A DNA stretch of 64,000 bases, from assembly GCF_001507545.1 (NCBI RefSeq), contig NZ_LQBP01000002.1, positions 124,001 to 188,000 of the forward strand, given 5' to 3'. Source of the DNA: Ruegeria profundi (lineage in GTDB: Bacteria; Pseudomonadota; Alphaproteobacteria; Rhodobacterales; Rhodobacteraceae). Below are positions 1 to 64,000 of the stretch, one piece after another (position 1 is the stretch's first letter; the number at the start of each line of letters is the position of its first letter). The notes under the pieces were generated by a model. That model did no database searches. It was not told where the DNA came from and saw only the letters and a list, made by a program, of their open reading frames with translations. The position numbers were made by a program, and so were the translations under genes.

Positions 1-416
1 TGTCCTCGGTCGAAGTAACGGACAAATTTGTTGAGGCGATTGAGGCCGGGTATGATCTGATCGTCACAAACTATGCCAACCCGGATATGGTTGGCCATAC
101 CGGAGATTTACAAGCCGCAATCAAGGCTTGTGAGGCTGTGGATCAAGGGCTGGCGCAGGTCATGGCTGCGCTTAAAAAGGTTGGGGGCGCAATGATCGTC
201 ACCGCCGACCATGGCAATTGTGAGGTGATGGTAGACCCTGAAAGTGGCGGGCCGCATACCGCGCATACACTGAACCCCGTACCTGTGGTTTTGGTCGGAG
301 GGCCCGAGGGTGCCGTGTTGCGCGACGGGCGTTTGTCCGATCTTGCCCCTACCTTGTTACAATTGATGGGACTGGAACAACCGCCTGAAATGACGGGCAA
401 GAGCCTGCTCTCATGA
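1..416 (+). CDS. gpmI: 2,3-bisphosphoglycerate-independent phosphoglycerate mutase, C-terminal part
   Basis: Glycolytic/gluconeogenic enzyme that interconverts 3- and 2-phosphoglycerate in the cytosol without bisphosphoglycerate. The reading frame is open from the left edge (frame of base 3), so about 137 C-terminal residues of a roughly 500-residue protein are visible. NPDMVGHTG, TADHGNCEVM and HTAHTLNPVPVVLV are family motifs of the alkaline-phosphatase-like metal site; the Asp-His pair and the following His are expected Mn ligands. It ends SLLS and its stop overlaps the next gene by 4 bases (ATGA), suggesting translational coupling with the EnvC-like gene. The 5' part lies outside the window. 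Confidence 0.95.
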   Translation, partial: SSVEVTDKFVEAIEAGYDLIVTNYANPDMVGHTGDLQAAIKACEAVDQGLAQVMAALKKVGGAMIVTADHGNCEVMVDPESGGPHTAHTLNPVPVVLVGGPEGAVLRDGRLSDLAPTLLQLMGLEQPPEMTGKSLLS

Positions 417-1543
417 CCCTGCGCGCGTTTCTGTTTGCCGCGTTGTTCGCATTGCCCGTCGAGGCCCAGACTGACCCGTCCAAAGCCGCCCTTGATGCGG
501 TGCAGATGCTGGAAGAGGCCTCGATCGCGCTAAACAATGCCGAAAACGCCCGTGATCGGGTGCGCGCTCTGACAGAAACAATCCAAGCCTACGAGGCCGG
601 TCTGGCCGCCATGCGCGAAGGGTTGCGCCGCGCCGCGACGCGCGAGGCGCAGTTAAACGCAGAATTGCGCAGCCGCGAAGATGAAATCGCGCAGCTTCTG
701 GGCGTGTTGCAAACCATAGAAACGACCGCGCCATCCGTTTTGATGTTGCACCCATCTGGTCCGCTTGGCACAGCCAGGGCCGGCATGATGCTATCCGAGG
801 TCACGCCCGGCCTGAACGCCCATGCACAGGCACTGGCCCATGACCTGCAAGAGGTTCAGACCCTCAGGCAGCTTCAGCAAAGTGCTGCGGAAACCCTGAC
901 CGAAGGCTTGACTGGCGTTCAATCCGCCCGCACTCAACTCAGCACCGCCATTGCTGATCGAACCGACCTGCCGGTACGGTTTGTCGAAGACCCGGTGCGT
1001 ACGGCGATCCTGATCTCGTCAACAGAAACGCTGGACGGTTTCGCGCGCGGTCTGACAGAAATTGCCAACGGGGAAATCGCGGCAACGAATGCGGATGTGT
1101 CCAGCCGCAAAGGCAAGATCGCCCTGCCTGCACAGGGTATCCTGCTTCATCGCGCCGGCGAAACCGATGCAGCGGGTGTCAAACGTCCCGGAATGGTGCT
1201 GGGTACCCGGCCACGCGCGATTGTTACATCGCCCACGGCAGCCACGATCCGGTATCGCGGTCCACTGCTGGATCTTGGGAATCTGGTCATCCTTGAACCT
1301 CAACCCGGGCTTTTATTCGTGTTTTCGGGGCTCCAAGAGGTATATGGAAACATAGGGCAAGTCATTCCCGAAGGTACGCCTGTTGGATTAATGCCGGGTG
1401 AAACTCCGGGAATCGGCGCTATTTTGTCAACAAGCGGTGATGGCACTGGAACTGATCGGTCAGAAACGCTCTATATAGAGGTAAGACAAGACAACAGCCC
1501 CGTGGACCCGGAATCTTGGTTTCGGACCGGCAAGGATGGATAA
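413..1543 (+). CDS. EnvC-like murein hydrolase activator (degenerate LytM/M23 domain)
   Basis: A 376-residue exported protein: a short hydrophobic N-terminal signal (LRAFLFAALFALPVEAQ), a long helical coiled-coil region (about residues 25-200) and a C-terminal LytM/peptidase M23 fold (about 240-370). In active M23 enzymes zinc is bound by HxxxD and HxH motifs; at the corresponding places I see hydrophobic or other residues (for example GNLVILEPQPG), so it is probably not itself a hydrolase. EnvC of E. coli is likewise degenerate and activates amidases during septal cell-wall splitting; that role is inferred here. It overlaps gpmI by 4 bases and is followed after 6 bases by ctpA, an arrangement consistent with one operon. 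Confidence 0.85.
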   Translation: MTLRAFLFAALFALPVEAQTDPSKAALDAVQMLEEASIALNNAENARDRVRALTETIQAYEAGLAAMREGLRRAATREAQLNAELRSREDEIAQLLGVLQTIETTAPSVLMLHPSGPLGTARAGMMLSEVTPGLNAHAQALAHDLQEVQTLRQLQQSAAETLTEGLTGVQSARTQLSTAIADRTDLPVRFVEDPVRTAILISSTETLDGFARGLTEIANGEIAATNADVSSRKGKIALPAQGILLHRAGETDAAGVKRPGMVLGTRPRAIVTSPTAATIRYRGPLLDLGNLVILEPQPGLLFVFSGLQEVYGNIGQVIPEGTPVGLMPGETPGIGAILSTSGDGTGTDRSETLYIEVRQDNSPVDPESWFRTGKDG

Positions 1544-1549
1544 GAACAT

Positions 1550-2890
1550 ATGAAGAAATTTGTGATGGCCGCTCTGGCCGGAACCGTGGCAGGTGTAATA
1601 ACAACGACTCAGATCGCAGGCCCGTTGCTCGCCCAAGAGGCCGCGAACAAGGCCAGCGTATATGAACAACTTGATCTTTTTGGCGACATTTTCGAACGCA
1701 TTCGCGCACAGTATGTCGAAGAGGTTGAGCCCGAAGAGCTGATCGAAGCTGCCATTGACGGCATGCTGACTTCGCTGGACCCGCATTCCAGCTATTTGTC
1801 ACCCGACGATGCGGAACAAATGCGCGTGCAAACGCGGGGAGAGTTCGGTGGACTGGGCATCGAGGTGACGCAGGAAGAGGGTTTTGTAAAAGTCGTATCG
1901 CCCATCGATGACACCCCGGCAGATGCTGCGGGTATCGAGGCTGGCGATTTTATTACCCACGTCGATGGTGAAAGCATTCTGGGCCTGACGCTGGATAAGG
2001 CAGTCGAATTAATGCGCGGTCCGGTCGGGTCTGAGATTGTGATTACCGTCGTTCGTGAAGGTGAAGCGGACCCGTTCGATGTCACCATCATTCGTGACAC
2101 GATCAAGCTCACAGCCGTGCGCGTCCGGACCGAAGGACCCAGCGTCGTGCTGCGTGTCACCACATTTAACGACCAGACCTTCCCCAACCTTCAAGAGGGG
2201 ATGAGAGAACAGATTGAACAGGCTGGTGGCATCGACAAGATCAATGGATTTGTTCTGGACCTGCGCAACAATCCCGGTGGTCTGCTGACGCAAGCCATCA
2301 AGGTGTCCGACGCGTTTCTGAACGAAGGCGAAATCGTCTCGACCCGTGGCCGCAATCCGGGCGAGGGTGAGCGCTTTAACGCCACAGCCGGAGATCTGGC
2401 CGAAGGCAAGCCGATTGTGGTGTTGATCAATGGTGGTTCTGCCTCGGCGTCCGAGATCGTGGCGGGCGCTCTGCAAGATCACCGCCGGGCCATCGTTGTC
2501 GGCACCAAAAGCTTTGGCAAAGGCTCGGTGCAAACAGTGATGCCGCTGCGTGGGGATGGTGCGATGCGCCTGACCACATCGCGCTATTACACGCCGTCGG
2601 GCCGCTCGATTCAGGCGCTTGGTGTCAGCCCCGACATCATTGTCGAACAACCTCGACCGACGCCCGCCGCAGATGACGAAGAAACGGACGCTCGGACACG
2701 CTCAGAGGCTGACCTGCGCGGAAGTCTGAACAATGACAGCCTGAGCGAGGACGAAATCCGCCAGATCGAGGAAGACCGCGCACGTGCGGCAGCCACGGCC
2801 GAGCTGCGCGAAGAGGATTATCAACTGGCTTATGCGATCGATATCCTCAAAGGTCTGTCCGCCTTCAATCCAAGCGGACCGTCGCAGTAA
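1550..2890 (+). CDS. ctpA: S41 family C-terminal processing peptidase CtpA
   Basis: A 446-residue periplasmic serine protease that trims or degrades proteins from their C-termini. The N-terminus MKKFVMAALAGTVAGVITTTQ is a signal/anchor. A PDZ domain (about residues 85-165, with GGLGIEV and VSPIDDTPADAAGI) precedes the S41 catalytic domain. The catalytic dyad is visible as Ser in GGSASASEIVAGAL and Lys in GTKSFGKGSVQT. The C-terminal tail is acidic and charged. In Proteobacteria, Ctp proteases often control cell-wall hydrolases, which fits the EnvC-like gene just upstream (inference). A strong hairpin terminator follows the stop. Confidence 0.95.
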   Translation: MKKFVMAALAGTVAGVITTTQIAGPLLAQEAANKASVYEQLDLFGDIFERIRAQYVEEVEPEELIEAAIDGMLTSLDPHSSYLSPDDAEQMRVQTRGEFGGLGIEVTQEEGFVKVVSPIDDTPADAAGIEAGDFITHVDGESILGLTLDKAVELMRGPVGSEIVITVVREGEADPFDVTIIRDTIKLTAVRVRTEGPSVVLRVTTFNDQTFPNLQEGMREQIEQAGGIDKINGFVLDLRNNPGGLLTQAIKVSDAFLNEGEIVSTRGRNPGEGERFNATAGDLAEGKPIVVLINGGSASASEIVAGALQDHRRAIVVGTKSFGKGSVQTVMPLRGDGAMRLTTSRYYTPSGRSIQALGVSPDIIVEQPRPTPAADDEETDARTRSEADLRGSLNNDSLSEDEIRQIEEDRARAAATAELREEDYQLAYAIDILKGLSAFNPSGPSQ

Positions 2891-2896
2891 AATAAA

Positions 2897-2926
2897 AGGG
2901 CCGTCCCAATGGGCGGCCCTGTTTTT
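2897..2926 (+). terminator. Rho-independent terminator after ctpA
   Basis: AGGGCCG (2897-2903) pairs with CGGCCCT (2914-2920) around a 10-base loop and is followed by GTTTTTA. It lies just after the ctpA stop and before the convergent MFS gene. Confidence 0.9.
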
Positions 2927-2935
2927 ATGTCGCGA

Positions 2936-4462
2936 TCAATTCTCGACTTTGTGCAGTTTGTCTTCGTCCAGCAACATGGCCAGCACAATCCCTACTGAAA
3001 CGGACAGGGTCGCAAAGATAAACGCCATGTTCATTCCTGTATCAAAGGCAGAGGCGATTGCGTCTTTGACTTTTTCAACCTCTGGGCCGGTCAGTTTTTG
3101 CATGACGTCGCGGGCTGTCGCGGTGGTCAGAGTGCCGCCATTGATAGCCCGCTGATCAGCATCAGACATATCAATCCCTGCGGCGGTAAGCTGCTCACCC
3201 AGACTGCGCAGGCTGACCAAGAACATGATTGCCGTCGCGCAGGCAACCGAAACGGCACCGTAGACCAGATGGGTCATAAAGCTAAGTCCGCCGACCAAGC
3301 CAGCGCGCTCCGGCTTTACGGCGCAGACGGCAGCAGTGCCCGAAGGCCCGACTGTCAGCGTGGCCCCCAGGCCGATCATGGCCATACCGGGCAATATCTG
3401 CCAATACCCTAACGTTGCCGGCATCGCGACGACGCTTGCCGCGCCAATGGCGGCGCAGAGGTATCCCCAGAACAGCAACCGCTTGGGGCCGAAATCATTG
3501 TATAGCTTGCCGGACACGATTGAGCCTACAGCCAACAACACCGTCAAAGGCGCCAAACCAAAAGCTGATTGCAGGGTCGACCACCCCAGAACCTTTTGCA
3601 TGTATTGGGGGAAATACATCAATCCCACAAAAGCGGCAGACACGTTAAACATGTTCAGGCCCAGCGTGATACGAAACTCTCGGTTTGCCATCATCTGCGG
3701 CAGAAGCAGGGGCTCTTTCACGCGTTTTTCCACTTTGGGGAACAGAAAGAAAAGCCCGGCGCTGAGCAAAAACAACATCAGCAATGGGGGTGAGCGCCAA
3801 CCCCAGTCCGCGCCAACATCCAAAGCATAAAGCAGCAGCAGGACGGCAAAAGACAGAATGCCCATACCCGCGAAATCGATATGTTCACCCTGTTTGTGTT
3901 GGGTTTCACGTTGCATCAGCAGCAAGGCCGTGACCATCGAGATGGTGGAGAACACGACGTTTGCAAGGAAGAACAACCGCCAATCCCCAAGATTGACAAC
4001 TGTCCCACTTATCAGGGGACCAAAGACATTGCCGCAGGTCACACCTGCCAGAATCAGACCCATGATCATGGCCCGATGTTCCGGGCGTGAAACCTTGGTT
4101 GCACCGAAGGCCAGCGTGCATGGCCAGACACACCCTGCTCCAATTCCTTGCAGCGCGCGGGCGACGATGAGGAAATCCAATGTTGGTGATAGGAAGCACA
4201 TGATGGAAGAGAACAAGAAGATCGAAAGCCCGATCAGCATCATCTTGCGATGCCCATACATGTCGCCCAGACGACCTCCGGCGACCATGGTCATGGCGAA
4301 AAACAGGGCATAGATGTTAAGGACCCACTGTGTGCTGGTAATATCGGTGTCGAAACTGTTTTCGATTGCCGGAACAAGGATTAGTGCGCCGGTGAAGTCG
4401 ATCCCGATCCCGAACCCTGTCACCATCAGCGCAATGATTTTGATGATACTGCTGCGGTCCAT
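2936..4462 (-). CDS. MFS transporter, DHA2-like (14-TM multidrug efflux type)
   Basis: A 508-residue integral membrane protein of the major facilitator superfamily, length and pattern typical of the 14-helix DHA2 (EmrB/QacA) drug:proton antiporters. The loop motif GRLGDMYGHRKMMLIGL (about residues 63-79) is the family A motif between helices 2 and 3, and AGVTCGNVFGPLISGTV resembles the antiporter motif C in helix 5. It is transcribed towards ctpA and separated from it by the shared hairpin region. No regulator or membrane-fusion partner lies next to it, so its substrate cannot be told from context. Confidence 0.88.
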   Translation of the reverse strand: MDRSSIIKIIALMVTGFGIGIDFTGALILVPAIENSFDTDITSTQWVLNIYALFFAMTMVAGGRLGDMYGHRKMMLIGLSIFLFSSIMCFLSPTLDFLIVARALQGIGAGCVWPCTLAFGATKVSRPEHRAMIMGLILAGVTCGNVFGPLISGTVVNLGDWRLFFLANVVFSTISMVTALLLMQRETQHKQGEHIDFAGMGILSFAVLLLLYALDVGADWGWRSPPLLMLFLLSAGLFFLFPKVEKRVKEPLLLPQMMANREFRITLGLNMFNVSAAFVGLMYFPQYMQKVLGWSTLQSAFGLAPLTVLLAVGSIVSGKLYNDFGPKRLLFWGYLCAAIGAASVVAMPATLGYWQILPGMAMIGLGATLTVGPSGTAAVCAVKPERAGLVGGLSFMTHLVYGAVSVACATAIMFLVSLRSLGEQLTAAGIDMSDADQRAINGGTLTTATARDVMQKLTGPEVEKVKDAIASAFDTGMNMAFIFATLSVSVGIVLAMLLDEDKLHKVEN

Positions 4463-4539
4463 GAGCTTGTCCAGATTATTTTGGATCGCTCAATGATGCA
4501 CGGAAACGGCGCAAAAGATAGGAATTTGCCGCGCGCAGA

Positions 4540-4899
4540 TCATTCGCTTGCGTTCTGCGACCGTCGAAATGCCCGCTTTAGCATGTCCAGTTCGGCGCGC
4601 AGCAACTCGACCTCGGCGCGTAGATCATCCGCTGCTGGTAAGCCCGCGATAACCGTGAAATCCCCCAGTTTTTCTGATGTTTCGGCGTTCTCGATCACAA
4701 AGCAATGCACCCCATCTGACAAGGCCGCCTGTGGTACAGGAATTTCCACGGACCATCCGCCATCTGAGGGCGTAACGCATACATCCGTGAGGGGTTTGCC
4801 CAGATACTGTACGCGAACCTTCGGCTCGGCTTCTGCCTCTATGTGCCCGAGCCAAAGGCCGTTTTCAAAGCGGATGGGTGTCAGTGTTGGTGACGTCAT
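4540..4899 (-). CDS. Conserved hypothetical protein with C-terminal coiled coil
   Basis: A 119-residue soluble protein that I cannot assign to a family. The first about 85 residues look beta-rich (WLGHIEAEAEPKVRVQYLG, VCVTPSDGGWSVEIPVP), and the last 35 form a heptad-patterned acidic/basic helix (DDLRAEVELLRAELDMLKRAF). No signal peptide or membrane segment. It lies 10 bases downstream of the following minus-strand gene (end 4910) and reads the same way, so the two may be co-transcribed. Reading-frame codon use matches its neighbours, which supports it being real. Confidence 0.65.
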   Translation of the reverse strand: MTSPTLTPIRFENGLWLGHIEAEAEPKVRVQYLGKPLTDVCVTPSDGGWSVEIPVPQAALSDGVHCFVIENAETSEKLGDFTVIAGLPAADDLRAEVELLRAELDMLKRAFRRSQNASE

Positions 4900-4909
4900 G
4901 CCAGAACTC

Positions 4910-5671
4910 TCACAAATCAGCGCGGTGGTGGCGGCAGAAGGTCAGATCACGTAACGAAACGCAGTTCATCTGTGGATTCTCAAAAATCAGGTCCAGCCAT
5001 ATCTTTTCAATCCGGGCCTCGTTCAGGGGTAAGTGAGCGAGGTCGAAATCGACCGAGTGGGACTGCGCAGATGGGTCCAGCGTGCGCAAAACCTGATCGG
5101 TGTTTGGGCCATGAAGAATGTTAAGGCGCGCAAACAGCTCAACCGGCAGTTCTGCGTCAATCAGAACGTCAACACGCATCAAGTGCTGTTTGGTCAGGTC
5201 TTTCGCGGCTTCAGTGGGCAGATCGACTGACAAGGACAGGAATGAACCGGCAAAGCCGAACACCTCAACCTGCAGCGCAAAGGCGGCTAAATCCTGATCT
5301 TGGCTGTTTCTGGTTTGCCGCATGCCGATCTCAGCCAGAGAGCAGTCGTGGAACAAAGTGACCTGCCGATCTATCTGCGCCCTGCGCGGGGCCGAGGCGA
5401 CACCCGGGCGTGCCAATGGTCCGCGCCACAAGTCGGGCCGCCAACACCAGTCCGCCCCCAAAGGCTTGGGGATTTGGCTAGAGCCTATCCTGGGGCGGGC
5501 AAGCCGTGTTTCGGCCTCATGTAGTAACATATCCAGATACAAGCGTAGCCTTCGCGCTTGGTCGCGTTGACGGCGTAGCAAAGGTTCGGGCGATTCTGAC
5601 GCGCCGCGCACGGCCTTGCGCCAACGCTCAACGACCTTGCGGTGGATATAGCGATCCAGAAGCCTGCCCAT
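4910..5671 (-). CDS. Hypothetical protein, resembles the DUF6478 family of Rhodobacterales
   Basis: A 253-residue protein of unknown function. The N-terminus is basic and helical (MGRLLDRYIHRKVVERWRKAV); the rest has a mixed alpha/beta look with the segment GADWCWRPDLWRGPL and a C-terminal part rich in acidic residues. I recall similar sequences only as a domain of unknown function in Rhodobacter relatives; this is recollection, not a search. I chose the ATG at 5671 because the family-like start MGRLLDRY begins there and a GATGGGGAC purine stretch precedes it; an upstream in-frame ATG at 5752 would add 27 residues. Confidence 0.65.
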   Translation of the reverse strand: MGRLLDRYIHRKVVERWRKAVRGASESPEPLLRRQRDQARRLRLYLDMLLHEAETRLARPRIGSSQIPKPLGADWCWRPDLWRGPLARPGVASAPRRAQIDRQVTLFHDCSLAEIGMRQTRNSQDQDLAAFALQVEVFGFAGSFLSLSVDLPTEAAKDLTKQHLMRVDVLIDAELPVELFARLNILHGPNTDQVLRTLDPSAQSHSVDFDLAHLPLNEARIEKIWLDLIFENPQMNCVSLRDLTFCRHHRADL

Positions 5672-5912
5672 GTCCCCATCACTTGGATTGTGCTTCTGTT
5701 TAGTCAAAAAACGCAGAGGGTTTAAAGACAAATAAGCGAAACCTCGGGTCAAAAATCGCTAATTCGTGAAGGCAAAGACGGATGGGCAAACCCGGCGAAA
5801 CCTGCTAGCTGCGCCATTCTTGCAATCACGCGGGTCAGTGCGTACCGTCTGCACCTGGTCGCAAGGGGTTATTCGACAAACGCATCCACTTAATTTGAGA
5901 CAAGGCCGGGGC

Positions 5913-8900
5913 ATGGAACCCACTCTTTTTGCTTTCATCTGGAAATACTCAAAAAAACAACAGCTTGTGTTGTTGCTGTTGACGGTTTTGTCATTTCCGT
6001 TCCTATACGCCTCGCTTGAATTGCCTAAGCAGATCATCAACGGGGCCATCGGTGCCCCCAGTGATACGGTGACAACTTTTGGCGTTACCGTGACACAGGT
6101 GCAGTATCTTATGATCCTGTGTTTTGCGTTTCTGGCCACAGTCATTGCCAGCGGGCTGATGAAGATGCGCATCAACACGATGAAGGGCATTTTGGCCGAA
6201 CGCATGCTGCGCCGGTTGCGGTTCACTATGATTGAACGCACCATGCGCTTTCCGAAATCTTACTTCGCCACAACCAGCCAAGGTGAGCTGGTGTCGATGA
6301 TCACTTCTGAGGCTGAGCCTATGGGCGGACTGATGGGCGATGCGATTGCGCAGCCTGTGTTCCAGTTTGGGCAGATGATGACCATCGTCACGTTCCTGTT
6401 TATGCAAAGCGTTTGGTTCGGCCTCGCCAGCATTGCGCTGATCCCGTTACAGGCCTGGCTGATCCCTAAACTGCAACGCCAGATCAACCTGCTGAACAAA
6501 GAGCGTATTCAAGAAGTCCGCAACCTCAGTTCCGAGATTGGTGAAAGCGCGGCGGGCATTAGCGATCTGCGCACCAATGGCGGTTGGCGCTACAGGCTGG
6601 CGCAGTTCAGTCACCGGTTGGGGCTTTTGTTCGATATCCGGTTCAAGATCTACAACAAAAAATTCTTTATGAAGTTTCTGAACAACCTGATTACGCAGAT
6701 GACACCGTTCCTGTTCTATTCGGTCGGTGGCTATCTGGCGATTACGGGTGAGGTGACGGTCGGTGCGCTTGTCGCGGCGCTTGGTGCCTATAAGGACCTG
6801 AGCGGCCCGTGGAAGGACTTGTTGACCTACTACAATCAGGTTCAGGATATGTCGCTGCGGTGGGAGGTGGTGACCGAACGCTTTGCGCCCTCGAACATGA
6901 TCCCGGAAGAGTTGTTTGAAGGTGAACCCGAGGTGATCCCGCATCTGAACGGTGAGATCGAGCTGCGCAACGTGACGGTGCGCGACGATGACGGGAAGAC
7001 CATACTTGAGGATATCGACTTAAAAATCCCCAAGGGCGCGCGGGTGGCGATCAAGTCTACCAATGCCGCGGAACGCAATGCGTTGGCACAGGTATTGACG
7101 CGTGAAGTTCTGCCAGCCCGGGGCGAGGTAATCATGGCTGGACACGACCTGAAAGACCTGCATCAGGCGGTAATCGCTGCACGGATCGGCTATGCCTATT
7201 CGCGGCCCTACCTTTTCAGCGGTACGTTGGGCAGCAATCTTATGATGCCGCTGCGCACCCACCCGCAGCAAGGAGCAGAGGCTGATCCAACCCGGTGGCA
7301 GATCGAAGCCGCCCGCGCGGGCAACTCGACTGATATGCTGAGCGAGGAGTGGATTGATCCGGGAATAGCTGGGCTTGAGGATATCGATGATATTCGCGCG
7401 TGGTGGTTCCAACTGGTCGAAGCGATGGGAATCGACGAATTCATGCTGCGGCGCACCTTGCGGACGCGCTTTGATCCTGATCTGCACCCCTCGCTGGCGG
7501 AAGATATCGTCAAGCTGCGCGACACCGTTGCCGAGCGACTAAAGGAACGCGGGTTGGACCGGCATGTTTACCGCTTTGACCCTGAGCGTTTTAATCCGGC
7601 TGTTCCGCTTGGCGGCAACCTACTGTTTGCAGCACCATCGCGGGATATTAACCCGGAATCTTTGGCCGATGATGCCCGTTTTAAAAAAATGTTCGGGATG
7701 TATGATCTGGCCAACGACGCAATGGCGATGGCCAACGCTGTCGTGGAAACGCTGGATCAAGCCTTTGGCCGCGACGGGACCGATCACCCCCTGTTTCTGC
7801 GTTTGGGCATGTCGAAAGAGATGTTTCATCGCCTTTTGGACATCAAGGATCGCCGCAAGTCGAAGGGTGAGGGTGGGATAAGCGAGGCAGAGCGCGCCTT
7901 ATTGCTGACGATTCCGTTCTTGCTGACGGCCGAACAAATCGGACCGGATTTCCCGGAAGAATATAAGGAAAAGATCCTCACCATCCGTAAAGAGCAGGCT
8001 GAAAGGCTGCGCGGGGCGCTTGAGGGCATGTTCGTGCCGTTGTCGCCAGATAGCTATATCCCAAGACTCACGGTTATGGAGAACGCGCTTTATGGCCGGG
8101 TTTCGCTGATGGCGGGCGCCCACGCAGACGAGATCGAGGATGTTGTTGCCGAGGCGATGAACGAGGCCGGTCTGCGCCGCAGGGCTGCGTCCACCATGTT
8201 CGATTTGCCAACCGGGCTGGGCGGAAACAACTTACCGACTGTGTTTCAGGAACGTGCGGCGTTTTCCCGTGCTGGTATCAAGCGCCCTGATATTCTGATC
8301 CTCGACAAGGCGTTGGCAAGCCACGATTCCGAAAGCCGCCTGCGCACGCGTCTCCGGTTGCGAGAATTGTTGCCCGATTCAATAATGATTTTCATGGAAG
8401 ATCATTTTGCACATCCAGAAGCTTATGATCTGTTTGTCGAAATCAAGGAAGGTCGCATTGATGGCGTTTCACGTACGCGGACCCAGCCGGAAGTCAGCAC
8501 GACGGCTGACCTGAGCAACAAACTGCGGATCATCTCATCGACCGAGTTGTTTTCCGGCATCGACGCACGCAACCAGCGGCTTCTGGCGTTCTCGGCACAA
8601 TGGTACGAAGTCGCGGAAGGCCAGATGATCTTTTCTCGTGGGCAGGCGCCAGATGCTGCCTACCTGTGTATAAAAGGGAATGCCACGCTGGAATGGTCGG
8701 ATGAAGACGGACGAAATCGCGTGATCTCCACCATTGAACCCGGTCGTCTGATTGGCGACCTTTCGATTATCACGGGCGAGTTGCGTCAACTGGACCTTAC
8801 TGCAACCACGGACTGTATCTTTCTGCGCATTGGCGCCGAAGAATTGCGCGCCGTGATCGAAAGCGATGTTTCGGTCGCGGTTCAATTGCTGCAAACTGTG

Positions 8901-9014
8901 GCCGGATATTTTTCAAAACTGTCCAACAGGATCAACACGGCCCAGAACCCTTCGGACCTTTTCCCAGAGGCACCGCAATCCATCCAAGGTGAGAGCACAG
9001 GCAATAATGCGTGA
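5913..9014 (+). CDS. ABC-like membrane protein with split, degenerate ATPase and cyclic-nucleotide-binding domain
   Basis: A 1033-residue protein. Residues about 5-310 form an ABC exporter transmembrane domain (several hydrophobic helices). An ATPase domain begins near 348, but the Walker A region reads GARVAIKSTNAAERNAL (near 374) rather than GxxGxGKST. An insertion of about 260 residues (about 450-712) then splits the domain. The signature LSGGQ is absent (LPTVFQERAAFSRA), and Walker B is ILILDKALASHD near 794, with Lys where the catalytic Glu should be. A cyclic-nucleotide-binding fold follows (about 870-993, GRLIGDLSIITGELRQLDLTA). It probably does not hydrolyse ATP like a normal exporter. 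The chosen ATG has an AGGCCGGGG stretch upstream; an earlier ATG at 5766 is in frame. The stop overlaps the CPBP gene by 8 bases. Confidence 0.85.
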   Translation: MEPTLFAFIWKYSKKQQLVLLLLTVLSFPFLYASLELPKQIINGAIGAPSDTVTTFGVTVTQVQYLMILCFAFLATVIASGLMKMRINTMKGILAERMLRRLRFTMIERTMRFPKSYFATTSQGELVSMITSEAEPMGGLMGDAIAQPVFQFGQMMTIVTFLFMQSVWFGLASIALIPLQAWLIPKLQRQINLLNKERIQEVRNLSSEIGESAAGISDLRTNGGWRYRLAQFSHRLGLLFDIRFKIYNKKFFMKFLNNLITQMTPFLFYSVGGYLAITGEVTVGALVAALGAYKDLSGPWKDLLTYYNQVQDMSLRWEVVTERFAPSNMIPEELFEGEPEVIPHLNGEIELRNVTVRDDDGKTILEDIDLKIPKGARVAIKSTNAAERNALAQVLTREVLPARGEVIMAGHDLKDLHQAVIAARIGYAYSRPYLFSGTLGSNLMMPLRTHPQQGAEADPTRWQIEAARAGNSTDMLSEEWIDPGIAGLEDIDDIRAWWFQLVEAMGIDEFMLRRTLRTRFDPDLHPSLAEDIVKLRDTVAERLKERGLDRHVYRFDPERFNPAVPLGGNLLFAAPSRDINPESLADDARFKKMFGMYDLANDAMAMANAVVETLDQAFGRDGTDHPLFLRLGMSKEMFHRLLDIKDRRKSKGEGGISEAERALLLTIPFLLTAEQIGPDFPEEYKEKILTIRKEQAERLRGALEGMFVPLSPDSYIPRLTVMENALYGRVSLMAGAHADEIEDVVAEAMNEAGLRRRAASTMFDLPTGLGGNNLPTVFQERAAFSRAGIKRPDILILDKALASHDSESRLRTRLRLRELLPDSIMIFMEDHFAHPEAYDLFVEIKEGRIDGVSRTRTQPEVSTTADLSNKLRIISSTELFSGIDARNQRLLAFSAQWYEVAEGQMIFSRGQAPDAAYLCIKGNATLEWSDEDGRNRVISTIEPGRLIGDLSIITGELRQLDLTATTDCIFLRIGAEELRAVIESDVSVAVQLLQTVAGYFSKLSNRINTAQNPSDLFPEAPQSIQGESTGNNA

Positions 9015-9897
9015 CACCAGCGCCTACTCCGCCCACGAACAGCTTGTTCGCGACGCCCGCGCGCGGCCCGAACTTTGGCGCCTTGCGGTGGGATTGGCCG
9101 TAGTCGTTGTACTGTATGTGGCGCTCAATTCTATCCTGTTTGCGGCCATCGGCAACATGTTGCAACCGAGTCAGGCCGAGACCCTGCTGCGCGGCTCCTC
9201 AAGCCTTGCAACCCTGGTTCTGCTGCTAAGTTTCGGGTTCCTGACGCTGGGCGTCGGATTGGCGGCGCGCCAAATGCAAAAAAGGTCATTGATCGGGATT
9301 TTAGGCCCGCGCGATCTGTGCCTTCAACAGTTCTGGCGCGTTCTCAGGGCCTTGGTGATTCTTGGGTTGGTGTTGATGGCCCTGCCACCCTATGGGATGG
9401 GTGAACCGCTGACGCAAAACCTGTCCTTTTCAAAATGGCTCTTGTTGCTACCGCTATCGCTGTTTGCGGTGCTGATCCAGACCAGTGCCGAAGAAATACT
9501 GTTTCGCGGCTATCTACAGCAATCCCTTGCGGCGCGGTTTAGGTCTCCGGTGATTTGGATAGGTGTCCCTTCGGTTTTGTTTGCCGCGGGGCATTATGCG
9601 CCAGGTGTGAGTGGTGAAAACGCGCTGCTGGTCGCGCTCTGGGCGTGTATTTTTGGCGTTCTGGCAGCAGACCTGACTGCAAGGGCAGGGACGCTCGGAC
9701 CCGCTATCGCGATGCATTTCCTGAATAATACCGTCGCGCTGGTGTTTATCTCGTTGCCCGAAACCCTCAGTGGCCTGGCCCTGTACCTGTTGCCCTACGA
9801 TATGTCCGGGACCGGCATGCTGCGCCAATGGCTGCTGGTGGATTTCGTTGTGATGATCGTAAGTTGGCTGACTGCGCGTCTCGCGCTCAGGCGTTGA
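9007..9897 (+). CDS. CPBP family intramembrane glutamic endopeptidase (CAAX protease-like)
   Basis: A 296-residue membrane protein with about 7-8 hydrophobic segments. The abortive-infection/CPBP protease motif EEILFRGYLQQ (EExxxR type), a second motif around FAAGHYAPG, and the late HFLNNTVAL (catalytic-site His/Asn) are all present, so the intramembrane protease site looks intact. CPBP proteins cleave membrane substrates or act in maturation and export of peptides; the substrate is unknown. The start at 9007 lies within the end of the ABC/cNMP gene (8-base overlap), so the two are probably translationally coupled and may work together in the membrane (inference). An in-frame upstream ATG (8866) inside the previous gene is unlikely. 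Confidence 0.88.
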   Translation: MRDTSAYSAHEQLVRDARARPELWRLAVGLAVVVVLYVALNSILFAAIGNMLQPSQAETLLRGSSSLATLVLLLSFGFLTLGVGLAARQMQKRSLIGILGPRDLCLQQFWRVLRALVILGLVLMALPPYGMGEPLTQNLSFSKWLLLLPLSLFAVLIQTSAEEILFRGYLQQSLAARFRSPVIWIGVPSVLFAAGHYAPGVSGENALLVALWACIFGVLAADLTARAGTLGPAIAMHFLNNTVALVFISLPETLSGLALYLLPYDMSGTGMLRQWLLVDFVVMIVSWLTARLALRR

Positions 9898-9955
9898 TTG
9901 CAATTCCTTCCCCAGCGTTTTATTTGACGTCAATGCCGCATAACAAGGTTCCGAC

Positions 9956-10885
9956 ATGAACTGGATCACAAACTACGTCCGCCCCCGGATCAACTCGATC
10001 TTCTCGCGCCGCGAAGTGCCCGAAAACCTATGGCACAAGTGCGACGAGTGCGGCACGATGCTGTTCCACCGCGAGTTGGCGGAAAATCAGAACGTCTGCA
10101 CACAGTGCGGTCACCATATGGCGATCACGCCGCGCGAGCGGTTCAGGCACCTGTTTGACGGCGGTATTTTCACCGAGGTCAACGTTCCTGCGCCGACGGC
10201 CGATCCGCTGCAGTTCCGGGATCAAAAGAAATACCCGGATCGCATGCGAGCCGCCCAGAAAAAGACCGGCGAGAAAGAAGCGATGCTTGTTGCCACCGGC
10301 GAAATCGGGCGCACCCCGATTGTGGCGGCGGCGCAGGATTTTTCGTTCATGGGCGGGTCGATGGGCATGTATGTCGGCAACGCGATTATCGCCGCCGCGC
10401 AAGAGGCGGTAAAGCTCAAACGCCCGTTGATCCTGTTCTCAGCCGCAGGTGGTGCGCGGATGCAGGAAGGTATCCTCAGCCTGATGCAGATGCCCCGGAC
10501 GACTGTGGCCGTTGAGATGCTGAAAGAGGCCAATCTTCCCTACATCGTCGTCCTGACCCACCCAACCACAGGCGGCGTGACTGCGTCTTATGCGATGCTG
10601 GGCGACGTACATATCTCGGAACCCAATGCGCTGATTTGCTTCGCCGGACCCCGCGTCATTGAGCAGACAATTCGCGAAAAACTGCCCGAAGGATTCCAGC
10701 GCGCCGAATACCTTCTGGATCATGGCATGCTGGACCGCGTAACCAAGCGGACCGAGATGCGCGATGAGTTGATAACCATCACGCGCATGCTGCTCAAACA
10801 GCCGCCTGCGGTCAAAGGCGATTTGCCTGCCCCGGCACCCGAAGACACCAAGGTCGAGGCGCCGGCCGAAGACGCAGCCGAATAA
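9956..10885 (+). CDS. accD: Acetyl-CoA carboxylase carboxyltransferase subunit beta
   Basis: A 309-residue subunit that, with AccA, transfers the carboxyl group from biotin carrier protein to acetyl-CoA, the first committed step of fatty-acid synthesis in the cytosol. The N-terminal zinc ribbon is visible as CDEC and CTQC (about residues 27-49), followed by the crotonase-type carboxyltransferase core ([35 protein letters not shown]). The C-terminal tail is Ala/Pro/Glu-rich. Its last base overlaps the first base of folC (TAATG), the usual accD-folC pairing. Confidence 0.97.
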
Positions 10886-12159
10886 TGACTGGCCAGACAT
10901 CTGACCTCATCCTCGACAGGATGATGGCGCTGCACCCCAAGATCATTGATCTGACCTTAGATCGTGTTTGGCGTTTGCTTACGGCCCTTCACAATCCGCA
11001 GGACAGTCTGCCGCCCGTGATCCACATTGCCGGGACCAACGGCAAGGGTTCGACCCTGGCAATGATCCGCGCCGGGCTTGAGGGGGCAGGGCTGTCGGCC
11101 CATGCCTATACCTCGCCGCATCTTGCTCGGTTCCATGAACGCATCCGATTGGCGGGAAAGCTGATCTCGGAACCCGCCCTGACCGCCGTTCTGGATGAGT
11201 GCTACGCTGCCAATGATGGTGAGAACATCACCTATTTTGAGATTACAACCTGTGCGGCCCTGCTGGCCTTTGCCCGAGAGCGGGCGGACTACACGTTACT
11301 TGAGGTCGGTCTTGGCGGACGCCTGGACGCAACCAACGTTGTTCCTCAACCTGCCGTGACGGTAATTACCCCGGTCTCGATCGATCACGAGCAATTTCTT
11401 GGCAACTCTCTGGGAAAAATCGCAGCAGAAAAGGCGGGTATCATCAAACCCGGCGTTACCTGTGTCGTTGGCCCTCAAGAAGATGAAGCACTTGAGGTTA
11501 TCGAGTATACTGGCGCGCGTCTGGGGGCACCGTTGTTGATCCACGGGCAGCATTGGCATGTGCATGAAGAAAACGGGCGCTTGATCTATCAGGATGAGAC
11601 TGGCCTGCGCGATGTGCCAATGCCGAGCCTTCTGGGCACACACCAGATTCAAAACGCAGGCTCCGCGCTTGCTGTTCTGCGCTACCTGAACCTCGGCGAT
11701 GATGCCTACGAAGCCGCTGTTTCCAAGGCAGAATGGCCTGCGCGGATGCAACGCCTGAAAACCGGTCCGCTTATCGAGGCCGCACCGCAAGCCGAGTTGT
11801 GGCTGGACGGTGGCCACAATGCCGCCGCCGGTCTTGCTTTGGCAGACGTGCTGGCAAAATTACCCGAACGTCCAACGCATATGATCTGCGGAATGCTCAA
11901 CACCAAAGATGTGACCGGCTATCTGGCACCGCTAGCCAAACAGGCCGAAAGCCTGACTGCGGTCTCCATACCGGGTGAGGCAGCCACGCTGAGTGCGGAA
12001 GAGACCGCAGCTGCCGCTGCCAAGGTCAACCTGCCGGCAACAACCGCGGATAGCGTTACGGATGCGCTCAAGTCGATTGTTGCACAAAACCCGCAAGCCC
12101 GCGTTCTGATCTGCGGTTCGCTGTACCTTGCGGGCAATATCCTGCGCGAAAACGGCTGA
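10885..12159 (+). CDS. folC: Bifunctional folylpolyglutamate synthase / dihydrofolate synthase
   Basis: A 424-residue ATP-dependent Mur-ligase-family enzyme that adds glutamate to dihydropteroate and to reduced folates. The P-loop AGTNGKGS (near residue 50), TSPHLARFHERIR, the TYFEITT segment and VGLGGRLDATNVV are family motifs; DGGHNAAAG begins the C-terminal ligase domain. Length is normal for the family. It is coupled to accD by a 1-base overlap and followed by the convergent zapE gene 30 bases downstream. Confidence 0.96.
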   Translation: MTGQTSDLILDRMMALHPKIIDLTLDRVWRLLTALHNPQDSLPPVIHIAGTNGKGSTLAMIRAGLEGAGLSAHAYTSPHLARFHERIRLAGKLISEPALTAVLDECYAANDGENITYFEITTCAALLAFARERADYTLLEVGLGGRLDATNVVPQPAVTVITPVSIDHEQFLGNSLGKIAAEKAGIIKPGVTCVVGPQEDEALEVIEYTGARLGAPLLIHGQHWHVHEENGRLIYQDETGLRDVPMPSLLGTHQIQNAGSALAVLRYLNLGDDAYEAAVSKAEWPARMQRLKTGPLIEAAPQAELWLDGGHNAAAGLALADVLAKLPERPTHMICGMLNTKDVTGYLAPLAKQAESLTAVSIPGEAATLSAEETAAAAAKVNLPATTADSVTDALKSIVAQNPQARVLICGSLYLAGNILRENG

Positions 12160-12189
12160 ACCTATCGGTGGCGGAGCGGGGCAGATATC

Positions 12190-13248
12190 TTACTTTCCCC
12201 AATCCTGATCCTGCATTTCGCGCAAGCGCGAGGCGGTGCGCTCAAACTCGAACGTGCCTTCGCCTTCAACATAGAGCATTTCAGGCTGGGCAGCGGCAGA
12301 ACAAATGAGGCGCACCTTTGCCTCGTACAGGGCATCTATCAGCGTCACGAACCGCCTTGCCTCGTTGAAATTGTTGCGTGACAGGCGCGGGATATCCTCA
12401 AGCACCAGAACTTTTAGTATCTCTGCAATTGCCAAGTAATCTGCTGGCCCAAGCATCCTGCCGCAAAGATCATAGAACGATGCGCGGGCGACACCGTTTC
12501 GAAATGCGGGCAGCTCAACCGTCCGTCCCTTGACCTGCAACATCAAAGGCTCCGCCGTGCCGCCTGAAAGATCGTTCCATACGCTGCGAATGGCCTGCCG
12601 CGCTTCAGGCCCGATCGGAGTAAAGTAAACAGGCGCGCCCTTTAACCGGTTTTGCCTGTAATCAGTTGGCGAAACCAGTTCCCAAATCTGAAGCTGTTCC
12701 TTGATATGGGCGATGAAGGGCAAGAAAAGCTGGCGGTTCAGCCCGTCCTTGTACAGATCATCCGGGTGCCGGTTCGAGGTGGTTACAACAACCACGCCGC
12801 CCTCATGCAGCATGTCGAACAGACGTCCGACGATCATAGCATCGGTGATGTCGGTGATCTGCATTTCGTCAAAGGCCAGCAACTTGACCGATTTTACAAC
12901 CGTTTGTGCGACCGGGGCTAAAGCATCCTCGACCCCGTCTTGACGTGCCTTGTGCATGCCTGCGTGAATTTCCTGCATGAAAGCATGGAAATGCACCCGC
13001 CGGACTGGAACGTCATCCATCGCGTCAACGAACATGTCCATCAGCATGGATTTTCCGCGCCCCACACCCCCCCAAAGGTATAACCCCTTTGGCGGTGGCG
13101 GCGCCTTGCGAAAGAACCCTCGCTTGACCGGGGCCGACAGCTCTGCCCGGATACGCTCGAACTGGGGCAAGACAGCCTCTTGCGCATCATCCCGCGTCAG
13201 GGATCCTTCGGCAATGCGAGCGTCGTAAAGCGAAATCAAATCCGTCAT
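12190..13248 (-). CDS. zapE: Cell division ATPase ZapE (AFG1-like)
   Basis: A 352-residue AAA-type ATPase. ZapE/AFG1 proteins act near the Z ring under stress and, in mitochondria, in membrane protein quality control. Walker A is GGVGRGKSMLMDMF, Walker B is LLAFDEMQITDI, and HFHAFM plus TSNRHPDDLY are typical family stretches. I chose the ATG at 13248 (MTDLISLYDARIAEGSL) because family members begin at this motif; in-frame ATGs at 13293 and 13413 would lengthen it, the last of them running into the divergent MFS gene. Confidence 0.92.
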   Translation of the reverse strand: MTDLISLYDARIAEGSLTRDDAQEAVLPQFERIRAELSAPVKRGFFRKAPPPPKGLYLWGGVGRGKSMLMDMFVDAMDDVPVRRVHFHAFMQEIHAGMHKARQDGVEDALAPVAQTVVKSVKLLAFDEMQITDITDAMIVGRLFDMLHEGGVVVVTTSNRHPDDLYKDGLNRQLFLPFIAHIKEQLQIWELVSPTDYRQNRLKGAPVYFTPIGPEARQAIRSVWNDLSGGTAEPLMLQVKGRTVELPAFRNGVARASFYDLCGRMLGPADYLAIAEILKVLVLEDIPRLSRNNFNEARRFVTLIDALYEAKVRLICSAAAQPEMLYVEGEGTFEFERTASRLREMQDQDWGK

Positions 13249-13397
13249 GGGGCCGAGCCATACCGCCCGCGTTGCCCCTTGAAAAGCGGGCATTCTCACT
13301 GACACATCAAATTTCCTTATCCTTGACCTCAAATCTGTTGAATTGACCGGCAGTTCAATTTCGCTAACGTCCGTCGAAGCATAACTCCGGGGGCCCA

Positions 13398-14636
13398 ATG
13401 CCGCATACAGCACGCCTGCTGAACCCGATCCTGATCGTTGGATGTATCATCATAACGGTCAGCTTTGCCGTGCGCGCTTCGTTCGGGGTGTTCCAGATTC
13501 CGATTGCCAGCGAATTTGGTTGGCTCCGCACGGATTTCTCGCTGGCAATTGCAATTCAGAACCTGGCCTGGGGGATCGGCCAGCCAATCTTTGCTGCGAT
13601 TGCCGAGAAAATAGGTGACCGGAAAGCGATTATTCTGGGAGCTTTGACGTATGCTGCCGGCATGGTCTTGTCGGCCTGGTCGATCACACCGTTCGGGCAT
13701 CAGATGTATGCTTGGCTGGTCGGGTTCGGTATCGCGGGCACCGGCTTTGGCGTTGTGCTGGCCGTGGTCGGGCGCGCCTCGTCCGACAAGAACCGCTCAA
13801 TGTCCTTGGCGATTGTTACAGCGGCGGGAAGCTTTGGGCAGGTAATCGGTGCACCGACAGCCGAGTGGTTGCTGACCTTCCTGCCCTGGCAACAGGTTTT
13901 TATTGTCTTTGCTGTTGCGGTTCTGGCTCTGGTCCTGACGCTACCCTTCATGCGCGCGCCACAACCGGTCAGCAAAGCCGAGTTGGAAGAGAGCATGGGC
14001 CAGATCATAGGACGTGCCTTCCGCGACCCGTCTTATGCCATGATATTCCTTGGGTTCTTCAGCTGCGGATACCAATTGGCCTTCATAACCGCCCATTTTC
14101 CTGCCTTCGTGACCGAAATGTGCGGCCCCATCCAGCCCGGGGGCGTCCTGCATTCGCTGGGCATTACCACCACCTCTGCATTGGGTGCCGTGGCAATATC
14201 CTTGGTCGGCTTAGCAAATATCGGCGGCACCCTCTTGGCGGGCTGGGCCGGAAACCACTTCCCGAAGAAATACTTGTTGGCGGGGATCTACACGTGCCGA
14301 ACCTTTGCGGCAGCGATCTTCATCATCCTGCCAATCACACCGATGTCGGTTATCGTATTTTCGATCGTGATGGGGTCGCTCTGGCTGGCGACGGTGCCGC
14401 TGACCTCAGGCCTCGTCGCGCATCTTTATGGCCTGCGCTACATGGGAACGCTTTATGGGTTCATCTTTCTTAGCCATCAGATCGGAGGATTCCTTGGTGT
14501 CTGGCTTGGCGGGCGGATGTACGATATCTACGGCGACTACACGATGGTTTGGTGGATCGGTGTGGCCGTAGGTGCCTTTAGCGCCATTGTTCACCTTCCT
14601 ATTCGGGAAAATCGGACTGCTGCAATTCCCGCCTGA
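13398..14636 (+). CDS. MFS transporter, monocarboxylate/oxalate-like type
   Basis: A 412-residue, 12-helix major facilitator protein. FGVFQIPIASEFGW near the N-terminus and IAEKIGDRKAIILGAL (loop 2-3) resemble bacterial members related to monocarboxylate and oxalate/formate carriers, so an organic acid is the likeliest substrate; this is inference from sequence feel only. It is divergent from zapE with about 150 bases between the chosen starts, and converges on the HAD phosphatase gene with a single base between the stops. Confidence 0.85.
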   Translation: MPHTARLLNPILIVGCIIITVSFAVRASFGVFQIPIASEFGWLRTDFSLAIAIQNLAWGIGQPIFAAIAEKIGDRKAIILGALTYAAGMVLSAWSITPFGHQMYAWLVGFGIAGTGFGVVLAVVGRASSDKNRSMSLAIVTAAGSFGQVIGAPTAEWLLTFLPWQQVFIVFAVAVLALVLTLPFMRAPQPVSKAELEESMGQIIGRAFRDPSYAMIFLGFFSCGYQLAFITAHFPAFVTEMCGPIQPGGVLHSLGITTTSALGAVAISLVGLANIGGTLLAGWAGNHFPKKYLLAGIYTCRTFAAAIFIILPITPMSVIVFSIVMGSLWLATVPLTSGLVAHLYGLRYMGTLYGFIFLSHQIGGFLGVWLGGRMYDIYGDYTMVWWIGVAVGAFSAIVHLPIRENRTAAIPA

Positions 14637-14637
14637 C

Positions 14638-15258
14638 CTATCTGGCCTCTTCCGAAGTCAACAACCCCTCGACCACCAGCCGGTCCGCCCAGCCTTGCGG
14701 CCCTGTGAAGTGATGCGTTTGCCACCCCCGCTTGCGCGCGGTCTCGATGTTATCGATCCGATCATCCGCAAACAGCAACGCCTCGGGTGGCACACCGCAA
14801 TCGGCCTCGACCATCTCGTAAATCGGTGGATGCGGCTTCACCGTTTTCATTCGCCCCGAGACGTAGTGCCGGTCAAACTCGTTCAGGAACGGATAGATCG
14901 TGGTGGCGTAGTAAAAATTCTGTACGCCGAAATTGGTTAGTGCAAAAACGGGAATTTTCTTAGCACGCAAAGCGCGTTGGAGACGGACGGAGTGTGGGAT
15001 TTCCGGTGCGGCCAACTCGATCCACTTATCATGCCACATCCTGATCTCGTCGCGCCAGTCGGGGTATTTCTCGGCCCAGTTATAGATTGTGTCGGTGAAG
15101 TGATGGCCCTGATCGACCAAATCGTTCATCCCGTGCAGATCAACCTCTGCGAACATGGCGCGGCGACGCTCTGCGCCGATTACCTTGTCATAATAGCGTT
15201 CAGGCTGCCATTCGATCAGAACATTTCCGACATCGAAAATTACGGCTTCAATTGGCAT
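14638..15258 (-). CDS. HAD superfamily hydrolase, YihX-like phosphatase
   Basis: A 206-residue HAD-IA family protein. Motif I is IFDVGNVLIEW (nucleophile Asp near residue 8, DxGN form as in the sugar-phosphatase YihX), motif II is FALTNFG, motif III Lys lies in RMKTVKPHPPIYE, and motif IV is LLFADDRIDNIE. An alpha-helical cap lies between motifs I and II. YihX-like enzymes hydrolyse small sugar phosphates such as glucose-1-phosphate; the substrate here is unproven. Start 15258 has CAGGGGC upstream and places motif I at the very N-terminus. Confidence 0.88.
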   Translation of the reverse strand: MPIEAVIFDVGNVLIEWQPERYYDKVIGAERRRAMFAEVDLHGMNDLVDQGHHFTDTIYNWAEKYPDWRDEIRMWHDKWIELAAPEIPHSVRLQRALRAKKIPVFALTNFGVQNFYYATTIYPFLNEFDRHYVSGRMKTVKPHPPIYEMVEADCGVPPEALLFADDRIDNIETARKRGWQTHHFTGPQGWADRLVVEGLLTSEEAR

Positions 15259-15401
15259 GTAGCGCCCCTGTTCATTTACCTTTGCTCGCGCCGACTGAAC
15301 CAATCCGGGACTGGATTTACAAGACGGAACCGCAGCGCGCAGCGCTGCCTCGCCCAACGGGAGGCGATGCATCTTTGATGCGTCACCGACGGGCGGGAGT
15401 A

Positions 15402-15857
15402 CTACCCGCGCCGCGCCGCACGCAACTCGCGTTCCAACGCGTCCAGAAAGCGCGAGCGATCCGCCTTGCCAAAAGGTTTGCCGCCGCCACCGGACCCCAA
15501 GGGGTTGGCTGCGCGCAGGTCCGCCATCAGGTCACGCATGGCAAGCTGTTGGCCGATATTGGCGGCTGTAAACGCCTCACCATTCGGGCGCAGGACTCGT
15601 GCGCCTGCCTCAACACATTTCGCAGCCAATGGAATGTCCGAAGTGATCACCACATCGCCTTCCCCGCACCGCTCCGCGATCCATTTGTCCGCCTCGTCGG
15701 CACCCTCGGATACGACCACGACCTGCACCAGAGGGTTCGGTGATGGCCGCAACCCGCCGTTCGACACCAGCGCCATCGGCACCTTGTGTCGTGTGGCTAC
15801 CCGTTCGGCCTCGGCCTTGACGGGGCAGGCATCACCATCGACATACAGCGTGGTCAC
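15402..15857 (-). CDS. YaiI/YqxD family protein (DUF188)
   Basis: A 151-residue small cytosolic protein of the UPF0178/DUF188 family, related in fold to PIN/NYN nucleases but without an established function. It begins [13 protein letters not shown], with DGDACPVK the hallmark, and contains [11 protein letters not shown] and a Gly-rich [10 protein letters not shown] before a basic C-terminus. Its start overlaps the sthA stop (ATGA), so it is the last gene of the fghA-sthA operon. Confidence 0.93.
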
Positions 15858-17311
15858 GCCTTCTTTGCCTCTTTCTTTTCAGATTCAGCGGGCTTCTTGC
15901 GCACCTTGAACTCCTCGGGGATTGGCATTCGGTTGAACGCGTCCAAACCGGCGATCTTGTAGGCTTCGGCCAAGGTTGGATAGTTGAACGTATTCTGGAC
16001 GAAATAATCCACGGTGCCTTTGAGGTTCAGCACGGCCTGCGCAATATGGATAAGCTCTGTCGCGCCTTCACCAACAATTTGCACGCCCAGAACCCGGCGG
16101 GTTTTCAACGAGAACAGCATTTTCAGCATGCCGTGCTCCAACCCCATAATGTGACCGCGCGATGTCTCGCGAAAGCGCGCTACGCCAACCTCGTAGGGGA
16201 TGCCGCGCTCTTGCAGCTCTTCCTCTGACATGCCGCAGGTCGAAATCTCGGGCACCGAGTAAATGCCATAGGGATACCACGGGCTTTCTGGCAGCGTCGG
16301 CGTTTCCAAGGCGTGACAGGCAGCCACTCGCCCCTGTTGCAGCGACGTTGAGGCCAGCGAGGGATGCCCGATTACGTCCCCCGTCGCATAGATATGCGGC
16401 ACAGAGGTCTGATAGGTCTTGCGATCCACCTTGATCCGATTGCGGTGGTCCGTCTCAAGCCCGACCGCATCCAGATTAAGCGCCGAGGTTGCACCCATGC
16501 GTCCGGCTGCAAACAACAGCATTTCCGCCCGAACATGCCGCCCGTTGTCCAGGGTTACTTCGACATGATCGCCCGCATCGTCGATTTTTTCGACCGCCGA
16601 TCCCAACCGCAGATCGACACCGTTTTCGCGAATTTGATGGGTAAAATCGTGGATGAGCCGTTTGTCGATGAAATCCAGAAACGTTTCGCGCGGCTCGATC
16701 AGCGTCACCCGCACGTCCAGTGCCGAGAACATGGTGGCGTATTCCACCCCGATCACACCGGCCCCAATCACAACCAATGACCGCGGAATCTCCGCCATTT
16801 CTAGAAAATCGTCGCCGTCGACCACGGTCTTGCCGTTGAAAGGTACATAATCCGGCCGGTAGGTTTTGGTGCCCGTCGCGATCAGAAACTTGGCCGCCGT
16901 CAGGCGGGTTTTGTCCCCGGCATCGGTAGCCACCTCAACCTCATGCGGGCCAACAAATTTTGCTAGACCATTGAGGGTTTCCACGTGATTTCGGTTGAAC
17001 TGATGCTCCAGCACGTCGACCTCGTGGTCCAAAGTCATATGCAGACGCGCCTTGAGGTCTTCTGCCCGGATCTGATCCTTGACGCGATATGAGCGCCCAT
17101 AAAAGCTGCGCTCGCGCCAGCCGGACAGGTTAAGAACGGTTTCCCGCAGGGTCTTCGAAGGAATAGTGCCCGTGTGAACGGACACGCCGCCGAATCTGTC
17201 CTTACGGTCGATGACCAGAACGCGCCGTTTTAGCTTGCCCGCCTGTATCGCTGCGGAACGTCCCGACGGGCCCGACCCGATGATGATCAGGTCAAAGTCG
17301 TATTTGCTCAT
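15854..17311 (-). CDS. sthA: Si-specific NAD(P)(+) transhydrogenase (soluble)
   Basis: A 485-residue flavoprotein that balances NADPH and NADH in the cytosol. It has the FAD motif [13 protein letters not shown] and the NAD motif [33 protein letters not shown] replaces the redox-active CxxxxC of dihydrolipoamide dehydrogenase relatives, and this loss of both cysteines is diagnostic of Sth[12 protein letters not shown] and [14 protein letters not shown] follow, and a dimerisation domain completes it. The C-terminus is a Lys-rich tail. It starts 3 bases after fghA, so the NADH produced by glutathione-dependent formaldehyde oxidation could be matched with NADPH balance (inference). Confidence 0.93.
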
Positions 17312-17314
17312 CCG

Positions 17315-18148
17315 TTAATCCCCATACAGCGCTTCGGCGTGAAAGGTGATGTGGTCTTCCATGAAGGTCGACACGAAGAAATAGGAATGATCATACCCCG
17401 GCTGGAGGCGGTAAGTGGCCTGTTGGCGTCGTTCAGCGATTGCAGAAGCGAGCGCCTCGGGGCGCAGAAGGTCGATGAATTGATCATTCGCGCCAGTGTC
17501 GATCAGGATCGGGCCATCAAAACCCTTTTCTTTCATAAGTAGCGCGGCGTCATGCTTGGCCCATGCGGCCTCGTCATCACCCAGATAGGCGCTTAGCTGC
17601 TTGCGGCCCCAATCCGCGCGTGTCGGGTTCGAGATTGGGGCAAAGGCTGAAACGGATCGGAAACGCCCGGGCAGGTTCATCGCCAGCGTCAAGGCGCCAT
17701 GGCCACCCATCGAATGCCCGGTGATCGCCTGTCGATCCCCGTCGATGGGGAAGTTTTCCTTCAGAAAGCCGGGCAGTTCCTCGGCCACGTAATCCCACAT
17801 TTTGAAATGCGGCGCCCAGGGCGCTTGCGTCGCGTTGACATAAAACCCTGCACCCTGACCCAGATCGTAGTCTTCGTGATCCGCGACGCCTTCACCCCGC
17901 GGAGAGGTATCGGGAAACACAACGGCGATGCCTTGTTCTGCCGCCCAGGCCTGCGCACCTGCCTTGGTCATGGCGTTTTCATGGGTGCAGGTCAGACCGG
18001 ACAGATACCACAGCACAGGCACAGGGCCGTCCTTGGCCTCGGCGGGTAGAAACAGACCAAAGGTCATATCGCATTGGCAGGCTGAGGAGGCATGGCGGTA
18101 AACGCCCTGCACACCCCCGAAACAGGCGTTTTCAGAAAGGGTTTCCAT
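17315..18148 (-). CDS. fghA: S-formylglutathione hydrolase
   Basis: A 277-residue alpha/beta hydrolase of the esterase D family that releases formate and glutathione in formaldehyde detoxification. The nucleophile Ser is in GHSMGGHGAL, the acid Asp in DTGANDQFID and the catalytic His in GYDHSYFF. LSGLTCTHENAM and FPDTSPRGEG are family motifs. I use the ATG at 18148 (METLSENACFGG) because it matches the usual N-terminus; an upstream in-frame ATG exists at 18229. It heads the operon fghA-sthA-yaiI. The partner dehydrogenase gene is not in the window. Confidence 0.93.
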   Translation of the reverse strand: METLSENACFGGVQGVYRHASSACQCDMTFGLFLPAEAKDGPVPVLWYLSGLTCTHENAMTKAGAQAWAAEQGIAVVFPDTSPRGEGVADHEDYDLGQGAGFYVNATQAPWAPHFKMWDYVAEELPGFLKENFPIDGDRQAITGHSMGGHGALTLAMNLPGRFRSVSAFAPISNPTRADWGRKQLSAYLGDDEAAWAKHDAALLMKEKGFDGPILIDTGANDQFIDLLRPEALASAIAERRQQATYRLQPGYDHSYFFVSTFMEDHITFHAEALYGD

Positions 18149-18250
18149 CTGGCAAAATCCTTCACTTGGAGTTGCGACATGGCTAACGACCCGCGGGCGT
18201 GGCGTAAAGACCACCGTCCGCGGAGGCACATATTTTTTGACCGTCAGTCT

Positions 18251-19180
18251 TCAGAGTGCTGCGAGCCAGGCGATCACCACGGGTACGGTCAATATGCTGG
18301 CCGCGGTCGACAACAGAATTGCCGCGGATGCGCGGTGGGGGGCCACGCGGTAATGGGCGGCCAGCATATAGACATTGCCCGCAACCGGCAACGCGGCGGC
18401 AGCGATGGCGACCGAGGCTGGAAATGACGCAACCGGGATCAGCCAGATCAAGGCAATTGCGACACAGGCCGGATGAATGACCAGCTTGCAGAAGCTCAGC
18501 CACGCCGCGATCTGGACCCGTTCGGCGGATTTGGACGCCAGCGATGCCCCGATTGCGAACAATGCGCCGGGCGTTGCAGCCCCGCCCAGAAGGGTCAGAA
18601 AATCGTTCATCGGGTCAGGGACCGGGACCTGAAAGGCCGACCACAGCATGCCCGCAGAAATTGACACGATCATAGGGTTCTTCACCAATCCTAAGCCGAT
18701 AAGACGCAAAGTGGCGAGGCTTAGGCGACCGTCGCGACCGGCATGGATCAAGATCACGATGAGTGAGGAAAACACCACCAGGTCAACCGCCAATACCAGC
18801 ATGACGGGTCCGATGGCCGCTTCGGACAACAGCAGGGCCAGCATTGGCAGACCTAAAAAGCCAACGTTTCCAATCGCCGCGCATTGCGCCTCGACCGCCG
18901 CAGTGGGGATATCAAGCCCCCGAATCCACGCCACAAATGTGGCCAACAGGTAGACTGCCATGGTGCCCAGCAGATAGCCCAAAACCAGCCGGCCGTTGAA
19001 AATTTCGGCAAAAGGCAACGTTGCGGCAAAGCGGAACAGCATCGCTGACAATGCAAAATAGAAAACAAACTTGGTCAGATAAGCCGTCGCGTCTTCGGTA
19101 AAGAAGCGGCTGCGCCCGGCCCAGTACCCCAGGCCGATGATCGCAAAGAACGGAAGCGTGCGCAGAAAAATCTCGACCAT
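18251..19180 (-). CDS. AEC family (auxin efflux carrier-like) transporter
   Basis: A 309-residue membrane protein with about ten hydrophobic helices arranged as two five-helix repeats, typical of the AEC/PIN-like family that exports small organic acids. It begins VEIFLRTLPFFAIIGLGYWAGR, with a conserved IGNVGFLGLPM segment near residue 98 and LPVAGNVYMLAAHY near the end. Divergent from the TetR regulator at 19351, which may control it (inference from arrangement). Confidence 0.88.
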   Translation of the reverse strand: MVEIFLRTLPFFAIIGLGYWAGRSRFFTEDATAYLTKFVFYFALSAMLFRFAATLPFAEIFNGRLVLGYLLGTMAVYLLATFVAWIRGLDIPTAAVEAQCAAIGNVGFLGLPMLALLLSEAAIGPVMLVLAVDLVVFSSLIVILIHAGRDGRLSLATLRLIGLGLVKNPMIVSISAGMLWSAFQVPVPDPMNDFLTLLGGAATPGALFAIGASLASKSAERVQIAAWLSFCKLVIHPACVAIALIWLIPVASFPASVAIAAAALPVAGNVYMLAAHYRVAPHRASAAILLSTAASILTVPVVIAWLAAL

Positions 19181-19293
19181 GGGCAGAGTGTTAGCATTGT
19201 TTTGCCGCGCAGCAAATCACCTGAAATCAAAGCGCCCTATCGTAAAAACAATGAGTGATTATTAGCCATTTCCAAACAAAACTGCGCGAATCG

Positions 19294-19320
19294 TTGTATC
19301 TGAACTGATCGGTTTATAGT
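19294..19320 (+). promoter_or_regulatory. Weak promoter candidate for the TetR gene
   Basis: TATAGT (19315-19320) resembles a -10 box, with TTGTAT (19294-19299) as a poorly spaced -35 (15 bases). It lies about 30 bases before the TetR start. Only a tentative call. Confidence 0.3.
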
Positions 19321-19350
19321 TTGTTGGGATCAGCAACCCAAGGAGAGCCC

Positions 19351-19968
19351 ATGACTCAGACAGCCGCCATCCTTCGGACGGGCCGCAAATTCGATCAGGT
19401 GCTGCGCGGCGCCCGAGAGGTTTTCCTGGCGGATGGGTTCGAGGGCGCAAGCGTCGATGACATCGCGCGGGCGGCTGGCGTTTCGAAGGCAACGTTGTAC
19501 AGCTATTTCCCAGACAAGCGTTTGTTGTTCACCGAGGTCGCTCAGACCGAGTGCAAAAGACTGGCTGAAAACGTCATTTCGATGATCGACGATTCCAAAC
19601 CCGCGCGCGAGGTCCTGACAATCGCGGCGACACAGCTGGCCGCGTTCTTGGTGTCCGATTTCTCGCAGCAGGTGTTCCGGGTATGCGTCGCTGAACGGGA
19701 TCGGTTCCCGGAACTTGGCATGGCTTTTTTTGAGGCCGGGCCGCAGAACGGTCAGCGCCACATGGTAGAGTACCTTGAGAAGGCCGTCGAAAAGGGTGAG
19801 CTCGCCATCGAAGATGTGCAGATCGCGGCTGAACAGTTTTCAGAACTGTGCAAGGTCCGCATCTGGACCAAGGCAGCATTGGGCATTCAGACAAGTTTCA
19901 GCAAATCGGAAATCGACGAGATCGCGTTACAGGCCGTGGATATGTTCATGGCGCGATACGGTGTCTGA
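19351..19968 (+). CDS. TetR/AcrR family transcriptional regulator
   Basis: A 205-residue repressor-type protein. The HTH lies at about residues 35-55 (DDIARAAGVSKATLYSYFPDK), preceded by a helix AREVFLADGFEGAS typical of the family; the remainder is the helical ligand/dimer domain. AAGGAGAG sits 4-5 bases before the ATG at 19351, fixing the start. It is divergent from the AEC transporter and upstream of the glucosylglycerate phosphorylase gene on the same strand, with 134 bases between; which of them it controls cannot be told. Confidence 0.9.
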   Translation: MTQTAAILRTGRKFDQVLRGAREVFLADGFEGASVDDIARAAGVSKATLYSYFPDKRLLFTEVAQTECKRLAENVISMIDDSKPAREVLTIAATQLAAFLVSDFSQQVFRVCVAERDRFPELGMAFFEAGPQNGQRHMVEYLEKAVEKGELAIEDVQIAAEQFSELCKVRIWTKAALGIQTSFSKSEIDEIALQAVDMFMARYGV

Positions 19969-20102
19969 CAAAGAGGGCACGACCAAGATTTGAGCAGCCA
20001 CGAAAGCGTTTGCTGAAACAAGGCCCAATGGCGAAATTGATGTTTGACAGGTGGCGCGTTCTGGAAAACCATCAGCCGGATAAACCGAAGGCCCTGTGAT
20101 CC

Positions 20103-21848
20103 TTGACCCGTGCGACTGCCAGTTTTTCCCGCCGTCTGAGCGACTTGCTTGTTCAGATCTATCCTGAACACGATCAGGCTATCCTGGCGCAGCAGATCAC
20201 AGATGCTTTCTGGCCCGCAGGCACGCATCGGCGGAAACAAGGCCGCAAGCCCGGCAACAAGCTTTGGTCGGAAAAAGACAGCGTCCTTATCACCTATGGG
20301 AACTCGATCGAAGATCAGGCCCACAAACCGCTGGACCTATTGCACGATTTCCTGATCCGACATCTCAGAGGTGTCGTGAATGGTGTGCATATCCTGCCGT
20401 TTTTTCCTTTTACCTCGGATGACGGGTTTGCGGTCTCTGACTACTATAGCGTCAGTACTCAGCTGGGCGATTGGCCCGACATCACGCGGATCGCCAACGA
20501 CTTTCATCTGATGTCCGATCTCGTGCTGAACCATGTGTCCAGTCAAGGCGCGTGGTTTACCAATTACCTTCAGGGAAAATCTCCGCACGACCGGTTCTTT
20601 GTCGAAGCCACGCCCGAGGATGATCTGTCCCAGGTCGTGCGCCCCCGCACCACGCCGCTGTTGCGGCAGGTCGAAACCAATAGGGGCGAGAAATACGTTT
20701 GGTGTACCTTCAGTCACGATCAGGTCGATCTGGATTTTTCAAATCCCGAGGTATTGCTGGAGATGTTGCGGATCATCCGCCTCCACATAGACAAAGGGGT
20801 GCGGATTCTGCGGCTGGATGCGGTGGCTTTTGTCTGGAAAGAGATCGGTACCAACTGCATCCACCTACCGCAGACCCACGCTATCGTTCAGTTGTTGCGG
20901 CTGCTCTGCGACTTTACAACGGAAACACTGGTCCTGTTGACCGAAACCAATGTTCCCCGAACTGAGAACCTCAGCTATTTCGGCAACCGGAATGAGGCGC
21001 ATGCCGTTTACAACTTCCCTTTGCCGCCGCTGATCCTGCATGCGATGCAGTCGGGGACAGCACAATACCTGCGTGAATGGCAAGCTGCGATGCCTCCCGC
21101 ACAGTTGGGATGCGCCTATCTGAACTTTACGGCCAGTCATGATGGGATTGGCATGCGCCCTGCCGAAGGGGTTCTGCCGCCTGATGAAAAAACACGCATG
21201 ATCGACACTGTCCGACGTATTGGCGGGTTGGTTTCAATGCGGGCACTGCCGGACGGGCGCGAGGAACCCTATGAGTTGAACTGCGGGTATTTCGAGGCGA
21301 TGCGCGAAACGTTTGACGGAGAGGATCAGTACCATCTGGCGCGATTCATCTGCTCTCAGACGATTGTCATGTCGCTGGAGGGGATACCGGCGTTCTACAT
21401 CCATTCCCTGCTGGCGACGCCCAACGATCATGAGGGGGTCGCTCGACGCGGCATGAATCGGGCAATCAACCGACATCGCTGGCATTACCCAGAGCTGCTG
21501 GCGCGATTGGCTGATCCGGGATCAAATCAGGCCTTGGTGTTGTCGGAACTGTCGCGACGCCTCCGATTGCGCGCACAGCAACCCGCCTTTCATCCCAACG
21601 CGACGCAATTCACCTTGCGGTTGGACAATCGTGTCTTTGGCATCTGGCGGCAGAGCCTGGATCGCAGCCAGTCGATTTTTGCTTTACACAATGTCTCGTC
21701 AGAGCCAGTGAATGTCAGCCCGACCGAGTTTAACATGATTGCCGAAGAAACCTGGACCGATGCCCTGACTGAGGAAATCCTTGCAACCAACGGCCCGGAT
21801 ATCGTGCTGGCCCCGTATCAATGCCGCTGGATCACGAATGCGGGGTGA
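20103..21848 (+). CDS. GH13_18 phosphorylase, probable glucosylglycerate phosphorylase
   Basis: A 581-residue cytosolic alpha-glucan-type enzyme of the sucrose-phosphorylase group. The nucleophile Asp is in RILRLDAVAF (about 239), the acid/base Glu in LLTETNVP (about 281) and the third acid in FTASHDGIG (about 347); HILPFFPFTSDDGFAVSDY is typical. GH13_18 includes sucrose, sucrose-6'-phosphate, glucosylglycerol and glucosylglycerate phosphorylases. The adjoining GpgS- and GpgP-like genes make glucosylglycerate (glucosylglycerate + Pi to glucose-1-phosphate + glycerate) the best guess. Start is TTG at 20103 with GAAGG about 12 bases upstream. Its 3' end overlaps the convergent gpgS-like gene by 17 bases. 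Confidence 0.85.
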   Translation: MTRATASFSRRLSDLLVQIYPEHDQAILAQQITDAFWPAGTHRRKQGRKPGNKLWSEKDSVLITYGNSIEDQAHKPLDLLHDFLIRHLRGVVNGVHILPFFPFTSDDGFAVSDYYSVSTQLGDWPDITRIANDFHLMSDLVLNHVSSQGAWFTNYLQGKSPHDRFFVEATPEDDLSQVVRPRTTPLLRQVETNRGEKYVWCTFSHDQVDLDFSNPEVLLEMLRIIRLHIDKGVRILRLDAVAFVWKEIGTNCIHLPQTHAIVQLLRLLCDFTTETLVLLTETNVPRTENLSYFGNRNEAHAVYNFPLPPLILHAMQSGTAQYLREWQAAMPPAQLGCAYLNFTASHDGIGMRPAEGVLPPDEKTRMIDTVRRIGGLVSMRALPDGREEPYELNCGYFEAMRETFDGEDQYHLARFICSQTIVMSLEGIPAFYIHSLLATPNDHEGVARRGMNRAINRHRWHYPELLARLADPGSNQALVLSELSRRLRLRAQQPAFHPNATQFTLRLDNRVFGIWRQSLDRSQSIFALHNVSSEPVNVSPTEFNMIAEETWTDALTEEILATNGPDIVLAPYQCRWITNAG

Positions 21849-23061
21849 ATTCTGCAAGATCGTCGGACACCGCCGCCTTGAGTCGCAGCAGGAACTCAGG
21901 GTCCGCTGAATGGACACGGTTCCAGGTCGGGATGAACGGCGTTTCATGCGGGTTGTCCAGAAAAACCTGACCGGCGCGGATGATGTTTTCGGCAAACAGC
22001 TCGATTGATTTTTCTTCCTTGTGGCGATCCAGTTCCAACCCGTTCATCCGTGCATCGGTGTAGTAGCTTTCAAGCAAATCCAGCGCTGAGCGGTAGTAGG
22101 TTGCCTTCAGAGTGCGGAACGTATTCGGGGTAAAGACTGTCCCATCTGCGGCAAGCTTGCGGAAGATTGCCTTGCAGATGTCGGTGGACATACGGCTCAG
22201 ACCCTGATTGGCGTCTTCTGGCGAAAGGTCCTGGTGCTTATGATCGTAGTTGTCGGCGATTTCGACCTGGCAGACGGATTTTGGCGCCAGATTGCGCCAA
22301 GCCTCGGACAGAACGCCAATCTCCAACCCCCAATCTGACGGGATGCGCAGATCGGGCAGGGTAGGGGTGCGGATTGCGAACTCGCCCGACAACGGATAAC
22401 GAAAGCTGCGCAGGTAATCGAGGTAGTCCCGATCTCCGACCACCTTTTTCATTGCAATCAACAGCGGGCTGACCAAAAGGCGCGTGACACGGCCGTTCAG
22501 CTTGCCATCACCAATGCGCGGGTAGAAACCCTTGGCCATTTGGAACGGAAAGGTAGGGTTCACGACCGGATAGACCAAACGGTCCAGCATCTGTCGGTCG
22601 TAAGTCACGATATCGCAATCGTGAATCGCCATAACCGAACTGTCTGCGCAGGCCAAGAGATATCCAATGCAGGACCAGACATTCTTGCCTTTGCCGGGTT
22701 CCTGCGGGGCGAGGCCCAAATCGTTCAGGTGCGATTGCAGTGCGGTCAAGCGCGGGCTGTCATTCCAGATCACGGTGTGGTTTTGCGGCAGCTTTGCAAA
22801 AAACGCGCGTGCATGACGGTATTGCGTCTCGTCGGCCTGATCCAGCCCGACGACAATACGGTGAAGATAGCTCACCTGCGCCAACTCATCCAAGATACCC
22901 GCCAGCGCCGGGCCTTCCAGTTCGGAGTAAAGGCACGGCAGGATCAGGGTGATTTTGCGGGTCTCGGCATAAACCGAAATTTCATGGGCCAGATGTCCGG
23001 CAGGCCGGCTGCGCAGGTTGTGCAGGGTGGTTATGTTACCGTTCTGATGAAAATCCGCCAT
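21832..23061 (-). CDS. Glucosyl-3-phosphoglycerate synthase-like glycosyltransferase (GT81)
   Basis: A 409-residue GT-A fold glycosyltransferase. LILPCLYSELEGPAL opens the fold, and AIHDCDIVTYD carries the metal-binding acidic motif (about residue 148). RYPLSGEFAIRT, DWGLEIGVLSE and the His-containing YDHKHQDLS segment match the acceptor/metal-binding half of GpgS-type enzymes. GpgS joins NDP-glucose to 3-phosphoglycerate, giving glucosyl-3-phosphoglycerate. It is transcribed 18 bases after the phosphatase-like gene. A mannosyl-3-phosphoglycerate synthase is the main alternative, but those belong to another family (GT55). Confidence 0.85.
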   Translation of the reverse strand: MADFHQNGNITTLHNLRSRPAGHLAHEISVYAETRKITLILPCLYSELEGPALAGILDELAQVSYLHRIVVGLDQADETQYRHARAFFAKLPQNHTVIWNDSPRLTALQSHLNDLGLAPQEPGKGKNVWSCIGYLLACADSSVMAIHDCDIVTYDRQMLDRLVYPVVNPTFPFQMAKGFYPRIGDGKLNGRVTRLLVSPLLIAMKKVVGDRDYLDYLRSFRYPLSGEFAIRTPTLPDLRIPSDWGLEIGVLSEAWRNLAPKSVCQVEIADNYDHKHQDLSPEDANQGLSRMSTDICKAIFRKLAADGTVFTPNTFRTLKATYYRSALDLLESYYTDARMNGLELDRHKEEKSIELFAENIIRAGQVFLDNPHETPFIPTWNRVHSADPEFLLRLKAAVSDDLAEFTPHS

Positions 23062-23079
23062 GCCGAATGCCTTTTGTGA

Positions 23080-23853
23080 TCAGAGGTCCGCAGTCAGGGT
23101 CAGGATCGCCTCTGACCAGCCCTGCGGCCCGCTATGTGTTGTTCTCAGTATCTGTGTTTCTATTTCTGGTGGAAAAGGGGGAATTGACGGTCCATCAGGA
23201 TTGGCGACAACAACGCCCTGATCAGCAGTTTGGATCATTTCAGCATCGTTTGGTGCATCACCCAACGCAATAGTGCGGATAGGTTCAAGGTGCCGGATCA
23301 CCTCGTCCATCGCGTCAGCTTTGGTTCTACCAAAGGACAACGTCAGAAATCGACCACCTTGCCGAGCCGTCACTCCGTTACGTGCCGCTTCTTTCAAAAA
23401 TTCCTGCAAGCCTGCTTGAGACCCCGTCCAGAGACCGGGTTCACTGAACCTGCGTCGGCGTGCAAGTGTCGCTTGCGCCGGACTGAGGCCCGTTTCCCGC
23501 GCGACGTCGAGATCTGTCATGTCTCCGAACCCAAGAAACCCCTTGGGCAGCGTTTCAAGCACGGCGCGCAGGCGAGTATAATCGTCGTCATCTGAATCGG
23601 GTTTGCCGGGCCAAAGGATGCCTGCACCGTTTTCGACGATGGCCGGCATGTCGGTCACGCCCATCTCTTGCTGAAGGACTCGAATTTCTTCCGCCGTCTT
23701 GCTGCTGGCCAGAACAAGGCCGGCCCCCAGGTCTCTCAATCGCTCAAGGCCGGGTTTGGCCGCGTCCCAGCCATAGTCGTGATGATCCAATAGCGTCCCA
23801 TCCAAATCAGAAAACACCAATAGGGGCAGGGCATGTGCGGCAGAGTCGTTCAT
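23080..23853 (-). CDS. Glucosyl/mannosyl-3-phosphoglycerate phosphatase-like HAD protein
   Basis: A 257-residue HAD-IIB phosphatase. Motif I is VFSDLDGTLLDHHDYGWDAA, very like mannosyl-3-phosphoglycerate phosphatases; LVLASSKTAEEI is motif II, GGRFLTLSFGRTKADA holds the motif III Lys, and ALGDAPNDAEMI is motif IV. It would remove the phosphate from glucosyl-3-phosphoglycerate to give glucosylglycerate, an osmolyte. I chose ATG 23853 because it brings motif I to the usual distance; an in-frame ATG at 23916 is less likely. A 17-base palindrome lies about 75 bases upstream. Confidence 0.86.
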   Translation of the reverse strand: MNDSAAHALPLLVFSDLDGTLLDHHDYGWDAAKPGLERLRDLGAGLVLASSKTAEEIRVLQQEMGVTDMPAIVENGAGILWPGKPDSDDDDYTRLRAVLETLPKGFLGFGDMTDLDVARETGLSPAQATLARRRRFSEPGLWTGSQAGLQEFLKEAARNGVTARQGGRFLTLSFGRTKADAMDEVIRHLEPIRTIALGDAPNDAEMIQTADQGVVVANPDGPSIPPFPPEIETQILRTTHSGPQGWSEAILTLTADL

Positions 23854-23928
23854 TTGCCTGAAAGTAAAGGATCGTGGATGCACATTGTAAATGCGGGCTG
23901 ACGAATTTCCGGTCAACTCCGGCGTGAA

Positions 23929-23945
23929 CGCCTAATTATTAGGCG
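23929..23945. promoter_or_regulatory. Perfect palindrome upstream of the gpgP-gpgS-like operon
   Basis: CGCCTAATTATTAGGCG: 8-base arms around a single central T. It lies about 75 bases before the phosphatase-like start and 27 bases beyond the tag stop. No T-run follows on the minus strand, so an operator is more likely than a terminator. Confidence 0.4.
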
Positions 23946-23971
23946 CATTTGTTGCCAGGCGACATCGGGTG

Positions 23972-24577
23972 CTATGGCCGTTTGAACACGCGGCGCGCCG
24001 CCTCAACTTTAGCGCGCACAAAGCATTCCTCTGCGTGATCATTAATCAACCCCATGGCCTGCATGAACGCATAGACCGTTGTTGGCCCCAGGAATTTCCA
24101 CCCCCTGCGTTTTAACTCTCGTGCAATTGCCTCGGATTCCGGGCTGGTTGACCGGGACTGCGGCGGCGCGAGATTTTCAGGTCGCGGTTCGTAGCGCCAG
24201 AAAAAGCTGGCCAGTGATCCTTCGGCCTCAACCATTTCAACAGCACGCCCGGCGTTGTTGATCACCGCAGCGATCTTGCCCTTGTGTCTCACGATGGAGT
24301 CATCAGTTAGCAAACGATCTACGTCCGCTTGCCCATATGTTGCAATCTTCCGAAAATCGAACCTGTCAAAGGCGGCGCGAAAGCCCTCGCGCTTGTTCAG
24401 AATCGTCCGCCAGCTCAACCCCGATTGGAAGCTTTCTAGGCAAAGTTTTTCAAAGAGACGGGTATCGTCTGCAACGGGAAAACCCCATTCTTTATCATGA
24501 TAGTCGAAGAATTCGGGTGCGGCACCAGCCCACTTACATCTTGTGCGCCCATCAGGCCCAACAAAAAGCGCGTTCAT
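23972..24577 (-). CDS. tag: DNA-3-methyladenine glycosylase I
   Basis: A 201-residue base-excision repair enzyme that removes 3-methyladenine from alkylated DNA. CKWAGAAPEFFDYHDKEWG at the start carries the Cys zinc ligand and the conserved YHDxEWG motif; LSWRTILNKREGF and RRGWKFLGPTTVYAFMQA are strong family stretches, and ending DHAEECF carries further zinc ligands. The start overlaps the YciI-like gene stop (ATGA). It is the third gene of a TetR-YciI-Tag operon, hinting at a response to electrophilic or alkylating stress (inference). Confidence 0.95.
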   Translation of the reverse strand: MNALFVGPDGRTRCKWAGAAPEFFDYHDKEWGFPVADDTRLFEKLCLESFQSGLSWRTILNKREGFRAAFDRFDFRKIATYGQADVDRLLTDDSIVRHKGKIAAVINNAGRAVEMVEAEGSLASFFWRYEPRPENLAPPQSRSTSPESEAIARELKRRGWKFLGPTTVYAFMQAMGLINDHAEECFVRAKVEAARRVFKRP

Positions 24578-24870
24578 GCTGCGGCGCCTTTCAGAAACGC
24601 CAACCGCGCGTCAGTTCGGCCGGGTGCGACCTCTTGAATGTGGGGCGTCGCAATGCCTTCCGCAACAAACGGGTCAGCGGCCAACCGTTCTTCAAGTTGG
24701 GCCCGGTTATTCGCCACGGCAAGTATTGCACCCCCACCCTGAGGTTTCAGTCCGCCGACAACAAGGAAAGCCCCGTCGTCGAACCCTTTTGCAATCCACG
24801 CGTTATGAGCAGCCATGTACTCGGCCGCTTTGCTTTTCTTTTCTGTCAGGTTGAGGGTGATGATATACAT
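24574..24870 (-). CDS. YciI-like family protein
   Basis: A 98-residue ferredoxin-like protein of the YCII family. MYIITLNLTEKKSKAAEYMAAHNAW holds the usual N-terminal strand and the conserved His, and GAFLVVGGLKP plus DPFVAEGIA complete the fold. YciI relatives are small enzymes (one makes a chlorinated lactone) or domains in transcription factors; function is unassigned here. It lies 11 bases after the TetR gene and overlaps tag. Confidence 0.85.
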   Translation of the reverse strand: MYIITLNLTEKKSKAAEYMAAHNAWIAKGFDDGAFLVVGGLKPQGGGAILAVANNRAQLEERLAADPFVAEGIATPHIQEVAPGRTDARLAFLKGAAA

Positions 24871-24881
24871 GATACTTCCGT

Positions 24882-25466
24882 CTAGGTTTTGATAATTGCG
24901 CCATCGGCCACCGCATCAAGCCAGGCCAGCATTTGTTGCACTTCTTGTTCAAGGAACGGCTCGTCGGGATAGGCGTTGGCAAGGGTTGCCGCACCTTGGC
25001 TTCGCGCCAGAATATGCATGGCCAGCGCATCGGCATCGTCTTCTCTTCCCATTTCCTTGAACCTCCGAGCCAGCCAGACTCGGAATAGATCGAACAGATC
25101 GCGTGCACCGGACTCGCCGGGATGGTTCAGCTTTGACAATTCCAGAAACAACGTCCCGACGGGGCACCCGTAGGAGCGGATCTTTTGGTTGTTCATCAAC
25201 AAGATTCGGATGAAGTTGGCGACGCATTGCTTTGGGGAATGGCCGGCTTCGACCCATCCTCCCAGCATCTTCGACCTGTCGCGAATTCGACGCTCGATAA
25301 CAGCATCCAGAATCTCATCCTTGGTCTTGAAGTGGTAATAGAAGTTGCCGCGCGAGATTCCCACGACGCTTGCAATATCTGCGAAAGACGTAAAATCGAA
25401 CCCGCGTTCATAGATCAGCTTGTCCGCGGCGGTTACAATCTTTTCGCGTGTATCCGATGCTTTCAT
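24882..25466 (-). CDS. TetR family regulator, NemR-like context
   Basis: A 194-residue repressor. The N-terminal HTH reads SFADIASVVGISRGNFYYHFKTKDEI (about residues 27-52); the rest fits the TetR_C helical domain, with a Cys in SYGCPVGTLFLEL that could sense electrophiles, as Cys residues do in NemR (inference). It begins an operon with yciI-like and tag, and is divergent from the Old Yellow Enzyme gene; the region between holds repeated TAGGWC palindromes that look like its operators. Confidence 0.92.
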   Translation of the reverse strand: MKASDTREKIVTAADKLIYERGFDFTSFADIASVVGISRGNFYYHFKTKDEILDAVIERRIRDRSKMLGGWVEAGHSPKQCVANFIRILLMNNQKIRSYGCPVGTLFLELSKLNHPGESGARDLFDLFRVWLARRFKEMGREDDADALAMHILARSQGAATLANAYPDEPFLEQEVQQMLAWLDAVADGAIIKT

Positions 25467-25530
25467 GCCCGCGTCCTTCCAAGCTTGACCATATTACCAT
25501 CTGAACCGAACTTAGGTCCTGTCGTGGGTA

Positions 25531-25548
25531 TTAGGTCTACGGTCCTAA
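25531..25548. promoter_or_regulatory. Candidate TetR operator 1
   Basis: TTAGGTCTACGGTCCTAA is an imperfect 18-base palindrome of the form TAGGWCNNNNGWCCTA, about 65 bases upstream of the TetR start. A further TAGGTCC half-site (25513-25519) lies nearby. Confidence 0.5.
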
Positions 25549-25617
25549 AAAGTCAATCGGTAAAAGTATTGCAAAATATAGCTTTACAATATTAGGACGC
25601 TTGACATACTTAAAATA

Positions 25618-25633
25618 TAGGACAACTGACCTA
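25618..25633. promoter_or_regulatory. Candidate TetR operator 2
   Basis: TAGGACAACTGACCTA has the same TAGGWCNNNNGWCCTA layout as operator 1 and lies 12 bases before the flavoprotein ATG, where a bound repressor would block transcription. TTGACA (25601-25606) just upstream could be a -35 element. Confidence 0.5.
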
Positions 25634-25645
25634 AGAAAGATAACC

Positions 25646-26755
25646 ATGAAACCCAACTTGTTCTCACCCATCCAAATCGGCGATCTGAAACTTCGCAATC
25701 GAATGGTAATGGCACCGTTGTCGCGTAGCCGCGCAACCCCCGAGGGCGTCCCCACCCCCCTTATGATCGAGCACTATCGGCAGCGCGCATCAGCCGGTCT
25801 GATCATCACAGAGTCTGCACCTATATCGCACCAAGGGGTCGGATACCCATGCACACCCGGCCTGTACACGCCCGAGCAAACCGCAGGATGGTTGCGTGTC
25901 GTGAATGCCGTCCATGCGCAAGGCGGCCGAATTTTTGCGCAGCTGCAGCACTGCGGTCGAATTTCGCACAATAGCCATCAACCCAACCGCTGCGTGCCCG
26001 TCGCACCATCTGCTGTCTTGCCGGATGGCGTTGCGTTTACCGCGACGGGATATCAACCCTTTGAAACACCACGGGCTTTGGAAGCCGGGGAAATAAAGGA
26101 TGTTATCGCGCAGTATCGGCAAGCAGCCGAGAATTGCGTGGCGGCTGGCTTCGATGGAGTCGAGGTTCATGCCGGAAATGGCTATTTGATTGATCAATTC
26201 CTGCGCGATGGCACGAACAAACGCGAAGATGCCTATGGGGGAAGCACCGAAAACAGGATGCGTTTATTGAACGAAGTTCTTGATGCTGTGACTGACGTCT
26301 TACCGGTAGGTCGGGTTGGTGTGCGACTGTCTCCGGAAAACACCTTCAACAGCATGTCGGATTCTGATCCGCAACGGCATTTCGAGGAAATTGTCGACAA
26401 CCTCTCTGGAAGAGGTCTGGGGTATCTTCACGTACTGGAAACCAGCATGGATTTTGGCGGGCATGTTGCTGGCGCATCCAGGACTGTTGATTACGGCAAA
26501 CTGCGCAAGCTTTTCTCTGGCCCCTATATCGCCAACAACGGCTACACCAAAGAACGTGCGGAAAAGGCCATTCAGAGCGGTCATGCCGACCTGATCTCGT
26601 TCGGAGCCGCGTTCCTTTCAAACCCGGACTTGGTACGGCGCTTTAAGAAGGGGTTGCCGCTCAACAAAGTTGATAAGTCGACTTTCTATACGGGCGGGGC
26701 GACCGGATACACCGACTATCCACAGTTTTCTGCGGAATTCACAGACGCAGCTTAG
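25646..26755 (+). CDS. Old Yellow Enzyme-family alkene reductase (FMN)
   Basis: A 369-residue TIM-barrel flavoprotein. LRNRMVMAPLSRSRA begins the barrel; VHAGNGYLIDQFLRDGTN has the substrate-binding His and Asn at the usual spacing, and YGGSTENRMRLL binds FMN. These enzymes reduce alpha,beta-unsaturated carbonyls, nitroesters or N-ethylmaleimide using NAD(P)H. Divergent from a TetR gene, as NemA is with NemR, so induction by electrophiles is likely (inference). Start 25646 is preceded by AAGAAAGA; an earlier ATG at 25601 falls inside the operator/promoter region. Confidence 0.94.
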   Translation: MKPNLFSPIQIGDLKLRNRMVMAPLSRSRATPEGVPTPLMIEHYRQRASAGLIITESAPISHQGVGYPCTPGLYTPEQTAGWLRVVNAVHAQGGRIFAQLQHCGRISHNSHQPNRCVPVAPSAVLPDGVAFTATGYQPFETPRALEAGEIKDVIAQYRQAAENCVAAGFDGVEVHAGNGYLIDQFLRDGTNKREDAYGGSTENRMRLLNEVLDAVTDVLPVGRVGVRLSPENTFNSMSDSDPQRHFEEIVDNLSGRGLGYLHVLETSMDFGGHVAGASRTVDYGKLRKLFSGPYIANNGYTKERAEKAIQSGHADLISFGAAFLSNPDLVRRFKKGLPLNKVDKSTFYTGGATGYTDYPQFSAEFTDAA

Positions 26756-26775
26756 CCGTTCAAAACACCAAGAAT

Positions 26776-26797
26776 CTGAGCCGGGACACCGGCTCAG
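26776..26797. terminator. Hairpin between flavoprotein and Mla lipoprotein genes
   Basis: CTGAGCCGG (26776-26784) and CCGGCTCAG (26789-26797) form a perfect 9-base stem with a GACA loop between two convergent genes. There is no long T-run on the plus strand, so efficiency is uncertain; it may serve both directions. Confidence 0.55.
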
Positions 26798-26892
26798 TAT
26801 CCGACTGCAACATAAGTTCCGTCTGGTTCATGATGTGCGTTTCACGCTGCGGACGGCCAGGCCTTCTGGCAAGAGGGTGGGCGCTGGAGGCT

Positions 26893-27543
26893 TCAGCTTT
26901 GTCGAGGGTTGTTGGCGGCATGGGCGCTGATCCTGCGCACGCTCCATTCGACGGCATCCCGCATGGTTCTACCCAGAGCGTCGTCAAACGCCTTGACCAG
27001 ATCCGGGGTTTGGTCGCTGGCCGAAACCACATACTCGCGGAACGAGTTGGATGCGATGATCTTGTCGTCAAACTCGTCAATGATCTTGATATTGATGCGA
27101 ACTTCGACCCGAATGGTCTTGGTGCCTTCGGTCTCATTAACCACCAGCCCCTGGAATTCCCGAATATCAGGCGCGATGACGTAGTCGGGGCGCAAACCGA
27201 CCGTTGAACGGCCCACGGCTGCCACCTTGCCACTGTTTTCATAGCTTTCGACCAGCAACGCCTGAACGATCAGCGGTGCGCGATCCACCCAGCGGGCGCG
27301 CGGCAGATATTGCACCTGAAACGGGGTCGGCTGGATTGCGATCTGATCCGTGTTGACCGCAGCCGTCGCCGTGGGTTCCTGTACCACAATCTGCTTTTGA
27401 ACACGCGGCAACGCCGAAGAAAATGTGCTTTTGGGCGTCAGAAGATACAGGTCGTTCGGCTTGGACGCCTGCCGCAATGTTCCCAGACCTGCGCATCCCC
27501 CAAGCGACACAAGGGCAAGGACCACAAGAAAATGCCTTATCAT
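26893..27543 (-). CDS. ABC-type transport auxiliary lipoprotein (PqiC/DUF330-like)
   Basis: A 216-residue lipoprotein: the signal IRHFLVVLALVSLGGC has a lipobox ending LGGC (Cys at about 17). The mature part, with PNDLYLLTPKS, IQPTPFQVQYL and DYVIAPDIREF, matches lipoproteins that accompany MCE-type lipid transporters, anchored in the outer membrane facing the periplasm. It is the last gene of the MlaE-MlaF-MlaD operon and overlaps the MCE gene by 4 bases. It probably receives or hands on phospholipid at the outer membrane (inference from PqiC and Mla studies). Confidence 0.88.
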   Translation of the reverse strand: MIRHFLVVLALVSLGGCAGLGTLRQASKPNDLYLLTPKSTFSSALPRVQKQIVVQEPTATAAVNTDQIAIQPTPFQVQYLPRARWVDRAPLIVQALLVESYENSGKVAAVGRSTVGLRPDYVIAPDIREFQGLVVNETEGTKTIRVEVRINIKIIDEFDDKIIASNSFREYVVSASDQTPDLVKAFDDALGRTMRDAVEWSVRRISAHAANNPRQS

Positions 27544-28856
27544 TGGCCAAACTCCGATGCTTGTGTGCCCAGAAGGAAACGCGCGGGATCACGTTCAACT
27601 CTGTCGACCAGGCGATCCATATTAATGACCAGCCGTTGCGACTCTTCGATAAAGCGGGTGAATTGCGGCAGGCCGACCCGCAAGAAAGTCGATAGCTGGC
27701 GTCGATTGTCCTGCACTATGCCATCTATCGTTCCCAACAGTTCTGAGGCAGATTGTGAGGCGCTGAGTACATCGGCCGAGATGTCATCCAGCCGTTCGGT
27801 GACATTCTTCACGGTCGCTGAAACCTCGTTGGCCGCTGTTCGGATATCGTCCATCACGACACCGACATCTTCGTCAAGAATCCTGTTGGCTGAGTCAAAT
27901 GCGCGCTCGGCGGCGCTGAGCGTGCCTTTCGTCGAGTCCATCGCAACCGTTATCGAACCGAGGGTGCTGTTTGCATTCTCGAATGTCTCGGTAATGACGG
28001 CCAGCGACATCTCGGCCTCATCCGTCAGCACGTTCAGGTTTTCAGCCAGGGTTGAGGCCCGGTCGATGAATGGTTTTACATCGTCTTCTATCACCTCACC
28101 CGCGCTTTCAATGACAGTTTTTGCACTGTCCAATGCCGCTGTGGCGGAGTCAGACGCTGCTTTAACGCTTTCCAGTGTGTCGTTGCCTGTATTCAGTGTC
28201 GTTTCAGCGGTCTGGACCAGATTATCCAACCCATCCGTGAAATCCCCAATCTTCTCGGCAGCGCCGCTTAGATCCCCGGATAGGCTCTCAAAATCAGAAA
28301 GTGTCCTGTCCAACCGCCCCGAAGCTGCGCCGAGGTTGTCCAGAATGTTATTGACCCTCTGGCGGTTTTCTTCGTCGACGACGGCATTCAGGTTTTCCAA
28401 CAAGGTTACAGCCTCATCCAGCACCTTCGGCGCGCCTTCGAACAACGACTGGATGGCGCTGCGTCTGCTTTGGATGACACTGTTCTGGGGCAATCGTTCA
28501 CCGCTGGCCGACCCGCCGGTCAATTCCACATAACTGACGCCCGTCACACCAAGGGATTGCAGCTGTGCAATCGTGTCCTCGGTCACCGGGATTTCCGCGT
28601 CAATCTCAAGCCTGACCCGCACTTTGGATGGGTCGTCATCGTCGAGGGTCAACGAAATGACTTGCCCAACCGGCAGGCCGTTAAAACTGACGCCGCCGGC
28701 TGCTGAAAGCCCCGAAACGTTGTCGAACAAAACGTCATAATACGCGTATTGCCGCGAGACCTCGAATTTCGCGAGCCATAGAAAAAATCCGAATGCCCCG
28801 AGGATACCCGCAAGGGTGAAAGCGCCGATCAGGATGTAATTCGCTCGGGTTTCCAT
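27540..28856 (-). CDS. MCE-domain (MlaD-type) lipid transport protein, long form
   Basis: A 438-residue inner-membrane-anchored periplasmic protein. One N-terminal TM helix (IGAFTLAGILGAFGFFLWLAKF) is followed by a single MCE domain (about 40-115, VSFNGLPVGQVISLTLD), then a long helical, Ser/Thr/Asp-rich stretch (about 150-400). E. coli MlaD is only about 180 residues; the extra helices suggest a needle-like assembly reaching across the periplasm, as in longer MCE proteins (inference). It starts 5 bases after the ATPase gene. Confidence 0.9.
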   Translation of the reverse strand: METRANYILIGAFTLAGILGAFGFFLWLAKFEVSRQYAYYDVLFDNVSGLSAAGGVSFNGLPVGQVISLTLDDDDPSKVRVRLEIDAEIPVTEDTIAQLQSLGVTGVSYVELTGGSASGERLPQNSVIQSRRSAIQSLFEGAPKVLDEAVTLLENLNAVVDEENRQRVNNILDNLGAASGRLDRTLSDFESLSGDLSGAAEKIGDFTDGLDNLVQTAETTLNTGNDTLESVKAASDSATAALDSAKTVIESAGEVIEDDVKPFIDRASTLAENLNVLTDEAEMSLAVITETFENANSTLGSITVAMDSTKGTLSAAERAFDSANRILDEDVGVVMDDIRTAANEVSATVKNVTERLDDISADVLSASQSASELLGTIDGIVQDNRRQLSTFLRVGLPQFTRFIEESQRLVINMDRLVDRVERDPARFLLGTQASEFGQ

Positions 28857-28861
28857 GATCT

Positions 28862-29677
28862 CTACCTATCGTGCCCCTTCTCTTGCGCCGCGCGCGCCCG
28901 GGGGCCGGTAAAATATTCTTGCACCCAAGGATGATCGACTTTGGTCATTTCTTCAATCCGTCCCTCAACCAGCACGCGTTTTTCTGCTAGCACCGCAACG
29001 CGGTTGCAAATGGCATACAGGCTGTCCAGATCATGTGTCACCATGAAAACCGTCAATCCTAATGCGTGCTGCAATTCACCGATCAACTCGTCGTAAGCAG
29101 CGGCTCCAATGGGGTCCAGTCCGGCGGTGGGTTCGTCCAGAAATACGATTTCGGGATCCAGCGCCAGCGCGCGCGCCAGCGCAGCACGCTTGCGCATGCC
29201 ACCGGACAGCTCAGATGGAAATTTCTCGCAGCTGAGTTGCGGCAAGCCGACCAGGCTGATCTTCAGGCTTCCCAAAGCCTGCATAAGCTTTTCGCTCAGC
29301 CCGGTATGTTCGCGTAACGGGGCCATGACGTTCTGCAATACCGTCAGAGAGGAAAACAGCGCCCCGTCCTGAAACGCAACGCCCCAGCGTTTTTCTATCC
29401 TGCGCCGCTCCTGTTCGGGGCCGTTCAGCACATCGACACCCAACACCTCGATACTTCCAGCGGCGGGTTTGTTCAGCCCGACAATCGTGCGCAATAAAAC
29501 CGACTTGCCTGTGCCCGAACCGCCCACGATGCCCAGCACCTCACCCCGCCAGACATCCAAGTTTAGATTCTGGTGCACCACCTGCGACCCGAACTGGTTG
29601 GTCAGGTTGCGCACACGGATCACTGCCTCGCGCTGAGCGTCGGTGTCCGAAGTCTGCTGCAGCACGGTCCCGTCCAT
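28862..29677 (-). CDS. mlaF: Mla-type ABC transporter ATP-binding protein
   Basis: A 271-residue ATPase that drives the MCE lipid transporter on the cytosolic face. Walker A is GGSGTGKSVLL, the signature LSGGMRKRAALARAL (the LSGGM form is typical of MlaF), and Walker B EIVFLDEPTAGLDP. The ATG at 29677 follows the permease stop by one base and puts the first ATPase strand (AVIRVRNLTNQFG) at about residue 17; a longer start at 29776 would lie inside the permease gene. Confidence 0.93.
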   Translation of the reverse strand: MDGTVLQQTSDTDAQREAVIRVRNLTNQFGSQVVHQNLNLDVWRGEVLGIVGGSGTGKSVLLRTIVGLNKPAAGSIEVLGVDVLNGPEQERRRIEKRWGVAFQDGALFSSLTVLQNVMAPLREHTGLSEKLMQALGSLKISLVGLPQLSCEKFPSELSGGMRKRAALARALALDPEIVFLDEPTAGLDPIGAAAYDELIGELQHALGLTVFMVTHDLDSLYAICNRVAVLAEKRVLVEGRIEEMTKVDHPWVQEYFTGPRARAAQEKGHDR

Positions 29678-29678
29678 G

Positions 29679-30803
29679 TCAGATTTCCAAGGTCGCGAAA
29701 AAGATCGAGAACAGGGCATCCAAGGCGATGACCATAAAGATTGATTGTACCACCGAGGCTGTTGTCCTTTGACCAACGCTCTGGGCCGAACCTTTGACCT
29801 GCATCGCCTGCCAGCAAGCGATTACCCCGATGACGACAGCGAAGAACGGTGCCTTGATCATGCCGATGGCGAAATGCCAGATGCCTGTGCCTTCCTTCAA
29901 ACGGGTCACAAACATTCCGGGGCTGATGTCGAGGTCGATCCAACTCATCAAACCGCCACCAATCAGGGCGGCCATATCGGCAACAAAACCAAGGATCGGT
30001 AGCATGATCAGCAAGGCCACAACACGCGGGATCACCAGCACTTCGATTGGGTCCAGACCCAGCGTGCGCATGGCGTCAATCTCTTCCTGCACTTTCATCG
30101 AGCCGATGGATGCGGTGAATGCAGACCCAGAGCGGCCGGCGACAATAATGGCGGTCAGCAGGATACCCAATTCCCGCAACACCGAGATCGAGATCAGCTC
30201 AACCACAAAAATTTCGGCTCCGAACTGCTTTAGCTGCGTCGCGCCCTGAAACGCCAGCACAACGCCGATCAGAAACCCCATAAGGGCAACGATGGGGATG
30301 GCTTTTAATCCGACCTCTTCCATCTGCGACACCAACGCAGCCTGACGCAGTCGCCATGGCATCACGATCGTGCGGGCCAACCGATGCAACGTCAGACCCA
30401 AAAAGCCCAGCATGGACAGGGTGTCCTTCCATGCTCCGGCCGTGCGTTCACCGACGGCAGCTACCCAATCGACAAAGCTGCGGGGTTGGACCTCGGTACC
30501 CGGTTCGTCCGGAATATTCTCGGCCACTGTGCCGAGAAGGGCGGATTGCGCAGGGCTTAACCCTTCAAACCGGATCTCAGCGCCCAGTTTCCGCGAGCGT
30601 CGCGCCAGATCGGCAATCAGCCATGCGCCGCCAGTATCCAACGCCTCGACCTTGGATAGATCAAACGTAATGTTGCCCCCTTGCGGCTGAACTGCGTGAA
30701 ACGCCTGTTCGACGGTGTCCAGCGATTGGGTCAGCATCTCACCCGAAATACGCAGGCAGACGCCATCTGCGTCACTGTCCGAATGTATCATGGGTTGCGT
30801 CAT
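29679..30803 (-). CDS. mlaE: MlaE-type ABC permease with N-terminal STAS domain
   Basis: A 374-residue fusion. Residues about 5-95 form a STAS domain (NITFDLSKVEALDTGGAWLIADLARR), which in E. coli is the separate protein MlaB that stabilises and regulates the transporter. Residues about 125-374 are the MlaE permease (GFLIGVVLAFQGATQLKQFGAE, RSGSAFTASIGSMKVQEEIDAM, a family hallmark). With the ATPase, MCE protein and lipoprotein downstream it makes a full phospholipid transport system that keeps the outer membrane asymmetric. Confidence 0.93.
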   Translation of the reverse strand: MTQPMIHSDSDADGVCLRISGEMLTQSLDTVEQAFHAVQPQGGNITFDLSKVEALDTGGAWLIADLARRSRKLGAEIRFEGLSPAQSALLGTVAENIPDEPGTEVQPRSFVDWVAAVGERTAGAWKDTLSMLGFLGLTLHRLARTIVMPWRLRQAALVSQMEEVGLKAIPIVALMGFLIGVVLAFQGATQLKQFGAEIFVVELISISVLRELGILLTAIIVAGRSGSAFTASIGSMKVQEEIDAMRTLGLDPIEVLVIPRVVALLIMLPILGFVADMAALIGGGLMSWIDLDISPGMFVTRLKEGTGIWHFAIGMIKAPFFAVVIGVIACWQAMQVKGSAQSVGQRTTASVVQSIFMVIALDALFSIFFATLEI

Positions 30804-31062
30804 GGGTGTATGTGATGTGAAACAGCGCCTTGCTGCAACGCATTTTTAGAATGTTTGAGGATTCGTCGCCGCGCATAAGCGGTGGTGTAACAATTTGTGC
30901 CCGGTCCATGCCTGTTTAAACACCCGTTTCGACGGGGCTGTTTTCCGAAGGGCGCAGAGTTTAGGGTCACCCAAAACTCAGCACACCGAAACGCTTGTCG
31001 AGACCAGAGAACCAAGACAGGGTTTGCGGCAGGAGCACAGTTTTAGAATCAGAGTTGGCAGA

Positions 31063-32595
31063 ATGCAGAAACCGGGAAATATTCTGTTCATTATCATTGA
31101 TCAGTTGAGGGCGGATTGCCTGCACGGTGCTTTGGCTGATCATGTCGATCTGCCAAACCTGCGCGCGCTTCGGGGCGAAGCCGTCAGCTTTGACTGTCAC
31201 TATTCCGTCACAAACCCTTGCGGGCCTTCGCGGGCCTCGATCCTGACCGGGCAGTATGCGATGAACCATCGGTCCGTCCGCAATGGCACGCCGCTGCGGC
31301 ACGACACGCCCAATCTTGCAACTGAAATGCGCAAGGCCGGTTACCTGCCTATGTTGTTTGGCTATACCGACACCTCTGCCGATCCCCGCGTGCATGATCC
31401 GAACGATCCGGTTCTGAAATCTTATGAACAACCCATGGCAGGGTTCGATGAAATTGTCGAAATGCGGTTGGAGGAATCCTATCCTTGGCGATCGCATCTG
31501 ATGAAGCGGGGCTACCGCTTTGACACCTATTGGGATGTGCACAAACCGACCTCTCCTAACGGAGACACGCCGCGCCTGAATGATCCGGCACTCTACAAGG
31601 CCGAAGACAGTGATACGGCCTTTTTGACGGACGCGTTCCTCAGCAGTATTGCAGCCTACAAAGGTCAGAACTGGTTCGCTCACCTAACTTATATCCGGCC
31701 ACACCCGCCGCTTGTCGCGCCCGCGCCTTACAACGATATGTATGATCCAGCCGCGCTGCCTGAGCCGGCCGGGTTTCCTGATGAGGTCAAGGAGCGGGCC
31801 ATGCATCCCTTCTTTGGCCCGGCAATAGACAGGCAAACGGCTGAGGATGTCGTCTTGGGTTTCGAAAGCGTTGATCCCAAGGTTGAGAATATCCAGATTC
31901 TGCGATCCGTTTATCTGGGGCTCGCGACCGAAGTGGATCACCATATTGGGCGTATTATCCAGTTCCTCAAAGAAAGCGGTCAATACGACGACACGCTGCT
32001 GGTGGTTACGTCAGACCACGGAGAGATGCTGGGTGATCGCCACAGCTGGGGCAAAATGACCGTTTATGACGCGGCCTATCATACGCCTTTGATCATCCGG
32101 CTGCCAGGTAACGAAGCGCAGTCAGGATCGGTGGTGACTGCGCCAACCGAGTCGATCGACATCACTCCGACTATTCTGGAATGGGTCGGTCAACCTGCCC
32201 CGAACGCAATGGACGGGCGGTCATTGATGCCCTTGTTACAAGGCGAGGAACTTGAAGACTGGCGCGGCTATACTTTCAGCGAATTGGATTTCGCCGATCC
32301 TGAAGCCCCGTCGGTGTGGCAACAAAAGCTGGGAACAGGCTTCAGCGAGTCGTGCCTGGGCATTCTGCGTAACGAACGCTTTACACTGGTCGAGTTCGCC
32401 GCTGACCTACCGCCACTATTGTTCGATCATGAAGGCGAAGGAGAATTGCAGAATGTTGCGGACGACCCGGCCTATGCTGCGGACTTGGCGCGTTTAGGGC
32501 GGCAGATGCTGCGACATCGGATGTGTAATATGGATCACACGTTGTCGCTGCATTCGCTAACGCCGGACGGCGCAAAATCCAAACCGCGTTACTAA
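31063..32595 (+). CDS. Sulfatase-fold hydrolase, phosphonate monoester hydrolase/arylsulfatase type
   Basis: A 510-residue enzyme. Cys53 in NPCGPSRASILTG fits the CxPxR sulfatase signature and would become formylglycine. NILFIIIDQLRADCL and VVTSDHGEMLGDRHSWGK supply metal ligands; HLTYIRPHPPLVAPAPYNDMY and the tail LPPLLFDHEGEGELQNV closely recall rhizobial phosphonate monoester hydrolase. Such enzymes are promiscuous phosphonate/phosphodiester/sulfate esterases. No signal peptide is visible, so it is likely cytosolic. The ATG at 31063 was chosen since the fold starts there; upstream in-frame starts give an unrelated extension. A formylglycine-generating enzyme is not in the window. Confidence 0.88.
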   Translation: MQKPGNILFIIIDQLRADCLHGALADHVDLPNLRALRGEAVSFDCHYSVTNPCGPSRASILTGQYAMNHRSVRNGTPLRHDTPNLATEMRKAGYLPMLFGYTDTSADPRVHDPNDPVLKSYEQPMAGFDEIVEMRLEESYPWRSHLMKRGYRFDTYWDVHKPTSPNGDTPRLNDPALYKAEDSDTAFLTDAFLSSIAAYKGQNWFAHLTYIRPHPPLVAPAPYNDMYDPAALPEPAGFPDEVKERAMHPFFGPAIDRQTAEDVVLGFESVDPKVENIQILRSVYLGLATEVDHHIGRIIQFLKESGQYDDTLLVVTSDHGEMLGDRHSWGKMTVYDAAYHTPLIIRLPGNEAQSGSVVTAPTESIDITPTILEWVGQPAPNAMDGRSLMPLLQGEELEDWRGYTFSELDFADPEAPSVWQQKLGTGFSESCLGILRNERFTLVEFAADLPPLLFDHEGEGELQNVADDPAYAADLARLGRQMLRHRMCNMDHTLSLHSLTPDGAKSKPRY

Positions 32596-32670
32596 CGCAA
32601 CCTGCGGTGTTCTTGCCCCCTACACCCTCGATTAATCCAATGCTACGCATAACTTGTCTGGAGGGCGAAG

Positions 32671-34569
32671 TTGGACATTACAGATCAACAGATAAAGTCT
32701 ATGACAAGCGCGGGCCTGAACCTGATCGGACAGGCGCTTTCGATCTATGACAGCCAGCTGCGTCTGGTGGTCAGTAATCGCCGCTTTCAGGATATGTTTG
32801 ATCTGCCGGATGAATTGGTGCGGCCCGGTGCGTTGTTCGCTGACACGATCCGTTATCTTGCGTCACAGGGTGAATACGGCACAGATATCGACGTAGAAGA
32901 CGCCGTCAATCAGCGCGTTCAGCAGGCGCTGACGTTTGAGCCGCATTACTTGGAGCGTGTCCGGGCAAATGGCTGCGTGATCTCGGTCGAAGGTGCGCCG
33001 CTACCCAAGGGTGGATGGGTGTCCGTGTATACCGATATTACAAGCACCAAAAAGGCGGAGGCACTGCTGCGCGCACGTTCAGAGGTGCTGTCAGGGCAGT
33101 TGCTTGTTCGGGCCGAGGAACTTGCCGCCGCCAACCGGAAGCTTGCCGCAACAAACACAGCCCTGGAGGAAGCAAAACGCCAACTGATCGAGATCGAAGC
33201 CCGGACTCGTATGACGACCGAGATGATGCCGGCCCATATCGCCCATCTGGATGCCGACGGGCGGTATGATCATTCAAACCGCCGTCTCAGCTCGGTCATG
33301 CCGGGCCGACCATCCGAAATTCTGGGCATGCACATCTCGGAAGCACTGGGCGCTTCGGCTTTTGCCCGCGTCGAACCCCACTTGCAAAAAGCCTATGGCG
33401 GCGAAACGTCGGTGTTTGAGTTTACGGAGGATCAGGATTCGCGCCGTATCCGCGTGTCGTTTTCACCGGATGAAGAGGGCGGCGTTTATGTCATGTCGGT
33501 CGACATCACCGAGGAAACGCAAGCACGGGTTGCCCTGCAACAGACGCGGCGCCGGGCAATGGCGGCGCAAATGACCAGCGGATTGGCGCATGATTTCTCG
33601 AACCTTCTGACTATCATTTTGGGCATGCAGTCCCGACTGGAAAAAATGGACCTGCCCTCAGAGGCGCATGAACTGGTTGCCGCGACCCAAAAAACCGCCC
33701 GAAGGGGTGGACAATTGCTAAACCGGATCGCGGATATGACCGGAAACCGAACGTTTCAGCCCAAAGCAACCGATATGCGCAGCCTGTTGGAAGATTTGCG
33801 TGTTCTCGCCTCACCTTCTTTGCCGCGCGGTGTCGGCCTTTCGATGGTGAACACCCTGCCGGACGAGGCACTATTGTTGGATCCGGGCATGGTTCAGGAC
33901 GCGCTATTGAACCTTGTTCTGAATGCACGCGATGCGTGTGGCGGGTTCGGACAAGTCACAATCAGTGCGCATAAGATTGGTGACATCTGGATCGAAATCT
34001 CGGTCTCGGACACGGGGCCGGGGTTTTCGAAGGAAGCGTTGGAAAAAGCGCTGAACCCATTTTTTACGACCAAGGGCAGCAAGGGCTCGGGGCTGGGTCT
34101 GCCGATGGTGTACGACACAGTAAAACTGGCGGGCGGCGACCTGAGTCTACGTAACACGCCCTCGGGTGCGATGGTATCGATGCGTTTGCCGTATCGCCCT
34201 GCTCCGCCAATTCAGGACGGGCTGGTTCTGCTGGTCGAAGATAATGACGATCTGCGCGGGCAGTTCCGTGATATGCTTGTGGAGCTTGGGTTTTCCGTGA
34301 TCGAGGCCACATCCGTCGACGAAGCACTGGCACTGACAGCCGATATACAGGATATCGCATTGGTGTTGTCGGACATTCGGCTGGAAGGGCAGGGAACCGG
34401 CCTTGAGTTGCTGGCACAGCTTAAACCGGGTTTGCCGTGTATTTTAATGACGTCTTTGCCGTTTTCTGACCCGTTGCACCAGCAGGCGCTGACTCTGGCC
34501 CCGGTCCTGAGTAAACCGTTCACCCGTGCGCAACTGTCTGCACTCATCCGTACCGAGGCCCCCTCATGA
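32671..34569 (+). CDS. Hybrid sensor histidine kinase with PAS and receiver domains
   Basis: A 632-residue cytosolic kinase. Two PAS-like regions (about 15-135 and 185-285) flank a helical linker; HisKA follows with the phosphoacceptor His307 in GLAHDFSNLLTI. HATPase_c has N, G1 and G2 boxes (LNLVLNARDAC, DTGPGFSKEA, GSGLGLPMVYD). The C-terminal receiver (about 515-630) has Asp568 in LVLSDIRL. No membrane segments, so the signal is internal or reaches the PAS domains by diffusion. Start is TTG with GGAGG six bases upstream. Its stop overlaps the response regulator gene (ATGA). Confidence 0.92.
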   Translation: MDITDQQIKSMTSAGLNLIGQALSIYDSQLRLVVSNRRFQDMFDLPDELVRPGALFADTIRYLASQGEYGTDIDVEDAVNQRVQQALTFEPHYLERVRANGCVISVEGAPLPKGGWVSVYTDITSTKKAEALLRARSEVLSGQLLVRAEELAAANRKLAATNTALEEAKRQLIEIEARTRMTTEMMPAHIAHLDADGRYDHSNRRLSSVMPGRPSEILGMHISEALGASAFARVEPHLQKAYGGETSVFEFTEDQDSRRIRVSFSPDEEGGVYVMSVDITEETQARVALQQTRRRAMAAQMTSGLAHDFSNLLTIILGMQSRLEKMDLPSEAHELVAATQKTARRGGQLLNRIADMTGNRTFQPKATDMRSLLEDLRVLASPSLPRGVGLSMVNTLPDEALLLDPGMVQDALLNLVLNARDACGGFGQVTISAHKIGDIWIEISVSDTGPGFSKEALEKALNPFFTTKGSKGSGLGLPMVYDTVKLAGGDLSLRNTPSGAMVSMRLPYRPAPPIQDGLVLLVEDNDDLRGQFRDMLVELGFSVIEATSVDEALALTADIQDIALVLSDIRLEGQGTGLELLAQLKPGLPCILMTSLPFSDPLHQQALTLAPVLSKPFTRAQLSALIRTEAPS

Positions 34570-35267
34570 CGCAACCGTTGATCACAATTGTCGATGACGA
34601 ACCCGAAATCCGTCGCGTTCTGACCGATGCTTTGGAAGAGGCAGGATTTCGTACCCAAAGTTTTGCCCGGGCACGGGAGTTTGAGGCCGCGCTGAAACGT
34701 GTCACGCCGGATGTGTGCCTGGTTGATCTGTCTTTGCCCGATACGGACGGGCTGGCGCTTGTGCACCGGCTGGCATTGGAACGAGGGGCCGCCGTGATCA
34801 TCATCTCTGGCCGGGCGCAGGTGCAAGACCGCGTGACAGGACTGGAGCTTGGGGCAGATGACTATATCACCAAGCCGTTTGACCCGGCTGAGGTCGTGGC
34901 CCGCATCCGTGCCAGGTTGCGATCCCCCAGAATACAGAACTCTCAGTCGGACGTGGCCGGTTTCAATGGCTGGACTGCGCATTTTGACCGATATGTTCTT
35001 ATTGATGGCGACGGCAATGAAACACCGTTTAGCCATGCCGAAGGTGAAGTTCTGCGGCTGTTCCTGGACAGTCCCAAACGTCTGATCAGCCGGGCGCAAA
35101 TGCAAGAAGCGCTGGGGGGCGCTGCTGGAGACAGCTTTGATCGGGCCATGGACGTTCGCATATCTCGGTTGCGGACCAAGCTGGGGGAAAATCCGAAGAA
35201 TCCGCGCCTGATCAAAACGATCTATGGGGCCGGATATATTTTCCTGGGGGATGTTGAGTGGCGATAA
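34566..35267 (+). CDS. OmpR-family response regulator
   Basis: A 233-residue regulator. The receiver domain (1-120) has IVDDEPEIRR, the phosphorylatable Asp54 in CLVDLSLPDTDG and the Lys in DDYITKPFD; the C-terminal winged helix (about 140-230) includes HAEGEVLRLFLDSPKRLISR and RTKLGENPKNPRLIKTIYGAGYIF. It overlaps the hybrid kinase gene by 4 bases and is surely its partner. Targets are unknown; the 270 bases downstream are AT-rich. Confidence 0.94.
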   Translation: MTQPLITIVDDEPEIRRVLTDALEEAGFRTQSFARAREFEAALKRVTPDVCLVDLSLPDTDGLALVHRLALERGAAVIIISGRAQVQDRVTGLELGADDYITKPFDPAEVVARIRARLRSPRIQNSQSDVAGFNGWTAHFDRYVLIDGDGNETPFSHAEGEVLRLFLDSPKRLISRAQMQEALGGAAGDSFDRAMDVRISRLRTKLGENPKNPRLIKTIYGAGYIFLGDVEWR

Positions 35268-35538
35268 AGCGCCTATAAACTTTCGTAGAACAGCTAAACA
35301 TAGAAGCCAAAAAGATGAGTTTTATATTAAAAGACAATATATTAGTGTGAAACAGGATAAAGCCGCCCATGCCTGATGTTTGCTGAGATACAGCGCAGAG
35401 ACTATCTGGGTTCGGGCTATGGATTCTTGGCGCGCTGGGGCGTAACAAGCGGCAACTTGTCCATCCGCCGCAGTTTGGTAACCGAATAAGGCCATTACTG
35501 TGCTTGGGAAAAGCGTTCAAAAGGTTTTGGAGAATAAA

Positions 35539-37305
35539 ATGATCAAAAAAACCTGGGCCAAATGGCAATCAGGCCATATTGGACGCCTGCTGGGGGAAAG
35601 TTTCCGCAATCAGGGTTGGCTGTACGGAATCGCGATGATTGCCATGGTCGTGGTCGCCGCGACCACGGCTGGCACCGCATGGATGATGGAGAACATCGTC
35701 AACGCGATGACCGAGCCCGAGATGCGGGGTCAAGTCTATCTGATTGCAGCAGCCGTGCTTGCTTTGTTTTTTGGCAAGGCTGCCGCGTCCTATGTTCAGG
35801 CCGTTTTCTTGGCACGGGCCGGCAACCGGATAATTGCCGTTCAGCAGGAACGCCTATATGCGAAACTGATCAAACGCGGTGTCGGCTTTTTCTCAAAGAA
35901 CGAGTCATCCAGCCTATTGATGCGCGTCACACAAGGTGCGCAGGCAGCGCGACGATTGGTCGATGTGATTGTCACCAGTTTCGTGCGCGATTTGCTGACA
36001 TTGATCGGCCTGGTTTTTGTAATGATCTATCAGCAACCGCTGCTTTCGGTGTTGTTTTTCATTGTAGGCCCAGTGGCATTGATCAGCGTACGTTTCCTGC
36101 TCAAACAGGTTCGCTCGATCATGAAGTCCGAGATGAAGTCACTGTCCGAGATCTACAAGGTCCTGCAAGAAACCTCTGGGGGCATCACGATCATCAAGGT
36201 CTTCTCTTTGGAAGACCACATGGCCGGACGTATGAACAACGCTGTCCGGTCAGTTGAAAAGCGCGCAAATTCAATTGCGAAACTCCAGTCAATCGCAAGC
36301 CCGCTGATGGAGTTCCTCGCAGGTCTTGCGATTGCCGCCATACTAGTGATCAGCACAATTGGCTTCGCAGGCAGCGAACCTACGACCGCTGGCCAGTTGA
36401 TGTCCTTTATCACCGCGCTCTTGATGGCGTATGAACCAGCAAAACGTCTTTCCAAGATGCGCGTTGTCATAGAAACGACTTTGGTTCCCATCGACATGAT
36501 GTTCTCATTGCTGGACGAAGAAGAACCGATGCGGGAAAGCCCTGACGCGAAGCCTCTGGCCCCTGGCCCTGGGGAAATCCGCCTTCGGGATCTGAACTTT
36601 GGATATGCGGGAAAACCTAACGTCATCTCGGACATGAACCTCACGTTCCAAGCTGGGAAAACCACGGCACTGGTCGGTCAGTCCGGTGGCGGTAAGTCGA
36701 CAATATTTGGCCTGATCATGCGGTTTTATGATCCAGATAGCGGGGCGGTCGAAATAGATGGCCAGGATCTGCAAGGCGCAACTTTTGAGTCGTTGCGCCA
36801 AAAAATTTCCTATGTTGGGCAAGAGACATTCCTGTTCTCGGCCTCGATCATGGAGAACCTGAGGTTCGCACGTCCAGATGCGACAGACGACGAAGTGGTG
36901 GAAGCGGCGCGTGCGGCACATGCGCACGAATTCATCTGTAAGATGGAATATGGTTACGACACGCAGGTTGGCGAAAACGGGGCATTTTTGTCCGGCGGGC
37001 AAAAACAGCGGCTCGCCATTGCCCGCGCGATCTTGCGCAAATCCGAAATCCTGTTGCTCGACGAAGCCACCAGTGCACTTGATGCGGAATCCGAAACGCT
37101 AGTGAAAACGGCGCTGGAAAAGCTGACCGAGAATGTAACAACGATTGTTATCGCTCATCGGCTGTCGACGGTGCTTGAGGCGGACAAGATCGTTGTCATT
37201 CAAGAGGGTGCCGTCATCGAAGAAGGCAATCTGGACACCCTGATCGAGAATGATGGTATGTTCCGGCAATTGTTCGACAAACAGTTCAGGCAACCAGCCT
37301 CCTAG
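35539..37305 (+). CDS. MsbA-like ABC exporter (fused TM and ATPase)
   Basis: A 588-residue half-transporter: six TM helices (about 25-320) and an ATPase with GQSGGGKSTIF, LSGGQKQRLAIARAI and ILLLDEATSALD all intact. Similar to MsbA-type lipid A or multidrug flippases; substrate unknown. The ATG at 35539 has TGGAGA five bases upstream, better than the in-frame ATG at 35500. It faces the type I secretion genes tail to tail and does not belong to their operon. Confidence 0.92.
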   Translation: MIKKTWAKWQSGHIGRLLGESFRNQGWLYGIAMIAMVVVAATTAGTAWMMENIVNAMTEPEMRGQVYLIAAAVLALFFGKAAASYVQAVFLARAGNRIIAVQQERLYAKLIKRGVGFFSKNESSSLLMRVTQGAQAARRLVDVIVTSFVRDLLTLIGLVFVMIYQQPLLSVLFFIVGPVALISVRFLLKQVRSIMKSEMKSLSEIYKVLQETSGGITIIKVFSLEDHMAGRMNNAVRSVEKRANSIAKLQSIASPLMEFLAGLAIAAILVISTIGFAGSEPTTAGQLMSFITALLMAYEPAKRLSKMRVVIETTLVPIDMMFSLLDEEEPMRESPDAKPLAPGPGEIRLRDLNFGYAGKPNVISDMNLTFQAGKTTALVGQSGGGKSTIFGLIMRFYDPDSGAVEIDGQDLQGATFESLRQKISYVGQETFLFSASIMENLRFARPDATDDEVVEAARAAHAHEFICKMEYGYDTQVGENGAFLSGGQKQRLAIARAILRKSEILLLDEATSALDAESETLVKTALEKLTENVTTIVIAHRLSTVLEADKIVVIQEGAVIEEGNLDTLIENDGMFRQLFDKQFRQPAS

Positions 37306-37318
37306 GGGAGCAATCGTT

Positions 37319-37335
37319 CGGAGCACAAGGCTCCG
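37319..37335. terminator. Hairpin between ABC exporter and HlyD-like gene
   Basis: CGGAGC (37319-37324) and GCTCCG (37330-37335) around an ACAAG loop, between two convergent genes; only a broken T-run follows (TTCATTT). Confidence 0.45.
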
Positions 37336-37374
37336 TTCATTTGCCGCGCTAGAACGGGTTCCAACCGCTTCTCT

Positions 37375-38685
37375 CTATTCACGCAGGGCCCTGTCTTTGA
37401 TTTTGACAACCGGTTGAAGCAGATACTCCATAACCGTTTTCCGGCCTGCCAGGATGTCGACTTCTGCAATCATTCCGGGGATTATTTCTACGGCCAGTCC
37501 ATCGGCGTCCAACATCGAATTGCTGGTCTCAATCTCAACAACGAAAACCTCTTCATCATTGCGCTCGGATCGTGTGATCGTGTCGGCGCCGATACGAGTG
37601 ATCTGACCGTCCAATGCACCGTAACGTGCATAGTCATAGGCGGTTATCTTGACCTTGACCGATTGTCCGGCATGCAGAAAAGCGATGTCATCCGGTCGCA
37701 CATAGGCTTCGACAAGCAGAGTGTCGTTCAAAGGAACAATTTCCAGTAACTCCTCACCGCTGCGTGCCAACCCCCCGATCGTGCTGCGATGAATGCGGTT
37801 AACGATGCCGCGGACCGGAGATCTTATCTGCGCCCGTTCAGCCCGATCGCGCAGGGCGGGCAAAGCTGGCTGCAAGGCAGCAAGTTCCGTGGTTGCCAGT
37901 GCCAGATCGGTCAAAGCCGCGCTCCGAAACCGGCTGCGGGTTGCGCGGATGCGGTCGTCAATTTCCTCTAGCCCGGTTTTCAGCCTGTTGGTCACGGCGA
38001 TAGCTCGGGTACGGCGACCCTCCCATTCGGCCTCACCACGGCGAAGGGTCAGAAGCGTCGTGGCTGGCTCCATGCGCTTTTGGACCAACGGCTCCATCAT
38101 AGCGCGTTCTTCGGCTAGCAAGCTGAGCGTTTGATCAGCGGTGACACGGTCCACAAGGCCTTCTTCGTATTCCTGTTGTCTTTGCTGCCGTTGACTTTGC
38201 AGAATGGCGATTTCTGCTCTCAGTTCAGCTTGTCGCCCCTGATAGAGTGCGGTTTCTGATCGAACGACCTCAGGAGCGCCTTGGACCAGGGCCGCCGTAA
38301 ACTGAAGGTCAGTACCATCAATCTCGGCCTGCAAGCGTTGAGTGCGCGCCATCAAGCCAAATGCGCGCTGCTGCTCCTGGCCCAGTTGGCTGTCGATTTG
38401 GGTTGTCTCAAACTCCATCAGCAATGCGCCTTTTTCAACCACTTGCCCCTCACGTATCTTCAATGATTGCAGAACGCCGGGTTCAGTGGCTTCAATCACC
38501 TGAATGTCTGCCGAGGGGACAATTCGGCCGTCAACGCGGGTCACGTCGTCCAGCTCGGTCAGATGCGCCCAGAGCCCCAGTGCGCCCAAGCAAGAAGTGA
38601 TGACCAACAAAAGCAAGGATCCACGTATGGGTGAGCGACCGCGCATTTCACGGGCGAGCGTGGCAAGGTCAGGATGCCGCGACAT
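37375..38685 (-). CDS. HlyD family type I secretion adaptor (LapC-like)
   Basis: A 436-residue membrane fusion protein: one N-terminal TM (SLLLLVITSCLGALGLWAHL, about 22-42), a biotinyl-lipoyl half-motif (ATEPGVLQSLKIREGQVVEKG), a long coiled-coil hairpin (about 100-265) and the returning lipoyl/beta-barrel part (RSPVRGIVNRIHRSTIGG). It bridges the ABC transporter and the TolC-like pore. It is the last gene of the export operon, overlapping the ABC gene by 17 bases. Confidence 0.93.
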   Translation of the reverse strand: MSRHPDLATLAREMRGRSPIRGSLLLLVITSCLGALGLWAHLTELDDVTRVDGRIVPSADIQVIEATEPGVLQSLKIREGQVVEKGALLMEFETTQIDSQLGQEQQRAFGLMARTQRLQAEIDGTDLQFTAALVQGAPEVVRSETALYQGRQAELRAEIAILQSQRQQRQQEYEEGLVDRVTADQTLSLLAEERAMMEPLVQKRMEPATTLLTLRRGEAEWEGRRTRAIAVTNRLKTGLEEIDDRIRATRSRFRSAALTDLALATTELAALQPALPALRDRAERAQIRSPVRGIVNRIHRSTIGGLARSGEELLEIVPLNDTLLVEAYVRPDDIAFLHAGQSVKVKITAYDYARYGALDGQITRIGADTITRSERNDEEVFVVEIETSNSMLDADGLAVEIIPGMIAEVDILAGRKTVMEYLLQPVVKIKDRALRE

Positions 38686-40816
38686 TCAGGTGCCTCCGTG
38701 ATTTGCGGGCATGTTGGGAAAGCATGCTTTTCGGTCCGTCAGCGCTAATGCGTCCGTTCTCGACCACAATGACACGGTCGACCAGTTCCAACAGGGTGGT
38801 GCGGTGTGTCACTATTACCATTGTTGTGTCTTGCGTCGCTTGTTTAAGGCGTTGGATCACGTTTGCTTCGGTTTTCACGTCCATCGCGCTGGTCGGTTCA
38901 TCCAGTAGCAAAACCCGAGGACGCCCGACTAACGCTCTGGCCAATGCAATGGCTTGTCGCTGCCCCCCTGAAAGGCCTTCACCCCGCTCTGTTATTTTCT
39001 GGTCATATCCACTGGGTGTATTGGCTAGAAAGTCTTCAACCCCTGCCACCTTACCTGCATGGATCAGGTCCCGATCACGTGCTCTGACAGCGCCGCTGTT
39101 TATGTTTTCGCGTACAGTGCCGGAAAACAGCCAGATATCCTGTAGCACGGATCCGATATTCCTACGCAAATCGCCGGGATCAATCTGACGTATATCTGCC
39201 CCATCCAACATGACCGACCCCGCGCGCGCTTCGTAAAGCCCAAGCAACAGGCGACCAATAGTGCTTTTCCCGGAGCCGATTGGTCCCAAGATCGCGACTT
39301 TCTCACCCGGTTCGATCGAGAATGAAACTCCGGCCAATGTGTCGTGGGGCTGATCCGGGTAAGCAAAATGCACATCCTTGAAGGTGATACGACCTTCGCA
39401 ACCGTCCCGACTGACCCATGTGCGACCCGGCGGTCTTTCGCTTTCGGCCTGCATCAGTGCATTGAGGCTACGGTAGGCACTTCGCGCCTGATTGACGCGT
39501 GTCAACGTCTGTGCAAGTTGGCCCAATGGGGCCAGGGCGCGCCCCGTCAGCATCACCGAAGCGACCAATGCCCCCATACTGGCCTGACCGTCCGTTATCA
39601 GAAAAACGCCAAAAAAGACAATCAGAACCTGCGCAGCCTGTTGGGTGAATCCAGTCAAATTCAATGCGAACTGCGTCACCGTCCGGCTGCGAATGCCGTG
39701 AGAAGATTGGCGTTCTATCGCGTTTTCCCAGCGTGTCCTCATTTGCCGGGCGGCTGAGGTGGTTTTGATAGTCTCAAGCCCTGATACGGTCTCTACAAGG
39801 ACGGATTGTTTGGATTGACCGTCTGAGAAACTCTTTTCTGCTAGGCGCGACAACAGGGGCTGTATTGCGACACCGGTCAGCAGGACAAACGGAACAGCGA
39901 GCGCCGGGACAAGCGCCAATGGTCCGCCAACCAAGTAAATGACAAAGACGAACAGGGCAATGAATGGTAGATCAACTAATGCAACGAGTGTTGCCGAAGT
40001 GAAGAACTCTCGCAGCGTTTCGAACTCACGAACGGTACTTGCCATGGCGCCGGTGGATCCGGTTCGGGATTTCATGCGAATGTTCAAAATTTGATCGAAC
40101 ACGCGCCGTCCCATCAGCAGATCGGCCTTTTGTCCGGCGCGATCAATGAACCCTGCACGCAAAAGTTTCAAAACGAAATCAAACCCGAGCGCGAGGCCGA
40201 CCCCGGCCGTCAGAGCGATAAGGGACTCGGTGGCCTCGTTTGGCAACACACGGTCATAAACAACCATGATGAAGATCGAGGTCGACAGGCCCAGCAAGTT
40301 GGCAAGCGCTGCGGCAAGGCCCACCTGTGTATAGGACCATCGGTTCGCAGCCATTGCCGACCAGAACCAGTGGCCAGAAACAGGGGCGTCGCCAGTTGCC
40401 ACGTCTTCTTGATGATTGCGACGAAACAATATGGCATATCCGGTGTATATTTGCTTCAGCTTGTCTTCCGAAACTTCACCGATTCCATCACCAAGAGCCG
40501 GATCAAATACTAAGAGGTGCCCATGTTTTGTGCGGCCATGGTAGACAATGGCCTTTTCATCTTCCAAAACCAATAACGCAGGTGCCAAGTTTGCATCAAA
40601 ATCCCCTAACTTGCGTTTGCCATATCCGGCCTGCAAACCCGCTCTCTGAGATACCTCGATGGCGTCGCGGAGGGTAAGCTCTCCTGCCGGTCCAGATTGC
40701 GCGGCAAACAAAGTTGCAAGTGTTATCGGGCGGTCAAGTTGGGCCGCGACGTGTAAAAGGCAGGCTTCAAGAGGCGAAAGCTCAGCGCCGTGCGAAATGG
40801 TTGCTGGCTTTGTCAT
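38669..40816 (-). CDS. Type I secretion ABC transporter with C39-like domain (LapB-like)
   Basis: A 715-residue ATPase-permease. Residues about 10-135 form a peptidase-C39-like domain lacking the catalytic Cys (the usual place reads PLEACLLHVAAQL without the CG-type motif), as in LapB/HlyB where it binds the substrate rather than cutting it. Six TM helices (about 165-430) follow, then an ATPase with LGPIGSGKSTIGRL, LSGGQRQAIALARAL and LLLDEPTSAMD. It overlaps the outer-membrane gene by 4 bases. Its likely cargo is the adhesin upstream. Confidence 0.93.
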   Translation of the reverse strand: MTKPATISHGAELSPLEACLLHVAAQLDRPITLATLFAAQSGPAGELTLRDAIEVSQRAGLQAGYGKRKLGDFDANLAPALLVLEDEKAIVYHGRTKHGHLLVFDPALGDGIGEVSEDKLKQIYTGYAILFRRNHQEDVATGDAPVSGHWFWSAMAANRWSYTQVGLAAALANLLGLSTSIFIMVVYDRVLPNEATESLIALTAGVGLALGFDFVLKLLRAGFIDRAGQKADLLMGRRVFDQILNIRMKSRTGSTGAMASTVREFETLREFFTSATLVALVDLPFIALFVFVIYLVGGPLALVPALAVPFVLLTGVAIQPLLSRLAEKSFSDGQSKQSVLVETVSGLETIKTTSAARQMRTRWENAIERQSSHGIRSRTVTQFALNLTGFTQQAAQVLIVFFGVFLITDGQASMGALVASVMLTGRALAPLGQLAQTLTRVNQARSAYRSLNALMQAESERPPGRTWVSRDGCEGRITFKDVHFAYPDQPHDTLAGVSFSIEPGEKVAILGPIGSGKSTIGRLLLGLYEARAGSVMLDGADIRQIDPGDLRRNIGSVLQDIWLFSGTVRENINSGAVRARDRDLIHAGKVAGVEDFLANTPSGYDQKITERGEGLSGGQRQAIALARALVGRPRVLLLDEPTSAMDVKTEANVIQRLKQATQDTTMVIVTHRTTLLELVDRVIVVENGRISADGPKSMLSQHARKSRRHLNVAAS

Positions 40817-42159
40817 GGGCCGTCCTCACGCCATTCGATTGTTGAAATGCCCAGCAAATCCAGAATATCGCCCGTCAGGCTAAGCGCAGCGTAATTGGTA
40901 AGAAAAAAGCTCTGCTCGGCCAGGATCAGTCTTTCCTGCGCGTTTACGTAGTCTCTTTGGGCATCAAGGATTTCGATTAGGCTACGCCGTCCAATTGTGA
41001 ATTGAGCCCGCACCGCAGCCACACTGTCGGCGTTAGCTTGAACTGCAACCCGAGCGGTCTGCAAACGAACCGCGCCTGCCTGTTGATCTGACCGAACGAG
41101 TTCGAGTTCGCGGCGGATACTCCGAATGACCGAGTCACGGGCGAATTCAGCCTCTTTGACCTGCGCTTCGGCGGCAGCGATGGTGGCGCGGCGCTGGCCT
41201 GTGCTGTCGATTTCGTAGTTAAGCGATAGATCGACACCGAAATTTGCATCACTGCTGTTGTCCATGTCGGCAAAGGCTGCCAGCTGAACCTCAGGTTGGC
41301 GTCGCGCAAGGGCAGCCGCTTGCGCCGCCTTCGCAGATAGCAACGCCGCGTCTGCCCGGCGAACCTGTGGGCTGTCTAAGACAATCTGCGCATCGGTTCT
41401 GAGCAATGTGGGTGCGGCGACAGGCGGCGGTAGCGTTGTCGGGGTGGAGCCAAAAAGCTCACGAAACTGCGCATTCGCGCGATCCAGACGCGATTGGGCA
41501 TCTGCCAGCCTTGTCCGTGCGTCAGCCATACGCGAACGGGCTGTCAGAACATCGGCGCTGGACCCAACACCCTGTTCTGTCCGCTCCGTAATCTGCTGCT
41601 CTAACTCTTCGTGAACCGTGACATTTCGGGCAGATATTTCCAAGATTTTTCGCCTGTCCAGAACCAAGACATACGCTTCGATCGCCGAAAGCGCGAGTGC
41701 TGCAGCGGTTTGCAATTGATCGCCATGGCTTTGCAGAACACCTGCTTTCGCCGCAGCCAGATCATTCGATGCAGCACCGCCGTCATAGACAAGCTGCGAA
41801 ATACGCAGGTACGGAGTAACGTCGGCTGTGTTTGTGTCGATTCGCTCGGACCTGGCATTTACGCCTAAGGAAAATTGCGGCAGGAAAGCGCCTTTGGCGG
41901 CGTCTTCATTGGCTGCAGCTACCTCAAGTCGCGTGGCACTCTGTGCCAATTCGGGACTCGACTCAACAGCGGCCCGAACACGCTTCCCAAATGCGCTTTG
42001 CGCAAGTTGAGGCGACGGAACGCTTGCCCCAACGCCGACAGATCCACGGGACAGTGACATTTCAACCCCGGTCAGGTCTGGCGTGGATGTGCACGCCGAA
42101 CACAGAGTGGCAAAGCCGATAAAGAGTGCAAAACTAGCATTGCGGTTGCTTATTAGCAT
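40813..42159 (-). CDS. TolC family outer-membrane pore (LapE-like)
   Basis: A 448-residue protein with a signal peptide (ISNRNASFALFIGFATLCSAC) and two OEP repeats of long helices and strands, e.g. LAAAKAGVLQSHGDQL and EILDAQRDYVNAQERLI (typical LDAQR motif). It gives the outer-membrane duct for type I secretion. A Cys after the signal suggests lipid attachment, though the lipobox is imperfect. I use ATG 42159; 42177 is also possible. It overlaps the LapB-like gene by 4 bases and lies 7 bases beyond the SapC stop. Confidence 0.9.
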   Translation of the reverse strand: MLISNRNASFALFIGFATLCSACTSTPDLTGVEMSLSRGSVGVGASVPSPQLAQSAFGKRVRAAVESSPELAQSATRLEVAAANEDAAKGAFLPQFSLGVNARSERIDTNTADVTPYLRISQLVYDGGAASNDLAAAKAGVLQSHGDQLQTAAALALSAIEAYVLVLDRRKILEISARNVTVHEELEQQITERTEQGVGSSADVLTARSRMADARTRLADAQSRLDRANAQFRELFGSTPTTLPPPVAAPTLLRTDAQIVLDSPQVRRADAALLSAKAAQAAALARRQPEVQLAAFADMDNSSDANFGVDLSLNYEIDSTGQRRATIAAAEAQVKEAEFARDSVIRSIRRELELVRSDQQAGAVRLQTARVAVQANADSVAAVRAQFTIGRRSLIEILDAQRDYVNAQERLILAEQSFFLTNYAALSLTGDILDLLGISTIEWREDGP

Positions 42160-42166
42160 AGGTGCT

Positions 42167-42985
42167 TCACACCCCATTGGTTCCGAGAAAATCGTCAGTC
42201 GGCGCGTTAGCCATGGCGTGAAGGAAACTGGAAATTTCTAAATTTTTAGTATATTTTTCCTGCGATTTTTCCTGCCATAGTTGTTTCTGCGCCTGTGCTA
42301 TCCACCCGCAATGCGCAAGGGAAACCTGATGCGCGTGGATCAATTGCAACGCCCCAGAATCGACCAGCCTAAGTTTTTCAGCTTGTGTCAAAGTGCTTAG
42401 TCGCTGTGCCGACACTGCAAACGTTCCGGGGGCTAAGTCGATCCCGTCATATGCAGCAAGTGGTTCAAACAGCCCAAGCTTGTCCACCATTTGACAAAGG
42501 GCTTGGGTTGCCGCTCGCGCAGCTGCGCGAGCACTCAAAAAGGCTTGTACTTCTTGTAGGGCGGGTGACAAGGCACCGGTCTTGTCAAAGAACGTTTCGT
42601 CGTTTGGATCGTTGCTGATTAGGCCTGATGCTTCATCTACACATAACCTGAACATCGATTTACTGTCTGACGAATCTCGCCCAACCGGTTCAGCCCGAAA
42701 TGGATAGCAGCGCAAATCTGATGGAACATAGGCTGCCATCCATCGTCCATCTCGGGATACGAAAGGGGTGGGCATGTTCGCGAAGAACGACAATATAACG
42801 TGCGGCTCGAAACCCGCTTGGTCTTTTTTGAAAAAAATTGGGAAAGCCGACGCTGCCTGCAAGACTTCTTGAAGGACAATTGCGCAATCAGTGCGGTCCA
42901 TCGCGAAATCGTAAGAGGTGAAACGTCTCCAGTACATACGCCCATGTCGGGTGAAAGTAACTGGAACGTGGCCATTCTGCGCCAT
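42167..42985 (-). CDS. SapC family protein
   Basis: A 272-residue protein (276 if the ATG at 42997 is used). RRFTSYDFAMDRTDCAIVLQEVLQAASAFPIFF, DGRWMAAYVPSDLRCYPF and CVDEASGLI follow the SapC pattern (PF07277). SapC was named for a gene alongside the type I exporter of Campylobacter S-layer protein; its biochemical role is unknown, and it may assist secretion. Here it stands between the adhesin and the pore gene, as expected for an export helper. A terminator-like hairpin with its T-run ends right at the 42997 start, so the second ATG with GGGAAAC upstream may be the true start. Confidence 0.82.
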   Translation of the reverse strand: MAQNGHVPVTFTRHGRMYWRRFTSYDFAMDRTDCAIVLQEVLQAASAFPIFFKKDQAGFEPHVILSFFANMPTPFVSRDGRWMAAYVPSDLRCYPFRAEPVGRDSSDSKSMFRLCVDEASGLISNDPNDETFFDKTGALSPALQEVQAFLSARAAARAATQALCQMVDKLGLFEPLAAYDGIDLAPGTFAVSAQRLSTLTQAEKLRLVDSGALQLIHAHQVSLAHCGWIAQAQKQLWQEKSQEKYTKNLEISSFLHAMANAPTDDFLGTNGV

Positions 42986-42999
42986 GTTGTTTCCCATAA

Positions 43000-43033
43000 A
43001 AATAATTGGCTGCCGTTCAGGTTGAACGGCAGC
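43000..43033 (-). terminator. Terminator/attenuator between adhesin and SapC genes
   Basis: An 11-base perfect stem GCTGCCGTTCA / TGAACGGCAGC (43009-43019 with 43023-43033), 3-base loop, followed on the minus strand by CAATTATTTTTA. It lies 12 bases after the adhesin stop and directly before the SapC start, so most adhesin transcripts may end here. Confidence 0.85.
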
Positions 43034-43045
43034 TGATTGAAATGG

Positions 43046-46000
43046 TTAAGCAGTTGCGCCGGTGGGGTCTGTATGAAGGATGTTGTCCGCACTTAGACCA
43101 TTCAAGTCATCAAGCCCGCTAAAATGTGCAATCGTTTCGACCGACGCAGAATCCGCGGTAGTGTAATCGACCTTGAACAGGGCACTGTCCGACCCGTCTG
43201 TAGCCATCACAAAAAGCTCATCACCGGCCTGAATTCCAGCGAAGTTTTCAACGGCGGTTTCGATCGTGTTTTCGGACAGATCGCCTAGGACCGTTGTCAG
43301 GCCAACGAATCCGGTATCTGCACCAACTGCGTCTCCATCGGCTAGGCTTTCAAATCCGTTTCCGTTACCACGCAGGTCCTCTGAGTTTAGCCCACTAAAC
43401 ATCAGCCCATCAGTCACATCGTTTGCGCCGCCGATTGTGAATCCCGTGATGGTATCAACACCGTTTGCAGCCGGATCAGCTTCGAACACAACGAGGTCGC
43501 GCCCGACTTCCGAGAGGTCAATCATATCATCCCCGTCTTGTCCGCGAATGACGGTGTCGACGGCGGTTGCAACCAACGTATCGTCCCCATTTGTACCGAT
43601 CTGGAAGACGGATGGCCCGCCTTCGGGGGTGGTGATCGACAGCTCAATAGGCTGACTGGAGTCAACTACGGTCATGTCGAACGTCACCAGAGGCTGACTG
43701 AGGTCAGTGAAAGTTGTTGCAGCGGCACCGAAGCTGATCATCGAGCCACCAATAGGGTTGGATGTAAACAAGTCGAACGACGCATTGCCTATGTCCGATC
43801 CGGCGTTAAAGGTCACAACGGATGGGTCAAAGCCGAGGTCAGCCGTAAAGTCTAAGCCGGTCGATATATCACGGTCAGCATCGGCGTAGATTGCGAATGT
43901 CAGGGTGTTTCCGCTCATACCTGTCTGCGCAATCACATAGGCCGCCGATTCATGCGCCGCATTTTGATCTGACGCAGGCAGCGGATCCGGGCCACCGGAC
44001 ACCGCGGCGTTCGCGGTGAAGTTCAGATCATCGCCAGCATTGATGTTGGTAAACTCTGTGTCCGGGACCGCCAGAGACCAGGTTCCATCGGCGCCAACAG
44101 TCGCGGGGCCGACCGAATTTCCGTTCAGTGTAACATCCACCATCTGACCTGCACTTAGCCCAAGCGAGGTACCGGAAACCATAACACCCGAAGCCTGTGC
44201 GTCGGTCAGCGAAACCGCATTGTTTGTTCCAACAGCGTTGATCGTCAAGATCGGGCGAAAATCCGTGGTGAACGCGGTCGCGGCCAGTATCGCCGGATTC
44301 CCTGCGAGATCAGACACGTTGGCCGAGATCGGATAGCTTGTACTGTCTGAGAGCGTGGTCAAATCAGCTGATGGCACAGTTGTGGACCAGACTCCGCCGG
44401 AAGCGGTTCCGGTATAGCTTTGACCGTTCAAAGTAACAGTAACAGTTTGCCCGTCTTCCGCGCTGGTTGTCCCCGTGATCACGAGGTCACTTGCTTGCTC
44501 GACCAAGTCCAGCTCTGATCCAACGGGTAGGGGGTCTATCGTAACGGTTGGCGCGGAAAAATCCGTGCTGAAACTCGCAGTACCGACCGCGCTGTTGCCT
44601 GCTGCATCAGACACAGAAGCCGCGACTTCATAAGCAACACCGTCCTGCAAAGCGCTCAGATCTGCGGCCGAGGCGGTGTAGGCCCAGCCGCCGCTGCTAA
44701 CTGTTGCGGTGCCGCTGACGTCAACTGTCCCGTCGGGTCGGGTGATTTCGAATGTGATGACAGTGCCATCCGGGGCATCGGAAAGACCAGTGACAATCAG
44801 GTCTGTCCCTTGTTGCGCAGCATTCATGACAGCGCCATCCGGCACGCTTGTGATGCTAATCGACGGTGCGGTGAAGTCAGTGTCAAAGTCGCCTGTGGCC
44901 TGAAGCGCAGGATTCCCTGCCGCATCTGACACGTCTGCGGTAACTGACACAGTCGCCCCATCGGACAAAGCAGCCAGGTCAGCTGCAGGTACGGTGACTG
45001 ACCAAGCCCCGCCGGACACCGTGGCTGTATAGGTGCTACCGTTCATCGAAATGGTCACTGTCTGACCGTTTTCTGCAGTGGTAGACCCTGTGATGGTGAG
45101 ATCGGTACCCTGCTCAGTCGCGTTCAAAAAGGCACCCCCTGAGAAACTGTCGATCGACAGGGTCGGAGCGGTGGCATCTTTGGAAAGAGGCACACTGGCT
45201 TGAGGTGCCACTAGCCCGTCAGCGTCTGAGACGTCCGCGGTGATGGAAAAGCTTCCACCGTCCGCAAGCGCCCCTAGGTCCGCAGCGGGTACAATCACGC
45301 TCCAGTTGCCGCTTGTGACTGAGCCGGTATAGGTTTGACCGTTCAGGGTGACAGTAACTTGCTGTCCGTCTCCTACTTTGTCGGTGGTTCCTGAGATTGT
45401 CAGATCCGATCCAATCTCGACAGCATTCAGAACTTCGCCGACAGACAGGGGGGAGATCGCGACGGACGGTCCCGTCAGGTCCACCGGCACCGAGGCTGAA
45501 ACAGGAACTGATATGTTGCCGGCCGCATCGCTTACCGAAACACTGATCGCCGCAGGGACACCAGTCGATAGACCTCCAAGATCGGCGGTTGGGACTGTCA
45601 CGCTCCAGGCACCGCCAGACGCCATCGCGGAATAAGTTTGCCCGTCGAAGACAACCGTCACCGGCTGACCGTCAACCGCATTGGTCGATCCGGTAAGGAT
45701 CAGGTCGCTGCTAACGTCGATCAGTTCAATGGACCCGCCCGCAACCGGGTCGAGTGAGATGGTGGGGGCGGTGAAATCTGTATCAAAGCTGCCATTGGCC
45801 TGCATTGCGGGGTTGCCGGCTTGATCCTCGACGTCAGCCGTGACAGCAACGGTTGCGCCGTCTGACAGGCCAGCCAGATCGGCGGCGGGAACGGTAACGC
45901 TCCACGCTCCTCCGGAAACGGTGCCCGAATAGGTCTGCCCATTGATCGTAACCGTAACGCTCTGTCCGTCTTCGGCATCTGTTGTACCGGTTACCGCGAG

Positions 46001-46870
46001 GTCGGTAGACTGCTCTGAGGCGTTCATCACCGGCCCATCGGAAAACCCTGTGATGGTCAGGGTCGGAGGAATTGTATCGACGTCGAATGTAAACATCTCG
46101 GTCGCCAGTTCCATGCCTTCGGAGTCGAGATTGCGAACCGTCACGGACTGAACGCCTTGCGGCAGGCTGGCGGCTTCAGATGGGCTCAGCGAAATGGTCC
46201 ACATGCCGTCACTATCGGGTGTCACAGTCTTGGTGATCGCCCCGATGGTAATTTCGATAGTGTCGGTATCTGCTGGCGCAACAAAGCCCGTGCCGGCACT
46301 GCTTAGGGTATTGCTTTGCGCGCCTGCAAGGTTGAGAACCGGATAGGTCGGTGCGGCGACTGTTGTATCATCGCCGCCTCCGCCACCGCCACCTGCGGCA
46401 GCAGCTGCGGCTCCGGCAAGGCCAAGACCACCCAGAGCCACCGTTGCAGCACTGACGCCCCCGGTGGCAGCAGCGGCTACGCCACCAGCTTCCGCCAGGC
46501 TCAATTGCGCAATCTCGGAGACTGCCCCTTCGGCAATCATGATTGCGCCGCTGTCCAGCACTTGCACATTTTCGGCCGCGACGATCATCTTTCGGCCGTC
46601 CGCCAATTTCAAAACGACATCTCCGTTGTCCAACAGCTTGACCGACCGCACACCTGGAATGGTCTCGGCAAATTGAAATGCATACAGCTCCTCAATCGTG
46701 GCCTGCGCCAATGCCGGCAGCGCCAGAATCGTCGAGCCAAGCCCACCTGCAATGCTGCGCCCGGCCCATCGACGCATCTTGCCGTCGATCCACTGACGGA
46801 TTTTTTGCTTACGCTCGAAATCAGGCTGAACGTCATTCGGGGTGATCTGGGTTTCAGGTGCTTTGGTCAT
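43046..46870 (-). CDS. Large Ig-repeat adhesin with cohesin-like module, type I secretion substrate
   Basis: A 1274-residue surface protein. Domains in order: a charged N-terminus; a hydrophobic signal-like stretch (36-56, AGGLGSTILALPALAQA); a BapA-prefix-like module (about 60-115); an Ala/Gly linker ending in a Gly run (about 120-170); eight bacterial Ig-like repeats of about 92-100 residues, with recurring GAWSVTVPAADL and DVSDAAGNPA; a cohesin-like beta domain (about 970-1085, LGFDPSVVTFNAG, LVTFDMTVV); an RTX-like stretch (about 1090-1118, GTNGDDTLVAT, GQDGDDMIDLS); and an acidic C-terminal secretion region. Start 46870 is preceded by GAGGGCAAG; an in-frame ATG at 47005 is less likely. 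The matching exporter genes follow on the same strand. Confidence 0.88.
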   Translation of the reverse strand: MTKAPETQITPNDVQPDFERKQKIRQWIDGKMRRWAGRSIAGGLGSTILALPALAQATIEELYAFQFAETIPGVRSVKLLDNGDVVLKLADGRKMIVAAENVQVLDSGAIMIAEGAVSEIAQLSLAEAGGVAAAATGGVSAATVALGGLGLAGAAAAAAGGGGGGGDDTTVAAPTYPVLNLAGAQSNTLSSAGTGFVAPADTDTIEITIGAITKTVTPDSDGMWTISLSPSEAASLPQGVQSVTVRNLDSEGMELATEMFTFDVDTIPPTLTITGFSDGPVMNASEQSTDLAVTGTTDAEDGQSVTVTINGQTYSGTVSGGAWSVTVPAADLAGLSDGATVAVTADVEDQAGNPAMQANGSFDTDFTAPTISLDPVAGGSIELIDVSSDLILTGSTNAVDGQPVTVVFDGQTYSAMASGGAWSVTVPTADLGGLSTGVPAAISVSVSDAAGNISVPVSASVPVDLTGPSVAISPLSVGEVLNAVEIGSDLTISGTTDKVGDGQQVTVTLNGQTYTGSVTSGNWSVIVPAADLGALADGGSFSITADVSDADGLVAPQASVPLSKDATAPTLSIDSFSGGAFLNATEQGTDLTITGSTTAENGQTVTISMNGSTYTATVSGGAWSVTVPAADLAALSDGATVSVTADVSDAAGNPALQATGDFDTDFTAPSISITSVPDGAVMNAAQQGTDLIVTGLSDAPDGTVITFEITRPDGTVDVSGTATVSSGGWAYTASAADLSALQDGVAYEVAASVSDAAGNSAVGTASFSTDFSAPTVTIDPLPVGSELDLVEQASDLVITGTTSAEDGQTVTVTLNGQSYTGTASGGVWSTTVPSADLTTLSDSTSYPISANVSDLAGNPAILAATAFTTDFRPILTINAVGTNNAVSLTDAQASGVMVSGTSLGLSAGQMVDVTLNGNSVGPATVGADGTWSLAVPDTEFTNINAGDDLNFTANAAVSGGPDPLPASDQNAAHESAAYVIAQTGMSGNTLTFAIYADADRDISTGLDFTADLGFDPSVVTFNAGSDIGNASFDLFTSNPIGGSMISFGAAATTFTDLSQPLVTFDMTVVDSSQPIELSITTPEGGPSVFQIGTNGDDTLVATAVDTVIRGQDGDDMIDLSEVGRDLVVFEADPAANGVDTITGFTIGGANDVTDGLMFSGLNSEDLRGNGNGFESLADGDAVGADTGFVGLTTVLGDLSENTIETAVENFAGIQAGDELFVMATDGSDSALFKVDYTTADSASVETIAHFSGLDDLNGLSADNILHTDPTGATA

Positions 46871-47078
46871 CTTGCCCTCACGTGTGGTGTCCGCATTTGC
46901 CGGATGGAGTCTGGATTTTTCATCTGTCTTTGCCTTCTGAGGCTCATGCGGTCCGAGTAGAAAATTTGAGACAAACTGAAGCCGAACTTCTCGTTTTTTC
47001 CACAATCCAGCTTTGGTTTCGCGCTGCGCATCAGATCATCCTTGAGTCGGTGTCAGGTGTGGTGTGGAGTAATTGAAT

Positions 47079-49118
47079 ATGATGCTTCAGTTCGAAGGTG
47101 TGGTTGCAACGGGGAGCGCAGCGCTCGATACAGGTATCGGTGATACGGCTTTAAAAACGTTTAATGGCGAAACTTACCTGTATGGGGTGACCGGCCCGGG
47201 GGGCGGAATTGCGGTTTGGAAACTGGTCGAAGGTGCTCTGCCGCAGCTGCAGGATACCGAGTATTTCAGCGGTACGATCACGTTTCAGGTTGGTGAAATC
47301 GGTGTACCTGTTTCACTGACCGGACGTGATCTGCTTGCACTGGATGTACGCTTGGCGACCGGATTGGTGGGGTATGAAATGAATCCCGACGGAACGTTGG
47401 GTGCTTTGACGGAGGTAGATTCGTTGCCCGGCGGTGGGGATATCGCGGCAGTTGCTCAGTTCGGAGACGTGCTGACCGTTGCACATGAGAAAACAGGGCA
47501 GGTCGCAACATACACAATTGGCGCCGACGGCAGTTTGACCCTGGCAGCATCTGTAACAGCAACGGCGGATTCAGTGCAGGTTCTTGGGGCAGGGGCGGAT
47601 CACTATGTGATCGCCGCAGATGGCGTAAGTAACGTGATCAATACGTTCAGTGTTGATCAGACGACCGGGGCCATTGCAGTGGTGGACAACAGCGATGCCC
47701 TCTCGACCTTGGGGATTGCAACGCCCACGGCGGTCGAAGTGGTTCAGGCCTACGACCGGTCATGGGTCGTGGTGGCGGGGGCGGGTAGCAACTCGCTTAG
47801 CGTAATGGAGCTTCGCAGTGACGGGCGTCTGGTTCCCACGGACCACGTACTGGACTCGCTGCATACACGTTTTGAGTCGGTGCAGGACCTTGCGGTCGTC
47901 GAAGCAGACGGGCATGTGTTTGTCGTTGCTGGCGGGGGCGACGATGGCGTATCCCTTTTCACACTGACGCCCACGGGTCAGCTGGTGCATTTGCACAGTT
48001 TCGAAGACACGGTGCATAGCGGACTGCAAAATGTCGAGACGCTGAGCGTTGCCCGAGTTGGGAACGAACTGCAAATTCTTGTAAGTTCGCAGCAGGATGC
48101 AGGGCTGACGCAGCTTAGCGTTTCAATCGCAGACCTTGGTATCGTCCGCGAAGGGTTTGGTACGATAATCGGAACGGCGCAGAACGATATGCTAAGCGGC
48201 AGTTTCCTCGACACCACCCTTTTTGGCGGCGCAGGAGATGACATTCTGATCGCTGGCGTTGGTGCAACCACCATGAACGGGGGTGCTGGCGCAGACATTT
48301 TCGTAATGAAATATGGAAGCGATCCAACAACGATCAACGGGTTTGAAGCTGGCATTGATCGGTTGGATATGTTCGACTATCCGCTGCTGCGCACACCGGG
48401 TCAATTGTCGTTCACAGCCACGGCCAAGGGTGCACGGATCGAGTTCTTCGACGACGTTATCATACTCAATTCATCATCTGGCCGCCCGTTGACCAGTGCC
48501 GAAGTGTTTGGTGCCGGGTTCGGAGGGCCGGATCACGTCCCTGTCGACTTCGGGGATTTTGGCGGATTGGACCCAGGCAGTTCGAACGGGGTGCTTGGTG
48601 ACGTATCAATCAACTCTGAGACCGGAAATGCCGGGTTGTCAGATGCTGAGATCAGGTTCACCCCAGATGGCGGCGGCACGATCAGCGTTCGAGCTGACGA
48701 AGATGGCCGGTTTGATCTTGGCCTGCCCTCAGGGACATTCGAGGGCGAGTTGGATATCGTCAAAACCTACTCAACAGCCAGTTCGAAAATCACAGCGTTG
48801 GATGCCTTACAGGTTCTGCGAATCTCGGTCGGACTGGACCCGACCTGGGGGCCAGCGACGCCCGAAAATCTGATTGCAGCTGACATAACGCAGGACGGTA
48901 GGGTTACGGCCTTAGATGCATTGGTAATTCTGCAGACCGTTGTTCAACTGCCGACGGCATATGATGCGAAATGGGTGTTTCTGGACGATGATACGGACCT
49001 GTCTGGCATAACCGCGAGAAACGTGCGCTATGAAACCGGAACTGATGTCACCGTTATGGACAATATCCTGACCACGGACATGACCTCAATCCTACTCGGG
49101 AATCTGGAACCCGGCTGA
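47079..49118 (+). CDS. Beta-propeller/RTX protein with C-terminal dockerin-like module
   Basis: A 679-residue protein with no Sec signal. Residues about 1-355 look like a seven-bladed propeller (repeated strands such as VLTVAHEKTGQVATYTI, SLSVMELRSDGRLVP). RTX calcium repeats follow (about 364-410: GTAQNDMLSG, GGAGDDILIAG, GGAGADIFV), then a beta-sandwich-like piece (about 505-565) and a dockerin-like duplex (about 565-620): KITALDALQVLRISVGL and ADITQDGRVTALDALVILQTVV. The second loop has D-x-T-x-D-G-x-V-T-x-x-D, a full calcium loop; the first has lost D1 and D5. The ATG at 47079 has GGAG nine bases upstream. Divergent from the cohesin-bearing adhesin. Confidence 0.85.
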   Translation: MMLQFEGVVATGSAALDTGIGDTALKTFNGETYLYGVTGPGGGIAVWKLVEGALPQLQDTEYFSGTITFQVGEIGVPVSLTGRDLLALDVRLATGLVGYEMNPDGTLGALTEVDSLPGGGDIAAVAQFGDVLTVAHEKTGQVATYTIGADGSLTLAASVTATADSVQVLGAGADHYVIAADGVSNVINTFSVDQTTGAIAVVDNSDALSTLGIATPTAVEVVQAYDRSWVVVAGAGSNSLSVMELRSDGRLVPTDHVLDSLHTRFESVQDLAVVEADGHVFVVAGGGDDGVSLFTLTPTGQLVHLHSFEDTVHSGLQNVETLSVARVGNELQILVSSQQDAGLTQLSVSIADLGIVREGFGTIIGTAQNDMLSGSFLDTTLFGGAGDDILIAGVGATTMNGGAGADIFVMKYGSDPTTINGFEAGIDRLDMFDYPLLRTPGQLSFTATAKGARIEFFDDVIILNSSSGRPLTSAEVFGAGFGGPDHVPVDFGDFGGLDPGSSNGVLGDVSINSETGNAGLSDAEIRFTPDGGGTISVRADEDGRFDLGLPSGTFEGELDIVKTYSTASSKITALDALQVLRISVGLDPTWGPATPENLIAADITQDGRVTALDALVILQTVVQLPTAYDAKWVFLDDDTDLSGITARNVRYETGTDVTVMDNILTTDMTSILLGNLEPG

Positions 49119-49132
49119 AGCCGCGATCAAGA

Positions 49133-50449
49133 CTACTCGCGGAAGGCCCGGTTGAAGTAATCAGTCATCGGTTTGACCAGATAGGACAACGGTGTTCTTT
49201 CGTCCGTCTTGATCATGGTCTCAACTGGCATGCCCGGCAGCAAGGCCTGGCCTTTCAGGCGATCTATCTGATTTTCCTCGGGCGCGACCTCGGCGCGATA
49301 ATAGGTCTGCCCCGTGAGATCATCGGTAAAAGTGTCTGCCGAGACAGTAATAACCCGCCCATCAATCTCGGGCGTTTCGCGTTGGTTAAAAGCAGGAAAG
49401 CGCAGGGAAACGGGCTGACCTATGTGCAACTGATCCACATGGATTGCATCCACGCGCGCGGCAACCAGCAAAGGGGTGTCCTGCGGTACGACATACATCA
49501 TTGGCTCGGCAGGCTGAATTACGGATTGCAGCGCAAAGACCTGACTGCCATAGACCGTGCCCGCGACCGGCGCGCGAATATCCAACCGCGACAGCCGCAC
49601 GTCCAGGGACAAGCGACGTTCAGCCAGTTCCGAGATTTGTGTCTGAACGTCCCTCAACGCGGTGATGGCCTGCTCGCGACGGGTTGCTGTCAACTCAACA
49701 ATCTCGATCTCGGTCGCCGCAATCTGGCCCGCCAAACGCGCAACTGCAGCTTCAAGGCGCCCGATTTCACCTGTGAGGCTGGCTTCTTCCCGCTGCAGGG
49801 CCGACACGCGGCTGGCTGGGGTCAAGCCGCGGTCAAACAGGCTCTGTTGGTCTTTGAGTTCGTTCTGGATCAGGTCAACTTGACGGCGTAGCGAGACAAG
49901 TTGCGCCTCAGTACCCTCAATCTCACTTTCAATTTGAATCAATTGCTTGCCAAGCTGTTCCGTTTGTTGGTTCAAGGTGTCCAATCGGGCTTCAAAAAGA
50001 CGTTGTTGACCAGCGATCAGGTCAGGGTCCACGTTTTCCTGCTGCTGAATTTCTGCCAGACGAGCCGCCAATGCTTTGGGGTCGACCCCATCGCGCTCTG
50101 CCTCCAATCGGGCTTTGCGCGCCAGCAACTCGAACAATTGAGTTTCAACGATGGTTTTCTCCGACGACAAAAACGTGTCGTCCAGGCGCACCAGCAAATC
50201 ACCATCGGAAACTGCATCTCCGTCTCGCACATAGATTTCACCAACAACACCGCCGTCAGGGTGTTCAACCACCTGCCGGTTGCTCTGCACCTCAATTACA
50301 CCTTGCGAGATGATCGCACCGGCCAACCGGGTCTGCACAGCCCAGATGCCCAACCCTCCGACTAAGATCACTAGCGCCACAAATCCTATAATAGCTGGGA
50401 CCGTAATGCGCCAAACCGGTCGCGTATCAAACGCCGCACTATCCTGCAT
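49133..50449 (-). CDS. HlyD family type I secretion adaptor (PrtE-like)
   Basis: A 438-residue membrane fusion protein: one TM near the N-terminus (IIGFVALVILVGGLGIWAV), the lipoyl motif HPDGGVVGEIYVRDGDAV, a long coiled coil (about 95-290) and RAPVAGTVYGSQVFAL, closing with a beta barrel (PVSLRFPAF). It overlaps the upstream ATPase gene by 11 bases. It ends 14 bases from the dockerin protein stop, tail to tail. Probable cargo: RTX proteins such as that neighbour. Confidence 0.93.
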   Translation of the reverse strand: MQDSAAFDTRPVWRITVPAIIGFVALVILVGGLGIWAVQTRLAGAIISQGVIEVQSNRQVVEHPDGGVVGEIYVRDGDAVSDGDLLVRLDDTFLSSEKTIVETQLFELLARKARLEAERDGVDPKALAARLAEIQQQENVDPDLIAGQQRLFEARLDTLNQQTEQLGKQLIQIESEIEGTEAQLVSLRRQVDLIQNELKDQQSLFDRGLTPASRVSALQREEASLTGEIGRLEAAVARLAGQIAATEIEIVELTATRREQAITALRDVQTQISELAERRLSLDVRLSRLDIRAPVAGTVYGSQVFALQSVIQPAEPMMYVVPQDTPLLVAARVDAIHVDQLHIGQPVSLRFPAFNQRETPEIDGRVITVSADTFTDDLTGQTYYRAEVAPEENQIDRLKGQALLPGMPVETMIKTDERTPLSYLVKPMTDYFNRAFRE

Positions 50450-52187
50450 TTTTGTTCACCTGGCTGAAGCCTCGTTTTATGGCACCGGCGTTTTGTACCA
50501 TGGCGGCTAACACTTCATCCCGGCTGCCGGATTTCACGACTTGCCCGTTTTCGACAACTGCAAGGTCGTCGCATTCCGAGATCGCCTGAGGTCGATGGGT
50601 CATAATGATAGCAGATTTACCGGCGGATTTCAGGTCACGTATGGCAGCGTTCAAGGCCTCGGTCCCATCGGCATCAAGGGCTGAGTTCGGCTCGTCAAGG
50701 ATCAGCAGAACCGGGTCCCCGTATAAGGCCCGGGCCAGCGCGATGCGCTGTTTCTGACCCCCCGAAAGCTGGCTGTCATTGCCCTCCAAAAACGTGTCAT
50801 AGCCTTTGCTAAGGGACAGGATCAACTCGTGTGCGTTTGCTTTCTTGGCCGCAGCAACTACGGCCTCTGGATCAGGATTTTCCGACATGCGGGCGATGTT
50901 TTCAGCCACCGATCCGTTGAACAGGGTGACCTCTTGCGGCAGGTATCCGATATGCTGGCCCAGATCGATGGGGTCGTATTGATCCAGCGTGGCACCCCCC
51001 AACCGGATTTCTCCGGCCGCTGGCTTCCACAGACCTAACAAAGCCTTGGCCATTGTCGATTTACCCGATCCGCTTTTGCCGATAACACCAAGCGCCTTGC
51101 CGGGTTCAACGCGCAGCGTGACATTGCGCAAAGTCGGTTTGTCTGCACCGGGCGGGATAACCGTCAGGCCCTTGGCCGTCAGACTGGCCGCAGGGACTGG
51201 CAGCTTGGTGCGCGGCTGTTCGGGCGGGGTTGCATCCAGAAAACGGTTCAGCGAGAACCACGCCATCCGGGCGCGCTCGACCATTCCCCATTGACCGATA
51301 ACCTGTTCAACCGGTGCCAGCGCCCGCCCCAGCAGGATTGACCCGGCAATCATCGCGCCGGGCGTCAGCTCATTGCGCAGCACCAGCCACGCACCAAGAG
51401 CCAGCATCGCCGATTGCAGGAACAGCCGTAGCGATTTGGTCAAAGAAGTAAAACTGCCGGTCCAGTCGCTGGCAGCAATGGTCTGGCGCAGGGCACTGAT
51501 GCGCCGACGTTGCCAGCGTTGGGTAATATCGCCCTGCATGCCTTGAGACCGGACCACTTCGGCTGCTTGCCTTGCATGTTCGGAGAATGCATTGGCCTGC
51601 GCTGCAGCCTTTTGCGCCTCGGCCACCTTTCGGTGCGTCAGCCACTGGTTCAAAAGGGCGATCAGGATCAACAAAGTTCCACCTGCGACGGCTAACCAGC
51701 CAAGCAGCGGATGGAACAGGAATATGGCCGCCAAAAAGACCGGGGTCCATGGGATATCCATCACGGCAAGCAGAACGGGCGAGGAACACAGGTTTTGAAT
51801 GGACTCCAGATCCCGAAGTGCCGTTGCCGGGGCCGACCGCACCTGCGGATATAATGACCGTCGCATGGTGGCATCGAACACACGTTCATCCAGTTGCGAT
51901 TGGAACCGTGCCCCGAACCGAGCCACGATTCTGCCGCGGGCAAAATCCAGCATTGCCATAAGGGCGTACAGGAGTGCGACAAGCAAGAACAGCGCCGTCA
52001 GCGTCTCAACCGCACGCGAGCTAAGAACCCGGTCATAGACCTGCAACATGAATAAGGGCCCGGTCAGCATCAGAAGGTTCACGAAGATGCTGAACAGAAA
52101 CGCCAGCGCCAAAGACGTAATTCCCTTACTGCCTACAGCGCGTAGCTCGTGGCGGCGCGGTATCATCATGCGGTTTTCGTTAGTCAC
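50439..52187 (-). CDS. Type I secretion ABC transporter (PrtD-like)
   Basis: A 582-residue ATPase-permease without the C39-like domain, the length of PrtD/AprD exporters that secrete RTX proteases and similar. TM region about 25-310; ATPase with GKSGSGKSTMAKA, LSGGQKQRIALARAL and LLILDEPNSALDADG. It forms a two-gene unit with the HlyD-like gene; the outer-membrane partner may be the TolC-like protein at 40813 or one elsewhere. The 296 bases upstream (52188-52483) hold no gene that I can see. Confidence 0.93.
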   Translation of the reverse strand: MTNENRMMIPRRHELRAVGSKGITSLALAFLFSIFVNLLMLTGPLFMLQVYDRVLSSRAVETLTALFLLVALLYALMAMLDFARGRIVARFGARFQSQLDERVFDATMRRSLYPQVRSAPATALRDLESIQNLCSSPVLLAVMDIPWTPVFLAAIFLFHPLLGWLAVAGGTLLILIALLNQWLTHRKVAEAQKAAAQANAFSEHARQAAEVVRSQGMQGDITQRWQRRRISALRQTIAASDWTGSFTSLTKSLRLFLQSAMLALGAWLVLRNELTPGAMIAGSILLGRALAPVEQVIGQWGMVERARMAWFSLNRFLDATPPEQPRTKLPVPAASLTAKGLTVIPPGADKPTLRNVTLRVEPGKALGVIGKSGSGKSTMAKALLGLWKPAAGEIRLGGATLDQYDPIDLGQHIGYLPQEVTLFNGSVAENIARMSENPDPEAVVAAAKKANAHELILSLSKGYDTFLEGNDSQLSGGQKQRIALARALYGDPVLLILDEPNSALDADGTEALNAAIRDLKSAGKSAIIMTHRPQAISECDDLAVVENGQVVKSGSRDEVLAAMVQNAGAIKRGFSQVNKNAG

Positions 52188-52483
52188 GTTAAGTGCCTTT
52201 GGTGTCCAATTTTGAGCGCAGCAAGAATCCTTGCACTTAGCTGTATTCTAAAGTTTTGGAGATACTCATAAAATGCAAGATTTATTGGATCAGCTACAAG
52301 CCTCTGGCTGTCAACGACCAAAGCACGGCTGCGCCAGTAGTGCGCTCAAAAATATAGGCTCCTAACTTGTTTGACAGCAGTATCCCATAAGGGCCGTACC
52401 CGTCTTGACCCGGAACGACCCATTGACGGGCTAGGGTGGGTTGCTGGAAAACACCACCTTGGGCGACGCATCAGTCAGACGGT

Positions 52484-53899
52484 TCAGCCGGGCTGGATAT
52501 TATGATTAATCCTGAACAGGTTATCCGGATCGTATTGCCCCTTGATCTGCGCCAGTTTCTTGCCGTTAGCGCCATAAGCACCGGACATATGGTCGGCCTC
52601 ATCCGCCGGCATGAAATTGACATACGCGCTTCCCGTTGAATGCGGCGTCATACGGTCATAAAGTGCGCGTGCCCACGCGATACAGGCGTCGTCCTTGGCG
52701 GGGTCTTCCCACCGAGTGTGCACATTCATGATGAAATGCGCCGATCGTTCCGGATACGCCGTTGCATCGGGGGCTACACGGGCCATTGCACCGCCGACAT
52801 GAGCGATGAAAACCTCGGATGCCGGATCAGGCAGGGTCGCAATCCCTTCAAGTAGCTCCGAGATCGCTTCGGCGGGCAAGGTGCTGAAATCATGACTTTT
52901 CCAATAGTTCCGCGCGCCCTCCGTCAACAGCGGGTCAAACGCCGCCTGCCAGTCGACAAACGCATGGGGTGAGATCACATCCGCGATTGGTTCGCCAAGG
53001 CTGCGCAAACCTGCAAGGGCCGCTTCGCCATCTGCTATCGGGCCTGCATAGCATGCCGCAAAAATCAGCACCTCGCGCCCGTGCCATTCTTCGGGCAGAA
53101 AGGGGAGAGGAGGGGCTTTTCGCATCACGCTCCAGACGGTCAGCTCGTCTGGCGCAGTGTCGGCTATGCGGGCGTATTCCACCAGCAGGCCGGACGCTTC
53201 CTCAATCGGGTGGACCACAAGCCCCGATAGGACCTCGGGTCCAAGCGGGTGCAATTGAAACTCAAACGAGGTCACCACGCCAAAATTACCGCCCCCACCG
53301 CGAATGGCCCAAAACAGATCAGGGTGGCTGCTGTCTGACGCAGTCACAATGGATCCGTCTGCCGTGATCACTTCGGCGGATATCAAATTGTCGATGGTCA
53401 TGCCGAATTTGCGAGTCGTCCAGCCGAATCCCCCGCCAAGGGTCAGGCCCGCGATCCCCGTGGTGCCATTGATCCCAACCGGCACCACCAACCCATGCGC
53501 CTGTGTTTCGCGGTCAACATCGGCCAGTACAGCACCAGGTGCCACGCGTGCCGTTCTGGTGTGTGGATCAACATGAACCGACCGCATATGCGACAGGTCA
53601 AGCATGACCGCATCATCGGCAACAGCGTGACCTGCAATCTGGTGACCACCGGACCGAACAGACATAATCAGCCCGGTCTCACGAACGAAATTCACTGCCT
53701 TTTGGACGTCGCTGGCACCGAGGGCACGGATAACAAAACCTGGGCGTCTGTCGACGATACTGTTCCAGGTTACGCGCGCTGCATCATAGTCCGGGCTGCC
53801 GGGCAAAAAGACCGACCCTCTGAGCGATGCGTCCAGCGAGTCCAGAGCGGACTGGTTAACGGTGGCCGAGTGACCATCCAACGTTCTTAGATCAAACAT
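52484..53899 (-). CDS. FAD-linked oxidase, berberine-bridge (BBE) type
   Basis: A 471-residue PCMH-type flavoprotein: MSVRSGGHQIAG has the His used for 8-alpha covalent FAD, and LTLGGGFGWTTRKFGMTIDNL is the second FAD stretch. In bicovalent relatives a Cys lies before GxxLGGG; here the loop reads GINGTTGIAGLTLGGG, so only the His link is likely. The C-terminal BBE segment (SAYVNFMPADEADHMSGAYG, KGQYDPDNLFRINHNI) is intact. Substrate unknown (sugars, alcohols or secondary metabolites). No signal peptide. It stands alone. Confidence 0.92.
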   Translation of the reverse strand: MFDLRTLDGHSATVNQSALDSLDASLRGSVFLPGSPDYDAARVTWNSIVDRRPGFVIRALGASDVQKAVNFVRETGLIMSVRSGGHQIAGHAVADDAVMLDLSHMRSVHVDPHTRTARVAPGAVLADVDRETQAHGLVVPVGINGTTGIAGLTLGGGFGWTTRKFGMTIDNLISAEVITADGSIVTASDSSHPDLFWAIRGGGGNFGVVTSFEFQLHPLGPEVLSGLVVHPIEEASGLLVEYARIADTAPDELTVWSVMRKAPPLPFLPEEWHGREVLIFAACYAGPIADGEAALAGLRSLGEPIADVISPHAFVDWQAAFDPLLTEGARNYWKSHDFSTLPAEAISELLEGIATLPDPASEVFIAHVGGAMARVAPDATAYPERSAHFIMNVHTRWEDPAKDDACIAWARALYDRMTPHSTGSAYVNFMPADEADHMSGAYGANGKKLAQIKGQYDPDNLFRINHNIQPG

Positions 53900-54006
53900 G
53901 AATGAAAACCTTCCGTGAATAGGGAGGATTTCTTGTCCGACTGCCTCACTACGGTTGCATAGGCTTAGCGCTCACCTGTTTCCGGCGATACCGCGCAGTG
54001 ACCGCG

Positions 54007-54264
54007 TCAGGCAAAGATACCTGGGTCGATCTTGTCCACGGGCGTGATGACGTCCGCAGGTATATTGAGCCGCTCAGCTGCCCGTCGCAGGCTTTCTTCA
54101 TCGGGCGCTTCATAGAGGCAGTAAGTCTTGCGTTTATCGGCGCTGAGAAATGAGAAAATCCATTCAACGCCAGTGTCATCGTTTATTTCTTTGATGTGAA
54201 TCTTGTCGTCGTCGCTGATATCAAGCTGTTCGGCGAAATTCCGTTCTATAATATACCTAGGCAT
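54007..54264 (-). CDS. DUF4242 family small protein
   Basis: An 85-residue protein, PRYIIERNFAEQLDIS at the N-terminus and YCLYEAPDEESLRRAAERLNIPADVI near the end, the pattern of the DUF4242 (nickel-binding-like ferredoxin fold) family. Function unknown. The ATG at 54264 is preceded by a G-run; 54282 is an alternative. It follows the large cyclase gene by 30 bases on the same strand and is likely co-transcribed. Confidence 0.82.
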   Translation of the reverse strand: MPRYIIERNFAEQLDISDDDKIHIKEINDDTGVEWIFSFLSADKRKTYCLYEAPDEESLRRAAERLNIPADVITPVDKIDPGIFA

Positions 54265-54294
54265 ATGCACCCCCCAGAGCATGCAGACAGGCTG

Positions 54295-57200
54295 TTAACT
54301 CACCGGTCCTTCTAGTTTTGACCTTAGGGAAACCATACCCAATTTCTGTGCTGTTGCCAACGCATCTGCTTCCAGAACCAGCGCTTGCTCATGATCCTGC
54401 TTGCGACCCCGCTGTCTTAAAGCCCGCGCAAAGGCCGCTTTGCTGTGTGCAATCCAGGGCGGGCAGACCATGGCTGTGTCGATCTCAATGGCTTTTGTGA
54501 ACATATGTTCGGCGGTTGGCCAATCACCCAACACGGCAGACAGACTACCCAGCCGCCGTGCGGCCGAACCTGTGCATACGGTCGTCGCCCCCGCCGTTAT
54601 CGTCATATCCTCGAACGGCGACAGCATATCCCGCAATGTCTGTGCATGTGGCTTATTGTCAACAGCAACGCAGATATCCGCCAGATAAGACAATGTTGTC
54701 GAATACATCGCATCAAGTGGCAGTGTGAAACCATTCTCTGCAATCTCGTTCAGAATACGTTCTGCGGGCTCCTTATAGCCAAGTTCAGCCGCAATCAGGC
54801 CGAAACCGGGTCTCCAGGCCTGATCCCCTGGGCTGTCGGACATGAGTTGCTTGATGACGGGTGCAACCTCGTGCAATCGGTTCTGTTCGCGGCGGATGGT
54901 GAACATCTGAACCCCAAAAACACCCTCGACATGTTTGCCATGCGTTTGCCTGCCAATTCGGACAGCCTCATTTGCGAATTTTTCGGCCTGCTCGAACTCG
55001 CCATCCATGATCGAAACCATTGCGCGCGCGTGGGTCTGTACCCAGTAGAGATGCCTGTGATTGTCCTTTTGAGAAATCTCGGTCAGCAAGTCCAACGAAT
55101 TGTCCATCAACGCTCTGTCGGCCATTTCTGCACCAACAAACAAGCTGAGCGTTCGATCGCGGCCCTGATCGATCGAGCCCAGTTTTTCGGCCACCGCGTG
55201 CATGGCTTCAAGGTTTTCACGCCAATTGCGTGCCTCATGTGCGCGACGTGCGATAAACGGCGCACCAAATTGCGTCATCATGACAGAAAACTGGGCCTTG
55301 TTGTCACCGAGCCGCGCAGCCAGCTCCATCGATTGCTGGCCAAAACGCGCGCCTTCAGCGTGCTGACCTATGAACATGCAGGCCCGCGCCAGTTGACTTA
55401 GAAGCCGGCATTTTCGAACCTCATCCCGTTCGGGCAGGTTTTGCAACGCGTCCATACAAAGATCTATGGCTTCGCTATGCCGTTGACCTGACATCATGCA
55501 GGCATCAGCAAAGTATTCGGCGACATCTGCTGCCAATTTCACATTTCCGATTGCACGGGCGGCGTCTGATGCCTTTTTGAGAATGCTGATCCCTTCTTGC
55601 AGCCGACCAACGCTGTCCAGGCTTCGCCCGATCAGAACTTGCCCGCGGATCGATTCAACCGAATTCTCACCCCCCAGTTTTCGTGCCGCGTTCAAGGCTT
55701 CTTTTGCATTTGCCATCGCTTCGTGACTTGCAGAGCGCGCCAAGGCCATTTCGGTGGCAGATTGCCAGCGTGGAAAGGCGGCTGCCCAATCTTCGGCCTG
55801 CGTCAGGTGATGCGCAACAAGTTCCGGGCGGCGCGCAATCTCGGCCCCGCGCAGGTGTATCAAGGCGTTGGCCACTGCCGCATGCTGTGTGCGACGTGTG
55901 CTGCTGAGCATCGATTGATAAGCGGTATCGCGGATCAGGGCGTGGCGAAAAACAAAATGATCCTTGTTGTGTCCGCTTTCAAATATCAGTCCGGATTTAC
56001 AAAGTTCATCCAACCCGGCTTGCATGGTGGTCGCATCGGCACCCATGGCAGCTTGCAGCAATGCAGGTTCAAACTCACGACCGATTACGGCCCCTGTCAG
56101 AGCAACTTGTTTGGCTCCGGATGAAACGGCGTCCAACCGCGCCATCAAAGCACCTTTAAGTGAGGAGGGCACAGCGATCTGCCCTCGACCGTCCGAGGCC
56201 ATGACGGCGCGAGTCAGCTCTTCGACAAACAGGGGTACGCCATCTGTCTTTTCGACAATCAGATCCACCAGATGATCGTCAGGCTCTTTCCCCAAGATGT
56301 TTCGGATCAAATTGGCAACATGACCCGTATCGAACCGGCGCAAATTCAACGTCTGTACGTGGGCATCCCCGTCGCCACGTTCCAGATCCCATCCCGGGCG
56401 ATGCGTAATCAGCATCAAGAGGGGCAAATCGGCACATATGGACTTAAACCGATGCAGCAACGCACTGGTTGAAGGGTCAATCCAATGGGCATCTTCGACA
56501 CATAAGATAACTGGACGAACGACCGAGCGCGCTTTGACTGCGTTGATCAGGGTCTGAATTGTCATGTCCCGCTGTTCCTGTGGCGACAGGCTTAGCACTT
56601 CTTGCGCCAACTCACTGCCGGGGGCGACCAGTGCTGCAAACACTGGCAGCACATTGTCCAGCTCGATCCCCGGTCGGGTTTCCAACATGGCGCGAACATG
56701 GTCCAGAACCTGATCATCCTCGTAGTCCGGGCCAACACCGGCATCCTGCGAAATACGCTCCGCGACCGGATGAAACGGGCTGCTGGTCATGTAAGGCGAA
56801 CAATTCAGCCGTATGATGTCTGCCTCAGCCTCGATTTCGGGTTCCGTCAAAAACTCTTCGGTCAGACGTGACTTGCCGATGCCGGCCTCGCCCGCAAGCA
56901 ATACAACTTCACCAAACCCACCCTTTGCGCGTTGCCAGATCTGGTGCAGAATGCCCTTTTCAGAGTCCCGCCCGATCAGAGTGCTGCTGGCATCATCATG
57001 ATGTACGGCGCGAAAGCGGCTTTCCGCGCTCCGCTCTGCCACGACCTTCAACAGGGTACGGGGGCTGTCGAAGCCTTTCAGCGAAACGCTTCCCAAGGAT
57101 GAGAACTTGAAAATGCTGTGCAGTGCAGCTTCGGTTTCTTCTTTCGGAACAACAATCGTGTTTGGTGCTGCTTTTTCTTGTATCCGGGCCGCCAGGTTCA

Positions 57201-57885
57201 GAATTGGCCCTGTCATTGCGCCTTCTTCATAGGTGTTCTCACCGATCGTATCCCCTACGACAACATCGCCGCTGGCAATGCCGACCCGCGCAGAAAGAGG
57301 TTCGCCATCAGGGGTATGCAAGGCCTTTACCCGCTCTACCGCATCCAGCGCCGCCTTTACGGCGCGAATGGCGTGATCTTCGTAGGCCCGGGGCCAGCCG
57401 AAGAAAACCAATAATCCGTCGCCTAGGTATTTTGCGACGTAGCCGCCGTATCTCGTAACCGCGCCGGCCACTGCATCTTGATAACTTTGTAAGAGAACAC
57501 GCATGTCTTCAGCGTCAAGTCGGTTCGTCAATTCGGTCGACCCCACCAGATCGGCGAACAGAACGGTCAGATGGCGACGTTCCGCAACCGAAGAGTGCTG
57601 CGTCTCTGGGCGTACGGACGTATTGTCAGCCTCGGTAGGCGAGGGCGAATCGACATCAAAACCCTGCAACGCGGCCAACAGGATTTTTCGGTGCCCCAGC
57701 GATACACCGATTTCGCGCAGGTCATCATTGGTCAAAAGGGGCAGCACACGCGCGTCGATGTCGTTGCGGGCAAATGCGTCCGCATATTGCTCCAACCCGT
57801 GTTCTTTCAGCCAGTCTTCTACGTTAGAACCCATAAAGGGATCATGCGAAGGAATGGGGTTTGGATCAAGGTCAGGCAAGTCCAT
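54295..57885 (-). CDS. SAM-cyclase-AAA ATPase-TPR signalling protein
   Basis: A 1196-residue multidomain protein: a SAM domain (about 20-75, VEDWLKEHGLEQYADAF); a class III nucleotidyl cyclase (about 102-280) with metal Asp in LFADLVGSTEL and YLGDGLLVFFGW and the transition-state Asn/Arg in NLAARI; an AAA/STAND-type ATPase (about 310-600) with Walker A LLAGEAGIGKSRLT and Walker B ILCVEDAHWIDP; and a long TPR-like helical C-terminus. The catalytic residues look intact, so it probably makes cAMP or cGMP under control of ATPase/TPR sensing. It follows the GMC-like gene by 18 bases. Confidence 0.9.
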   Translation of the reverse strand: MDLPDLDPNPIPSHDPFMGSNVEDWLKEHGLEQYADAFARNDIDARVLPLLTNDDLREIGVSLGHRKILLAALQGFDVDSPSPTEADNTSVRPETQHSSVAERRHLTVLFADLVGSTELTNRLDAEDMRVLLQSYQDAVAGAVTRYGGYVAKYLGDGLLVFFGWPRAYEDHAIRAVKAALDAVERVKALHTPDGEPLSARVGIASGDVVVGDTIGENTYEEGAMTGPILNLAARIQEKAAPNTIVVPKEETEAALHSIFKFSSLGSVSLKGFDSPRTLLKVVAERSAESRFRAVHHDDASSTLIGRDSEKGILHQIWQRAKGGFGEVVLLAGEAGIGKSRLTEEFLTEPEIEAEADIIRLNCSPYMTSSPFHPVAERISQDAGVGPDYEDDQVLDHVRAMLETRPGIELDNVLPVFAALVAPGSELAQEVLSLSPQEQRDMTIQTLINAVKARSVVRPVILCVEDAHWIDPSTSALLHRFKSICADLPLLMLITHRPGWDLERGDGDAHVQTLNLRRFDTGHVANLIRNILGKEPDDHLVDLIVEKTDGVPLFVEELTRAVMASDGRGQIAVPSSLKGALMARLDAVSSGAKQVALTGAVIGREFEPALLQAAMGADATTMQAGLDELCKSGLIFESGHNKDHFVFRHALIRDTAYQSMLSSTRRTQHAAVANALIHLRGAEIARRPELVAHHLTQAEDWAAAFPRWQSATEMALARSASHEAMANAKEALNAARKLGGENSVESIRGQVLIGRSLDSVGRLQEGISILKKASDAARAIGNVKLAADVAEYFADACMMSGQRHSEAIDLCMDALQNLPERDEVRKCRLLSQLARACMFIGQHAEGARFGQQSMELAARLGDNKAQFSVMMTQFGAPFIARRAHEARNWRENLEAMHAVAEKLGSIDQGRDRTLSLFVGAEMADRALMDNSLDLLTEISQKDNHRHLYWVQTHARAMVSIMDGEFEQAEKFANEAVRIGRQTHGKHVEGVFGVQMFTIRREQNRLHEVAPVIKQLMSDSPGDQAWRPGFGLIAAELGYKEPAERILNEIAENGFTLPLDAMYSTTLSYLADICVAVDNKPHAQTLRDMLSPFEDMTITAGATTVCTGSAARRLGSLSAVLGDWPTAEHMFTKAIEIDTAMVCPPWIAHSKAAFARALRQRGRKQDHEQALVLEADALATAQKLGMVSLRSKLEGPVS

Positions 57886-57903
57886 ACGCAGGGTCGGACT
57901 TCC

Positions 57904-59217
57904 TTAGTGATGGTTCGGACGATCCAGATCGTGCCGAACTCGGGCATAGGCCTGGGCCATGGCGGTCAGCGTATGGGGCGGGCAGCCAATCGTCTGCAGG
58001 CACGAGGCGTCGATAACGCGCAGCCGTCCGCTAAAGGCAGACTCGACAACATCGTCAACGCCGCTGTGATCGGCACCCAACGTCAGCCTGTGGTAATGAA
58101 AGCCCTGACCCGGTGCCGTTTGGCCCAGTTTAGTGCGAACTCCATGAGCAGTAAGCCAATCCTGGAACTGCCGAAGGGTTGGGTCTGGTTCTTTGTCCAG
58201 CGTTGGTGTTGCCTCGGTCTGGCTGGCCTTGGGGCAGTGTCGGAACTGTACCTGGGTCTTCGGAGTCCACAGACGGATCGGTTGCACAAAGTCGAATATC
58301 CGGCCAATCCGCCGCCCGCGGAAGTGCGGACCCAGCCCGAAATTTGTCGTTAGCAAACTGATCGGGGCCTGCGAAACCGCATAGACCGAGGCAAACAGAT
58401 CGCAGCGCCCGCCGTTCTTCATCGTGACGGTCAGAGCATTGAAGTTCCCGTTGTTTGCATAGCTGTACGTCGGCCCAAGAATACGGTCGAGCCGGAAGCA
58501 GTTTATGGTGTACGGAGCGTGATCGCGAAATCCGATCTCTGACACCTCTGGGATGCTTCGGGCCAAGGCGGCGGCTGTTCCCAGGACACCCGCTGCCAGA
58601 AACACGCGTCGTGCAAGCACCTGGGTGCCTCCGCCAAGGTCGAGGCGCAGGTAATCTTGTTCAGCTTCGATCTGCTGCACGCGGCCGGACAGAACTTCGA
58701 CACTCGTGATCTCTTGCAGGCGCTTTTCGATGGCTAGCGCCATGGCGTTTAGCTGACTGTCCGGCGCATCCTTGGTTCCAACCAGCAGGCGAGGGGCGCT
58801 GGCTTCAAAATCGCTATCCAGGCTTTTTTGTTGCGTACCACCTATAACCTCGAGATCCGCCTGAACTGCATCGCACGCAGCTTTGTAAGCTTTCCAGGTT
58901 TTCAGGAACAGGCTCTGGCCCCATGGGTCGTCGCTGCCGTAAACTTGCAACTGCTTGCCCCAGTAGTTAGCCAGACCACCCACCTCGGCGGCGGCATACA
59001 TGGGGGGTGCATCACCGGATACCGGTAAGCGATCCGCCAAACAGGCCGGTTTTTGCCGCTCAAAAGCCACTGAAACTACTTTTGCAGGGCCGCCCTTTAG
59101 CGGGTCCGGCGTCGCGCCGGTTATGACAGCCACCGACCCCGAGAAGCTCCGTAACGCGGTCAGCGCGGCGTACCCCGCCGGCCCTGCGCCTATCAATGCA
59201 ACATCAAAAACGCGCAT
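57904..59217 (-). CDS. FAD-dependent oxidoreductase, GMC-like
   Basis: A 437-residue flavoprotein. The dinucleotide motif FDVALIGAGPAGYAAL opens the protein, GGLANYWGKQLQVYG is a GMC-like active-site approach, RRVFLAAGVLGTAAAL binds FAD, and the end LRVIDASCLQTIGCPPHTLTAMAQAYARV resembles the GMC C-terminal box. Shorter than classical GMC oxidases (about 530), with some middle parts missing. Substrate unknown. Upstream of the SAM-cyclase gene in the same orientation with 18 bases between, a surprising operon partner. Confidence 0.82.
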   Translation of the reverse strand: MRVFDVALIGAGPAGYAALTALRSFSGSVAVITGATPDPLKGGPAKVVSVAFERQKPACLADRLPVSGDAPPMYAAAEVGGLANYWGKQLQVYGSDDPWGQSLFLKTWKAYKAACDAVQADLEVIGGTQQKSLDSDFEASAPRLLVGTKDAPDSQLNAMALAIEKRLQEITSVEVLSGRVQQIEAEQDYLRLDLGGGTQVLARRVFLAAGVLGTAAALARSIPEVSEIGFRDHAPYTINCFRLDRILGPTYSYANNGNFNALTVTMKNGGRCDLFASVYAVSQAPISLLTTNFGLGPHFRGRRIGRIFDFVQPIRLWTPKTQVQFRHCPKASQTEATPTLDKEPDPTLRQFQDWLTAHGVRTKLGQTAPGQGFHYHRLTLGADHSGVDDVVESAFSGRLRVIDASCLQTIGCPPHTLTAMAQAYARVRHDLDRPNHH

Positions 59218-60454
59218 CGCTTAACCTATTGCCCCTACAACTGAGTCGCCTGGTCACAGTTGTGATTGCGGTTCGTTCATTACTGGGGTGAAACGGGGCA
59301 TATCTGATTGAAATCAGCACCGGACAAGCGCGTTTTGGTAAAACCGAAGCAATATTTCGCATTCTGGACAAGGATGTTTGGGACCGAACCCGGCGGGCTG
59401 AGCATCTTGTTTTTTGCATTACAGACAGAGACCCTCCGCCAATATGACCCCGGATACCGAGGTCCTTATGAAAGCATCGACACGAATTCCCCGCCGGATG
59501 CGAAATTAGCACTCGGGCTGAGCAGGATAAACAAACGCACACATCCCCAAAACAGATAAGACGCAGCAACTGTAGTATTTTGTTCCTATTTTGACTGAGT
59601 CCAGCACAAAATTACGCCAGCCCAGTTGCACTGATCAAGCGTAGGCTTTTTTTCCTGCATTATCTTGCCAATTGACCAAGATATGACCGTTCATCAAACG
59701 CAGTCTCGTGCAAAACAGGATTGTGGATGAATTGTTTCCGGTGGTTTTGGAAAAGACTGTGGCCGTTAGGTTCGGTGATCCGAAGGACACCGAGGCCCAG
59801 TTGGATTGCATGAATCATGGCGATGCTACCGAGCTGTGCGGAAAACGTGTCTTCAGGGCCGGTATCCTGCGCCTCGTGCATCCATCTTCGTCGACAAGGT
59901 GCGGCATAACAGCGTGCTGGTGATGGATCAAAGTTAGCGCCATCCTTCGTTGGCCGCGTGACGACGCCAGGGGTATGAAAATATCGAACGGCACTGAGTT
60001 GCGCCGGTCCTCGGGTGTTTGCACCAACGATTTGAACCGCGGGCTTGCCTGAAACAACAACCTGCGCGTCTGATCCCGGAATATCTCGGAACAATCCGGC
60101 CATCGCGTCGAAATGTCTCCACCCGGCTACATAAAAAACAGTGGTGGTAATCCCAAAGAGGGCGTCCTTGAGGCGATGAAACTCTCAACCAGCGGAAAAA
60201 CCGATTCCTTGGCCACACCGGGTCTGAGTCCCGGCAACCGTCATCTATTGACTATGAGTCCTGAACCTTACACGGCTGGATATTATTCTATTCATGGTTG
60301 ATAGGATTGTTTGCAAAGCCAGGTCATCCACCTTCCACTTATCGGAGTCTCTGCCTTAAGCATTTTGGTTTTCTCATTTCGTGTTTTATTCCTATCTGTG
60401 CTAATGTCTAAAATAGTGTATATTTTCAGATATTCATTTAAGGTAGTTGACCCG
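59218..60454. other. Gene-poor stretch of about 1.2 kb
   Basis: No complete gene that I trust. It must hold the promoters of the divergent GMC-like and GNAT genes. Base composition falls (more A+T) towards 60300-60450, and short open frames on both strands have poor codon use. A possible decayed regulator is listed separately. Confidence 0.6.
59660..60218 (-). pseudogene. Possible remnant of a LysR-type regulator (tentative)
   Basis: On the minus strand, broken frames give AGLFRDIPGSDAQVVVSGKP and SIAMIHAIQLGLGV with a following EPNGHSLF, which recall the effector domain of LysR regulators (a V.xxSxxP strand and an LGLGV helix). The similarity passes between two frames and there is no HTH in view. 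This is impression only; it could be non-coding. Confidence 0.22.
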
Positions 60455-61099
60455 GTGGAAGACCAGTCTGATCGCGTATTCAGGATGCGCCCGCTAGAAA
60501 AGGCCGATTTAGAGGTTATCTCTCCTTGGTTTCAAGATATTGAGGATCTTGGCCGATTTGACAGAACATCAAGGGTTCCGCTCAACCTCGCGCAGACCGA
60601 GGACGCTTGGCGTGATGCTTTCAATCCCTCTGGCAACAGTGGCAAATGTTGGTTCGTCGTTCAGTCCGAAAGCGGTGAAATTCTGGGAATGAGCGGGCTT
60701 GAGGCCATTTCTCCGATCAACCGTGACGCTGTAATTGCGATGTTTGTCGCGAAATCAGCGCGACGGCTGGGTCTTGGGATCAGGGCCACGGCACTGCTTG
60801 GGGACTTTGCGTTTCGCCAGCTTGGTCTGAACCGATTGACCTCTTATTACAGGCAGGACAACACGATCAGTCGCGACCTCGTAGAGCGCATGGGATGCCA
60901 GGTTGAAGGGGTCTTGCGTCAGGCGTGGTATTCAGACGGAACATTTCACGATATGGTCGTGGTCGGCCTTCTAAGACAAGACTGGATGGACCGGCGCTTG
61001 ACCCTGGCGAAAGAGCTTAAACCGGACACGGTAGTAACATTCGGGTCATACGGGTGCCCGCTCTGGTCTTGGCCACCACAGGTTGATAAGTTTGACTAA
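60455..61099 (+). CDS. GNAT family acetyltransferase
   Basis: A 214-residue RimJ/RimL-like acetyltransferase. FRMRPLEKADLEVISPWF is the usual first strand/helix; ARRLGLGIRATALLGDFAF matches the acetyl-CoA-binding motif A, and LNRLTSYYRQDNTISRDLVERMGCQVEGVLRQ motif B with the typical EGVLRQ close. The substrate may be a protein N-terminus or a small amine. Start is uncertain: I use GTG at 60455, with AAGG 11 bases upstream; ATGs at 60404 and 60311 would add an odd hydrophobic leader with no good ribosome site. Confidence 0.8.
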   Translation: MEDQSDRVFRMRPLEKADLEVISPWFQDIEDLGRFDRTSRVPLNLAQTEDAWRDAFNPSGNSGKCWFVVQSESGEILGMSGLEAISPINRDAVIAMFVAKSARRLGLGIRATALLGDFAFRQLGLNRLTSYYRQDNTISRDLVERMGCQVEGVLRQAWYSDGTFHDMVVVGLLRQDWMDRRLTLAKELKPDTVVTFGSYGCPLWSWPPQVDKFD

Positions 61100-61213
61100 A
61101 CAAGTTTGACATTATCAAATGCGGATATTGGGGTGTGATTTTGCTCTCAGAATGCAAAAGCACTTTTTGATACAAATTATCGTAGGGTTCAATTGCACCC
61201 CCTGAGGCGAGTT

Positions 61214-62989
61214 ATGAATGTGAACACCACGAGTCCGAACTCTTCCATGACGCAGAAACTGGGCGCAGTCTTGTTTGCCGACGTCGTTGGATATTCGCGC
61301 CTGATGAGCGAAAATGAGTTGGATACATATAACGCGCTGAAATCATTGATTTCACAACTCGAACAAAGCTGTGCTCGTTTCCAAGGCCGGGTGGTCGAGG
61401 TGCGCGGCGATGGCATCCTGGCCCTGTTCGAAACCGCCACCAGCGCCGTTGAATTCGGGATTGAGCTGCACCGCATCGCCAGCCAGCACAACCAGACGCG
61501 CCCCGAAACCCAGCGAATCAAGTTTCGTGCAGGCGTCCATTTGGGCGAAATTCTGATCGACGATCGCGGCATTCACGGCGACAATGTAAATATCGCCGCC
61601 CGCCTACAGGAAATTGCCGAACCTGAACGGGTATATGTCAGTTCTGCCGTCTACGACCAGGTCTGCAACAGGTTGCGCTATGGCTATGAGTTCCTGGGGC
61701 CAAAACAGCTCAAGAACATTCTTGCGCCTGTATCGACCTATTGTGTCCGCAGCGAAGTCGCCGGGGCCACCATGGCGGGAACCATGCGGCCCGGTATGCC
61801 CGGCGATATTCTTGAACGCCCGGATACACCTTCGGTCGCTGTATTGCCATTTGCCAGCCACGGCGGGGACGAAACAGACAGCTGGATCGCCGAAGGTCTG
61901 ACTGATGACATCATCATGAACCTGTCCAAATTCCGCAATCTGTTCGTGATTGCTCGGAACTCATCTTTTTTCTTTAAAACACAGGCTATGCCGCCGAAAG
62001 AGGCCGCGCAAAAGCTGAATGTGCGCTATGTCGCTCGTGGCAGCGTGCGCCGTTCGGCCAGTCGCATCCGAATCACCGCAGAACTGGTCGATGCCAGCAC
62101 TGAGCGGACGATCTGGGGCGAACGGTTTGACCGCAAAATTGACGATATTTTTGATATTTTGGACGAGGTGACGGAATGCATAGTTGCCGCAACTGCAGTG
62201 ATGATCGAGTCACATGAAAAGCAACGGATGATCCAGTCGGCTCCATCCGACCTTGAGGCATATGGCTCTGTCCTTCAGGGTCAACACCACATTTTCAAAT
62301 ACACAAGAAACGATAACCGAAAGGCGCAGGATTTCTACAAAAACGCGCTTGAACGAGATGAAGGTTATGCGCGCGCTGCAGCCGCTCTGTCACGCACGCT
62401 GAACATCGATTGGCGCTATTCCTGGACCGAGGACCCCTCGGACGCCCTCAACCAAGCCTTGACCTTTGCACAACGTGCGATCGAACTCGATCCGACCGAT
62501 GCACGTGGTTTTGGAGAGTTGGGCTATGTGCACCTTTACCGCAAGGAACATGACGCCGCGATTCAATCGTACCAGCGGGCTTTGGCGTTGAACCCGAATG
62601 ACGCGGACATGCATTCGGACTTTGCTGATGCTTTGGCGCATTCCGGAGACAACGAAACGGCGATCACGCATATCCAGCAGGCGATGCGCCTGAACCCGTA
62701 TTTCCCTGACCAGTACCTGTGGCATCTGGGCGGTGCGTATTACAATTTGCGCCGGTACGAAGACGTGATTGAAACCGTCAACAAAATGAACAACCCGACC
62801 GAAGGTCAGCGGATGTTGGCTGCCAGTTACGCGCAGCTTGGTCAAACAGAGCTGGCCCGGCAGATCGCAGAGAAACACCGGGCTGTGCACCCCAATTTCT
62901 CGCTCAAACGGTGGGGTTCGGTTCTGCCCGACCGGCTCGAGGAAGACACCCAGCACTTTGTCGAAGGTTTGAAAAAGGCCGGATTCTGA
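61214..62989 (+). CDS. Class III adenylate cyclase with TolB-like and TPR domains
   Basis: A 591-residue protein. Cyclase domain about 10-180, metal Asp in LFADVVGYSRLM and VRGDGILALFE, transition-state Asn/Arg in DNVNIAARLQ. A TolB-N-like domain (about 205-325, VAVLPFASHGGDETDSWIAEGLTDDIIM) follows, then TPR repeats (about 380-560, e.g. PNDADMHSDFADALAHSGD). This arrangement is common in Rhizobiales and Rhodobacterales. No TM segment is seen. The ATG at 61214 has GAGG six bases upstream; a TTG at 61193 is less good. A terminator follows. Confidence 0.92.
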   Translation: MNVNTTSPNSSMTQKLGAVLFADVVGYSRLMSENELDTYNALKSLISQLEQSCARFQGRVVEVRGDGILALFETATSAVEFGIELHRIASQHNQTRPETQRIKFRAGVHLGEILIDDRGIHGDNVNIAARLQEIAEPERVYVSSAVYDQVCNRLRYGYEFLGPKQLKNILAPVSTYCVRSEVAGATMAGTMRPGMPGDILERPDTPSVAVLPFASHGGDETDSWIAEGLTDDIIMNLSKFRNLFVIARNSSFFFKTQAMPPKEAAQKLNVRYVARGSVRRSASRIRITAELVDASTERTIWGERFDRKIDDIFDILDEVTECIVAATAVMIESHEKQRMIQSAPSDLEAYGSVLQGQHHIFKYTRNDNRKAQDFYKNALERDEGYARAAAALSRTLNIDWRYSWTEDPSDALNQALTFAQRAIELDPTDARGFGELGYVHLYRKEHDAAIQSYQRALALNPNDADMHSDFADALAHSGDNETAITHIQQAMRLNPYFPDQYLWHLGGAYYNLRRYEDVIETVNKMNNPTEGQRMLAASYAQLGQTELARQIAEKHRAVHPNFSLKRWGSVLPDRLEEDTQHFVEGLKKAGF

Positions 62990-63004
62990 CAACCCACAAA
63001 AAAA

Positions 63005-63032
63005 GGCGCGTCAATCGCGCGCCCGTTTCTTT
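63005..63032 (+). terminator. Terminator after the cyclase gene
   Basis: GGCGCG (63005-63010) and CGCGCC (63018-63023) form a GC stem, followed by CGTTTCTTTT. An A-run precedes it, so it may work in both directions for the convergent gene at 63050. Confidence 0.75.
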
Positions 63033-63049
63033 TGCTGCGAAGGCCGGGT

Positions 63050-63622
63050 TCAATCGCCACCGCGCGCCTTGGCACCGCTGACTTTTGCGCCGCTTACCTT
63101 AGCGCCACTGACTTTTGCACCGGAAACTTTTGCTCCGCTCACCTTGGCGCCCGAAACCTTGGCTCCGCTGATCGCCGGGCTATCGAAACCGAAATAGATA
63201 TCCAGCAAGACTTGCTCGAACTGACCGGTCATAACGTCCATACGCATTGTCTGGTCGGCTTTGTCATACCGCCATACCCTGATGTCGTCGGCCATTTGAT
63301 AATCCGCTGCTGCCACGCCGCCCAAGCCGGGCTCTTGCGGCGCTCGGGAGGCGTGATTGGGCGGTTCATTCGTTTTGGCGACTTCTTCTCCGATGCCATG
63401 CACCATAAAAATCACGGGCTCAGGCAAATCGTAGTAAGTGCCCTCAAACGCGAATCCGTAAATCTTTGCAAATCGAGGCTTATCATTACCCTGAACCGCA
63501 AACTGCTTATCCAAATGTTTGTTATCGCCCTTACCGCCTTTTGGAACGCGGTTGTAAGTCAAGTCTGATAGCTCACGTCCGTAAATCAGCACTTCAGAAA
63601 AACTGAGTAATGTCTCTGCCAT
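63050..63622 (-). CDS. Unknown protein with C-terminal SGAKV repeat tail
   Basis: A 190-residue protein I do not recognise. The body (1-155) is soluble with a mixed fold (LLSFSEVLIYGRELSDLTY, KIYGFAFEGTYYDLPEPVIFMVHG, YQMADDIRVWRYDKADQTMRMDV). The last 40 residues are seven SGAK(V/A) pentapeptides followed by RGGD. Ser-Gly-Ala triplets in the tail use different codons each time. The start at 63622 has GGGAG eight bases upstream; longer starts at 63637 and 63676 exist. Function unknown; the tail may be a surface-binding, cross-linking or linker segment. Confidence 0.8.
   Translation of the reverse strand: MAETLLSFSEVLIYGRELSDLTYNRVPKGGKGDNKHLDKQFAVQGNDKPRFAKIYGFAFEGTYYDLPEPVIFMVHGIGEEVAKTNEPPNHASRAPQEPGLGGVAAADYQMADDIRVWRYDKADQTMRMDVMTGQFEQVLLDIYFGFDSPAISGAKVSGAKVSGAKVSGAKVSGAKVSGAKVSGAKARGGD
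63052..63169 (-). repeat. Seven tandem 15-base units encoding SGAK(V/A)
   Basis: Seven imperfect 15-base units lie at the 3' end of the gene. The nine bases for Ser-Gly-Ala differ in all seven copies while the protein repeat is kept. Confidence 0.85.
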
Positions 63623-63768
63623 AAACTCATCTCCCATCTGCGGGTTCAGCAGTTTGGTCACTGAACCCCCCCTCAATAAGACCCAGCTGTAAACCGGATC
63701 AGAAAATCCAAAAAATCATCCCGTTACTAGATGCCATGAAACCGCTTAAAAATAAAGATTTTTCCGTT

Positions 63769-64000
63769 TCAGTCGGGCACTTGCGTTCGGACCGAATTCG
63801 AATGGCTGTCCTCATTGGGGTCGGGCAGGCGCGGACCTGCCGTTGTCAGGCCGATATCGCGCATACGGAAGTTACCTTCGATAATGCGGCGAAAAGCGCC
63901 TCCTGTGACCTCCTGATCCACGGCAAGCAAAGCCTTTTCAACCCCGAAATAGCTGAGCATATCCGCGTCCAGCATTTCCCACGCATCTGCCAGATACGAC
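63769..64000 (-). CDS. Partial hypothetical protein at the window edge
   Basis: The frame is open to the right edge, so the start lies outside; about 76 C-terminal residues are visible (SYLADAWEMLDADMLSYFGVE, GGAFRRIIEGNFRMRDIGL, then a Pro/Asn/Ser-rich tail ending RTQVPD). No family recognised. It reads the same way as the SGAKV protein, 146 bases away from it, so they may be in one transcript. Confidence 0.6.
   Translation of the reverse strand, partial: SYLADAWEMLDADMLSYFGVEKALLAVDQEVTGGAFRRIIEGNFRMRDIGLTTAGPRLPDPNEDSHSNSVRTQVPD

Follow-up and report, generated by a model that had tools for sequence, protein, structure and literature searches.

A previously uncharacterised offshoot of the type IV ABC exporters in Alphaproteobacteria has an eroded ATPase and is linked to a glycan gene cluster

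The window analysed here is a 64,000-nucleotide stretch of the Ruegeria profundi genome. On its forward strand, the ORF at positions 5913-9014 is open throughout and encodes a protein of 1033 amino acids, to which we assigned the following features, together with those of the downstream gene:

5913..9014, + strand: protein of ABC-exporter descent whose ATPase looks inactive, with a cyclic-nucleotide-binding (cNMP) domain at the C-terminus, group A copy (ORF, Pfam, AlphaFold2, PDB matches)
5913..6902, + strand: exporter-type transmembrane domain (TMD), residues 1-330, the best conserved part (Pfam, identity comparison)
6945..7220, + strand: first half of the nucleotide-binding domain (NBD) core, residues 345-436, with eroded Walker A and Q-loop (Pfam, motif alignment, AlphaFold2 model)
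7056-7079, + strand: eroded Walker A, residues 382-389 (alignment position)
7221..7556, + strand: repeat 1, residues 437-548, a diverged version of the ENxLFG-helix-long-helix unit (profile resembles those of repeats 2 and 3; alignment A1)
7557..8018, + strand: repeat 2, residues 549-702, second extra helical-subdomain copy (hhalign to repeat 3)
8019..8288, + strand: repeat 3, at the usual helical-subdomain position (motif alignment, profile comparison, AlphaFold2 model)
8232-8252, + strand: degenerate signature LPTVFQE, residues 774-780, inside repeat 3
8289..8477, + strand: remaining half of the NBD core, containing Walker B, D-loop and altered H-loop (motif alignment)
8292-8309, + strand: Walker B, ILILDK (motif alignment)
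8610..8867, + strand: cNMP domain, residues 900-985 (Pfam, cassette comparison)
9007..9897, + strand: gene for a CPBP/Rce1-like intramembrane protease (Pfam; accD-folC neighbourhood)

An initial annotation, made from the DNA letters, had described an exporter-type transmembrane domain, an ATPase stripped of its motifs and interrupted by about 260 extra residues, and a cNMP domain behind it, and this architecture holds. Pfam places ABC_membrane at residues 51-289 (4.5e-19, above the cut-off), a truncated ABC_tran match at residues 365-454 (4.1e-06) and cNMP_binding (PF00027) at residues 900-985 (1.2e-14, 54.5 bits against a cut-off of 27.5), and the insert covers about 270 residues (~440-708). 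The structure prediction that had been proposed as a check gave an AlphaFold2 model (pLDDT 86.9, pTM 0.76) in which the NBD fold is present. Pfam, this model and PDB alignment agree on the type IV exporter fold, in which an NBD core follows an exporter TMD of six helices, and the protein matches type IV exporters in the PDB (VIA, Z up to 25.4); in a whole-protein Foldseek search, E-values started at 7e-17, yet TM-scores to the query were 0.22-0.37 among the matches listed. As judged from sequence and model, the protein has kept its TMD and, in outline, the NBD fold.

The ATP-handling motifs are a different matter. Alignment puts STNAAERN at the Walker A position, where GxxGxGK[ST] is lost, serine at the Q-loop, LPTVF in place of LSGGQ, and ILILDK at Walker B, with lysine replacing the glutamate; the loss of Walker A, the absence of LSGGQ and the Walker B lysine had all been read correctly from the start. 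The residue aligned with the H-loop is aspartate and the next one is histidine, and therefore a one-residue shift could retain a histidine there. Both full-length family copies of the R. profundi genome, of which the window protein is one, are degenerate at Walker A (STNAAERN and APSEEDRR). Among 79 aligned class relatives (L166, at a contig end, was excluded), no protein combines the five ATPase motifs, and three is the largest number seen in one sequence; GxxxxGK[ST] is retained in 7, the lysine in 55, Walker B DE in 4 and exact LSGGQ in 1. A looser regular expression applied to this alignment plus the window protein (n = 80) found Walker A in 7, the signature in 28, Walker B in 6 and all three in 0. 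In a first set of 130 sequences, merging of identical ones left 118, including a partial one; among these distinct sequences, GxxxxGK[ST] occurred in 1/118 and Walker B DE in 3/118. As a control, regular expressions found GxxxxGK[ST], LSGGQ and DE together at 7/8 generic exporter loci of other genomes, the eighth (L269) being a 2.2-kb piece that held only a 300-residue fragment without motif match. Erosion of the ATPase motifs, family-wide and in the window copy, is therefore well supported by sequence, and an automatic label 'ABC transporter ATP-binding protein' would be misleading for this gene.

Because Walker A, Walker B DE and the lysine survive in the 7, 4 and 55 relatives counted above, nucleotide binding may persist in some members. 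These same counts, the intact fold of the AlphaFold2 model and the histidine beside the H-loop position are what would speak for a working ATPase with unusual motifs; we consider this extremely improbable, given that the window copy has lost Walker A, the Q-loop, the signature and the Walker B glutamate and that the five-motif set is found in none of the 79 relatives. Decay of the gene as a whole is a separate matter: a decaying pseudogene is made unlikely by median dN/dS values of 0.025-0.073 in every domain (30 orthologues; 92-148 of 150 sampled pairs usable), a rough measure here because synonymous positions are almost saturated (median dS 1.3-2.0). Within the genus, constraint on the short C-terminal NBD part equals that on the TMD (dN/dS 0.025 vs 0.027), and therefore the NBD still has some job.

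In the insert, the helical subdomain of the NBD seems to recur twice, a reading supported by profile comparison. The three repeat-against-repeat hhalign scores were 47, 47 and 72, while shuffled controls did not exceed 19.5, and repeat 2 matched repeat 3 with an E-value of 2.3e-12; for a test segment at residue 361, which overlaps repeat 1, the score against that repeat was set aside. An alignment of the insert excluded L166, L158 and L172. Structure comparison of the isolated insert gave no Foldseek match at E <= 0.001, and its best four VIA matches, all to ABC exporter chains, covered a single stretch of 67-74 residues at weak Z-scores of 3.2-3.8, below the level that a common arrangement can reach; the repeat claim therefore rests on the profiles.

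Most relatives carry a cNMP domain either fused to the exporter or encoded next door: at 80 class-relative loci it was fused at 14, encoded by the next gene downstream at 57 and not found at 9. The phosphate-binding cassette of such domains has a glutamate and an arginine as its hallmark, known from CRP. The arginine is present in 71/71 cNMP domains from class-relative loci, and the glutamate in 14/14 fused and 54/57 separate ones. Both residues are kept in 15/15 group B cassettes, whereas in group A the arginine is kept and aspartate replaces the glutamate in 48/48, a substitution that may weaken cNMP binding. The R. profundi genome contains 22 matches to PF00211 (class III cyclase).

The initial annotation had gone further and proposed a cNMP-controlled proteolysis unit, in which the pseudo-exporter regulates the protease encoded by the overlapping downstream gene. 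The overlap itself is real (CPBP start ATG at 9007-9009, exporter stop TGA at 9012-9014, hence 8 bases), the CPBP gene adjoins orthologues of the window copy at all 31 loci examined (55 orthologues are listed), and in 24 genomes of the window's GTDB family CPBP lies no more than 2.5 kb from an exporter copy. Against such a unit, CPBP occurs in 135 of the 198 genomes of that GTDB family and the exporter family in 39. At 6/30 fetched CPBP loci the adjacent exporter gene is absent (five in genomes without the exporter family, one in a genome with a distant copy only), and in 6/6 of these CPBP still precedes accD-folC. Moreover, tblastn detected no CPBP in the fetched flanks of the 80 class-relative loci, and none lies beside the in-genome paralogue of the window gene. 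On gene distribution and synteny we reject the proposed unit, to which we leave very little probability; the two genes are frequently separate, the outcome that the initial annotation had itself named as a refutation. CPBP is probably not a partner of the exporter family and belongs to the accD-folC neighbourhood.

The conserved partner is instead a glycan gene cluster, consisting of four glycosyltransferases, a histidine phosphatase, a deacetylase-like protein and a Methyltransf_17 methyltransferase. The exporter family is present in 131/385 class genomes, and the cluster glycosyltransferase in 124 of these 131 vs 3/254 exporter-negative genomes, leaving seven class genomes that have the exporter family without it; within the GTDB family the corresponding figures are 39/39 and 10/159 (both sets of counts ignore kinship). 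Cluster genes lie near the exporter-family gene at 60/80 class-relative loci. The cluster is complete in the R. profundi genome, far from the window copy, and none of the 24 GTDB-family copies that adjoin CPBP is within 50 kb of it. Overall, the sequence data give good support to a link between the exporter family and the glycan cluster, and to membership of the window protein in an alphaproteobacterial family that derives from type IV ABC exporters and was previously uncharacterised. Searches of the open-licence PMC literature found no paper on the exporter family or the cluster, and nothing for Methyltransf_17, PF12692, DUF6478 or COG4671. A report on R. centenum describes mutants in two GT1-like genes and an influence of cGMP on encystment (PMC4340629).

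Conservation within the protein is highest in the membrane. Identity to class-level relatives is 0.48 for the TMD (mean 48%) vs 0.21-0.29 for the NBD parts, and some relatives consist of the TMD only. Residues identical in 6/6 TMD-only relatives (L076 omitted) include K84, R103, E133, Q180, R203, R243, K250 and K254, with E133 the one acidic TMD residue identical in all six. For comparison, a glutamate ladder and proton coupling characterise SbmA-like transporters (SLiPT). In one genome (G384), the TMD alone stands beside the cluster, its gene directly divergent from GT1-GT2-GT3-GT4-deacetylase; the family-type TMD is absent in 8/13 genomes that have the glycosyltransferase but no insert. These observations bear on a purely regulatory or scaffolding subunit without transport, which would anchor soluble glycosyltransferases to the membrane and be tuned by the cNMP domain. 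The profiles matched by the glycosyltransferases of the cluster, GT1-group and GT28-C, stand for enzymes that are usually soluble or peripheral; the ATPase is eroded, and partners could dock on the conserved extra helical repeats. However, the TMD-only member adjoining the cluster and the concentration of conservation in TMD residues favour a membrane-embedded job, and we regard the scaffold-only reading as possible but doubtful.

A further alternative is that the protein is the degenerate half of an ATP-driven heterodimer, with an intact half-transporter encoded elsewhere. TM287/288 and TmrAB, heterodimers with one degenerate site each, are indeed among the nearest folds. At the 80 loci, however, tblastn with seven generic exporters found no second half-exporter near the gene, since other ABC genes, at 11/80 loci, all matched in the ATPase part only and none was a TMD-bearing half-exporter; a motif search of the neighbours recovered only one ABC-like protein, at L193. 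As both full-length copies in the genome are degenerate at Walker A, we judge a heterodimer of the TM287/288 type unlikely.

The decayed ATPase, together with relatives that travel with a sugar-polymer cluster, suggests that the protein helps to make or move a glycan, under the control of a signal and without ATP. The explanation that we favour, with a little more confidence than doubt, is that the window protein works without ATP and under cNMP control as a glycan transporter or scaffold. It would not be driven by ATP hydrolysis; the TMD, with its family-specific invariant lysines and arginines, would handle or anchor an anionic, probably lipid-linked glycan precursor, presumably the product of the cluster enzymes, and could do so as a flippase working without ATP, a secondary transporter or a synthase scaffold. 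On the cytoplasmic side, the pseudo-NBD and the cNMP domain would make up a regulatory lid sensing a small-molecule signal. In its general form this agrees with the initial annotation, whose idea of a cNMP-linked regulator or scaffold in the membrane, in place of a pump, fits the family-wide motif erosion, the far higher conservation of the TMD than of the NBD towards class relatives and the existence of TMD-only relatives; its coupling to the CPBP protease does not fit.

More tentatively, and with the balance against it, we propose that an exporter lineage gave up ATP in place: the TMD would have become an ATP-independent flippase or channel, probably for a lipid-linked glycan, and the dead ATPase with its two extra helical subdomains a lid gated by a ligand of the cyclic-nucleotide type. 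If so, the TMD-only members beside the cluster would represent the end state, in parallel to SbmA, and one family would show intermediate stages on the way from an exporter driven by ATP to a membrane protein that does without it. A nucleotide-type signal would then be linked to a widespread, uncharacterised alphaproteobacterial glycan pathway.

Among known systems, type IV ABC exporters (TM287/288, PCAT1, TmrAB, MsbA) share the TMD and NBD core fold with the window protein, with VIA Z-scores of 23.8-25.4, mostly over 400-447 residues, among the best 50 matches listed; MsbA_lipidA is the best NCBIfam score, though at 138 bits it falls far under the 602-bit cut-off. Unlike these exporters, the window protein is without Walker A, Q-loop, LSGGQ and Walker B glutamate, has an altered H-loop, carries the ~270-residue insert and the cNMP domain, and, compared with class relatives, has a TMD better conserved than its NBD. 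To CPBP/Rce1-like proteases the likeness lies in the overlapping downstream gene, which matches PF02517 (59.7 bits); among the loci examined, CPBP is a neighbour only in the window's GTDB family and stands outside the conserved module. SbmA/BacA-type transporters (SLiPT) are reported to have an ABC-exporter-derived TMD that works without ATP (PMC13316013), and the TMD-only family members resemble this NBD-less state. SbmA is described there as a peptide importer, a difference from the window protein, which also keeps the NBD fold in its AlphaFold2 model, the NBD being absent only in the TMD-only relatives. HetC, a peptidase-containing ABC exporter whose cNMP domain is reported to be needed for function and to bind ppGpp in vitro (PMC10986499), resembles the window protein in fusing an exporter to a cNMP domain. 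In HetC, as described there, the cNMP domain is N-terminal, a C39 peptidase is present and an ATPase residue is essential; the window protein has no Pfam match to a C39 peptidase domain up to an E-value of 1, and in its family the cNMP domain is C-terminal or a separate gene and the ATPase is eroded.

The genes of the window that matter here are:

5913-9014, plus strand: the exporter-like window protein
9007-9897, plus strand: CPBP intramembrane protease
4910-5752, minus strand: DUF6478 gene, upstream and divergent
4540-4899: small frame adjoining the DUF6478 gene

The first frame encodes 1033 aa, in which Pfam finds an exporter-type transmembrane domain (TMD), a split ATPase domain (NBD) and a cyclic nucleotide (cNMP) domain. 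Motif alignment placed STNAAERN at Walker A, S at the Q-loop, LPTVF at the signature and ILILDK at Walker B; the H-loop position holds D, with His as the next residue. As a control, a regular expression found canonical Walker A, LSGGQ and DE in 7/8 generic exporter loci, the eighth being a short piece without a motif match. Pfam and the motif alignment bear out what the initial annotation describes: an exporter TMD, lost ATPase motifs, an NBD in two parts and a cNMP domain. The AlphaFold2 model (80 aligned sequences; mean pLDDT 86.9, pTM 0.76) fell below pLDDT 50 at residues 162-174, 857-865 and 1020-1033. Foldseek ranked ABC exporters top for the whole protein (E from 7e-17), with query TM-scores of just 0.22-0.37 in the rows listed, and VIA aligned 438 residues to TM287/288 (Z 25.4, rmsd 5.0), with many exporters tied.

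To define the family, relatives were sought with insert profile A1. These occurred in 131/385 class (Alphaproteobacteria) genomes, 39/198 GTDB-family (Rhodobacteraceae) genomes and 25/299 genomes of a phylum sample, all 25 in Alphaproteobacteria, the number of the 299 outside the class not being given. A first survey returned some exporter match in 100/101 genomes; orthologues (71-100% identity) were listed in all 54 same-genus genomes (own counted) and G058, and relatives spanning the insert at 32-36% identity in 11 class-level genomes. A scan of named genomes confirmed 561 candidates, of which the best 80 formed a locus set, mostly from Rhodospirillales-type bacteria (e.g. Azospirillum, Thalassospira, Tistrella, Sneathiella, Reyranella, Nisaea, Inquilinus). 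As read from aligned motifs, ATPase erosion is family-wide yet uneven. Among 79 aligned relatives from these best 80 of 561, the Walker A lysine was kept in 55, full GxxxxGK[ST] in 7, Q-loop Gln and H-loop His in 23 each, Walker B DE in 4 and LSGGQ in 1; three motifs coincided in two relatives and all five in none. The last Walker A position was Asp/Glu in 52/79 and Ser/Thr in 13/79. A separate set of 118 distinct sequences held Walker A in 1 and DE in 3. Strongly diverged members from one other family of the class (L098-L101, L107) had also lost the signature and D-loop. Five of the 80 loci (L166, L171, L192, L198, L202) came from MAGs labelled Gammaproteobacteria, by transfer, misbinning or mislabelling, and a third copy (L047 5864-7770, G019:C6) is broken up, with an NBD part and an NBD-plus-cNMP part in separate frames.

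Among the best 80 of 561 loci, a glycan cluster recurs in the order deacetylase-like, GT28-like, histidine phosphatase, GT4-type, EpsE/WcaL-like glycosyltransferase, GT28-like, divergent from the exporter, a cNMP gene and Methyltransf_17. "Deacetylase-like" is our reading of the first gene, whose Pfam match was DUF2334 alone, below its cut-off. Fetched flanks of 60 of these 80 loci held at least one cluster glycosyltransferase, and GT1 or GT2 lay upstream in 53 of the 66 having 2.5 kb there. No second half-exporter was found in a neighbourhood search of the loci. The GT1 profile matched 127/385 class genomes: 124 had exporter and GT1, 7 the exporter alone and 3 GT1 alone (Fisher p 7e-88, uncorrected for phylogeny). 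Within the GTDB family, GT1 was present in 39/39 exporter-positive genomes versus 10/159 others. G000, the window's genome, carries a complete cluster at G000:C6, ~20 kb from its second full-length copy. In the GTDB family, GT1 lay within 50 kb of 12/45 copies not beside CPBP versus 0/24 beside CPBP, both counts being lowered by contig breaks. Linkage of the group A copies themselves (the window protein's group) thus does not explain their co-occurrence; all 24 genomes with a CPBP-adjacent copy have a second exporter copy. A Yej-type peptide importer operon also recurs beside the exporter or the cluster (L137, L142, L147, L150, L161, L175, L192, L202, L212; L252 1300-7169), with YejA-like genes in 9 and YejF-like genes in 13 of the best 80 of 561 loci (named by eye). 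Two Methyltransf_17 (PF12692) proteins flank the glycan region of G000 (L252 570-1220 and 17365-17841); no paper on this family was found by name or accession in the open-licence PMC literature.

We ran TMD profile A5 on 27 chosen genomes. Of the 13 that were GT1-positive and insert-negative, five (G056, G057, G758, G384 and G824, the last interrupted) had a family-type TMD at E <= 1e-35. Eight lacked one at this threshold: G822 is 76% and G084 86% complete, while the other six (G740, G768, G775, G804, G805, G130) have weak GT1 matches only (E 1e-57 to 1e-89). Six genomes without GT1 and insert gave background only, none stronger than E 2.6e-11. G384 encodes a 345-aa TMD-only protein whose gene lies immediately next to GT1-GT2-GT3-GT4-deacetylase in divergent orientation; the 12 kb read there contained neither an NBD nor a cNMP gene. 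G000 also has a TMD-only copy (G000:C1:604917-605816; L032 5909-6853), which by eye adjoins an elongation factor P-like gene. Residues identical in 6/6 aligned TMD-only proteins include K84, R103, E133, Q180, R203, R243, K250 and K254, also identical in at least 181/191 full-length proteins. The invariant basic residues tentatively suggest an anionic substrate. In the printed alignment, MsbA chain 3b5x_A has non-basic residues opposite K84, R243, K250 and K254. Identity to class relatives was 48% for the TMD versus 21-29% for the NBD parts, making the TMD the constrained part at this distance; within-genus dN/dS was 0.027 for the TMD, 0.057-0.073 for the three repeats in and beside the insert and 0.025 for the short NBD-C.

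We have moderate confidence, from profile comparisons, that these repeats represent a triplicated helical subdomain. Each stretch has a YNxNASxxENLLFG-like motif, then helices and a long helix, an order also visible in the AlphaFold2 model. Repeats 2/3, 1/3 and 1/2 matched at E 2.3e-12, 6.9e-08 and 2.3e-07 with class-level members and 5.3e-14, 9.7e-06 and 5.9e-06 with all members. Class-level scores (72, 47 and 47) exceeded shuffle maxima of 17.1-19.5 (60 column shuffles each), and other windows over residues 1-411 scored 8.5-17.4. Folded alone (pLDDT 81.6, pTM 0.58), the insert had no Foldseek match at E <= 0.001; in VIA, ABC exporters took the first four rows, with weak scores (Z 3.2-3.8) and a single matching stretch of 67-74 residues apiece. 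By the motif alignment, that stretch in TM288 (439-507) begins at the ENxL motif and ends at the signature helix.

Of the best 80 of 561 loci, 14 have the cNMP domain fused to the exporter and 57 have it as a separate gene immediately downstream; in the other 9, two of them at contig ends, none was found. Its phosphate-binding cassette kept Arg in 71/71 and Glu in 68/71 of these domains. Group B kept both (15/15), and group A has Asp instead of Glu (48/48). The 22 PF00211 matches in G000 make a cNMP supply plausible; the HetC cNMP-type domain reportedly binds ppGpp (PMC10986499).

The frames confirm the 8-base overlap of the exporter and CPBP genes, and conservation of this pair holds among orthologues (adjacent in 31/31 loci examined; 55 orthologues listed) but not beyond: CPBP was in 0/80 fetched flanks of the best 80 of 561 loci, and 104 of the 135 GTDB-family genomes (of 198) with CPBP lack the exporter family (our table count). 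Among 30 fetched CPBP loci, the exporter gene was adjacent in 23 and not adjacent in 6, and one locus was cut by a contig end. In all 6, CPBP precedes accD and folC; the genome of one (L222) has a group B copy alone, elsewhere. L104 holds a group-A-like copy with no CPBP beside it. That CPBP stays before accD and folC without the exporter argues that it belongs to the accD locus, which the group A copy merely adjoins. The DUF6478 gene and its adjoining small frame had matches in 31/31 orthologue loci.

Since the TMD is kept, ATPase chemistry appears lost, the family follows the glycosyltransferase cluster and some members have no NBD at all, our best reading is that the window protein would be an ATP-independent membrane component of the cluster's glycan pathway. 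It may move a glycan precursor or merely organise its synthesis. For an exporter TMD that functions independently of ATP, SbmA provides the precedent (PMC13316013).
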